DNA of 37,367 bases from a virus: the IMG/VR virus record IMGVR_UViG_3300037492_000052, positions 1-37,367 of that record, one strand, 5' to 3'. The position numbers were made by a program, and so were the translations under genes. Shown here in pieces: positions 1 through 37,367 of the stretch. Below the pieces are notes generated by a model. That model worked only from the letters and a program-made list of their open reading frames with translations. It did no database searches and was not told the origin of the DNA. Within the stretch, counting starts at the first letter, position 1; every line of letters begins with the position of its first letter.

Positions 1-1
1 T

Positions 2-688
2 CGCGCGGTGTACGCCGGAATGTCGCCCGAGGATATTCGAGCGTTTGGAAGTGAGGCGGCGCTGAGTCGGGTTCTCGATAATATCGAGGCGACTCAGCGG
101 GCGACCACGAAGGTCGCGGAGCCTGAGGAAAGTGATCCGCTAGCCGACCTTCCGCCGCTCGACCCGGATGTGTATGATGCCGAGTCTATTAAGATGTACG
201 ACGGTCTTGTTGCTGTCATTAAGAAGCAACAGGCTGCATTGGAGTCAATGCAGTCACATCAGAAACAATCCGTGCAAGCCAGCCAACGTCGGGCTGCTCA
301 CGATGTGGAAGTTTGGTTTGACGGGCAAGTCTCCAAGTTGGGTAAAGACTTCTCCGAATCCCTTGGCGACGGGAAGTATAGTTCCCTGAGTCGAGGAAGT
401 TCGCAACTTGCGAAGCGAGATGAGTTGGCCAACCAAGTCGCAGTCCTGTTTGCCGGTTACAAAGCCTCCGGTCAGCAGTCTCCGTCGCGCGAGGACGTTT
501 TCGACGCGGCTGCGCGGCTTGTGTTGAAGGATGACTATCTGAAGGCTCACGAAAAGCAATTAGCGAGCGATCTCGCTAAGCGCAGCAAGCAGCACATCGC
601 TCGTGCTAGCGGGCAACAAGATAAGTCCAAATTGTCTCCGGTGGATGAGATTGCTGGTATTCTTGACGCGAAGTATTTCCCCAAGTAA
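2..688 (+). CDS. Scaffold-like protein, 5' partial
   Basis: The frame is open to the window edge (Arg-Ala before a GTG at 8), so the true start probably lies upstream; an ATG at 20 is a weaker alternative. About 228 residues are visible. The product is highly charged and Gln/Lys/Asp-rich, with predicted helix throughout, an acidic stretch near residues 38-60 and no enzymatic motif. Its position directly upstream of the major capsid gene and its helical, low-complexity character fit a capsid scaffolding protein, which would direct prohead assembly and then leave. That role is inferred from position and composition, not from a recognised domain. It could also be the C-terminal part of another head-assembly protein. 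Confidence 0.6.
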   Translation, partial: RAVYAGMSPEDIRAFGSEAALSRVLDNIEATQRATTKVAEPEESDPLADLPPLDPDVYDAESIKMYDGLVAVIKKQQAALESMQSHQKQSVQASQRRAAHDVEVWFDGQVSKLGKDFSESLGDGKYSSLSRGSSQLAKRDELANQVAVLFAGYKASGQQSPSREDVFDAAARLVLKDDYLKAHEKQLASDLAKRSKQHIARASGQQDKSKLSPVDEIAGILDAKYFPK

Positions 689-730
689 TAGAGCAATATT
701 ATCCATCGCTAAGTGCGAAGGATACTAACT

Positions 731-1768
731 GTGGGTTTGCAATTCAGTGACATTGATGATGCTGTTCTGTTGACTCAGAATAACCTTATCAAGCGTGGTG
801 CGTTCCTTGACCTCCAAACGGACCTGACGGATCACGTCGCGGTTCGTGAAATCTGGAAGTCTCGCCAAAAGAAGTTTGCTGGCGGATTGAATTGGGAGTT
901 CGAGGCCCAGGTCGATCATAACCACAGCGCTCGCGCTGTGGAGATGTATGAGACGGATGGATCGTCCGTTTCCGACACGATGATCAAGGGTACTGTAGAG
1001 CCTCGCCATATCAATGCCCACTACATCTACGATCAACGCGAACCCGCTTTCCAGCGTGGTGGCGTTTCGATTGTCGATCTCGTCCAGACTCGATATACGG
1101 CCATGATGGTCAGTTTGTTCGAGTACCTGGAGTCAATTCTGTGGAGCAAGCCAGCGAATAGCGCTGACACCAAGACTCCGTATGGCGTTGGGTACTGGGT
1201 GTCGAAGGCCGCGACTGAAGGTTTCTATGGCCTTGGCGACCCGGCCAACTTCCCGCTTGGTCGTGCGAACATCCTGACTTCCGCTCAACCGCGTTGGGCG
1301 AATTACTCAGGCACGTATGCCACGGTTTCGCCGGAGGACCTGATTCGCAAGTTGCGTAAGATGCACCGCAAGATTCAATTCCGCTCGGTGGTTTCCCATG
1401 CTCAACCCGAGCTTGGTGCCATGAAGAACGGTATTTACTGCGGCGACAACATCATCGGTCTGTGTGAAGAGCTTCTCGAAGCTCAGAACATGAACCTCGG
1501 CCAGGACTTGGATAGCCAGGGTGGCCGCGCCGTGTTCAAGGGTTCACCGCTGATTTACGTACCGCAACTTGACGCAGACACCGATGACCCGATCTATCTC
1601 CTCGATTGGAAGTGGCTCGCCTGCGGTGTGCTTGAAGGTTGGGAGAATCAGTTGACTGCTCCGTACATGGTTCCTGGCAAGCATCTCGTGCGCCGCGTGG
1701 ACCTTGACGCGACACTGCAACTTGTTTGCACTAACCTGCGCCGCCAGGGTGTGCTTTACAAGGCGTAG
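731..1768 (+). CDS. Major capsid protein
   Basis: The product has 345 residues and resembles major capsid proteins of podovirus-like phages, which are expected to have the HK97 fold and form the icosahedral shell. The N-terminal segment (a run of Leu/Gln/Asn followed by KRGAFLDLQTDL), the central Trp/Tyr-rich domain and the C-terminal beta-rich segment match that class. The frame opens with a GTG at 713, but the GTG at 731 is preferred because an AGGA (719-722) lies eight bases ahead of it. The next gene encodes a probable decoration protein, and a 12-bp hairpin lies just after the stop, as expected for a highly expressed capsid gene. No protease is seen beside it, so maturation by cleavage cannot be argued from this window. 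Confidence 0.82.
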   Translation: MGLQFSDIDDAVLLTQNNLIKRGAFLDLQTDLTDHVAVREIWKSRQKKFAGGLNWEFEAQVDHNHSARAVEMYETDGSSVSDTMIKGTVEPRHINAHYIYDQREPAFQRGGVSIVDLVQTRYTAMMVSLFEYLESILWSKPANSADTKTPYGVGYWVSKAATEGFYGLGDPANFPLGRANILTSAQPRWANYSGTYATVSPEDLIRKLRKMHRKIQFRSVVSHAQPELGAMKNGIYCGDNIIGLCEELLEAQNMNLGQDLDSQGGRAVFKGSPLIYVPQLDADTDDPIYLLDWKWLACGVLEGWENQLTAPYMVPGKHLVRRVDLDATLQLVCTNLRRQGVLYKA

Positions 1769-1781
1769 AAATGATAGTGTG

Positions 1782-1810
1782 GAGTCGTAGGGGCTTCTCC
1801 CCTACGACTC
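1782..1810 (+). terminator. Perfect 12-bp hairpin after the capsid gene
   Basis: Arms at 1782-1793 and 1799-1810 are exactly complementary, with a five-base loop. The run that follows is only moderately T-rich (GTCTGCTTCTC), so this may be an attenuator or an mRNA 3'-end stabiliser rather than a full terminator. The core GTAGGG/CCCTAC and the following TGCTTCT recur in the hairpin at 2726-2766. Confidence 0.7.
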
Positions 1811-1924
1811 GTCTGCTTCTCAGTATCTTCAACAAAATGAAGCTGCTGCGGAGATGAGTCGGAGACTATAAAGTTTGCATGGAAGTGCGTAACAGTTTTT
1901 TTCTTTCACACAAGGATTACGACA

Positions 1925-2710
1925 ATGAGTGATCGCAGTATCAATGCCTATCAGAAAAAAGGCAACACGATTAGCGCCTGGGTTTGGTACGAGGGCGTGG
2001 ATGCCCTGAAAGAAGGCCAGGGAGTTTGCTACAACTGGGATTACGGTACTGCCGCTTCAGTTGATGCTCGTCGATACAACCGCGTTGAGTTGCCGACGAT
2101 TCTGAATGCTCCGCACTTCGCGGGCGTGTCAGCAATGGCCCATGCCGCGAGCGCGACCGGCCAACTGATCGAGATTTACCTTCCCGGTAGCGTGTGCCCG
2201 GTCTTGACGAAGAAAGCGCTAACCATCGGTGTCGGTCGAATTACCTGTCAAGCGGGTGGGACTCTTGCTGGCTACTTCACCGCCGAAGGTTTCGAGGGTA
2301 AGGGTTCGGCAGTGCCGCTCCAGACTCTCGATACCAGCACGACTGCCGCTACAACCCTGTGCGTGCTTGAGGAAGGCCCGCAATCGGGTTTGCAGGAAGT
2401 TATCTCTTCCGTTACGGGCGGAGCGATTACGTGCATGGTTGGTGGGGTGACGCATTTCGCCACCACGACCATCACCGGTTCTGATAAGGCGTTCACGATG
2501 GCCAACGGAACTAAGATTGGCCAACTGAAGCGTTTCGTTTGCGACGGCGCGCAGTCCTCCTACAATGTCGTGATTACCGTCAATGGTATTCGCGTCGATG
2601 GAAGCACTGCTTCAACGACCGTGACGCTCACTGAGTCCGCTGATGAGTTCACGGTTCAGTGGTTTGGAGATTGGTACGAGAAGGGTCAAGTTGCTGGGAC
2701 CTATGCGTAG
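1925..2710 (+). CDS. Probable capsid decoration/cement protein
   Basis: The product has 261 residues and is rich in Thr, Ala, Gly and Val, with predicted beta structure, no signal peptide and no catalytic motif. The first half (residues about 20-120) has the Gly-rich, alternating hydrophobic pattern of small virion decoration proteins. The second half (about 145-255) looks like an Ig-like or beta-sandwich domain. The ATG is preceded by AAGGA. The gene sits between capsid and adaptor genes and is bracketed by two near-identical hairpins (1782-1810 and 2726-2766), which suggests separate control of a high-copy structural product. The decoration role is inferred from position and composition. 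It could instead be a head fibre. Confidence 0.5.
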   Translation: MSDRSINAYQKKGNTISAWVWYEGVDALKEGQGVCYNWDYGTAASVDARRYNRVELPTILNAPHFAGVSAMAHAASATGQLIEIYLPGSVCPVLTKKALTIGVGRITCQAGGTLAGYFTAEGFEGKGSAVPLQTLDTSTTAATTLCVLEEGPQSGLQEVISSVTGGAITCMVGGVTHFATTTITGSDKAFTMANGTKIGQLKRFVCDGAQSSYNVVITVNGIRVDGSTASTTVTLTESADEFTVQWFGDWYEKGQVAGTYA

Positions 2711-2725
2711 TGAATGAAGTGCTGG

Positions 2726-2766
2726 TCCGATCAGTAGGGTGTTTCTCTTCCGCCCTACTGATCGGA
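2726..2766 (+). terminator. Perfect 14-bp hairpin after the decoration gene
   Basis: Arms at 2726-2739 and 2753-2766 are exactly complementary around a T/C-rich 13-base loop. The sequence after it (TGCTTCTGTAGGGAGG) matches the TGCTTCT that follows the capsid hairpin and runs straight into the AGGGAGG ribosome site of the next gene. A weak terminator or attenuator that lowers expression of the adaptor relative to capsid proteins is the simplest reading. Confidence 0.7.
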
Positions 2767-2788
2767 TGCTTCTGTAGGGAGGTATCTC

Positions 2789-3574
2789 ATGGCTGAGTCA
2801 GGACTGTCGGTAGGTTATCCAGAGTTGCAAGCTGAGGTAGGTTTCTATCTTGGCTACGGTCGCACTCACGCTACTTGGACCGCTGCACAGTTGGCCGAGG
2901 TACTCGGCATTGTGAATTCTGGTGTTCGCCGGGTGTATTATCCTCCCGCCGTGAATGCGCAAACAGTTGGATATGAATGGAGTTTCCTGAGACCCTCCAC
3001 GACTCTTGCAATAACTGTCGCTGGCGGTTACGACTACGATCTGCCCGATGACTTCGGGCGATTGATCGGCGTGTTTCATTACGCCGCTGCGGAATATCGG
3101 AATCCGATATCCATTATCTCGGTGAGTCATCTTCTCGATCTTCGTGCATCGTCAAGTTTGACCGGCTCCCCGACAGTTGCCGCAATTCGGTACAAGGCTT
3201 CTACTGGCGCTGCTGGTCAGAAGCAGGAAGTACTTTTCTTCGCAACTCCCGATGCCTCCAAGACGTTGAGTTATGAATACGAGGCGTATAACGGGGCGTT
3301 GTCAGATTCGTTCCCGTATCCGCTGGGTGGTATGCAACTCGCTGAGCTTTATATTGAGTCATGCTTGGCGATTGCGGAGACGCGAATCAACGATGAGATT
3401 GGTCAGCACGCTCAGCAATTTCAAGCGTTGCTCATTGACGCTATTACGCGAGATCGCAAGCGCGGCGCGCAGACATATGGTCACATGGGAAACAAAGAAG
3501 AGGAAACTGAGTTTTTCCGTCGTGGGTACACTGGGGAAGTGTATCCAATCACGTATGGTGGGGAGACGATCTAA
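2789..3574 (+). CDS. Head-tail adaptor protein
   Basis: The product has 261 residues. An N-terminal helical region with a Trp/Leu-rich segment and a short motif YDLPDDF (residues 83-89) precedes a beta-rich middle and a long C-terminal helix ending in a charged tail. This is the pattern of the podovirus adaptor family annotated as DUF6682 or SU10-type adaptor, which forms the ring joining the portal to the tail nozzle. A strong AGGGAGG lies ahead of the ATG. It follows the head genes and overlaps the next start by one base (TAATG), so the two are likely translationally coupled. The family call rests on remembered motif shape. A profile search would settle it. Confidence 0.68.
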   Translation: MAESGLSVGYPELQAEVGFYLGYGRTHATWTAAQLAEVLGIVNSGVRRVYYPPAVNAQTVGYEWSFLRPSTTLAITVAGGYDYDLPDDFGRLIGVFHYAAAEYRNPISIISVSHLLDLRASSSLTGSPTVAAIRYKASTGAAGQKQEVLFFATPDASKTLSYEYEAYNGALSDSFPYPLGGMQLAELYIESCLAIAETRINDEIGQHAQQFQALLIDAITRDRKRGAQTYGHMGNKEEETEFFRRGYTGEVYPITYGGETI

Positions 3575-3819
3575 TGCCGGTAAGAAGTGCTGGATTAACT
3601 CCCGAGCAACTCGCAATGCGTGAGTACGAGGCTAAATTAGCAGCCTGGAAGGCTGACAAAGAAGCCAAGAGACAGGCTGCCATCGCGGCCTTTAATGCGT
3701 CTCCAGAAGGTAAAGCTGCGGCGCGGAATCAAGCTTCCGCCAGGAACAGGGAGTCAGTGCAGAATGCAGTTGCTCCCGGAAATATCTGGCAGACGATAGC
3801 GCAACTCCTGGGGCAGTAA
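3574..3819 (+). CDS. Small basic hypothetical protein
   Basis: The product has 81 residues and is rich in Ala, Lys, Glu and Gln. It is predicted to be mostly helical, with a Trp-Lys-Ala-Asp-Lys core near residues 25-31 and a hydrophobic C-terminal helix (IWQTIAQLLGQ). Its ATG overlaps the adaptor stop as TAATG. It has no recognised family. Small helical proteins at this position are often minor virion or ejection components, but nothing in the sequence proves that here. Confidence 0.65.
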   Translation: MPVRSAGLTPEQLAMREYEAKLAAWKADKEAKRQAAIAAFNASPEGKAAARNQASARNRESVQNAVAPGNIWQTIAQLLGQ

Positions 3820-3896
3820 TAACAAATCAATTTTTGTGGCTACGCGGACAATCGACTGTCTTTAGTTAGAACGGTCACTACAACAAGGATTTTCTC

Positions 3897-6005
3897 ATGC
3901 TTGCTCGAATTGCGAAGTTGCTCTTGATTCAGCAACCGCTTCCCGGCCCTGGCCTCTTGTTTGCCAGTGGTCTCGTGAAGCCGGTTGATGGAACTAAGGG
4001 GTATCGAACTGGATGCTTTTTTCAGCATACCGATGGTGCTGCGAATACTGCCTGCTATATCAATGAAGGTTCAGTAACGTCTTGCTTGTTCCAAGCCATT
4101 GCCGCTTCCGGCAGCGAACTTCTGTCGGACTCGGCTGACGTTGGCGTGACCGACTACACTGCTGGCTCGATCCTCGTCGCTGATGGTGATAGCTGGGAAG
4201 AGGTTGCTGTGAGTGGTCAGGCCACATTGGCCGCGACCGGCGCTCTCACGATTCCGCTTCTCAGTGCGACTCTTGGTGTCGTGACTGCCAGCAAGGCGGT
4301 TATCGTTGACGCGAGTAAGGATGCTAGCGCCTTCCGAACTGTCGGATGTGTGAATCTCGATTGCGGTTCCGCAGCGGGCGCTGGTGTGGGCGGCACACTC
4401 GACATCTATTCTGCTACGACCGCGAAGGGTCGTATGGCTTTCGCGTATGTTGATGCCCTTGCCGATAACTCCCTGCTCATCACGAATGACCAGATCAGCG
4501 GAAGTGATAAGACTGCTACGTTTACGAACACCACTGGCAAAGTGGTTTTGTCTACTGCAGCCTTGACTTGCGCAGAGGTTGACGTTCTTGATGCCGTGAC
4601 TCCTGGTACTGCTGCCGCGAGCAAGGCCGTAGTGCTGAATTCTTCAAGTCACATTGACACACTGAAAATGACGGCGTTGTGGATCGGAGCGTCAGGTTCG
4701 GCTACTCAGGTTACTGCTTCCGCCGCCGAGTTGAACGTGCTGGCGAGCGCCACTGCTGGTGATGTAGTTGCGTCTAAGGCTGTTATTACTGACGCATACA
4801 AGGGAATTCGGTTCGGTGAGTTTGCAACGGCTGGTGCAACAACTGGACAGATAGCACTTGCTGATACGATGGACCATTACGCGGATGGTCAGGTTGACGT
4901 GTTGGCAATCTATGGTGCTAGTACCGCCGATCTTGGCGCTGCCCACAGCGCTAAGCTGGCGCGCTTCCGACACATGGTAAACTGCACTGCTGCTGCGCAT
5001 GAGGTTTACGGCGCTGTGGGCCAGTTAGTTATTAAAGACACTACGCTTACTCACTTGGGCGCTGGCCTAATGGGAACCCTTGAGGGTCACACGAGTGGTG
5101 TTGTCTTGAATTCGTCGTATACGATTGGTCACGGTTGCGTTATTGCGCGTCTTGGTGGGCATGCAGCCATTACCGCCACTACTCCAGTTGCCGGATTCCT
5201 TGCGTTCAACAACGGAACGGCGGCTCTCGCTGGTGCCGCCAGCAAGTCGGTTGCGTTTGCAACCAGTTCGCTTAGCGCCACCTATCCGTGGAAGATTGGT
5301 ATGTACTCTCCGGTTGGCTCAGTTCTCCAGGGTATTCGGATTGGGGATTGGGTTGGTTCCGGTGCATCTGGTAGCGCGCTATCGTTTACCAGTGCCCTCG
5401 ATCTCTATGGAGATGGTCAACTCGATCTGATGGGTGTGTATGGTGAAAGTACTGCCGATTTGACTGCTGCCTATAGTGCTAAATGCGCTAGGTTCCGACA
5501 TATCGCTACCGGAACTGCGTTGACTATCAATCACGAAACCTACGGTGCCATCGGACAGTTGGTTGTGAAGGGGACTACCCTAGGCCACCTGCATGCTGGT
5601 CTAATGGGAACCTTGGAAGGCCATACTTCCGGTGCCGTTGCGAATGGTGCTTATGAGCATGGCATTGGAGCTATCATTGCTCGTGTCGGCGGAGGCGCTG
5701 CGATTGCAGCCACGAAGTCCGTGTCTGGCGTTATCGCGTTTTGGAATGGTGCCGCTCTTGGTACCGCTGGCGCTGGTTCTAATGCGTTTTCGACTTGCGA
5801 TACTGGAGATGGCCTGTGGACAAATGGCTTGGCTATTAACCGGGCTACGAATGCCTTTACGTTCCCCGCTTCGGGGACTGCTCCGGTTGCGGCTGGCGCT
5901 TATGCCGTTGGCGGTGGAACCATGGTAAGGATTTCGGTACTGGTTGGTGGCCTACAGTATTACATGCTCGCCAGCACTGAACCCAAGGCTGATGCAATCG
6001 AGTAG
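3897..6005 (+). CDS. Repeat-containing virion surface protein
   Basis: The product has 702 residues and is Ala/Gly/Thr/Ser-rich throughout. The first 300 residues carry three copies of a short module of the type AELNVL..ATAG..VASKAV (near residues 115-150, 225-260 and 275-305), which is common in phage fibre and head-decoration proteins. After these come two tandem copies of a segment with a period of 176 residues, anchored by DGQVDVL..YG.STAD and DGQLDLM..YG.STAD, each followed by ARFRH and LMGTLEGHTSG. The start has AAGGA in front. A GC-rich terminator follows the stop. It is probably a capsid-attached or tail-attached appendage. The exact location on the virion is not shown by sequence. 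Confidence 0.6.
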   Translation: MLARIAKLLLIQQPLPGPGLLFASGLVKPVDGTKGYRTGCFFQHTDGAANTACYINEGSVTSCLFQAIAASGSELLSDSADVGVTDYTAGSILVADGDSWEEVAVSGQATLAATGALTIPLLSATLGVVTASKAVIVDASKDASAFRTVGCVNLDCGSAAGAGVGGTLDIYSATTAKGRMAFAYVDALADNSLLITNDQISGSDKTATFTNTTGKVVLSTAALTCAEVDVLDAVTPGTAAASKAVVLNSSSHIDTLKMTALWIGASGSATQVTASAAELNVLASATAGDVVASKAVITDAYKGIRFGEFATAGATTGQIALADTMDHYADGQVDVLAIYGASTADLGAAHSAKLARFRHMVNCTAAAHEVYGAVGQLVIKDTTLTHLGAGLMGTLEGHTSGVVLNSSYTIGHGCVIARLGGHAAITATTPVAGFLAFNNGTAALAGAASKSVAFATSSLSATYPWKIGMYSPVGSVLQGIRIGDWVGSGASGSALSFTSALDLYGDGQLDLMGVYGESTADLTAAYSAKCARFRHIATGTALTINHETYGAIGQLVVKGTTLGHLHAGLMGTLEGHTSGAVANGAYEHGIGAIIARVGGGAAIAATKSVSGVIAFWNGAALGTAGAGSNAFSTCDTGDGLWTNGLAINRATNAFTFPASGTAPVAAGAYAVGGGTMVRISVLVGGLQYYMLASTEPKADAIE
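4812..5865 (+). repeat. Tandem duplicated 176-codon segment
   Basis: Two in-frame copies inside the 702-residue surface protein, approximately 4812-5337 and 5338-5865. They share ordered landmarks (DGQ.D, YG.STAD, AKxARFRH, YGA.GQLV.K.TTL.HL, GLMGTLEGHTSG, G..IAR.G). The boundaries are approximate. The copies differ at many codon positions, so the duplication is old. Confidence 0.75.
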
Positions 6006-6022
6006 TCGTGAGTGATCTTAAT

Positions 6023-6078
6023 CCGCCGTTCGGCACCCCCCCTCTAAAGGAATGGCGGGGTGGGGTGCCGGGCGGCGG
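6023..6078 (+). terminator. GC-rich rho-independent terminator
   Basis: Arms at 6023-6039 and 6062-6078 form a 17-bp stem with two central G-U pairs. They are followed at once by a T-rich run (TTCTTTCTCTT). It lies 18 bases after the stop of the 702-residue gene, so it probably ends most transcription of the head block. Confidence 0.8.
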
Positions 6079-6087
6079 TTCTTTCTC

Positions 6088-6116
6088 TTGACAATCTAAC
6101 TCAGTGAGGCTATGAT
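6088..6116 (+). promoter_or_regulatory. Consensus-like sigma70 promoter
   Basis: TTGACA at 6088-6093, a 17-base spacer, and TATGAT at 6111-6116: a perfect -35 and five of six -10 bases at ideal spacing, directly after the terminator. The -10 box abuts the ATG at 6117, so a transcript would start near 6123, inside the following gene. It could therefore serve only genes from 6416 onward. Coincidence is possible because the same bases include the GAGG ribosome site of the 6117 gene. Confidence 0.5.
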
Positions 6117-6386
6117 ATGGCTAAGGGTAAGTATACCGGAACTGCGGCAAGCGTTTTACTTCTCGCCGCAGACAACAACCGAGATCACCTTACGATTCAA
6201 GCATTGAATGCTACGCAACTTGGCATTGGCGTCGGAGTGGCCGCTGTCGCTGATGAGGGTATCCAACTTTACGCCAAGGGTGATTCAGTGAGGTTGGACG
6301 GCGCGGAGGCTCGCGCTGCGATTTACATCATAGGAAACGGAGCAACGGGGCAATACGTGACCGGAGATGTTTGGCTTAATACCTAG
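6117..6386 (+). CDS. Small structural-type protein
   Basis: The product has 89 residues and is predicted to be all-beta, with a C-terminal pattern ARAAIYIIGNGATGQYVTGD that I associate with small phage virion proteins found near head and tail genes. GAGG lies eight bases before the ATG. A promoter-like sequence overlaps this ribosome site. It is probably a minor virion or decoration protein, and its function is not established by sequence. Confidence 0.6.
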   Translation: MAKGKYTGTAASVLLLAADNNRDHLTIQALNATQLGIGVGVAAVADEGIQLYAKGDSVRLDGAEARAAIYIIGNGATGQYVTGDVWLNT

Positions 6387-6415
6387 TTCCGCACCTTTAG
6401 AAGAGAGGTTCCGCC

Positions 6416-6790
6416 ATGAAGTTGTTGCAAGTGTATTCGTCTAACGCTATCTGGGGTAAACTCGCTGGGATGAGGCTCAGCCCTAAGATGGCCTACGATG
6501 TTCTGAAGTACGCGAAACTCGTTTTCGCGGAGTACGACATCGTAGAAAAGACGCGAGTTGCGTTGATTCACGAGATTACGGACACTCTCGACAATGAAAG
6601 CGCAAGCATAGAGCCGGATTCTGCCGACCATGCTGCATACGTGGAGCGTTTCGGTGCCATGCTTGATGTAGAGAGTGACCTGAAGCCGAGCGCATTGAAG
6701 TTTGATGCGTTGATCGCTGATCTCGACGCGAGATGCAATGCCTTGACCATTCAAGAGATTGCAGCGTTGGAACCGTTCTTCGCAGAATAA
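6416..6790 (+). CDS. Acidic helical hypothetical protein
   Basis: The product has 124 residues and is predicted to be almost entirely helical and acidic. Residues 1-60 hold a Leu/Met-rich segment and an FAEYD/KTRVALI stretch. An AGAGAGG ribosome site precedes the ATG. It lies just before the nozzle-like gene, which suggests a tail-assembly or virion role. The helical pattern recalls small phage proteins of the DUF1617 type, but the match is weak and no function is assigned. It is the first full gene after the promoter-like element at 6088-6116. Confidence 0.55.
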   Translation: MKLLQVYSSNAIWGKLAGMRLSPKMAYDVLKYAKLVFAEYDIVEKTRVALIHEITDTLDNESASIEPDSADHAAYVERFGAMLDVESDLKPSALKFDALIADLDARCNALTIQEIAALEPFFAE

Positions 6791-6803
6791 CAGGCGGTGA
6801 AAA

Positions 6804-9155
6804 GTGAAGAAAAGACGACTCGATTTAGTTTTTCCATTTTCGGGGCTAAATCGGCAGGGATCATATCGTCAACAGGCACCCTACTCTTCAGCCGATCTCC
6901 TGAATGTCAGGGGAACCGGCACGCTGGCTGGTAGGGAGCGCGGTGGCAGCCGTCCGGGGCTCATGCAGTCCCACGTTGACGATATTGGGTCTAACGTCAG
7001 GATGCTCTCTCCGATGGTCCTGGCGCTTGGAGATGGGTTCGCAAACTTCTCCGATACCTTCAGCGGTCTTTCGATGGCCGCTGCGTGGTCTAAGCCAGCT
7101 TGGGCCGCGTCCCTTCCGTTGATTCTTTCCGCTGTCCCTGCTGCTACAGTTGATACAACCGTAGCAGATGGGGCGGCGATCTTGACTCAGCAAACGATTG
7201 ATGTGGCGCAATCGTACACAGTCGAGGCTCTCATAGTTCCTTGGGAGGGTGCTTTCCACGGCAAGTATCGGTTGTACTTGCGCATGGCCAGCACGCCAGC
7301 CATCGGGACCGCCGGAGTCACGGTGGAATTGACCTCTACTGGAACGTCTGGCGCGTACTCGATCACATTGACTAATGCGACTACCGTAGTGCATACCGCA
7401 ACGGGAACGATCACACCAAGGGCCGGGTGGCTCTCTGCTACTGTAGTCGGCGACAATGTGACGGTATATTGGTGCGATACTGAAGTGATCTCATCTCATG
7501 CCGTGACTGCTCCGGCAGCGGGAAGTATGGTGGGATTCGGGTTGGTGTGTTCAGTCGCTGGTGGCGTGAATCTCGTCAACGTCTTTCGTTTGCAGTATTA
7601 CTCCACCGCAGCCGTGAATTCCTTGCGGTCTATATTGGTCGCTTCAGCCGATGGAGACCTGTGGCGTGAAACCGAATACCGTCGCCTAGAGAAACTCTCC
7701 ACGACATTATCATTGAGTGATAGTTCCCCGTTGATGGCAACGCAAAGCGGGCAAGAACTCTACATTGCTGATTGGTGCCATCCTGTCGCTCACTCAACCG
7801 ATGGAACTGTCGCTGGGACTACTTTCGACGACGCAGCCGGTAAGAATTGGGTTACGCTTGGGGTGAGTGCTGCTGACATGGTGGTCGTGGTATCCAATCC
7901 CACGGGAACCGCCGTCGCTGGCACATACAAGATTTCGACTGTTGCAGCGGGAACCATAACGCTGTCATCTTCGGCTGGAACTGGAAGTTGCTCGTATCGA
8001 ATCGAGCGGGCTCCGAAGGTCTATGATCCACTGCTGGAAACATTGTCGCTGATGACTGCGACACTTTCGGGAACGATCAGCACACAAACATCTCCTGGTC
8101 AGGTTCCTTCGGGGTGTCCGTTGATCTGCCGATTCATGGATCGCGTTGTATTCGCTGGCGGCGAAGTGGCTCCTCATGTTTGGTATATGTCGCGTCAAGG
8201 TTATCCGCTCGATTGGGATTACTCGCAAGAGGATGTCCAGGCTGCCATCGCAGGGACCGCAAGCGCGGCCGGGGTGCCCGGCGAAGGAATTACTGCCCTG
8301 GTTCCGCACAGCGATGACTACCTAATTCTTGGGTGCCGAAATTCGCTATGGCGTATGCGTGGGGACCCTGCATCAGGTGGTCAACTCGATTGCATAAGTC
8401 ATGCGGTAGGAATTATAGGTCCTAAAGCGTGGTGCTTGACACCCGATGGGATTCTCGTGTTCCTGTCGTTGGACGGTATCTACGGAGTGCTTCCCGGTGG
8501 CGATGCTTTCCCTCAAGCGATGTCTCGACCGATGTTGCCAAGGGAACTGCAAAATCTCAATCCAGATGAACTGACGATCTCGCTTGAATACGATATCCAG
8601 GGAACTGGAATTCATATCTACTTGACACCAACTTCATCGAACACTCAGATTCATTGGTGGATGGATTGGAATCGCAAGACGTTCTGGCCTATGTCGCTTA
8701 GTGCTGACCATGAACCGACTGCGACATGCACGTTGCAGGCGACCGCGATAGAAGAGTCGGGCGTCATACTTGGCGGGCGCGATGGCAAGTTGCGCCGCAT
8801 GAATGACCTATCAGAGGATGATTGCGGAACTGACTTCACATCTTACGCTGTGTTAGGACCTGTCGCATTGAACAGCGATCTTGATGTCGGAACTGTCCAT
8901 TCACTTGATGCCGTCATTGCAGAGGACAGCGGCGATGTGACGTGGGCATTACAGCCATCGCTTACGTTCGAGGGCACGTTCAGCGCTACCGCGACATCGA
9001 CTGGAACGTGGGTCGCCGGTATCAATGCGACAGTGCATCCCGACGCTCGCGGTCAAGCGTTCGTGTTGAAGTTGACTGGGGAGACGGGGCGCCGGTGGGC
9101 GTTGGAGCAAATCACCGCGACAGTAAAAACTGGCGGTCGAAGGAGGATTCCGTAA
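6804..9155 (+). CDS. Tail nozzle-like protein
   Basis: The product has 783 residues. The basic N-terminus (KKRRLDLVFPFSGLNRQGSYRQQ) leads to a segment with YSSADLLNVR and GRERGGSRPGL, which is typical of podovirus tubular or stabilisation proteins. Residues about 100-260 form a beta-rich insert that resembles a carbohydrate-binding or concanavalin-like domain. The second half has beta-propeller-like blades, for example YLILGCRNSLWRMRG and GILVFLSLDGIYGVLPGG. This architecture fits T7 gp12, P22 gp10 or SU10-type nozzle proteins, which form the tail tip below the adaptor. The start is a GTG. The stop overlaps the next ATG (TAATG). Confidence 0.6.
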   Translation: MKKRRLDLVFPFSGLNRQGSYRQQAPYSSADLLNVRGTGTLAGRERGGSRPGLMQSHVDDIGSNVRMLSPMVLALGDGFANFSDTFSGLSMAAAWSKPAWAASLPLILSAVPAATVDTTVADGAAILTQQTIDVAQSYTVEALIVPWEGAFHGKYRLYLRMASTPAIGTAGVTVELTSTGTSGAYSITLTNATTVVHTATGTITPRAGWLSATVVGDNVTVYWCDTEVISSHAVTAPAAGSMVGFGLVCSVAGGVNLVNVFRLQYYSTAAVNSLRSILVASADGDLWRETEYRRLEKLSTTLSLSDSSPLMATQSGQELYIADWCHPVAHSTDGTVAGTTFDDAAGKNWVTLGVSAADMVVVVSNPTGTAVAGTYKISTVAAGTITLSSSAGTGSCSYRIERAPKVYDPLLETLSLMTATLSGTISTQTSPGQVPSGCPLICRFMDRVVFAGGEVAPHVWYMSRQGYPLDWDYSQEDVQAAIAGTASAAGVPGEGITALVPHSDDYLILGCRNSLWRMRGDPASGGQLDCISHAVGIIGPKAWCLTPDGILVFLSLDGIYGVLPGGDAFPQAMSRPMLPRELQNLNPDELTISLEYDIQGTGIHIYLTPTSSNTQIHWWMDWNRKTFWPMSLSADHEPTATCTLQATAIEESGVILGGRDGKLRRMNDLSEDDCGTDFTSYAVLGPVALNSDLDVGTVHSLDAVIAEDSGDVTWALQPSLTFEGTFSATATSTGTWVAGINATVHPDARGQAFVLKLTGETGRRWALEQITATVKTGGRRRIP

Positions 9156-9652
9156 TGTCAACATCCTATGATAATTTGGGAGGTAAGGGAGATAGAACTG
9201 CCTTAATCACTGTAACTGCAACTAAGGGAATAACGTATGTCTCCCCCGGAAATATAACTTACTTCGTGAATGGAAACACGACGGAAAGTAAGGTATATCT
9301 GTCGAACCAAGCCGTAGCTGGATTGTATATTAGATTCGATTTTGGTGTAGGAGCGAGCAAGATAATCGACGAGGCTACGTGGTATCAGAGTGTCAGTTCC
9401 ACTCATGGAGTATGGCAGTGGCAGGGGTCAAGCGACGCTGCATCATGGACTGATATAGGTGCCACTTTCACTTTAGGTGGTACAGTTCAAGTTCAGACAT
9501 CCTTGAGTGGGAATTTGAGCGGATATAGATATTACCAAATGATTGGCGTTAGCGGAAATGCCGTCAATACACCCTGGACTCGTGAGATCGAGTTCAAGAT
9601 TGATAATCTTCCGACAGTATTGACAATGCCACTCTTCCAACTAGCAATATAG
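9155..9652 (+). CDS. Discoidin-like domain protein
   Basis: The product has 165 residues. The same frame stays open upstream into the previous gene, but the ATG at 9155 overlaps the previous stop and has a perfect AAGGAGGA ahead. Residues about 45-150 show an F5/8 type C (discoidin-like) layout: YIRFDFGVG, then WYQSVSSTHGVWQWQGSSDA, WTDIG and GYRYYQMIGVSG. Such domains often bind sugars. It is probably a tail appendage that contacts the host surface. It follows the nozzle-like gene and precedes a run of small appendage genes. The domain call is by eye and moderate. Confidence 0.6.
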   Translation: MSTSYDNLGGKGDRTALITVTATKGITYVSPGNITYFVNGNTTESKVYLSNQAVAGLYIRFDFGVGASKIIDEATWYQSVSSTHGVWQWQGSSDAASWTDIGATFTLGGTVQVQTSLSGNLSGYRYYQMIGVSGNAVNTPWTREIEFKIDNLPTVLTMPLFQLAI

Positions 9653-9660
9653 GTCGTTTC

Positions 9661-10104
9661 ATGGCAAACATCTTGTATCAGATTGGTCTCGTTGATCTGC
9701 TCACGACAGCAAAGACGTGGGGCGCAGGCACATGGAAGGCCGCTCTTGAGCGTAGCACTTCAACATATACGCCATCTAAGGATGACAACTCAATCCTTGA
9801 TGCGTCGGGGCTCATATTGATTACCGTCGCATCTTACACTACGCAAACAATCGGGTCTCCGACTGTTGTTGTCGATGACGCTAACGACAGAATTGTCGTG
9901 AGTTGTGCCTCAATAGCTTTCGGGGCACTTGAGGCCGGGCAGACCGTCAAGTCAATTATCATCTATCGAGACGACGGTGGGAATGGTGTTCCTCTCCTGC
10001 GAGTGGACACTGACGCCGGTGGCTTGCTCCCGCGCGCTCTTGGCGGGGGCACGTTCACTGTCGCGCTGAATGCCGTTGGACTTATGACAATCGCTCAGGC
10101 GTAA
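9661..10104 (+). CDS. Small tail-associated structural protein
   Basis: The product has 147 residues. It begins MANILYQIGLVDLLTTAKTW followed by a Leu/Thr-rich beta domain, and ends with a Gly-rich PRALGGGTFTVALNAVGLM segment. This form, with an N-terminal helix that names a length or position and a short beta domain whose end resembles a virion attachment site, recurs in phage appendage clusters. No enzymatic motif is present. The stop is one base before the next ATG. The function is unproven and the structural role is inferred from context. Confidence 0.6.
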   Translation: MANILYQIGLVDLLTTAKTWGAGTWKAALERSTSTYTPSKDDNSILDASGLILITVASYTTQTIGSPTVVVDDANDRIVVSCASIAFGALEAGQTVKSIIIYRDDGGNGVPLLRVDTDAGGLLPRALGGGTFTVALNAVGLMTIAQA

Positions 10105-10105
10105 C

Positions 10106-10936
10106 ATGCTGTACGATCTCACTATTGTTGACGGTACAGTAGGCCAGCTTCCGCTGCTTACTAGTTCGTTGACGTTGTGGGCTCCTGAGATGGTTCTGCC
10201 TGACCCTATTGTTATCACGCTTCCGTTATTCTCAATGTCGGGATCGTTATTTGACCCGACGACTCAGAATAACGTAACGGTAAACCTTCCGCTACTCGAT
10301 TGTCATATTTCATTATTGTCTCCGGTAGTTGCTTCGTCATTCGCTGTGATTCCAAGCACTACGTCGGGTGCTGTGAGGGCTCGAAGGCGAGCGCCAAATC
10401 CCTATAGCCAGACCGAGATGCGGAGAGCTTCGCAGTTGAGTAAGGTCGATTCTAGCGACAATGAGATACTAATAGCAACTGTCAACGAGAGCCTACTTGG
10501 AATACAATCCGACCTCACTTTCTTAGAAGAAGAAATGGATGCCATCTTGGCGTCATCTGACACAACGAATTCAGCAGAGACCGACGAGACGATTGCTATT
10601 GGCCAGTGTGTCTACATGAAGAACACTGGTCGCGTCGGATTGGCTAGGGCGAATGCTGCGGCTACTCGAAAGGTCGCTGGTATCGCCATTACGGCGGCCA
10701 CTTCGGGTTATGCAGTGAAGTACAATGCAGATGGAAAACTCACGAGGTCTGATTGGACCGCTGTTGCGGGTGCTGCCGCGCTTTCTCCTGGAACTGATTA
10801 CTTCTTGAGTACCTCGTCCGCTGGATCAATCACGTCAACTGCCCCGACTTCTGCTGGGGATTACGTCGTGAGAGTTGGAGTCGCTTCGTCTACTACTGTC
10901 CTCGACATTGAAATCGAAAACCCCATTTTACTCTAA
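10106..10936 (+). CDS. Appendage protein with shared C-terminal module
   Basis: The product has 276 residues. The N-terminal 85 residues are hydrophobic and beta-rich (TVDGTVGQLPLLTSSLTL and PLFSMSGSLFDPT). A charged helical linker follows (residues about 90-155, RARRRAPNPYSQTEMRRAS). The C-terminal about 110 residues (GQCVYMKNTGRVGLARAN to ENPILL) match the C-terminal module of the next two genes, with shared landmarks VAGIAITAA, YKVRVG-type segments and a terminal PILL. It lacks the PLVI..GQI.QLQ.GD anchor found in those genes. It is probably a virion fibre or decoration protein built by module exchange. Confidence 0.6.
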   Translation: MLYDLTIVDGTVGQLPLLTSSLTLWAPEMVLPDPIVITLPLFSMSGSLFDPTTQNNVTVNLPLLDCHISLLSPVVASSFAVIPSTTSGAVRARRRAPNPYSQTEMRRASQLSKVDSSDNEILIATVNESLLGIQSDLTFLEEEMDAILASSDTTNSAETDETIAIGQCVYMKNTGRVGLARANAAATRKVAGIAITAATSGYAVKYNADGKLTRSDWTAVAGAAALSPGTDYFLSTSSAGSITSTAPTSAGDYVVRVGVASSTTVLDIEIENPILL

Positions 10937-10948
10937 GGAACACCTGCT

Positions 10949-11431
10949 ATGGCGGCGCGAAAACCCCTTGTGATTGTGGCCGGTCAAATTGAGCAACTCC
11001 AGTCAGGGGATACGCTCAGTGCGACAGTTGCGGAAGTTGAAACCATTACTCAAACGAATGGCGAAGCCGACGCTCTCGTTATTGGGTCGGCTGTCTATAA
11101 TGACGCTGCTGATTCAGTGAAGCGCGGTCAGTCTAATGCCGCTGCGACATCCGAAATTATCGGGTTTGCTACTGCGGCTACGATAGCTACTGGACAACCC
11201 GCCACCGTGCAGACCAGTGGAGTTCTTGAAGCTACAACCGATCAGTGGGATGCGATGTCTGATCTAACTGGTGGATTGAATGTCGGTGAGGTATACTATT
11301 TAGACGATGCGGTTGCTGGCGAAATTACTGCGACTGCGCCGACTACCGCAGCTAAGTACGTCGTGAGAGTTGGAAGGGCGATCAGTACAACTGGTCTGTT
11401 GATTGAAATTCGCGCACCGATTCTTTTGTAA
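10949..11431 (+). CDS. Appendage protein, paralog 1
   Basis: The product has 160 residues. The N-terminus has the anchor P6 L7 V8 I9 xx G12 Q13 I14 x Q16 L17 Q18 x G20 D21, seen in phage fibre proteins. The rest is the beta-rich module with ITQTNGEADALVIGSAVYND, SDAADSVKRG, TSEIIGFATAATIATGQPA and a C-terminal PILL. It is clearly homologous to the next gene along its whole length. It probably forms trimers or hexamers on the virion, but the location is inferred. AAGGA precedes the ATG. Confidence 0.65.
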   Translation: MAARKPLVIVAGQIEQLQSGDTLSATVAEVETITQTNGEADALVIGSAVYNDAADSVKRGQSNAAATSEIIGFATAATIATGQPATVQTSGVLEATTDQWDAMSDLTGGLNVGEVYYLDDAVAGEITATAPTTAAKYVVRVGRAISTTGLLIEIRAPILL

Positions 11432-11451
11432 TTCAATTCTTTTGTAATCCA
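11420..11451 (+). repeat. 16-bp tandem duplication at a stop codon
   Basis: ATTCTTTTGTAATTCA at 11420-11435 is followed directly by ATTCTTTTGTAATCCA at 11436-11451, with one mismatch. The first copy contains the final Ile-Leu-Leu codons and stop of the preceding gene. The second is non-coding leader. Replication slippage is the likely cause. Confidence 0.8.
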
Positions 11452-11476
11452 ATCCAAGAAAAAAAGGGGACTTAAT

Positions 11477-11971
11477 ATGTCCGCTCGAATACCGCTTATA
11501 ATTAAAGATGGCGAGATTCAACAGCTTCAAGCTGGCGACACTCTCGACTGCGCTCAAGTCGAAATTGAAATAGTTACGCAAACCAATGGGGAAGCCAACG
11601 CTTTAGTAATCTGTTCTGCCGTCTATAACGACGGCGCTGATTCCGTCAAGCGAGCTATAGCTACTGCCGTAGCAACCTCGGAGGTTCTTGGGTTGGCGAC
11701 TGCCGCTACTATAGCCGCCGGTCAGCCTGCTACGATCCAGACTAGCGGGGTGCTGGCGGCTACGACCGGCCAGTGGGATGCTATGGCCGCTGCTGCTGAT
11801 TCACAGAGCGGCGGATTGACAGTCGGGCAAGTGTATTATCTTGACGAAGCCGCTGCCGGAAAGTACACAAAGACTGGAACTGACACTGTTGGTTCGGCTC
11901 TCGTCAGGATCGGTATTGCTATCAGCACGACCGAGATGCTCATTGGAATCAGTGAACCCATTTTGTTGTAG
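11477..11971 (+). CDS. Appendage protein, paralog 2
   Basis: The product has 164 residues. The same N-terminal anchor is present (P6 L7 I8 I9 xx G12 E13 I14 x Q16 L17 Q18 x G20 D21), followed by the same beta module with IVTQTNGEANALVICSAVYN, DSVKRA, TSEVLGLATAATIAAGQPA and a C-terminal PILL. A seven-residue or so insertion (AAADSQS) lies before GGLTVGQVYYLDEAAAG. The gene is a tandem duplicate of the one at 10949, and a poly-A/GGGG leader gives its ribosome site. It is probably a second, divergent virion appendage. Confidence 0.65.
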   Translation: MSARIPLIIKDGEIQQLQAGDTLDCAQVEIEIVTQTNGEANALVICSAVYNDGADSVKRAIATAVATSEVLGLATAATIAAGQPATIQTSGVLAATTGQWDAMAAAADSQSGGLTVGQVYYLDEAAAGKYTKTGTDTVGSALVRIGIAISTTEMLIGISEPILL

Positions 11972-11973
11972 TC

Positions 11974-13815
11974 ATGGCAACGAAAATTCCACTTGTAATA
12001 TCCGCCGGTCAGGTGCAGCAACTTCAGGCTGGTGACAGCATTGACATAGCTGGCGATGCGTACTCGCTCGTGGATGGAACTCGTCCATTCACGGGCGTTG
12101 TTGGTGGCAAACTGCCTACGGAATCGTCTCATCTCGCAACGAAGGAATATGTCGATAGCGCTGTGAATTTCGTGCATGAATTGTATCTCACCAATACGGC
12201 TGATGCTATTGGCGGGATATACTACAAGATGGTTGAAGCTCCAACGGGGGAAGCGGCTGGCACGTTTACTATTGCGTCCCTTGGGGCAGGAACCCACGCG
12301 CTGACTAACTTCATTTCGATTGCGGGTACTCCAGGCGCCACCATTCTCAAGAGTGGTATCTACGAATCTCATATACATGCTCAGGTAACAGTAGGAAATA
12401 AACCTACGAAGATTAAATTCGAGTTGCATAAGAGAGCATCTGGCGGTGCTGAGACTTTACTGATGACATCGGAATCGTCTGAATATGTTACTGCTGCCGC
12501 TACCGTGAATATCCATGCCACACTGGCGGATGACGAAATACTTCTCGTAACTGATAGGCTAGTCATTAAGTATTACGCCGTGGTTGAAGCTACTGGTAGT
12601 GACGTGACAGTTGTGCTGTCAGTTGAGGGTACTACTGTGGCGCACTTCGCATTTCCGACGACGACTGAAATTCTAAGCACGGTCTTTCTTCGTCAGGACG
12701 GAACAAAGGAACTGACCGGAAACTTGGCTGTTACCGCCACCAAGACAGTGGATGGTCGTGATGTGTCAGTTGACGGCACGGCACTAGATGATATCGCTGG
12801 CGGATACTCACGGGGTAACGCGCTAATTAACGGTGGATTCGATTTCTTCCAGCGCACTGCGCCCGGAACCTTGACGGCAGTTGCCGATGATGCTTATGGT
12901 CCAGATAGATGGAACCTATTGACGCAGACAGCATCCGTGCAAATTCAACGAGTGGCGGGAGACGTATATTCAGTAAACGCAGGACGCATGAAACAGAATC
13001 AGGCGTCCGCTCAACGAATGGGTTTACTACAGATTGTCGAGGCCGTTGACTCGAAAAGGTTTCGCGGTAAGACTGCGATTTTCCAGGCTCGGGTTAAGTG
13101 TAGTGCCAGTCAGGCGATTAGGATAGCCATCCTAGAATGGACGGGAACTGCTGACTCGGTTACGAGTGATGTCGTCAAGGATTGGACGAGTGCAACCTAT
13201 ACGGTTGATAATTTTTTCCTTGCTACTGGTTTGACGATTACGGCAGTCGCAGCCGTTACGCCAGATGCAGATACCTGGACTGCTATCTCAGTGAGCGGAA
13301 CGGTAAGTGCAAGTTGCAATAACATTATCGCTTTCATCTGGACTGAGGCAACGGCAGCGCAGAACGTAACTCTTGATGTTACCGAATCTGGGTTGTATTT
13401 CGGTAGCGTCGTGCGGTCATGGAATCCAAGGCCAGTTGCGCATGAGTTGGCTTTGTGCCAAAAATACTTCTATAGCTCTAGCGTGGTTTGTCCGGTAAAT
13501 GGTGCAGACACCACGACACTTGGGGCTGGTTGCGAGATTGGTGGTGGTACCGGCTTTTGTTTCGAGTCATCCGCACACTGTACTGGAGGGGGCGGGGTGT
13601 TGACTGTACCAATCACAATGCGTGCTGCGGCCACACCAACTGCGTATGGAACATCTCTGGGTTACTGGTTTTACCAAGCCGGTACCACCACTAGTTATCA
13701 AGCGATAAGTTTGATACACAACGGAAGACTACTATACATTGCCGGGTCAGTAGGTTTGGCCGACCTTAGATCAATATATTTATGTGGGGGCTTCACATTA
13801 GGATGCGAACTTTAA
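11974..13815 (+). CDS. Large tail fibre protein
   Basis: The product has 613 residues. Residues 1-21 carry the same anchor as the two preceding genes (P6 L7 V8 I9 xx G12 Q13 V14 x Q16 L17 Q18 x G20 D21). A fibre motif HLATKEYVDSAV lies near residues 52-63. A beta-rich jelly-roll-like domain spans about 65-235. A second fibre linker, TVDGRDVSVDG, lies near residue 257. The segment ALINGGFDFFQRTAPGT near residue 283, then YGPDRWNL, marks a C-terminal sugar-binding-like domain seen in many tail fibres. The C-terminal 110 residues are Cys-rich (CQKY, VVCPV, CEIGGGTGFC, CTGGGG, CGG, CEL). It is the best candidate for host-receptor recognition. Confidence 0.68.
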   Translation: MATKIPLVISAGQVQQLQAGDSIDIAGDAYSLVDGTRPFTGVVGGKLPTESSHLATKEYVDSAVNFVHELYLTNTADAIGGIYYKMVEAPTGEAAGTFTIASLGAGTHALTNFISIAGTPGATILKSGIYESHIHAQVTVGNKPTKIKFELHKRASGGAETLLMTSESSEYVTAAATVNIHATLADDEILLVTDRLVIKYYAVVEATGSDVTVVLSVEGTTVAHFAFPTTTEILSTVFLRQDGTKELTGNLAVTATKTVDGRDVSVDGTALDDIAGGYSRGNALINGGFDFFQRTAPGTLTAVADDAYGPDRWNLLTQTASVQIQRVAGDVYSVNAGRMKQNQASAQRMGLLQIVEAVDSKRFRGKTAIFQARVKCSASQAIRIAILEWTGTADSVTSDVVKDWTSATYTVDNFFLATGLTITAVAAVTPDADTWTAISVSGTVSASCNNIIAFIWTEATAAQNVTLDVTESGLYFGSVVRSWNPRPVAHELALCQKYFYSSSVVCPVNGADTTTLGAGCEIGGGTGFCFESSAHCTGGGGVLTVPITMRAAATPTAYGTSLGYWFYQAGTTTSYQAISLIHNGRLLYIAGSVGLADLRSIYLCGGFTLGCEL

Positions 13816-13830
13816 CGAGGAGAGTAACTC

Positions 13831-14187
13831 ATGTTCATTTTGTTTGGTGATAACCTCACCCCGGTAGCCGTGTTCGACACCAATGAGCAGTTAAGTGCTT
13901 ACGTCAACTCACTGGTTGCGTTCGGAACATCCGAGATTGATCCAGTCCTAAAAGCTCAGAGTGTGCTGGCCGGACAAGTTGACCACCAATCGCAGTCCAT
14001 ATCGAGCGTGTGGGAGTCAAACCCTGACTGGAAGAACACACTCAATAAAGCAAAGCTATGCCCAAGGAATCCGGCATGCGCTCCCGCCAGTTCTCTTGCG
14101 TTGCAGGCTGAGAAGGTGAAGATGCAAACGAAACACGACGAAGCTGTAGCTGAAATCGCCAGGATAGACGCACTACTCGGAGCGTAA
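13831..14187 (+). CDS. Small hypothetical protein after the tail fibre
   Basis: The product has 118 residues. The N-terminal beta segment (FILFGDNLTPVAVFDTNEQL) leads to a C-terminal charged helix (VKMQTKHDEAVAEIARIDALLG) that could be a coiled coil. Two Cys occur at KLCPRNPAC. A GAGGAGAG ribosome site precedes the ATG, and the next ATG lies two bases after the stop. It may be a fibre chaperone or minor appendage, judged only by position. Confidence 0.55.
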   Translation: MFILFGDNLTPVAVFDTNEQLSAYVNSLVAFGTSEIDPVLKAQSVLAGQVDHQSQSISSVWESNPDWKNTLNKAKLCPRNPACAPASSLALQAEKVKMQTKHDEAVAEIARIDALLGA

Positions 14188-14189
14188 TC

Positions 14190-15263
14190 ATGTCAGGTAA
14201 GTATGCCTACACTGCGTTGCCTGCCGTGGTTACACCGCTGGTACTGCCAGCGTTGTGGAACCCCGATTGGGATTTTCCGGGCGTGGCTCCTCCTGGTTGG
14301 GTGTTGACTGATGATACGGCAGTAGGGGAGGATGGAACAGTCAACTGGAGCAAGGGTAGAGTTATCGTAAGACCGCTTACTGGACTGCAAACAACGGATG
14401 AAGGCGGAACTGATTATGTTTATGTCAGATTGTCCAAAAGACCGAATACACTAGCTGCTCCTGGAATTACAGTAGTAACTGTTCCTATACACTCTTCCAA
14501 TGAGTCAGTTTGTAATTTAGATCAGAACTGGCTTGATTTTACTTCGGATAATTGGGGTACAGAGCAAGCCGTCAAACTAACTGGACTCCATACCGATGGT
14601 CCAGTTTCAACATTGTACGAGATACATACTGGACCAGCAACGGGAGGTGATCCGCTTTATCAAGATGTAGTAGGGGAACCCGCTCTCGCAACCCACTACG
14701 CTAATGAGGAATTGACTGTATTCACTGTGGAATTCATGGAGACTCAGGAAACATACTGTGCGCCTTGTCCTGGGCAGACATACAGCGTTTGCGATTCACC
14801 ATACCCAGAGCCAATACGGTGTCCTGGACGAACAAGCGAAAACGGAGGATATAGGCTCGAATCCGAGGTGCTTATGGATTACTCGAAGCAGAGCCTAAGG
14901 GAACTATGCGACGGACTTCCATTACTTGATCCTTCAGACGACGAATTCATTTTTCGTCTACAGACGGTAAGGACATATTCCGATAGGCCAACTACATATT
15001 ATTCTCATGGATCGGCGGGAGGAATTATCGGAAAGGATGGAGTAACCAGATGGGAGGGTGCGGATGTTGAGGTCGGCAAATATGCGCAAAGTGCGCATGT
15101 ACATCTATGGAAGAGTTGTACTGCGTCAGGTACATTATGCTTGGCACCTGGAACTCTTATTGCGTGTCTTTGTGATTGGATATTCCTCGAAGAGACTGCG
15201 GTAGGAAGCGAAACTACCTGCACATCTATAGAAATTCAGATTGTTTATCCGTGGGCATATTAA
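14190..15263 (+). CDS. Adhesin-like beta protein
   Basis: The product has 357 residues with no signal peptide. Residues about 60-165 contain a Calx-beta or cadherin-like motif seen in bacterial adhesins: VTVPIHSSNES, then LDFTSDNWGTEQAVKLTG, then a Thr/Gly-rich strand ending TGGDPLYQ. A Cys-rich stretch follows (TYCAPCPGQTYSVCD, IRCPG), and a C-terminal beta domain with four more Cys (SCTASGTLC, CLCDW) ends the protein. It directly follows the tail fibre and a small hypothetical gene, so a role in host binding is likely. The motif match is by eye. A structure prediction would test it. Confidence 0.55.
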   Translation: MSGKYAYTALPAVVTPLVLPALWNPDWDFPGVAPPGWVLTDDTAVGEDGTVNWSKGRVIVRPLTGLQTTDEGGTDYVYVRLSKRPNTLAAPGITVVTVPIHSSNESVCNLDQNWLDFTSDNWGTEQAVKLTGLHTDGPVSTLYEIHTGPATGGDPLYQDVVGEPALATHYANEELTVFTVEFMETQETYCAPCPGQTYSVCDSPYPEPIRCPGRTSENGGYRLESEVLMDYSKQSLRELCDGLPLLDPSDDEFIFRLQTVRTYSDRPTTYYSHGSAGGIIGKDGVTRWEGADVEVGKYAQSAHVHLWKSCTASGTLCLAPGTLIACLCDWIFLEETAVGSETTCTSIEIQIVYPWAY

Positions 15264-15266
15264 ACC

Positions 15267-15641
15267 ATGACTAGGCAATGCCAGCTACTTGTGATGAGTT
15301 CAGGGGTGGTGCAATTCTGTATCTGCGCTCAGAGTAAAAGGAGGGTAACTCAAGAAGAGTGCAACCGATGCAAGACGGCAGTTGCGGATTCTCCGAAATC
15401 TAAACCGAAATCTATTGCACAGAAGATAGTGAAGTATTCAACGGCCATTGCTAAATGGATGGCTGCCGGAATGCCAACACGAGAAGAATCCGAAGTCAAT
15501 TTCATTTACGATACTCATTGCGCTGGCTGCGCTGTGCTTGATAGTTGCCCATTGTGCGGATGCAAGGTCAACAAGAGTAAGATCGCTTTTCTGAATAAAA
15601 TCAAGATGGAAACTGAACATTGCCCGGAAGGCAAATGGTAA
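15267..15641 (+). CDS. Cys-rich zinc-type protein
   Basis: The product has 124 residues with ten cysteines in the order C18, C20, C32, C35, C85, C88, C94, C97, C99, C119. The C-terminal half, WMAAGMPTREESEV...CAGCAVLDSCPLCGCKV...KIKMETEHCPEGKW, matches a small phage Cys-rich family related to DUF6171, probably zinc-binding. The central basic stretch (PKSKPKSIAQKIVK) may contact nucleic acid. It lies three bases after the adhesin-like stop. Members occur among phage structural genes, but their role is not established. Confidence 0.6.
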   Translation: MTRQCQLLVMSSGVVQFCICAQSKRRVTQEECNRCKTAVADSPKSKPKSIAQKIVKYSTAIAKWMAAGMPTREESEVNFIYDTHCAGCAVLDSCPLCGCKVNKSKIAFLNKIKMETEHCPEGKW

Positions 15642-15670
15642 TCATAAATTCAACATAAGGGGAATATAAC

Positions 15671-16618
15671 GTGGTAGAATTTTACGAAGGCGGCGACATG
15701 GAGAATATCCCTGACGATTGGGGATACGACGAAAATTACGACTGGGAACCGACTAATGAGGAATACGATGGCCCGATAGAGACTACCTGGAATTCCGATC
15801 CGTATCTCACTAAGGAATCTCCGGGGGCGGAAGGAGGAGTTGGGCAGACTAAGTTCTACGAACCGAGTCGGGGTTCAGACAAAATGCCAAGGTATATCGG
15901 TCTTTCTCCATCCAAACCTTTCGGAATGTCGGGTGGTGGTGGTGGTTATAGACCGAATACCCAGGAGGAAACTGGTGCTGCTAAGATTGCTGCGAGAACT
16001 GCGCAGGCTAATTTAGACGAGCAGATTCGGCAATATAACACAGAACAGAATGCGCGTAGAACCTCGGCCATCCAGGGAGGAGAGGGTCTTGTTAATCTCG
16101 TGAACGAGTATAATCGTTCGTATGCCCAGGCCCGATATGACTACGAGCAACGATATAACCAGATGCTCGGCATTGCTGACTCAACAACTTCGCAACAGCA
16201 GGCCGATGTTCGCGCTCAATATGCTGGCCAGCGATCAACTGGTATGCAGAAGCTTCAGCGACTAGGTATGGCTAATACGTCGTTGACATCTTCGATGCAA
16301 CAGGGATTACAGCGCGGAGAGAGTGATTCGTTGAATCGACTCGCTGACACAATGCAGCAAACTAAACTTGGGATTATTGGTTCCAAGAAAACTGCCCAAG
16401 AATTGGCTCCGAGTCGTGATATGATTCTTGCGGCTCTCGCTCAGGCCCAGGGCGCTTCTGGTTCCTTTGGCGGTCAGCTTACGAAGGCTCTAGGTGCATT
16501 AGATCAGGGCTTGAGTCCACTTCCGTATGATCCTAATGCTGGAACTCAGATAGGTCCAGCGCTTACGGATGAGGGGATAACTAAAGCAGTTAATCTTTCT
16601 ATTGGGAGTAACTGGTAA
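15671..16618 (+). CDS. Probable internal virion protein 1
   Basis: The product has 315 residues with an acidic N-terminus (residues 1-60, Asp/Glu/Tyr-rich) and a Gly-rich link (GMSGGGGGY near residue 90). Residues about 105-250 form a Gln/Ala-rich helical region with coiled-coil character (ARYDYEQRYNQMLGIADSTTSQQQADVRAQYAGQ). The start is GTG, with GGGGAA nine bases ahead. It opens the three-gene block that ends with the 1763-residue protein, like the internal core genes of T7-type phages. No lytic domain is visible. The ejection role is inferred from position and helical content. Confidence 0.55.
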   Translation: MVEFYEGGDMENIPDDWGYDENYDWEPTNEEYDGPIETTWNSDPYLTKESPGAEGGVGQTKFYEPSRGSDKMPRYIGLSPSKPFGMSGGGGGYRPNTQEETGAAKIAARTAQANLDEQIRQYNTEQNARRTSAIQGGEGLVNLVNEYNRSYAQARYDYEQRYNQMLGIADSTTSQQQADVRAQYAGQRSTGMQKLQRLGMANTSLTSSMQQGLQRGESDSLNRLADTMQQTKLGIIGSKKTAQELAPSRDMILAALAQAQGASGSFGGQLTKALGALDQGLSPLPYDPNAGTQIGPALTDEGITKAVNLSIGSNW

Positions 16619-16619
16619 C

Positions 16620-17447
16620 ATGGCAGATTATACCAACAGGGATGAATACGATGCTGCTATGCAGGATTGGCAGCGCGAGCAGGCCCAAGACCGAGAGCAG
16701 GACAATGAAATCGAGCGCGTGAGAGCCAAGGCGCAATTCGACGCCGAGACTTTCGAGAAACGGTATACGCTTGAGCAAACGAATCAGATTGCTAAGTACA
16801 ATACCTACATGCAGTGGGTAGATACCAATGAGGACTTCTCTCCTGAAGATAAGAAGAGAGCGAGAGAGAAGATCGAAATTCTAAAGCTCGGTATCCAGCC
16901 GACCGACCTTCCTCGTCTTTCGAGGTTCCCGAAGGGTCGCGGGCCGGGGGATTATTTCGAGGAAGGTGGTATTGGCTGGAAGATTGATAAGGACGGTCAG
17001 CGTCAGGAGGTTGACGAGCGGGGTTCAATTCGCGGCGAAGCCTTCCGAGCTAAGACGGCGCTGGATACTCATACCCTCACAGCTGAGGCCGCAAGGGAAG
17101 CGGCTGCCGCAAAACGGCTCGATGACTACGAAGAGGGTTTCAGGAAAACTGTAGCTGGTTTCATGGAAAAGGATATCGAAAGTGGTGTGGAAATGAAGGC
17201 GAATGCCACTGGGAAAATGGTGGAGACTCCGGTTTTCAGAAAACGTACTTTCGGGGAAGCTAGTCGCATGGCAAGGGAGATATATCCACCACTCGCTCCA
17301 CAACAGGATCAGCGCATTGTTCCCGGTGTTCCTGGAGCCTCGCAGCAAGGTCAGAAGCGAGACCTGCGCAGTAAGGCTGGTCAAGTAAGTCCCGGAGGGA
17401 AATACGTTTGGGATGGAACGAAGTGGGTGCCGAATCAGAAGAGGTAA
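16620..17447 (+). CDS. Probable internal virion protein 2
   Basis: The product has 275 residues, counted from an ATG one base after the previous stop. A TTG six codons upstream is less likely. Residues 1-70 are a charged helical stretch rich in Asp, Gln and Arg (DWQREQAQDREQDNEIERVRAKAQ). Residues about 125-180 include a short basic/acidic linker and an Ala-rich helix. The C-terminal part (YPPLAPQQDQRIVPGVPGA, then SPGGKYVWDGTKWVPN) is Pro/Gly-rich and ends in a Trp-Asp-Gly motif seen at the ends of structural proteins. The neighbours suggest an internal or ejection protein. No family is recognised. Confidence 0.55.
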   Translation: MADYTNRDEYDAAMQDWQREQAQDREQDNEIERVRAKAQFDAETFEKRYTLEQTNQIAKYNTYMQWVDTNEDFSPEDKKRAREKIEILKLGIQPTDLPRLSRFPKGRGPGDYFEEGGIGWKIDKDGQRQEVDERGSIRGEAFRAKTALDTHTLTAEAAREAAAAKRLDDYEEGFRKTVAGFMEKDIESGVEMKANATGKMVETPVFRKRTFGEASRMAREIYPPLAPQQDQRIVPGVPGASQQGQKRDLRSKAGQVSPGGKYVWDGTKWVPNQKR

Positions 17448-17453
17448 TATCAC

Positions 17454-20400
17454 ATGGTAGATGAATACGAAGGTTTGCCGCCACCTCCGGCTGATGACGC
17501 AGGGGGACTCCCCCCTGCTCCCGCCGACGACCTCCAGGGTCTCCCGCCGCCCCCGGCAGATGATATGGATGGCGGGCTTCCGCCGCCGCCCGCCGATGAT
17601 GCGGAGACGGAGGTTCAGGGTCGCGCTCGCGTTGCTGCTATGCGCAAAGCTGCGGGGCAAGTTCCAGTCCCTACTCAGGCTGATATAGATCGTAGACGAA
17701 TGGGTGGGCCTGGGTCAGACCCCACTCCGTCGGAATCAGATATGTGGCGAGCTTCTCAGTGGTACGGTGAACAGAAGCCTATCGTTCGTGGTGTCACAGA
17801 GGCGATGGTTAATGGATGGGTTCCGACTCAGGAAGTTGCTAATCAAGCCATTAAGCATATTGATCCCGAGGACAGAGAAGCCTTCCTGAAGTCAGTTCAG
17901 TTTTATGCGGCCAGCAAGCAGAAGGCAAATCAACGCGGCGCTATTACTGGTGCTGTAACGAGTCTTGCCGCTGGTGCTGCTGATCTAGGCGCAGCTAGCG
18001 AAGATATCCTACGCACTCTCGGCGCTCCAGTTACGAAGGAAGATTTGACTGACGATCAGAAGATATTTGCTCGCAAGGTTTACAATACTTGGAATTCCGA
18101 GAATCCAATCACTGACCCAGAAGCATCCTGGGTTACTCAAGGGGCTCATGGAGTTGCCAGGATGGCTGTCCCGATAACGGCTGGTGTCTTGGCTGCTGGT
18201 GCTGCTGGCCCCGCTATGGGCGCAATGGGAACTGCTCCCATCGCGCAAACTGCCGTCAAGGGCGCGCTCGCAGTTGCTCCATTCACTCCCGACATGCGCA
18301 ACGCAGCTTACGACACTGCCATCGAGAGGGGTTCAACTAAACAGGAAGCGGAGATTATTGCGAATGTAATCACTGCTGTTGGTAGCGCGCTGTATGCCGG
18401 TGTTGCTCACAAGTTGACTCCAGGTTGGCTAATGGGAACCAAGGGTGCCAAGACGATTACTGAGGCGTTTATTAACGGTGCTAAGTCTTGGGCTGGCGGT
18501 ACGGCTACTATGGGTGGTGTTGCTTCCGTAGAGGAAGCTATCCAGCAAGTCGCAGAAGGTAAACTTGACGCCAATAAGGTAATTTCCGCAGGTTTCGAGA
18601 GTGCCAAAGAAGCCGCGAAGTTTATGGCGTGGGTCGCTCTTCCGCGAACTGTCGGCATGGCTCTCGGAGTGAAGAAAGATATTCCGCCACTACCCAGTAA
18701 TCTATCACCTAAAGTTCGGGCTGAGATTAAACGTGCTGGTGAACTAGGTGATGTTCCTTCTCGCAAACAGTTTGGTGAAAAGGGATGGATGCTCGATTTG
18801 CCGCAGGGTGTAGGGAGTATGCGGTGGCGTGCGAATGTACTCAAAGCTTGGTCTGCTGAGATACGCAATCGAGATGCCGCTACGTTTCGGGAAACGGAAA
18901 CGCTGAAGGAAGTCATGCCCGAACCGATCTCTCCCGAAACGCTTGCTGATATTCCGAAGCGCGAGGGGGTGGTTGAGGGTCCTGTTCCTGTTCGGCCTGA
19001 GCCGGTTGAAATGGCTCCTGTCGATCCCACCAAGGGTTCGACAATGAAGCACGCCAATATCGATGAACTATGGACCAGCGTTGGAAGGTCAATTCCTGAT
19101 GAATATATTCCGCAGCGAGATCAGAGGAATCTCGATCAGGCCCAGGCGGAATTGAATGCTAATCCCAATTTCGTTGATGATCTGCTTGCGAGATACGAAA
19201 AGAAACCCTTCCCGCCATCCACGATAGAGGGTTCCGCTTTACTGATTCGCAAGAACGAAATGAATCGTCAGCGCAGGAAACTGTCGGCGGATCAGAGTGC
19301 GGCGTTCGAGTCCGGTGATGCTGGCGCTGCTGATATAGCCACTGAGGCTCTCGCAAACATTGACGGCAAACTCTACGAGTACGATACCATCTTGAGGGGA
19401 ATGGGTTCTGAGCGTGGCAGTGCGCTGAGAAATCAAAGGATATTTCTCTTTGAGGATTTCACAATCGAGGGGATGACTGAGAAAGTTCGCAACGCCAAGG
19501 GTGGCGCTCCACTTACTCCGCAAGAGAACATTCAGATTGCCGAGTTGAGTCGCAGACTCCAAGAGGCGGAAGCGAAACTAGAGAGAATGGACCTGGATAC
19601 GAAGGTTAATTCTGTCATTAACGAATCGAAAGACAAGCGGAGTCTATTCGTTAAGGTTGCCCAAAAAGATAGATTCGTCGCAGCCAAGAAAGAACTCGAT
19701 CTCGCGTGGGACGAATTCAAGTTGACGATGCCGGGTGCTGAGTCAGTCGTTAAATTCGCTAAGGGTGAAGAGGGGACACTAAAGATTGGCGGGGGCGCTG
19801 GAGATTGGGATGTCTTTAAGGTCGGTAAGGTAAATGTAGTAAGAAATCCGACTACTGCTGACATTCGAGAAATGAATGCAGCGTTTCGTGAGAGATGGCC
19901 CAATGCTCCAACTGGGTCAATAAAGGTACGCAGTACATTCGATATGGAGGGCAATAAGTACAGTTGGATGTCTGATGCGTCTCACGATCAAGTTGAGCCA
20001 GAAATCAATCGGAGGTATAGAACTGAAACTGATCAGAATCAATACTTCAGCGGCAAGAAGTCAGTAGATTCGGCTGTAAAATTCGCTAAGGGTGGCGAAT
20101 TACTTAAAGGCGAGTCTGGCGCTCTCAATGTTGACATGCTGAAGGCTGGTGCAAAACTCGCCAAGGCTTACATTGATCTCGGCGTGGTTTCCTTCAGCGA
20201 ATTCTACGAAGTCTCGCGCGAGTATCTTGGCGGCAAGTCGGAAATCTACCGCGACACACTTCTCGAAGCGTGGGATAAGGTTAAGAAGGAAAGTGGTATT
20301 CCACTCTTGCGAATGGAACCTGGGGATCGCGACTCCATGATTCGAGTGGCTAAGCGGTTGACTCGCTCCGTAGTCCAGAGTGGGATCACTGACCGCGATA

Positions 20401-22745
20401 AGGTTGTGGCTGAAGTGTGGAAGGAAATGAAGAACATAATTCCTGATATCACTGAGCGTCAGGTCAAGGAATCAATTACGCGATATGGTATCAACCCAGA
20501 ACTTCCTTCCGATGCTGTAAGCATCGTTGCGGCAGATTTAAGTGGACAACTTTTGCAACTGCTGAAGCTAGAGGACATGGCAGCCGGTAGGGCTCCGCTG
20601 GCCACTGGTGCGCGCCGAGAGATTAGCCAGGACGAGCGCCAGTTAATTAAGCAAGTCAACGAAGCGAAGAAGAGAGGGAACTTTCTGAGTGTTGACTTCG
20701 CCAAGCAACTCAAGACAGCGCTTGAGTCATCGAAAACCGCAGTCAGGAATTCGTTGACTGATATGGCTAAGGAAATCAAGGACCGAGAGAAGATCGTCAG
20801 GGAACGTCGCTCGCTTACTCCTGACGCTGAGTTGATTGCATTGAAGGCGAAGCAAGTCGAGATGCGCAAAATTTGGAATGACATCTTCCCCAAGAAACCG
20901 ATGTCCACGGAGCAGAAGGTAGCCGCGTCCGGCAGAGCGTTAGACCGCTATATCGCTCAACTTGAGAGCGAAGTAAGGACGCTCCAGGCTGGTGGTGTCG
21001 TCCAACCGGGAGAGAAGGCACCGCCGATCTCGACGCCTGAGTTGGAAGTAAAGCGTGCGAGAATCGATGTCTTGAAGGGACAACGCGAAGTTCTGAAGGA
21101 AGCCGCCAATCCCAAGATGTCCAAGGAAGAGCGTGACAATCTTAGTTACAAGAATAGTTTACGCAAGCGATTGAGCGATTTGCAGCAGAAGATCAGCACG
21201 AAAGATTTCTCAGAGAAGATCAAGAAAGAAAAGGTATATGACAAAGAGACGGTTGACCTTCGCTTCGAGATGGAGCAAACGAAGGCTCGTTTCCAGAAGA
21301 TGGTTGATGCTAACAAGAAGAAACTCAGGGGAACATTGCAGCGAGCGTGGGAGGTAATCCCAGAGGGATTAAACTTCTCTAGGGCTGTGCTTACGAGCAT
21401 GGACTTGTCGGCTGTGTTGCGCCAGGGAGCGGCAACTACATTCAGTCATCCTATCTTGACGTTGCGCGCCACACCAGAAATGATCCGATCATTCGGTTCT
21501 AGTAAGGCTGCATTTCGAGCGAAGTTGGAACTAGAGGCGAGAGAGAACAGCCGCAACGGCTTATACAGGGTCTCGAAATTAGCCCTTACATCAGTCGAAG
21601 GTTCGTTGACTCACCAAGAGGAAGTGTACTACGGATCGTGGGCGAAGAGAGTCCCTGGTGTTGCCGGTTCTGAGCGTGCCTATGTCGGATTCCTTAACCG
21701 TATGCGAGCCGATGTGTTCGATTCTATGGTCTCTTCGTTAGGTAGAACTGGGAAAGTCACACACGGCGAAGCCAAAGTAATTGCTAACTGGGTGAATGTG
21801 GCTACTGGTCGTGGTGATTTCGGTATGATGAATTCAGCCTCATCGGCAATGGCAACAGTTTTCTTCGCTCCGCGCTACGCGCTATCTCGCTTCCAACTCC
21901 TGTTTGGTCAGCCAGTGTTAGGCATGTGGGGTAAGGATACACTTCATGGAACCATGCGCGCTCGTAAGGCTGTGGCCATGGAGTATGGCCGGATGTTAAT
22001 GGGTCTCGGTATGGTCTATGGACTCGCCCTTTTGTATAATGAATTCAATCCCGACGATCCGATTATATTTGAGGGGAACTTCCAATCATCGGACGCTGGA
22101 AAGTTACGGATGGGCGATACTCGAATTGATCCGATGGCTGGCGTAGCTCAGGCAACCGTCTTGCTCACTAGAATAGTGACTGGTAAAACCAAGGGATCGA
22201 CCGGCAAGATCATTCCGATATCTGGAGATGATGTTCCATTCGGTGGCATGACCATCCCTGGAGCTATCGGTAATTTCCTACGAAACAAATTGTCTCCTGG
22301 AATCAATCTCGCCTTGGAGATCAGGACTGGAAAGACACCCGTTGGTGAGCCAACTACTGGACTGGAATCTCTCGGTCGCAATCTCTTGCCGCTGTCGTTT
22401 CGTGATATCTATTCAGCGATGCAAGATCAGGGTGCGACTAAGGGAACTGCGCTGACTATGCTGATTCTTCTCGGAATGGGATCGCAAGTTTACGAGGGAG
22501 CAACCAAGTCTAAATTCGCTGAGCATATCACGGAGCATTCCGAACTCTACGGCAGAAACGAAAAGACGCATGAGATATTCGATTACAGGGCAGAGAACGA
22601 GCAAGTCGTGGCGCAGGCCCAGAAGCTGGGATACTCACTCGCCGATTTAGAGTCTGCCATGGTAGCCAAGATGAGGGAGGATAGACAAGGCCAGGAAGCC
22701 ATCGACAATGCACGGTCTCGGCTGCGTAGACGGTTCCGGCAATAA
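17454..22745 (+). CDS. Large internal/ejection protein
   Basis: The product has 1763 residues. Four copies of GLPPPPADD-like repeats occupy residues 7-49. Several hydrophobic Ala/Gly-rich helices lie between about 160 and 410, suggesting membrane insertion. A coiled coil lies near 685-735. Two VKFAKG motifs (about 763 and 872) flank a 109-codon module. A second charged helical region runs about 1000-1300. The C-terminal region (about 1310-1680, with FAPRYALSRFQLLFGQP and a hydrophobic MLMGLGMVYGLALLY) is of the type annotated as large polyvalent protein-associated or internal core protein. It is probably carried in the capsid and injected with DNA. A tape-measure role is less likely because no tail-tube genes are seen. 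No lytic active site is evident. Confidence 0.65.
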   Translation: MVDEYEGLPPPPADDAGGLPPAPADDLQGLPPPPADDMDGGLPPPPADDAETEVQGRARVAAMRKAAGQVPVPTQADIDRRRMGGPGSDPTPSESDMWRASQWYGEQKPIVRGVTEAMVNGWVPTQEVANQAIKHIDPEDREAFLKSVQFYAASKQKANQRGAITGAVTSLAAGAADLGAASEDILRTLGAPVTKEDLTDDQKIFARKVYNTWNSENPITDPEASWVTQGAHGVARMAVPITAGVLAAGAAGPAMGAMGTAPIAQTAVKGALAVAPFTPDMRNAAYDTAIERGSTKQEAEIIANVITAVGSALYAGVAHKLTPGWLMGTKGAKTITEAFINGAKSWAGGTATMGGVASVEEAIQQVAEGKLDANKVISAGFESAKEAAKFMAWVALPRTVGMALGVKKDIPPLPSNLSPKVRAEIKRAGELGDVPSRKQFGEKGWMLDLPQGVGSMRWRANVLKAWSAEIRNRDAATFRETETLKEVMPEPISPETLADIPKREGVVEGPVPVRPEPVEMAPVDPTKGSTMKHANIDELWTSVGRSIPDEYIPQRDQRNLDQAQAELNANPNFVDDLLARYEKKPFPPSTIEGSALLIRKNEMNRQRRKLSADQSAAFESGDAGAADIATEALANIDGKLYEYDTILRGMGSERGSALRNQRIFLFEDFTIEGMTEKVRNAKGGAPLTPQENIQIAELSRRLQEAEAKLERMDLDTKVNSVINESKDKRSLFVKVAQKDRFVAAKKELDLAWDEFKLTMPGAESVVKFAKGEEGTLKIGGGAGDWDVFKVGKVNVVRNPTTADIREMNAAFRERWPNAPTGSIKVRSTFDMEGNKYSWMSDASHDQVEPEINRRYRTETDQNQYFSGKKSVDSAVKFAKGGELLKGESGALNVDMLKAGAKLAKAYIDLGVVSFSEFYEVSREYLGGKSEIYRDTLLEAWDKVKKESGIPLLRMEPGDRDSMIRVAKRLTRSVVQSGITDRDKVVAEVWKEMKNIIPDITERQVKESITRYGINPELPSDAVSIVAADLSGQLLQLLKLEDMAAGRAPLATGARREISQDERQLIKQVNEAKKRGNFLSVDFAKQLKTALESSKTAVRNSLTDMAKEIKDREKIVRERRSLTPDAELIALKAKQVEMRKIWNDIFPKKPMSTEQKVAASGRALDRYIAQLESEVRTLQAGGVVQPGEKAPPISTPELEVKRARIDVLKGQREVLKEAANPKMSKEERDNLSYKNSLRKRLSDLQQKISTKDFSEKIKKEKVYDKETVDLRFEMEQTKARFQKMVDANKKKLRGTLQRAWEVIPEGLNFSRAVLTSMDLSAVLRQGAATTFSHPILTLRATPEMIRSFGSSKAAFRAKLELEARENSRNGLYRVSKLALTSVEGSLTHQEEVYYGSWAKRVPGVAGSERAYVGFLNRMRADVFDSMVSSLGRTGKVTHGEAKVIANWVNVATGRGDFGMMNSASSAMATVFFAPRYALSRFQLLFGQPVLGMWGKDTLHGTMRARKAVAMEYGRMLMGLGMVYGLALLYNEFNPDDPIIFEGNFQSSDAGKLRMGDTRIDPMAGVAQATVLLTRIVTGKTKGSTGKIIPISGDDVPFGGMTIPGAIGNFLRNKLSPGINLALEIRTGKTPVGEPTTGLESLGRNLLPLSFRDIYSAMQDQGATKGTALTMLILLGMGSQVYEGATKSKFAEHITEHSELYGRNEKTHEIFDYRAENEQVVAQAQKLGYSLADLESAMVAKMREDRQGQEAIDNARSRLRRRFRQ
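17472..17600 (+). repeat. Four Pro-rich GLPPPPADD repeats
   Basis: Residues 7-15, 18-26, 29-37 and 41-49 of the large internal protein repeat GLPP[PA]PADD, with spacings of 11, 11 and 12 residues. Codons vary between copies, so this is conserved at protein level rather than a fresh DNA duplication. Confidence 0.85.
19752..20094 (+). repeat. 16-bp direct repeats flanking a module
   Basis: AAATTCGCTAAGGGTG occurs at 19752-19767 and again at 20079-20094, exactly 327 bp (109 codons) apart and in frame, inside the 1763-residue gene. The enclosed segment has a small domain with RNPTTADIREMNAAF and NKYSWMSDASHDQ. Confidence 0.8.
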
Positions 22746-22804
22746 GATGCCATTGAACTAAGGATAACTCATGTGTATAATGAGGGGTGAAGGGGACATT
22801 CATT

Positions 22805-23089
22805 ATGGTTACGGTACTAGCGATACTTACTGGCGTTCTTGCCGTCTTGGCAATCGTTTCTTCGGCAGTCAGAACACTGCTATCCTGTATACCTCCACTT
22901 GGATGGCTAATCCTTGTGTGCGTACTCGGAGGATGGTATCTTGGCTCCAGCGGGGGATGCAGCCTCGGATGCCAAGAGCGAGAGAGAATCCTTCCTATCC
23001 CGAGAGTTTTACCCAGGCCCAGATTTAGAGAAACTGAGCCAGAGATTCTAATCCCAGTTTCAGAGGAGATGTCATGTTGGAAGTCGTGA
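22805..23089 (+). CDS. Small two-helix membrane protein (holin-like)
   Basis: The product has 94 residues from ATG 22805, which has AAGGGGA eight bases ahead. An in-frame GTG at 22787 is the alternative. Two transmembrane segments are expected, at about residues 2-22 and 31-50 (PLGWLILVCVLGGWYLG), followed by a Cys pair (CSLGC) and a Pro/Arg-rich soluble tail. It opens the envelope cassette and overlaps the next gene by 16 bases. Size and topology fit a holin or pinholin, but no holin family is recognised. A second frame with its own ribosome site starts at 22771 (see findings). Confidence 0.55.
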   Translation: MVTVLAILTGVLAVLAIVSSAVRTLLSCIPPLGWLILVCVLGGWYLGSSGGCSLGCQERERILPIPRVLPRPRFRETEPEILIPVSEEMSCWKS

Positions 23090-23409
23090 TGAGCGGTACA
23101 GTGATGTGGGTTGCGGAGCGAGTGATTGTCCTTGCGATCATCGTTATCGCGTTGTCGTATGCGTGGCCCTATCTCAAGACGCTCGTGTCGGGACTGTTGT
23201 CTAAGGTGACGAGCGCAGGAACATCATCTACGGTCGTGACTGCTATCGACAGTGCGGTGATAGTTGTAGACGAGTACCAAGCGCGCATTGCGTTGGCTAC
23301 TGCTGCTCGACTGTTTGAGAAGCACGGTAATCTTCCGGTTGCTAGCGCGTTGCGTAGTTACGTCGTTGACGCGGTTGCTTGGTCCGACACTCCCACAACT
23401 GGAGTCTAA
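23074..23409 (+). CDS. Single-pass membrane protein (holin candidate)
   Basis: The product has 111 residues from ATG 23074, with AGAGGAG in front; ATG 23089 is possible. One transmembrane helix lies near residues 11-31 (VIVLAIIVIALSYAWPYL), followed by a helical domain (about 50-100, TAIDSAVIVVDEYQARIALATAARLFEKHG). It lies between two other membrane proteins. Its size and topology fit a class III-type holin or a membrane regulator. It has no recognised family. The stop is one base before the next ATG. Confidence 0.55.
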   Translation: MLEVVMSGTVMWVAERVIVLAIIVIALSYAWPYLKTLVSGLLSKVTSAGTSSTVVTAIDSAVIVVDEYQARIALATAARLFEKHGNLPVASALRSYVVDAVAWSDTPTTGV

Positions 23410-23410
23410 G

Positions 23411-23824
23411 ATGACGCGAGGAAAAGCCCTACTCGTTTTGATCGCGCTGTATGTCTTGCTGAAGATATACGGCAGCGGTGTCATTCCCATTCCGATTCCT
23501 CCCGCACCTACCCCCGTCACGATGGCTGTTGTCATTTACGAGAGTGAGATCGGAAAGGGATTGACCTTCGACGAGAGCGAAGTCGTTGCTGGCAAGCTGG
23601 CCAATGAGATGCGCAAGGTGAATAAGTTTCGCGCGCTCGACAAGGACCAACTACCTGAGGACATGGTGATCCTGCGCGACATTGCAAGGGCGGGTCAGAA
23701 TGAACCGCAGCGTTGGATACCGTGGCTATTCATCTTTCACGGAAAAGATGTCTCATGGAGTGGGAGACTTCCCGTTCCTGAATCTGCGATAGTTGACCTC
23801 GTGAAGCAACAGGGAGGAATCTAG
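23411..23824 (+). CDS. Membrane-anchored periplasmic domain protein
   Basis: The product has 137 residues. The same frame extends upstream to 23288, but the ATG at 23411 follows the previous stop. A hydrophobic anchor at residues about 5-20 (ALLVLIALYVLLKIYG) is followed by a Pro-rich link (PIPIPPAPTP) and a soluble domain. The domain pattern (VVIYESE, FRALDKDQLPED, IPWLFIFHG, GRLPVPESAIVDLV) recalls a thioredoxin-like fold that has lost its CxxC. This is an inference from the strand and helix order. It precedes the papain-like peptidase gene by two bases. Confidence 0.55.
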   Translation: MTRGKALLVLIALYVLLKIYGSGVIPIPIPPAPTPVTMAVVIYESEIGKGLTFDESEVVAGKLANEMRKVNKFRALDKDQLPEDMVILRDIARAGQNEPQRWIPWLFIFHGKDVSWSGRLPVPESAIVDLVKQQGGI

Positions 23825-23826
23825 TC

Positions 23827-24645
23827 ATGGGCGAATTGCATATTACCCCCGAAAACTACCTGCAATACACGGGCGCGGGCCAAGACAGAATGTGGTGGGG
23901 AGGGTGGCGTCACTTAAATGCCATGCCTCGTCGCAGTCCGTATGGTTCCTTGTCATTCGCTCGGCCGCTGGCTCAGGCAATTCCGATCATTCCGCGTTCT
24001 GAATGGAAACGAATGATTGCTGGTAAGGACGCTAATAATTCATGGATGAGATACATTAACGATCAAGCAGGTGTACCATGCCTCGACCAAAACGGTCTGG
24101 GATACTGTCACGCATACGGAACAGTGGGCGCTGGTATGACGGCCAGGGCTGTTCATGGTCTTCCGATGATCCACCTAAGCTCCGAGAGTGTCGGGGGGAT
24201 CGTTACGGGGTGGAAGAATCAAGGCGCGATGCCCGACGACGACCTTGCCGTGTTCGTTAGGTATGGAGCTTGCGCCCAGTCCTTCATGGACAAGGAACAT
24301 TCCCTGAGACCTAGCCTATGGAAACCGGGCTGGGAAAAGGATGCGCTTAATCACACGGTTGTTGAAGCGTTCGATCTCGACCCGACTGATATCTTCGGTC
24401 AGTTGATGACTTGCGTGCTAATGAACATACCGACTGCCGATTGGTATAATTGGTGGGGTCATCATATTCAAGGTCCGCTTCAAGCGAAATTCATGGATGG
24501 AAAATACTGGTTGCTTAAACGCAACTCATGGGGAGAAAGCTACGGCGAGAATGGCTATTTCTGGATGGCCGAGGGCTACGGTCGCGGACTTGCGAATCCA
24601 GATGGCGGTTTTGGTATTGGAGTAATGAAACCAAGTGAGGTGTAA
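23827..24645 (+). CDS. Papain-like (C1A) cysteine peptidase
   Basis: The product has 272 residues. The catalytic Cys94 sits in QNGLGYC with Gln88 six residues before it, the exact papain Q19-C25 spacing for the oxyanion hole. His212 or His213 (WWGHH) is the likely general base. Asn233 lies in KYWLLKRNSWGESYGENGYF, the hallmark Asn-Ser-Trp-Gly segment. No classic propeptide or signal peptide is visible; residues 1-65 may act as a short prodomain. The Cys, His and Asn triad and Gln are all present, so it should be active. The position among membrane proteins points to envelope attack or processing of a late protein, rather than head maturation. The substrate is unknown. Confidence 0.85.
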   Translation: MGELHITPENYLQYTGAGQDRMWWGGWRHLNAMPRRSPYGSLSFARPLAQAIPIIPRSEWKRMIAGKDANNSWMRYINDQAGVPCLDQNGLGYCHAYGTVGAGMTARAVHGLPMIHLSSESVGGIVTGWKNQGAMPDDDLAVFVRYGACAQSFMDKEHSLRPSLWKPGWEKDALNHTVVEAFDLDPTDIFGQLMTCVLMNIPTADWYNWWGHHIQGPLQAKFMDGKYWLLKRNSWGESYGENGYFWMAEGYGRGLANPDGGFGIGVMKPSEV

Positions 24646-24646
24646 G

Positions 24647-24961
24647 ATGTGCTGTAAATCGAGAAGGAAACCGAGTTGTTTCGAGGTAGTGTTATACGTC
24701 GCTCTATTCTGCTTGATAATTGCGCTGCTGAATAGAGTGAACTGCTCTCCGGCTCCGGTTCCGTGTCCCGTTCCTGCTCCGTGTCCGCTGCCGGAACCAT
24801 GCCCGGCCCCTGAGCCCGCTCCAGCCCCTACGCCTGCGCCTGAGCCCGTCCCGGTGCCCGAGCCTATTCCGACACCAGTTGAGCCCGAGCCGTGCCCTGA
24901 GCCGTCTCCGTGCGATCCGTGCCCGGTTGACGAATGTAGCAGAGGGGGGTGCCCACTCTAA
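24647..24961 (+). CDS. Membrane-anchored Pro-rich protein (spanin-like)
   Basis: The product has 104 residues from ATG 24647. The in-frame start at 24635 lies inside the previous gene. A basic Cys-containing N-terminus (MCCKSRRKPSCF) leads to a hydrophobic helix at about 13-30 (VVLYVALFCLIIALLN), then NCS followed by about 65 residues of Pro/Glu/Ala/Cys repeats (PAPVPCPVPAPCPLPEPCPA). The Pro-rich stalk after a membrane anchor resembles Rz1-type outer spanins, but there is no canonical lipobox and it is longer than usual. A stalk that crosses the periplasm is a fair reading. The stop overlaps the next start (TAATG). Confidence 0.6.
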   Translation: MCCKSRRKPSCFEVVLYVALFCLIIALLNRVNCSPAPVPCPVPAPCPLPEPCPAPEPAPAPTPAPEPVPVPEPIPTPVEPEPCPEPSPCDPCPVDECSRGGCPL

Positions 24962-25428
24962 TGACGCTATTTCAGGTCCCACCGATTGTTCCGAATCCTC
25001 CGGTATATCCGCCATACTACCCGCCATCCCCAGACGGTGGTGGTTTCTGGAACCCGGCGAATTGGGCACCGTTCGTAGAGAAGATCGGAATACCGGGTTT
25101 CTTCGCTATCGTGCTGTTCGGTATCTTTATCTACTTCGTGTGGAAGGCTCTTACGCAATGGGATAAGCATCTCATTCGCCAAGAGAGACTCATGGGTTCT
25201 CAACTGGTACTTTGCCGGCAAGTTCATGGTCCGGGTGGAACAGCGAACGTGAGCGACTTCCGCGATGCAGGGAGAGACATTGCTGGAGTGTTGCAGGATA
25301 TGGGCGATGGAATTAGCGAAGAGACAGGCGCTAGTATCAAACCGAAACTAGAAAGACTGCTCGATAGATTGCATAATTCTCCTCCACCGCTTCCCTCGAT
25401 TAACGACATTCAAGAAAGGGCGAACTAG
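24961..25428 (+). CDS. Single-pass membrane protein with helical tail
   Basis: The product has 155 residues, read from the ATG overlapping the previous stop; a GTG at 24949 is in the same frame. The Pro/Tyr-rich N-terminus (PPIVPNPPVYPPYYPPSP) is followed by a transmembrane helix near residues 43-66 (IPGFFAIVLFGIFIYFVWKALTQW). A basic helical segment (DKHLIRQERLMG) and a predicted amphipathic C-terminal helix follow (about 95-150). Paired with the Pro-rich protein before it, it could be the inner-membrane partner of a spanin-like complex. No family is recognised. Confidence 0.55.
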   Translation: MTLFQVPPIVPNPPVYPPYYPPSPDGGGFWNPANWAPFVEKIGIPGFFAIVLFGIFIYFVWKALTQWDKHLIRQERLMGSQLVLCRQVHGPGGTANVSDFRDAGRDIAGVLQDMGDGISEETGASIKPKLERLLDRLHNSPPPLPSINDIQERAN

Positions 25429-25429
25429 A

Positions 25430-26200
25430 ATGAGGGCGACTAGGAATATCTTAGTATTGTATATTACGTTCGTTCTACTTCTCGCATGGTATTCGTGGCC
25501 TTCTGGAATACCATACGCGCATCTCCAGAATATCACTGTGAAAGTTGAGTCAGGTAACGCAATAGGAACTGGCGTTATCGTGACTCGACAAGTGGGAGAT
25601 GTTACGCGGTCCTATGTTTGGACAGCGGGGCATGTGGTAGAGAACATGCTTAGGGCAGATGGGACATTTAGTCAAGTCGCTGTGTCCTGGGAAGTACGCG
25701 AGAATGGGCAGTTCGTTGAAGAGGTGAAAATTCCCGCGAAGGTTATCGCGTACAGTGGTCCAGAGGATGGGGAGGACCTAGCATTGTTGGAAATTCTCCA
25801 GGACAATTTATGCACTCTCGATGTGTCAGCGAACTTCATTCCCAGTGACGGCATTCCAGCCATTGGGACCGAACTCGTGCATGTGGGATGCACAGTTGGG
25901 CTCTACAATTCCGTCAGTCTCGGTATAGTCTCGCAGACAGATAGGACACTAGGCGAGAGTTGGGGAACATTCGATCAGACTTCCGTCATGGGATACCCCG
26001 GCTCTTCCGGTGGCGGGGTCTACTTGACGGATGGTCGCTGCATTGGACTGTTGACCAGAGGGGCCGGAGCCGGGCTCAACTTCGTTGTGCCGGTGCGTAG
26101 AATTTCAGAGTGGGCCATGGATACTGACATCTTATGGGCTCTTGATCCCAGCATTCCTGTTCCACTCGTGCGGGCTTCGACTGAGTTGGAGCAGCAGTAG
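25430..26200 (+). CDS. Membrane-anchored trypsin-like serine peptidase
   Basis: The product has 256 residues. An N-terminal uncleaved anchor lies at about residues 6-20 (NILVLYITFVLLLAW). The S1/trypsin_2-type domain holds the full triad: His68 in VWTAGHVV, Asp116 in GEDLALLEI, and Ser193 in GYPGSSGGGVYL. An oxyanion-type glycine lies before the serine. The C-terminal part (about 205-250) completes the second beta barrel. The anchor would place the active domain outside the inner membrane. It is the last gene of the late cassette and is followed by a terminator. The nature of its substrate (holin, envelope protein or virion protein) is not shown by sequence. Confidence 0.85.
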   Translation: MRATRNILVLYITFVLLLAWYSWPSGIPYAHLQNITVKVESGNAIGTGVIVTRQVGDVTRSYVWTAGHVVENMLRADGTFSQVAVSWEVRENGQFVEEVKIPAKVIAYSGPEDGEDLALLEILQDNLCTLDVSANFIPSDGIPAIGTELVHVGCTVGLYNSVSLGIVSQTDRTLGESWGTFDQTSVMGYPGSSGGGVYLTDGRCIGLLTRGAGAGLNFVVPVRRISEWAMDTDILWALDPSIPVPLVRASTELEQQ

Positions 26201-26233
26201 AAACGCACTGCAAATCAGTGAATAGAAACATTT

Positions 26234-26260
26234 GGCCCGGCAAGTCTGCGGGCCTTTTTT
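26234..26260 (+). terminator. Rho-independent terminator closing the late block
   Basis: GGCCCG (26234-26239) pairs with CGGGCC (26249-26254) around a nine-base loop, followed by six T residues. It lies 33 bases after the serine-peptidase stop and 12 bases before the stop of the convergent gene. The reverse strand lacks a T tract, so it acts mainly on rightward transcription. Confidence 0.85.
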
Positions 26261-26272
26261 CGTTAGTATCCT

Positions 26273-26518
26273 TCACTTCGATCTCCGTCGAACACTAAGG
26301 AATGTTCCGATCCAACTTCCAGCCGCGAAAGCAACGCAAGCTACAACGCATTGCTGTACCACAAGCACTGTTGAGACTAAGGTGCATAGGTATAGAATGA
26401 CGCTATAGTTCGATGCTGCGATTGCACGCTTCTCTTGCACTGACGCAACGGTGCGCACCCACACAACATCCAAGACGGCACCAACCAGGAAAGCTGCAAG
26501 CAGAATGAATATCGTCAT
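26273..26518 (-). CDS. Small membrane protein
   Basis: The product has 81 residues from ATG 26518, which has GGAAGGA just ahead; a longer frame starts at 26575 but overlaps the previous gene. Two to three transmembrane helices are expected (TIFILLAAFLVGAVLDVVWVR, then VILYLCTLVSTVLVVQQCVV and VACVAFAAGSWIGTFLSVRRR). The ending GxxxGTFLSVRRR is like small membrane proteins found in many phages whose role is not known. It lies directly after the DUF2061 gene and is the last gene of the leftward operon. Confidence 0.6.
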   Translation of the reverse strand: MTIFILLAAFLVGAVLDVVWVRTVASVQEKRAIAASNYSVILYLCTLVSTVLVVQQCVVACVAFAAGSWIGTFLSVRRRSK

Positions 26519-26519
26519 G

Positions 26520-26699
26520 TCATCCTTCCCATAGCATCTCGTGTAGGCAGTATCCAGCCAGCTTAATCGCCACACAAACCAACGTGAACAGGATGCAACT
26601 TCCGATATTTCCCCATACCAGATAAGCGATTCCCAGACACACTAGATTGGATGATGTCTCCCAGGAGAGTGCCTTGTAAATCGTTCTCTTAGTTTTCAT
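26520..26699 (-). CDS. DUF2061-like small membrane protein
   Basis: The product has 59 residues and is too short for a 60-residue ORF cutoff. Lys9-Ala-Leu-Ser-Trp13 near the start, two hydrophobic helices (about 17-30 and 34-49) and the C-terminal H53-E54-M-L-W57 fit the DUF2061 pattern (K-x-[IL]-S-[WY] and HExxW). Its ATG overlaps the stop of the deoxyribosyltransferase-like gene (ATGA), and its stop lies one base before the next ATG, so it is translated as part of a coupled set. The family has no established function. Confidence 0.72.
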   Translation of the reverse strand: MKTKRTIYKALSWETSSNLVCLGIAYLVWGNIGSCILFTLVCVAIKLAGYCLHEMLWEG

Positions 26700-27262
26700 T
26701 TATCACCCATCCAGTCAAATAGGTGCCAACGGTTGTCGCTCCACTCAGTAATGTCCCAATCACGTACTGCGTGACTACCACATGAAATGAAATCCAGATA
26801 CCAAAACATCTTATCCCATCGGGAAAATATCATGTTGTGCGGAATCATTCCGAAGAGCCAATTAGGAGCTTGCTTCTTACCTTGCTCTACGTGAACGAGA
26901 ATTGGTTTCTTTTCCTGATTGGCCCAAGTGATCTCTTCGTAAGACCCGCAGGCGTGGATATCCATATCAAGATGCACGATGAGGAAGTCTGCAAGATGGA
27001 CCATGCGCAGGTCAACGCGCCTTATCCATTTCATTTCCTTAGTGACGAAATCGAAGTTTCCACGTAGCTTCTCGGAGTTTAGAAGCTTCCTGGTTTCTGG
27101 AGTCTCTACTCCCTTTCGAGTTGGCTTGTTGCAAGGATCGAGGAAGCGCAAACAGTAGTGTCTTAATTCATTCTGAACATCGACACGCCAGCCTGCCCCG
27201 CCGTCCACGGCGCGATCCATTGGGCCGCAGAGATAACATCTCATGTTTGCGAGTCGGTTCAT
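26696..27262 (-). CDS. Nucleoside 2-deoxyribosyltransferase-like protein
   Basis: The product has 188 residues. An N-terminal Rossmann-like start (RCYLCGPMDRA, residues 8-18) binds the substrate in this family. The central VDLRMVHLADFLIVHLD (about 83-99) and the catalytic-type G106-S-Y-E109-E110 follow. KKPILVHVEQG and a WLFGMIPHNMIF segment complete the fold. These match phage proteins annotated as nucleoside 2-deoxyribosyltransferase, which swap the base on deoxyribosides. It lies in a nucleotide-metabolism run beside a dATP/dGTP diphosphohydrolase-type gene, which supports that role. The exact substrate cannot be read from sequence. Confidence 0.7.
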   Translation of the reverse strand: MNRLANMRCYLCGPMDRAVDGGAGWRVDVQNELRHYCLRFLDPCNKPTRKGVETPETRKLLNSEKLRGNFDFVTKEMKWIRRVDLRMVHLADFLIVHLDMDIHACGSYEEITWANQEKKPILVHVEQGKKQAPNWLFGMIPHNMIFSRWDKMFWYLDFISCGSHAVRDWDITEWSDNRWHLFDWMGDK

Positions 27263-27555
27263 TCGCTATACTCCCGGAGGTCTCCGTTGCGCCAAATTGC
27301 CTTTTCTTCAACCACGTCCATGATCCTACGTCGCATCTCAGTCTCTGCGTCTCGTAGTACTGCCAAGGCTCGACTCACGGAATGGTACGACCACCCCTCC
27401 TCGGGCTTCAGGGTAGTGGCAACTATTCGAGTGATGATGTAGTTGACGATACCGGGACGCTTCAGAACGTCGGGCTCCATCATTACTATCTGCTCCGTCA
27501 ATTCGTGAAGATACCCGTTGATTCTCGCACGCTGTTCACTCTTGATGTACGGCAT
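27259..27555 (-). CDS. DUF6899-type small protein
   Basis: The product has 98 residues from ATG 27555, with GGAG in front; the frame extends upstream but those codons overlap the metallopeptidase gene. It begins MPYIKSEQRARING and ends with YHSVSRALAVLRDAETEMRRRIMDVVEEKAIWRNGDL, the helical pattern of the phage DUF6899 family (MPYI..E.R at the start, E.RRR..D..E..K...NGD at the end). Function unknown. Its stop overlaps the next ATG by ATGA, and its start overlaps the preceding gene by 20 bases. Confidence 0.68.
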   Translation of the reverse strand: MPYIKSEQRARINGYLHELTEQIVMMEPDVLKRPGIVNYIITRIVATTLKPEEGWSYHSVSRALAVLRDAETEMRRRIMDVVEEKAIWRNGDLREYSE

Positions 27556-27856
27556 TCTTTTCTCCAAAATCTCTGGACCAGGAATCGTAAACTTCCGCGA
27601 ATAATACCCCCCAGGGGCCATCATGCGTGTAGGCTTGCTGAATGGCCAGCACATGCGCCCACTCGTGGATTAGTGTGTCCATCTGACCAACGCGGGGCTG
27701 ATTAGAGCCAACTCCAATGCGATATTCACCCGAGCCATTAAATCGAGTTATACCGCAAGTTTTCTTCATTGGGTATCTTCGCACGATTACCTTGCCGTTG
27801 ACGGGGAATGTTTTCCTTAACATACCGATCAATTTTCGCCACTCTTTCGTGTTCAT
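27536..27856 (-). CDS. HExxH metallopeptidase-like protein
   Basis: The product has 106 residues. A zinc-ligand motif H64-E65-W-A-H68 (DTLIHEWAHVL) is followed by H78-D-G-P-W-G and E88, candidates for the third ligand. Short zincin or SprT-like proteins with HEWAH..H.GPWG occur in many phages and plasmids. No signal peptide is present, so action in the cytoplasm is expected. It overlaps the DUF6899-type gene by 20 bases and the diphosphohydrolase-type gene by one (TAATG). The substrate is unknown. Confidence 0.65.
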   Translation of the reverse strand: MNTKEWRKLIGMLRKTFPVNGKVIVRRYPMKKTCGITRFNGSGEYRIGVGSNQPRVGQMDTLIHEWAHVLAIQQAYTHDGPWGVLFAEVYDSWSRDFGEKNAVHQE

Positions 27857-28260
27857 TACATGCCCCCATCATCCCCCGAGACTTTTTCGTAGAGATCGTA
27901 ATCGTCGCAATCTATCTCCGACTCTACTGCGATTTGATTCTTGAGGATTTCGTGGAGATAACCCGAGGCGTTGAAGATCACGGCCGCAAGCGATTCCTCC
28001 AGTAGATCGTCGCTCCTGATACGAGAATCACGATGTCTCAACCACACGTCCATGAAGTGACGCCACATGGATTTCATATAAACGTCAAGGGGAATACCCT
28101 TTTGCCAGTTGTCGCTATCGCGCAGTTTACCATCGGCCTGCACGCGATGCTTGTTGAGGTACTCAGCGTAACGCTTCAAGACGAGTGGACTCAGGAACCC
28201 TTCGTAGTCCAGCTTGGAGATATCAGTGTCCCGTGTCGCCCCAGTGTCGAATGTTCGCAT
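27856..28260 (-). CDS. dATP/dGTP diphosphohydrolase-type protein
   Basis: The product has 134 residues. R2-T-F-D-T-G7-A-T-R10-D11, K16-L-D-Y-E-G-F-L-S-P24, D50-N51-W52-Q53, R67-H68 and the C-terminal FNASGYLHEIL form the pattern of the dATP/dGTP diphosphohydrolase N-terminal domain family (also listed under DUF5664). Members are thought to convert purine dNTPs to monophosphates and so shape the dNTP pool during phage replication. No PurZ-like gene is seen in the window, so a 2-aminoadenine pathway is not supported here. The fold is likely helical and metal-dependent. Confidence 0.7.
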   Translation of the reverse strand: MRTFDTGATRDTDISKLDYEGFLSPLVLKRYAEYLNKHRVQADGKLRDSDNWQKGIPLDVYMKSMWRHFMDVWLRHRDSRIRSDDLLEESLAAVIFNASGYLHEILKNQIAVESEIDCDDYDLYEKVSGDDGGM

Positions 28261-28280
28261 ACTCTTCTCGACCTTCCTTT

Positions 28281-29333
28281 CTATTTCCTCTTCGGTGGCG
28301 TAAGGAAAATTGGAGTGGCTAATGTCATTCCGTATCGTCGATCAATGACGATGAATGTTTGAGTCGGTGCTTGGTATTCTGCCTTGATGAACAGACTATA
28401 CTCACTGTAGCCCATTAGGCTTCCACAAGATACCCACTTAGGATAGCCAAGTAGGAAGGTGTGCCAGTGTCCGAAAATATCAAAATCGGCGGGACTAACC
28501 TTATCCCATTGTGAGATAGACTTGTTGACTGGTATGGTGAGTCCCCCGACACCTCCTTGATATCGCAACCCATCCCCATGATGGAAGCGGACTTTCCTAC
28601 CCATGATCGTCTGAGTGTTGTGGTATCCATCCCCGACGTAGAATGCGACTCGCTTGTGTCCTTCATACAGTTTCTCCAGCGTCTTATACAAGAGCCACTC
28701 GTAGCTGTTCTTGGCGCTCGTCTTGATTCGCATCTTCTGAGTTGTACGACCGTGATTTCCGCAAGAGGTTGGAATCGCAATCGGCAACTTCGTTTCCTTG
28801 AGTAGCATGTCGATGCCAGAACAAATCTGATCGCGCAGAAATACGCATGTCTCAGTGGGACTTAACTCGTTAGTCTCAGACAGGTCCTCATGGATACTAC
28901 CGGACATGAGATCGCCAAGTAGCGGGTGCCAGATTTCGACAACAGGAGCAAGGTGATTCTGCCATTCAATCAATTCGATGATCTTGGAATAGAATCGCTT
29001 AATGCGATACTCGGCTTCCTTGAGATCGAATGAATTTTTTCCGTTTACGGCATTCTTGAATACATGCTCTTCGACGTGCCAATCGGAGGCTGGCACAACA
29101 ACGGCAACACCTTCGGATTTCGACCTCTTCATCGACTCAAATCGTCGCATCGCTGGTTCGCCGGTGATGGACAGCAACGCATCTAGGCGTTTCTCTGACT
29201 CAACGGCGGAAGCTATGATTCGTTTGTTCTGCTTCCTGAGCGAAGCAGCGTCATCAGTTGCCTTAGCGAGCTTGACCTCGACGGGCACCTGTTCGGCGTT
29301 CGCAACTAGCTCTTGGGGTTTACGTCTTGGCAT
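28281..29333 (-). CDS. Calcineurin-like metallophosphoesterase
   Basis: The product has 350 residues. Residues 1-55 are a charged helical region. The metallophosphoesterase core has SDWHVEEH with Asp84 and His86, GD at 140-141, GNH at 192-194, HHGDG at 251-255 and GHWH at 288-291, so all the usual metal ligands are present. The GHWH motif is normal for this superfamily. Phage members may act as exonucleases or DNA repair phosphoesterases. The long N-terminal helix is extra. It lies between a small HTH-like protein and the nucleotide-pool genes. The enzyme is probably active, but its substrate is unknown. Confidence 0.82.
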   Translation of the reverse strand: MPRRKPQELVANAEQVPVEVKLAKATDDAASLRKQNKRIIASAVESEKRLDALLSITGEPAMRRFESMKRSKSEGVAVVVPASDWHVEEHVFKNAVNGKNSFDLKEAEYRIKRFYSKIIELIEWQNHLAPVVEIWHPLLGDLMSGSIHEDLSETNELSPTETCVFLRDQICSGIDMLLKETKLPIAIPTSCGNHGRTTQKMRIKTSAKNSYEWLLYKTLEKLYEGHKRVAFYVGDGYHNTQTIMGRKVRFHHGDGLRYQGGVGGLTIPVNKSISQWDKVSPADFDIFGHWHTFLLGYPKWVSCGSLMGYSEYSLFIKAEYQAPTQTFIVIDRRYGMTLATPIFLTPPKRK

Positions 29334-29565
29334 TATACATTTCCCTCATGGTATCCTTGATGGTAGTGATACCAACAAGTAGGTGTAATTCGTTCTTTAG
29401 CGCGCAGGAAACGGAGTGGAAGGTCGAAACTCCAGTCCGTTTCATTGCCTCGATAACTTCTTGGATATACAGCCTATCTTCACGAGAGAGTTTATCTATC
29501 CAATTCACTGGCTTCGTTCGACTAACAGCAACATTTACTAATTCTTGGGCGGAAGTTCTCTTCAT
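29320..29565 (-). CDS. Small helix-rich protein, possibly DNA-binding
   Basis: The product has 81 residues. It is basic at the N-terminus and predicted to have four to five helices. KLSREDRLYIQEVIEAMKRTG could be the first part of an HTH-like unit, with STFHSVSCALKNEL as the second. It overlaps the metallophosphoesterase start by 14 bases. There is no recognised family. A small transcription factor or replication accessory is a weak inference. Confidence 0.6.
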   Translation of the reverse strand: MKRTSAQELVNVAVSRTKPVNWIDKLSREDRLYIQEVIEAMKRTGVSTFHSVSCALKNELHLLVGITTIKDTMREMYNAKT

Positions 29566-29578
29566 TGGATTCTCCGGG

Positions 29579-29965
29579 CTATTTGATCCTTGTAATCTCT
29601 ATCATAACTCGCGGGTTGTCTTTGTCAACAGCCAAATCGGGCATTTCGCGTTTCATGTGATGGATGTCGTCGTCGGCCACTAGCCCGGCGTCCACTATCC
29701 CGTCGTATACGGCCTTGAGGGACCCGGCAGCGTTGTCAGGATCGAATCTATTGCGTCCCTTCTTAAAGAACGTAGCTTTTACCCCCACGACTCCCCACGG
29801 TGCAGAATCGACACCCTCGGCCTCTACGGCCTCGCGGGCGAGGCGACGGTATTTCTTAGTCGCCGCTGCCTTCATCATCCTCCCTCCGATACTTCCGATT
29901 GTGCAGTTGGGGGATAGGATTGCATTTGGAAGAGGCAGGGCAATGGTTATTGATTCGGGCGTCAT
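29579..29965 (-). CDS. RusA-like Holliday junction resolvase
   Basis: The product has 128 residues. The RusA signature is present: Arg73-Phe-Asp75-Pro-Asp77-Asn78, then Lys84, AVYDGIVDAG (Asp88, Asp92) and ADDD (98-100). The two acids of DPDN match the RusA Asp70 and Asp72 positions, so it should cut four-way junctions as a dimer. The N-terminal PLPNAILSPN matches the family start. It overlaps the primase gene by ATGA and follows it in transcription, consistent with late processing of replication intermediates. It has no signal peptide. Confidence 0.8.
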   Translation of the reverse strand: MTPESITIALPLPNAILSPNCTIGSIGGRMMKAAATKKYRRLAREAVEAEGVDSAPWGVVGVKATFFKKGRNRFDPDNAAGSLKAVYDGIVDAGLVADDDIHHMKREMPDLAVDKDNPRVMIEITRIK

Positions 29966-32205
29966 GCTGAGATATTTTCTGCATAGTTGGATGCAGTCCA
30001 GTACCGAGTCACGACAGCCTTGGAAATCTTCTCATGTTTTATTGCAATCTCTCCACCCTCCACTAAATCATCTAGGAGTTTGTTGCGTTCGTCCTTACGT
30101 AGAGATTGCGACATGCGAGTAAGTTCACTCTTGACACATCCGACACTCCCAAATGACTCCACGATTTTAATTAGCTGTCTCTTCCGTAAGTCCGTTTCTC
30201 CAGTCACGATCTCCGGGACGATGGACATTCCGAAATCGAGGAGTATGTATCTCAGTAATCGGCAGGCGTAATCCGCGATAGGTTCAGTTACTACTGGACT
30301 ATCATAATTATTTCCGCAAGCGACTATTAGGGCGATCCGCCTTGCGTTCTCTTCCGACTTAGCCCACAAGCGAATCAGAACAGGGAATTTCCTCCCATAT
30401 TCCGTAGCTTCGTTGTCGAACTCAACGAACAATCGCTCCGCTTCCTGAGTCGTTAGCACAACCATTTGATCCGGCGGTTGAACTCCACCAGAAGGATTTA
30501 CGAATTGAGAAATAGCCGGGACTCCAGGAGGAGCCATAGAACGCAACTTCCATGCCGAGACCTGATCTATGAGTTGTTGTGGAACTGCCTTTTCCTTTCG
30601 GCCTCTTTGCTTCTTGGTATCAGTTGGGGCTCGAAATACTAGACACCTACTAAGCCATCCATCCTGCAATTCCATCGGGGAAAGCCCGCTTGTGAACCTC
30701 TCTATCGTAGAAGTTCCGTAGACGCTACAGCACGGCTGGACTATGACTCGCTGCTTGTCTTGCTCTGCGTATTCTTTTCCAAGATAGATATTCCCAGCGG
30801 ACGAGTATAGCTTCATCAGGAGCGATACGATCTGCGCGTGATGCTGACTGATCCCCGATTTAATGTGGGCAAGCAAGTGACCGATCTCGTCCCACATGAA
30901 GAGTGTCGCCGGTTCCTTTGACACGCGGTATTCGATTGCAGAATCAGATGCAACGTCATCACCACCCAAAATTGAAGTACAGCCCGATTGGTTTGCCAGC
31001 CTTCGGATTTGATTCATTGCATGGGCCTTGCCCGCACTGGATGGTGCAACACCCATGCAATACAAGTTTGTACGGCTCCCCAATTCGTCACGTACCTTCC
31101 TTCCGAATAATGCACCTAGAAAAGCCAGGGCACACGCTAGAGAAAGAAATGGCTGTTCTTTGATTGCGGTTGCGTTTATCCATGAACAAATTTCTCCGAG
31201 AAGTCCAGGGGGTCGAATTAGGAATTGATATTCCGTCTCAGATGATATAGGTCCAGGTTGATGTAATATAACTGCGTTGCTATCACGCTTAGTTTGCAGT
31301 AGCATTGGTACGTCAATAGCAACATTGCAATCGCTGACACTGAGATAAGAACTGTCATTTAGCAGCCATCCTTTTTCGTGTTGTGGTATTAGTTTCTTGG
31401 CCTCTGAAATCTTACGTAGAAAATCTCGGTTGTCTTTTGGATCGCTTAGGTCCCACGGCGGGACGCAATGAGGATTATATTCACGTACCAGTAAGTCGTA
31501 TGCGTCATTGTCGCCAAGAAGAAACCCGTGGACCAATGCAGTCGCAGCCCACAGAAGTTTATTGTGCCCGCACGATCCCTGTATAGCGGGGTCGCACATC
31601 GAAAGATACAAACTAGCCCTTTGTAAAACATTGCTGCTATCCTTACTGGGGGTTTTTATCGGCAGCGGAACGTCTTTGATTCCACTGGACCACGGAGTTT
31701 TTGTTGATGGTCGCATGAATTCAGGAAACTCCGATAACCCGATCTCCCACGGAGCCTGTCCGCTAGACCAAGCGTAAAGCCCTCCATTTGGATGCGTACT
31801 TGGTGCAAGGACAATATAATACCCTTCGCAACGCACATCGACACCAGGACGAAAGCTATTGCGATTAGCGGGGGCAACATCAGCACGGTATAGATAGTGT
31901 TTGCCGCCTCTCGGAGTGTCTTGGCAAACGGTTGCAGGAAGAGCAGGAAACTCTTTGAGCGAGTTGAAGCCATTGATGTCATCCTTTATGTCGATGTCGA
32001 GAACGTAAACGCCACTTCCTGATCCGCAGGCTAGCCCGATATTTGCACTCGGCCACTTGCCCCACCAACTACTAATTTGTGCAGAATTAGTAGTTGCGTC
32101 TTTGCAACCGTGAGGAGTAATGGGAGTTTTCTGACCGGGGGCTAGCGGAAACACTCGCCATCCGAGTGATGCGTAGTATAACGCAGCATCCATGAAGCCA
32201 CTCAT
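29962..32205 (-). CDS. Primase-polymerase fused to DUF3987-like ATPase
   Basis: The product has 747 residues from ATG 32205, which overlaps the helicase stop by ATGA. The longer frame to 32454 lies within the helicase gene and is rejected. Residues 1-160 form a bifunctional primase/polymerase (prim-pol) domain, with acidic D70-x-D72, His103 in GGKHYLYRA, and Asp123 in GVDVRCEGY. A linker follows (about 165-330). The second half resembles the DUF3987-type ATPase or helicase: a Walker A-like GVAPSSAGKA (385-394) with Ala after the Lys, and a Walker B-like TLFMWDE (434-440). It would prime DNA synthesis and perhaps unwind it. The missing Ser/Thr in the A motif makes ATPase activity uncertain. 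Confidence 0.8.
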   Translation of the reverse strand: MSGFMDAALYYASLGWRVFPLAPGQKTPITPHGCKDATTNSAQISSWWGKWPSANIGLACGSGSGVYVLDIDIKDDINGFNSLKEFPALPATVCQDTPRGGKHYLYRADVAPANRNSFRPGVDVRCEGYYIVLAPSTHPNGGLYAWSSGQAPWEIGLSEFPEFMRPSTKTPWSSGIKDVPLPIKTPSKDSSNVLQRASLYLSMCDPAIQGSCGHNKLLWAATALVHGFLLGDNDAYDLLVREYNPHCVPPWDLSDPKDNRDFLRKISEAKKLIPQHEKGWLLNDSSYLSVSDCNVAIDVPMLLQTKRDSNAVILHQPGPISSETEYQFLIRPPGLLGEICSWINATAIKEQPFLSLACALAFLGALFGRKVRDELGSRTNLYCMGVAPSSAGKAHAMNQIRRLANQSGCTSILGGDDVASDSAIEYRVSKEPATLFMWDEIGHLLAHIKSGISQHHAQIVSLLMKLYSSAGNIYLGKEYAEQDKQRVIVQPCCSVYGTSTIERFTSGLSPMELQDGWLSRCLVFRAPTDTKKQRGRKEKAVPQQLIDQVSAWKLRSMAPPGVPAISQFVNPSGGVQPPDQMVVLTTQEAERLFVEFDNEATEYGRKFPVLIRLWAKSEENARRIALIVACGNNYDSPVVTEPIADYACRLLRYILLDFGMSIVPEIVTGETDLRKRQLIKIVESFGSVGCVKSELTRMSQSLRKDERNKLLDDLVEGGEIAIKHEKISKAVVTRYWTASNYAENISA

Positions 32206-33905
32206 CCTGCATTCTCCGCAATCGGCTTGTTGTAGTCTGTTACCTCGAAATACTTCCCGTTCTTTCGGACTGTTATTGTGTGTATCTGCTCTATTAGATG
32301 CTGAGACACAAACAAGTCGCTCAGGACTTCGTTGACCGTGAACTTCGTGCCCCTTGGCGCTGAGTGAAAACGACGCCACCATGCCTGAGCAAGAGCGCCA
32401 GAAGTGCCGGAGTGATCGAGGCATACCCAGTGACGAAACATTCGTAGGCCGCAACGGAATTGCAATCTGACGGAATCAGGATTGCCCGGTTTCTTGTGAC
32501 GGCTGACATAAATGGTATCTACCTTCAGTGTTTCTGGTTCGTTGGATAGGATCGACCGACGTGATGCTTTCGTTCCGTGCATCCTCTTCTCTTTCTCTAC
32601 GGCCTCTATTCTTTCTACTTCCCTCTTGGGAATTTCCCAGCCGCAATGAGGACAAGCCCGCAACGCTCGACTGAAAACTTCGCGGCACTGCTGGCACACT
32701 GCTTCTACTACGCGCTGACCACCAAGCAAGTCAATAGGCCCATGCTCGTCAATGCAGCCAGCAAAATCAAGAACGAGACAATCAGATTTCCCTGGGTGTA
32801 GTCGTAATCCCCGACCAACCATCTGACTGAATAAACCAGCAGACAGAGTAGGTCTAAGAAGAACAATGCAATCAACAATAGGAGCATCGAATCCCTCTGT
32901 TAAAACATTGACATTGCAGATGGCGTGAATGCGACCAGCCTTGAAGTCCGAGATTATTCCGTCACGGTCACGCGGACTGGTTTTACTTGTGATGTACGGT
33001 GCGTAGACGTTGCGGCTCGCAAGTGCTTTCGAGACTTTTTCTGCGTGGGAGATATCGACGCAATAGAAGATCGCGTACTTCCTATTTTCTCCGACAATAA
33101 TTCGCACAGATTCGGATACTGCCGCCTCCACAATAGACTCAAGATTCGTGGCCTTAGCGAGAGAATTAACCTTGTAATCTCCCCCTGAATATCTCTCGAC
33201 TTCGCTAAGGTCTGGTTGCGAGATTCCGACTTTCGATCTGAGGTTGCACAAGTAGCCATCTTTGATTAGCTCCGTTATCTTGGACTCATAACACAGATGA
33301 GTAAGGATATGGTCAGGGTGACACAACTGACCGCCAGCCATGCGCCAAGCTGTCGCTGTCCACCCAATAACTCGTAAGCTGGGATTGTAGCGGCGACAGC
33401 CGCTAAGGAAAGTGCGATACTTACCTTCCCCCGAGAAAGGAATCCGGTGAGCTTCGTCCACGAAGATGAAGTCGAAGGGGGCGAACTCGCCTGATTTTTT
33501 GTAAATTGAGTCGATTGATGCGAAGAGAATTCGCGCATCGAAGTCTCGTCTACCCATCCCTGCAGAAAAGATTCCGGCGTTGTTTTCTCGAAGATTCCCC
33601 ACATCCTCTCCGCGAAGATGCGTGCATTCTCCGCCTGCGTTTCCTCCACCCATTCTTCCAACGCTTCCAATGTACGCCGTTGTGAATTTGTCATAATTTT
33701 GTTGAACTAGTTCCTTTCTGTGTGCTAGGATGCACCCGCGAACACTAGGAGTCTCGGCCTGCCATTGGTGAACCAGAGCCGCCATCATCACAGACTTCCC
33801 TGATCCGGTTGGTGTACTGACACATGGGTTTCCCTTCTCTGAGCATACGAAGTTATGAACTGCGTTTATGGCTTCAATTTGGTACGGCCGAAGGATGAAC
33901 GTCAT
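32202..33905 (-). CDS. SF2 DNA helicase with zinc ribbon
   Basis: The product has 567 residues. Walker A PTGSGKS (32-38), DEAH box D150-E-A-H153, GWTATAW (181-187) and the motif VI stretch QMVGRGLR (361-368) define a superfamily 2 helicase of the DEAD/DEAH type common in phages. A zinc ribbon with C404, C407, C418 and C421 follows. A Gly-rich insertion at about residues 78-110 precedes GIFSAGMGRRD. The C-terminal 130 residues are of unknown fold. It probably unwinds DNA or remodels forks during replication. It is followed by the primase in an ATGA overlap and preceded by a 56-residue gene in the same way. Confidence 0.85.
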   Translation of the reverse strand: MTFILRPYQIEAINAVHNFVCSEKGNPCVSTPTGSGKSVMMAALVHQWQAETPSVRGCILAHRKELVQQNYDKFTTAYIGSVGRMGGGNAGGECTHLRGEDVGNLRENNAGIFSAGMGRRDFDARILFASIDSIYKKSGEFAPFDFIFVDEAHRIPFSGEGKYRTFLSGCRRYNPSLRVIGWTATAWRMAGGQLCHPDHILTHLCYESKITELIKDGYLCNLRSKVGISQPDLSEVERYSGGDYKVNSLAKATNLESIVEAAVSESVRIIVGENRKYAIFYCVDISHAEKVSKALASRNVYAPYITSKTSPRDRDGIISDFKAGRIHAICNVNVLTEGFDAPIVDCIVLLRPTLSAGLFSQMVGRGLRLHPGKSDCLVLDFAGCIDEHGPIDLLGGQRVVEAVCQQCREVFSRALRACPHCGWEIPKREVERIEAVEKEKRMHGTKASRRSILSNEPETLKVDTIYVSRHKKPGNPDSVRLQFRCGLRMFRHWVCLDHSGTSGALAQAWWRRFHSAPRGTKFTVNEVLSDLFVSQHLIEQIHTITVRKNGKYFEVTDYNKPIAENAG

Positions 33906-34072
33906 TTTGCGAACGAATCTCTAGTTCTGTACTCCGGCCTATCTCCGCGCATGATAGCAAACCTATACTCCATGTACCACTTCAGCCATTCCTCACCCTC
34001 TTCGAGGGTGAGTTGCCTTGGGCCTGACTTCGGCGGATCGCCAGTTTCTTCTATCTTGATTACCTTCGCCAT
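33902..34072 (-). CDS. Small acidic hypothetical protein
   Basis: The product has 56 residues and is too short for a 60-residue ORF cutoff. It begins MAKVIKIEETGDPPKSG and contains LTLEEGEEWLKWYMEYRFAI, a likely amphipathic helix, and ends in a charged tail. The stop overlaps the helicase start by ATGA, and GAGGGT lies nine bases before the ATG. The surrounding gene order supports real translation. No family is recognised. Confidence 0.65.
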   Translation of the reverse strand: MAKVIKIEETGDPPKSGPRQLTLEEGEEWLKWYMEYRFAIMRGDRPEYRTRDSFAK

Positions 34073-34074
34073 TG

Positions 34075-34317
34075 TTATCTACCCTCACAGATTCCACGTT
34101 GCATCGAACTAGGAGAAAAAGATTCCCAATCGTCCACGCTGAAGCCTTCATCGGCGGCATTCGCGCATTCGTTATGGGCACACAAATGCCACATTCCGCC
34201 CTCTTCGTCGTTTCCTGATCGGAAACTGTATTTTTCTCCGGGAAGAATATCCTCTCCGCAGAAAAAGCACTCATGCACAATTCTAGCTTTTCGTTGCACG
34301 TTTCGGAGTAGTGCCAT
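34075..34317 (-). CDS. Small zinc-finger-type protein
   Basis: The product has 80 residues. C17-F-F-C20 and W43-H44-L-C46-A-H48-N-E-C51 provide enough Cys and His ligands for one zinc site, around a GEDILPGEKYSF segment. The layout resembles phage one-finger proteins that coat single-stranded DNA or RNA or bind protein partners. It lies between the Cas4-like nuclease and the small acidic protein, in coupled overlaps. Its function is not defined. Confidence 0.65.
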   Translation of the reverse strand: MALLRNVQRKARIVHECFFCGEDILPGEKYSFRSGNDEEGGMWHLCAHNECANAADEGFSVDDWESFSPSSMQRGICEGR

Positions 34318-35315
34318 TATTCAATTCCCTCCCTTATTTCGCAGTTGCAGGAACCAATTTGGGTCATTTCAGTCCATACGATAACGGCTACGCTTCCATG
34401 AAACTCGGCAGCACGGTAGTTGAATCCTTCGCATTTGGCGGTGGGTTTCAGGGCGTCGATATTCTGATTGTATCGCCTCCACCACTCAGCTTTCAGCAAT
34501 CCCAGCGCCCCCTTCCACACCACTCTGGATGTGTCCTCCGGGTAGTTAGCAAGGATGTCGTTGGGGTTACAAGCGGTCGGAACTGCTGCAAATAATTCCT
34601 CTGCGGTCTGCAGGAGCGGGTTGTGGCAAAGTTCCTTGGCAGCACACCACGAACACTCGAAGTAATCTGGTCGGTTTGATATTCGATCCGGTGGCTCCGC
34701 GTCGTTAATGACATGCCAAGCTCTTGTCATTAAGGCGTCAAACTCTTCTTGATTGAATCGAACACGCTCTGAATACAAGTCGTCAGTGTCCTTGCACTTA
34801 GCCAGATACAGAGCCCGAGTCATTCCCGATAGACCCATATACAGCATCATCTGCGCGTAGTGCTGCGGCTTAGATTGCTTGACGCCATCCTTCGCTAATT
34901 TCGTGAAGGACTTTGTGTTGTGCGTCTTGAACTCTAGGACGTGCCAAGTCTTAGGTGCCTCTGGTATGCCGAGGACGCAGCCGTCCATGTGGCCGGAGAG
35001 CTTGCCGTTAAGCGCCGACACAGAGAACTGCTTTCCGCTCTCGTCAGTCTCGTGGACTTCACAACCTATGTCGCGTAGGTCTTTGCAAAGTCTAGCTTCC
35101 TCTGCGTCACCAGTCTCGAAGAGACGGTACATCCTACCGTCGAATTGCGACTTACACATCTTGCGGAACTTATACCACAAGTAGCGTTCGCAAACGTGAC
35201 CGATCTCCGAGCATCCCAGATATCCGCGATCTGGTTCTGCGTCCCCTACTTTTTTGTAGTGGTCGAAGATTGCGACAACTGTGGAGGAAGTCTTGGGTAG
35301 GTCTATAGCTGTCAT
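34317..35315 (-). CDS. Cas4/RecB-like PD-(D/E)XK nuclease
   Basis: The product has 332 residues. Active-site residues are Asp111 (SGHMDG), Glu128 and Lys130 (VLEFKT), with the RecB-type QxxxY motif at Q155 to Y159 (YAQMMLYMG). Cysteines C221, C224 and C230 (FECSWCAAKELC) with an N-terminal Cys (C35 or C42) fit the Fe-S cluster arrangement of Cas4 and AddB-type nucleases. Phage members usually act in end resection for recombination, and they are not evidence of a CRISPR locus. The extra 100-residue C-terminal tail is unassigned. It overlaps the gene upstream by ATGA. Confidence 0.8.
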   Translation of the reverse strand: MTAIDLPKTSSTVVAIFDHYKKVGDAEPDRGYLGCSEIGHVCERYLWYKFRKMCKSQFDGRMYRLFETGDAEEARLCKDLRDIGCEVHETDESGKQFSVSALNGKLSGHMDGCVLGIPEAPKTWHVLEFKTHNTKSFTKLAKDGVKQSKPQHYAQMMLYMGLSGMTRALYLAKCKDTDDLYSERVRFNQEEFDALMTRAWHVINDAEPPDRISNRPDYFECSWCAAKELCHNPLLQTAEELFAAVPTACNPNDILANYPEDTSRVVWKGALGLLKAEWWRRYNQNIDALKPTAKCEGFNYRAAEFHGSVAVIVWTEMTQIGSCNCEIREGIE

Positions 35316-35710
35316 TTCTTTTCCTTAACTGAGACAGCGATTTTCTTGGGTGTGACAACCACCTTGCCGTTAAGCATGGCGGCTCCCTCTGGATCGTTAA
35401 TGAGATACCATTCGTATCCAACAACGTCCAACTCTCGTGTCGTCTTAGTCTTAACCGGAGCGGGTTTCGTTGCCTGATCGAACTCAGTCTCAATCGCCGC
35501 ACAGTCGGCTTTGTAATTGAATCCACGCTCAACAGTGACACTCGATCCGTCGCTGAGCTTGACTGTTTTCTGCCCGCGATCTGGTCCGGGTATCAACGCG
35601 GCTATCTTCTCTTCGATGGCGATACGGCCAGACTTAACTGCGTCCTCTTGTTTCTTGGCGAGTAAGAGATGTCGAACTAGATACTCAAGGGAATCGTTTG
35701 GCTCTTCCAT
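35312..35710 (-). CDS. Hypothetical replication-module protein
   Basis: The product has 132 residues. The N-terminal helix (residues 5-40, LEYLVRHLLLAKKQEDAVKSG) leads to a beta-rich middle (KTVKLSDGSSVTVERGFNYKAD) and a basic C-terminus (TPKKIAVSVKEKK). The ATG has GGAG eight bases ahead. Its leader holds a long stem-loop. It lies between the SSB-like and nuclease genes, and the pattern resembles a small phage family that often accompanies single-strand annealing genes. No function is assigned with confidence. Confidence 0.55.
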   Translation of the reverse strand: MEEPNDSLEYLVRHLLLAKKQEDAVKSGRIAIEEKIAALIPGPDRGQKTVKLSDGSSVTVERGFNYKADCAAIETEFDQATKPAPVKTKTTRELDVVGYEWYLINDPEGAAMLNGKVVVTPKKIAVSVKEKK

Positions 35711-35733
35711 AGGAATCTCCGGTAAGGGTGCGT

Positions 35734-35820
35734 GCGATATGGCTGGTTACGGGAGTCCGGCCTCGACTCGATTCCACAGGGCACTAGTCCCCCAGCCATA
35801 TCGCTCACATCCGTGCGAGC
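35734..35820 (-). promoter_or_regulatory. Structured leader, 13-bp inverted repeat
   Basis: Arms at 35734-35746 and 35792-35804 are perfectly complementary, enclosing 45 bases. On the transcribed (minus) strand the enclosed part can form a GGG/CCC hairpin and a GAGTC/GACTC hairpin, giving a possible three-way junction. A further hairpin (35803-35820, one wobble pair) follows the upstream stop. Neither is followed by a T tract. It lies in the 5' leader of the 132-residue gene, within the largest gap of the leftward operon. No known riboswitch match is claimed. Confidence 0.6.
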
Positions 35821-35825
35821 TTAAT

Positions 35826-36353
35826 CTACCTTGCCCAGGGCGGCTTAATGCCAGCGGGGGACTGCCCAGCGGGAGGACACGGCGTCATGGGAGGCTGCGG
35901 GGCAACGTATTGCTGCGGCGGCGGCGCAGGGGTCTGCGGAATCCCAGGAGCAGCAGCGGGAGCCGTTGCACTGTATGTCCGTACTTCGTTCTGTTCATCC
36001 TTGACCTTGACGTGAGCAATGCAAATCTGATTGACAAGCTGATCTGTGTCCGAGATTGACGCGAGTCCGACAGCTTGACCGAGGGCAGCGAGAGAACGCA
36101 GTCCAATCTCAACGCATTGAGCGTTGGGATTTTGGATGTTGATTCGATCCCATACCTTGCGATTCTTGAACGGTCCATCGAGAATCGACAGGGTAAGTTC
36201 AACGAAATGACCTGTGTGGGCTTTCGTTTCCTTGACGACAGCCTTTTCGACCATCACTGGATACTTGCCGGGTGGAACTGCGGCAAAGTCACTCTGCGGC
36301 TCGACACTGTGGGTATCGAACCCACCACCGAGAAACTGCTGAACGTCACTCAT
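35826..36353 (-). CDS. DUF669 protein, SSB-like with Pro-rich tail
   Basis: The product has 175 residues. V27-P28-P-G-K-Y31 near the start, a beta-rich core (FVELTLSILDGPFKNRKVWDRIN) and AALGQAVGLASISD match the DUF669 phage family, which is thought to bind single-stranded DNA. The C-terminal 45 residues are Pro/Ala/Gln-rich, ending KPPWAR, like a disordered SSB tail. It follows the Sak4-type ATPase in transcription, and the AGAGAGG ribosome site is strong. A role in coating DNA for recombination or replication is likely. Confidence 0.72.
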   Translation of the reverse strand: MSDVQQFLGGGFDTHSVEPQSDFAAVPPGKYPVMVEKAVVKETKAHTGHFVELTLSILDGPFKNRKVWDRINIQNPNAQCVEIGLRSLAALGQAVGLASISDTDQLVNQICIAHVKVKDEQNEVRTYSATAPAAAPGIPQTPAPPPQQYVAPQPPMTPCPPAGQSPAGIKPPWAR

Positions 36354-36386
36354 TGAAAGACCTCTCTTCTAAGGGAAATGTGAAAG

Positions 36387-37169
36387 CTACTTCGCCATGG
36401 TAGCGGAAACCGCGTCCATAAAATTAGCCCAAGACAACGGAAGCTCGTAAGGAAGCTGGCCAAAAGCACCCCGGCCACCGCCGGGATGCGACGGGCGTTT
36501 CTGAGTGTATAGGAAGCGTGAGCCGCCCGTTATGTCTATGCCGCGATGTTTCTCTTTGTTGAATCCAACTTCCTCTGCCTTTACGACGACTTTCGTGTTG
36601 CAGAACAAGATGAGATCGCTCCAGCGGTAGAGAAGATTCGCGGCCTTTTCGTTGATGTCGAATTGATAGGTGTCATACGACGGTCCGCAAGGGTCATCGA
36701 ATCGCTTCACCTTGACGTGCCCGACGATGATTGACGCCATCCCTCTGGCTTCGCGCAATGCGTCAAGCGAATCGGTAATCTGACGCCAGCGAGCGAGAGC
36801 TTCAGTGTAGCCCTTTCCATATCCGCCGCCCACCTTTTCAATGCCAGCGACCCCACCCTCTTTTCTGCATACGTCATCCCAAATCACTGGCTCAAGTGTG
36901 CTGGCCGAGTCGATGACGACAGTATGATTGTCATGCGATTCTAGGTACAGATTCTTGAAGCACTCAAGAAGATCGTCGAAGCTGCGGACGACAGGAAACT
37001 TGTTCACGTTGATCGAATCAATGCCCTCTTCTCCCTTGATCGGAACAAAAACGGGCGAATCGGAGCCTGCGGCGAATGTAGACTTGCCGATCTTCTCAAC
37101 TCCGAGGAGTACAATACGCGGGGCTTTGTTGCAGACTCCGCAAGAAACTGACGCGATGTTAAAGGGCAT
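36387..37169 (-). CDS. Sak4/AAA_24-type RecA-like ATPase
   Basis: The product has 260 residues from ATG 37169, which has GGAAGGGA just ahead; an upstream in-frame start at 37211 is less likely. Walker A G23-V-E-K-I-G28-K29-S30-T31 and Walker B-like TVVIDSAS with Asp87 are clear. EKVGGGYGKG (111-120) is a common motif of phage AAA_24 or Sak4 proteins, which are single-strand annealing or RecA-like recombinases. It forms a pair with the DUF669 protein next to it. ATP-driven annealing or strand exchange is likely. Confidence 0.75.
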   Translation of the reverse strand: MPFNIASVSCGVCNKAPRIVLLGVEKIGKSTFAAGSDSPVFVPIKGEEGIDSINVNKFPVVRSFDDLLECFKNLYLESHDNHTVVIDSASTLEPVIWDDVCRKEGGVAGIEKVGGGYGKGYTEALARWRQITDSLDALREARGMASIIVGHVKVKRFDDPCGPSYDTYQFDINEKAANLLYRWSDLILFCNTKVVVKAEEVGFNKEKHRGIDITGGSRFLYTQKRPSHPGGGRGAFGQLPYELPLSWANFMDAVSATMAK

Positions 37170-37180
37170 TATTCCCTTCC

Positions 37181-37367
37181 TTATTGGATGATGGCGATGA
37201 TCATTTTGCAAATCGCAGTGTCATCATCACCTGACACTAGATCGACTGCCGAATCACGAATGGCGTTGACTAGATCGTGTCCTATATCTCGGTGGTCCTC
37301 TACATCACCATAGATTATGTCATCTATGGTTGCGATGAACCGCTTCTCTTCTTTCGTGACTAGATAC
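37181..37367 (-). CDS. Hypothetical protein, 5' partial at window edge
   Basis: The leftward frame enters at the window edge and ends with TAA at 37181-37183, giving 61 visible residues. The start lies outside. It is acidic and Ile-rich (KEEKRFIATIDDIIYGDVED, then VNAIRDSAVDLVSGDDD). The next ribosome site begins just after its stop. It has no recognised family. Confidence 0.5.
   Translation of the reverse strand, partial: YLVTKEEKRFIATIDDIIYGDVEDHRDIGHDLVNAIRDSAVDLVSGDDDTAICKMIIAIIQ

Follow-up and report, generated by a model that had tools for sequence, protein, structure and literature searches.

A late phage cassette of two peptidases and a thioredoxin-fold protein, and its possible part in host lysis

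To our knowledge, a peptidoglycan-cutting enzyme is used by all double-stranded DNA phages in which lysis has been examined closely, and we know of no tailed phage that lyses its host by proteolysis alone. Lysis genes are seldom placed among early genes or before the terminase gene. The cassette analysed here lies at 22805-26200 of the window, by which we mean the whole IMG/VR record under study (linear, 37,367 bases), itself part of a phage of about 48-53 kb. Like a holin-endolysin-spanin cassette, it lies late, encodes several small membrane proteins and a hydrolase without signal, and has tightly coupled genes and a terminator; unlike such a cassette, it carries two proteases and a thioredoxin fold, has no recognisable muralytic enzyme and does not significantly match holin or spanin families. 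The literature searched, most subscription journals lying outside it, yielded no account of such a cassette. The component families are known; new, as far as tested, are the way in which they are combined, the conservation of this combination, the fusions in either order and a clade without recognisable muralytic enzymes.

Gene content of the cassette

In the window the late operon, on the + strand, meets the replication genes of the - strand at about 26.2 kb, and the cassette is the final unit of that operon. A first-pass annotation, made from the sequence alone, had described seven tightly coupled genes followed by a terminator, and both elements were found, the seven open reading frames being separated by -1, 1, 2, 1, -1 and 1 bases. 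The features are the following.

17454..22745, + strand: 1763-residue protein, upstream neighbour of the cassette, with distant homologues in relatives; probably an ejection protein
22753..22781, + strand: sigma-70-like promoter match (TTGAAC-17-TATAAT, 10/12) upstream of gene 1; the count of such matches in the region is not above chance
22805..23089, + strand: gene 1, 94 residues, small, two predicted membrane spans, holin-like layout
23089..23409, + strand: gene 2, 106 residues, a single membrane span at the N terminus, helical tail; possible other start upstream, at 23074
23411..23824, + strand: gene 3, 137 residues, N-terminal membrane anchor and predicted thioredoxin-fold domain, no cysteine
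23827..24645, + strand: gene 4, 272 residues, C1A papain-like cysteine peptidase without signal or anchor (Gln88, Cys94, His212, Asn233)
24647..24961, + strand: gene 5, 104 residues, membrane anchor and Pro/Cys-rich tail (13 Cys)
24961..25428, + strand: gene 6, 155 residues, one central membrane span
25430..26200, + strand: gene 7, 256 residues, membrane-anchored trypsin-like (S1C/HtrA-like) serine peptidase (His68, Asp116, Ser193)
26234..26260, + strand: intrinsic-terminator-like GC stem, then six T, closing the late operon; from sequence and folding (z -1.8), absent from the output of a terminator consensus scan

Four to five membrane-anchored proteins had been proposed; the anchoring holds but the count does not, as at least one span is predicted (Kyte-Doolittle) in six of the seven genes, two in gene 1 and one each in genes 2, 3, 5, 6 and 7, leaving the papain as the sole product without a span. 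Gene 5 is anchored and lacks a lipobox, and its tail contains about 50 residues of Pro-x repeats. Compared by eye, it resembles the anchor-and-linker part of thioredoxin proteins in two relatives, G005 and G016, minus the thioredoxin domain. By eye and position, gene 6 has a counterpart in the cassettes of the same two relatives, whose first gene resembles gene 1 on the same two grounds only.

The papain-like peptidase was borne out by a match of gene 4 to PF00112 in Pfam (E 6e-5, 23.6 bits against a cut-off of 20.7) and by intact catalytic residues. The spacing of six between Gln88 and Cys94 is that of papain, and His212 and Asn233 are also in place. Unlike typical members of family C1A, gene 4 has no detected inhibitor propeptide, and an N-terminal extension of about 70 residues precedes its papain-like core. 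The catalytic Cys and His are invariant in five homologues, at identities as low as 22%, though no equivalent of the Asn could be made out in the G005 copy; the papain and trypsin homologues aligned for catalytic residues share only 18-30% identity with the window proteins. The papain-like core is conserved at about 60% identity to the window protein in two phages that are otherwise unrelated, G001 and G002, and a dN/dS of about 0.06 between these two copies indicates purifying selection. Single-sequence pattern scans for close relatives of the papain, the trypsin and the ejection protein returned two papain loci and nothing else; papain matches in bacterial genomes were mostly short, fell in the NSWG region and were taken as chance.

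The G002 papain (L003 2128-4014, IMG/VR 3300035698_009707) is interrupted by a 349-residue intein exactly before the catalytic Cys, which is at the same time the +1 splice residue; the intein was assigned by motifs and has no solved relative by sequence. Because of this position, the G002 papain should be inactive until splicing. Adjoining the papain in the unrelated phages is an anchored thioredoxin followed by a CAP/SCP-like domain (L002 9015-10376, L003 4978-6042), the thioredoxin being assigned by Pfam for the L002 copy and the CAP/SCP label by eye.

The trypsin-like peptidase also proved as the first reading had it, with a predicted span, a match of gene 7 to PF13365 (Trypsin_2, E 6e-14, Pfam) and an intact triad (H68/D116/S193) that is invariant in nine homologues. 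The Trypsin_2 domain, the His-Asp-Ser triad and an N-terminal membrane anchor as in DegS recall the S1C peptidases HtrA and DegS. However, no PDZ domain was matched in Pfam, the scores for the DegP and DegS families are well under their cut-offs (42 bits against 416 and 26.5 against 423, respectively), and in some relatives the trypsin is fused to a thioredoxin. The dN/dS of trypsin-thioredoxin, 0.11, again points to purifying selection. In the annotated phage collection the trypsin had five matches, all weak (<30%), and four of these five are annotated as host-like degS/degQ.

A thioredoxin component had been overlooked. The AlphaFold2 model of gene 3 (pLDDT 62, moderate) has the order beta-alpha-beta-alpha-beta-beta-alpha, nearly all of its top Foldseek matches are thioredoxins, and structural alignment (VIA-align) gave Z 9.0 over 88 residues with an rmsd of 3.1; gene 3 is thus a membrane-anchored thioredoxin fold, as modelled. 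It lacks the CxxC redox motif and any cysteine, and therefore cannot on its own be a redox enzyme, while cassettes of relatives carry thioredoxins in which CxxC is present. Homologues of gene 3 occur in G001, G002, G005 and G016. Since the papain and gene 3 are the only genes that the window has in common with the unrelated G001 and G002, the pair forms a unit travelling together.

Muralytic enzymes, holins and spanins across the clade

The capsid gene was used to collect relatives, and its alignment led to more than 80 contigs. Ten relatives were taken as closed genomes, of 48.6-53.1 kb, from direct terminal overlaps of at least 93 bases at 90-100% identity. Comparison with the annotated phage collection gave nothing for the papain, the ejection protein or the capsid, and on this sequence comparison the clade of the window appears to be absent from that collection. 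Matches of terminase, recombinase, primase or cassette proteins gave no informative signal for host assignment.

It had been stated that the window contains no muralytic motif, and none was found among its proteins scanned with Pfam and/or PHROGs, nor, at the sensitivity of these profiles, in the 1763-residue protein, one of the places where a cell-wall hydrolase would have counted against the first reading. The unseen part of the genome, another such place, was covered through the ten closed relatives, in which none was recognised either; this supports a cassette that lacks a muralytic enzyme. Neither the 77 proteins of G003 and G004 nor another 118 from eight records, most of them cluster representatives, contained a muralytic Pfam domain; the lysozyme, amidase_2, SLT, NlpC/P60 and M23 families were found in 0/18 records, the control genomes being positive. 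These scans covered short open reading frames in part and known families only, so that an unknown fold or family would escape them. Genes 1 and 6 of the window gave no holin family match, although gene 1 has two spans. Among relatives, the matches to holins (DUF7940, E 0.008; PHROG/Pfam holin, E 0.1-0.3) and the Rz-like matches in G003 (E 0.03-0.04) are individually insignificant. As to a spanin in the window, gene 5 has an anchor and a Pro-rich tail but no lipobox.

Two further genes were observed outside the cassette. A protein of 106 residues with an HExxH motif (LIHEWAHVLA) is encoded at 27536-27856 (-) of the window. At least eight relatives have a homologue, SprT-like matches occur among relatives' proteins, and the product would be a third, minimal metallopeptidase-like protein. 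The gene at L034 8869-9822 (-) (G003 28869-29822) is the probable origin of a D-Ala-D-Ala-ligase-like ATP-grasp Pfam match among the G003 and G004 proteins, and its product is possibly an envelope-modifying phage enzyme.

Composition and position of the cassette in relatives

Three types of cassette were distinguished. The first, present in the window, G005 and G016, has a C1A papain and a gene-3-like protein. The second (G004, G013, G014, G015, G017 and G021) has a permuted-papain-like and C39-like pair, C39 being a label given by motif with no profile match, together with a weakly thioredoxin-like protein. The third (G019, G020, G022, G023 and G024) has a lipoprotein trypsin-thioredoxin fusion. 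G003 carries the opposite, a thioredoxin-trypsin fusion, and both orders are therefore seen across the clade; in G018 there is a papain-like protein that is divergent and was assigned by eye. When compared by profile with CxxC thioredoxins, the thioredoxin-like proteins matched weakly, though those of the second type were in register at the cis-Pro region (P 0.026 and 0.13).

The permuted-papain-like family has invariant His and CSE motifs and weak profile matches to 3kw0 (E 0.0024) and YaeF (E 0.0019); a structure model was unusable (pLDDT 32). Its members resemble the permuted NlpC/P60 enzymes (YiiX/YaeF, C92-like) in lacking a signal and in the permuted order His ... Cys, a likeness of sequence with weak matches, and the window phage has no such protein.

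A trypsin-like peptidase is present in 10/10 closed relatives, as well as in G013, G014, G023 and the window, and is missing only from G005 and G018, both incomplete records. The trypsins of the clade are predicted to be anchored, secreted or lipoproteins, whereas the C1A and permuted-papain-like enzymes have no export signals. On the primase tree the sister of the window is G003 (support 100/100); as the two differ in cassette type, the module is exchanged.

Position also varies. The cassette of G004 is located entirely on the early strand, within the replication-side transcription unit, which in G014 and G016 contains the trypsin gene; in both of these a secreted trypsin-like gene is found among replication genes, near a Cas4-like exonuclease, and not in the late cassette (L133 9799-10683 in G016, L128 18186-19136 in G014). 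In G013 and G015 the trypsin is upstream of the terminase gene. In eight relatives an integrase (tyrosine-recombinase-like) directly follows the cassette, often with a Cro-like HTH gene (e.g. L158 16765-18238), so that some members of the clade may be temperate.

Candidate roles and comparison with known systems

The papain identity of about 60% in unrelated phages, the low dN/dS and the invariant catalytic residues argue that the cassette is more than chance. Gene content, intact catalytic residues, the modelled thioredoxin fold, conservation across the clade and the lack of a recognisable muralytic domain in the ten closed relatives are what the analysis shows. The cassette is likely to be an envelope-acting proteolysis and thiol-redox module. 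That it stands in for endolysin-based lysis, the most probable of its purposes, is a more tentative proposal, to which we give a little short of an even chance. A protease-based lysis or envelope role had been suggested before; it stays the leading reading, no muralytic enzyme having been found, but is weakened by G004, G014 and G016, since lysis alone does not predict a cassette or a trypsin on the replication side.

According to the scheme we propose, the module would be made late in infection, and the small membrane proteins of genes 1, 2 and 6 would make the inner membrane permeable or organise it. The papain, having no signal, would be held in the cytoplasm and let out when the membrane is permeabilised, like holin-dependent endolysins, while the anchored trypsin, acting from the periplasmic side, would break down load-bearing proteins of the envelope until the cell opens, its substrates perhaps being held or opened by the thioredoxin-fold partners. 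By analogy, signal-less papains and envelope-bound trypsins would correspond to the released and the envelope-bound enzyme that accompany a holin. Periplasmic location, timing, substrates and lysis as the outcome are what we infer. For cassettes of the second type lipid attack may be another route, since phospholipases that attack membranes, such as the effector Tox-Act1, occur among permuted papain-like enzymes (PMC12994826).

The alternative that survives best, although we consider it rather unlikely, is envelope remodelling or superinfection exclusion, in which periplasmic proteases and thioredoxin folds would trim or disable receptors, incoming ejection proteins or host stress sensors and lysis would depend on an unrecognised gene. 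The make-up of the cassette switches among close relatives as arms-race cargo does, and the eight integrases near the locus, several with a Cro-like HTH beside them, are consistent with exclusion; trypsin (G014, G016) or the whole cassette (G004) among early genes, and trypsin before the terminase gene (G013, G015), would suit exclusion or host takeover. On the other hand, a trypsin in every closed genome is odd for optional cargo, the trypsin of the window comes last in the late operon, and lysis would stay unexplained in all ten genomes.

It is improbable, in our judgement, that the papain-superfamily enzymes are themselves true endolysins that cut the peptides of peptidoglycan or the lipids of the membrane, trypsin and thioredoxin being accessories. 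The C1A family consists of classical protein peptidases, and we know of no member acting as a peptidoglycan hydrolase. The lack of export signals in the C1A and permuted enzymes, the weak matches to 3kw0 and YaeF and the substitution of C1A, permuted and C39-like enzymes for one another at one locus would agree with such a role, as would the superfamily of permuted papain-like enzymes, members of which cut peptidoglycan or lipids (PMC3142127, PMC12994826). However, no papain-superfamily enzyme was detected in G019, G020, G022, G023 and G024, and NLPC_P60 itself is absent from the 18 records.

Host-derived morons for the quality control of envelope proteins or the release of nutrients, with no tie to lysis or exclusion, are very improbable: the S1C/HtrA-like peptidase and the thioredoxins do look like envelope quality-control proteins, but no closed genome lacks the trypsin, the genes of the operon are tightly packed and catalytic residues are conserved. 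Scarcely any weight falls on proteases of the virion, maturing capsid or ejection proteins or crossing the envelope within the particle (the first-pass annotation had offered virion-protein processing as its alternative, and a prohead-protease reading was weighed and rated low), as, although the cassette is directly downstream of the putative ejection protein, a signal-less papain could be packaged and the window proteins scanned included no recognisable prohead protease, the trypsin is predicted to be membrane-anchored, lipoprotein or secreted, the position of the cassette is not tied to the capsid genes, a separate scaffold-like gene precedes the capsid gene in all relatives and capsid maturation offers no obvious task for the thioredoxin partners.

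Returning to lysis by proteolysis, ten complete genomes without a recognisable muralytic enzyme suggest that the hosts may be opened in an undescribed way. These genomes, all with the trypsin and most with detectable thioredoxin-fold membrane proteins, invite a test of whether proteolysis alone can open some bacteria. If true, this would bear on which hosts depend on protein over peptidoglycan for envelope strength, and would offer a source of new envelope-active enzymes. We regard as possible but doubtful the wider idea that a whole clade of tailed phages has swapped peptidoglycan-cutting lysis for a proteolysis and thiol-redox system of papain-superfamily hydrolase, anchored trypsin and thioredoxin-fold proteins, perhaps because disulfide-linked protein stabilises the envelopes of its hosts. 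A proteinaceous, disulfide-stabilised envelope has been described in Planctomyces maris (PMC3035269), and peptidoglycan is now known in planctomycetes too (PMC5814848). A protease together with a thioredoxin is what the opening of such an envelope would need; the comparison serves as a lead only.
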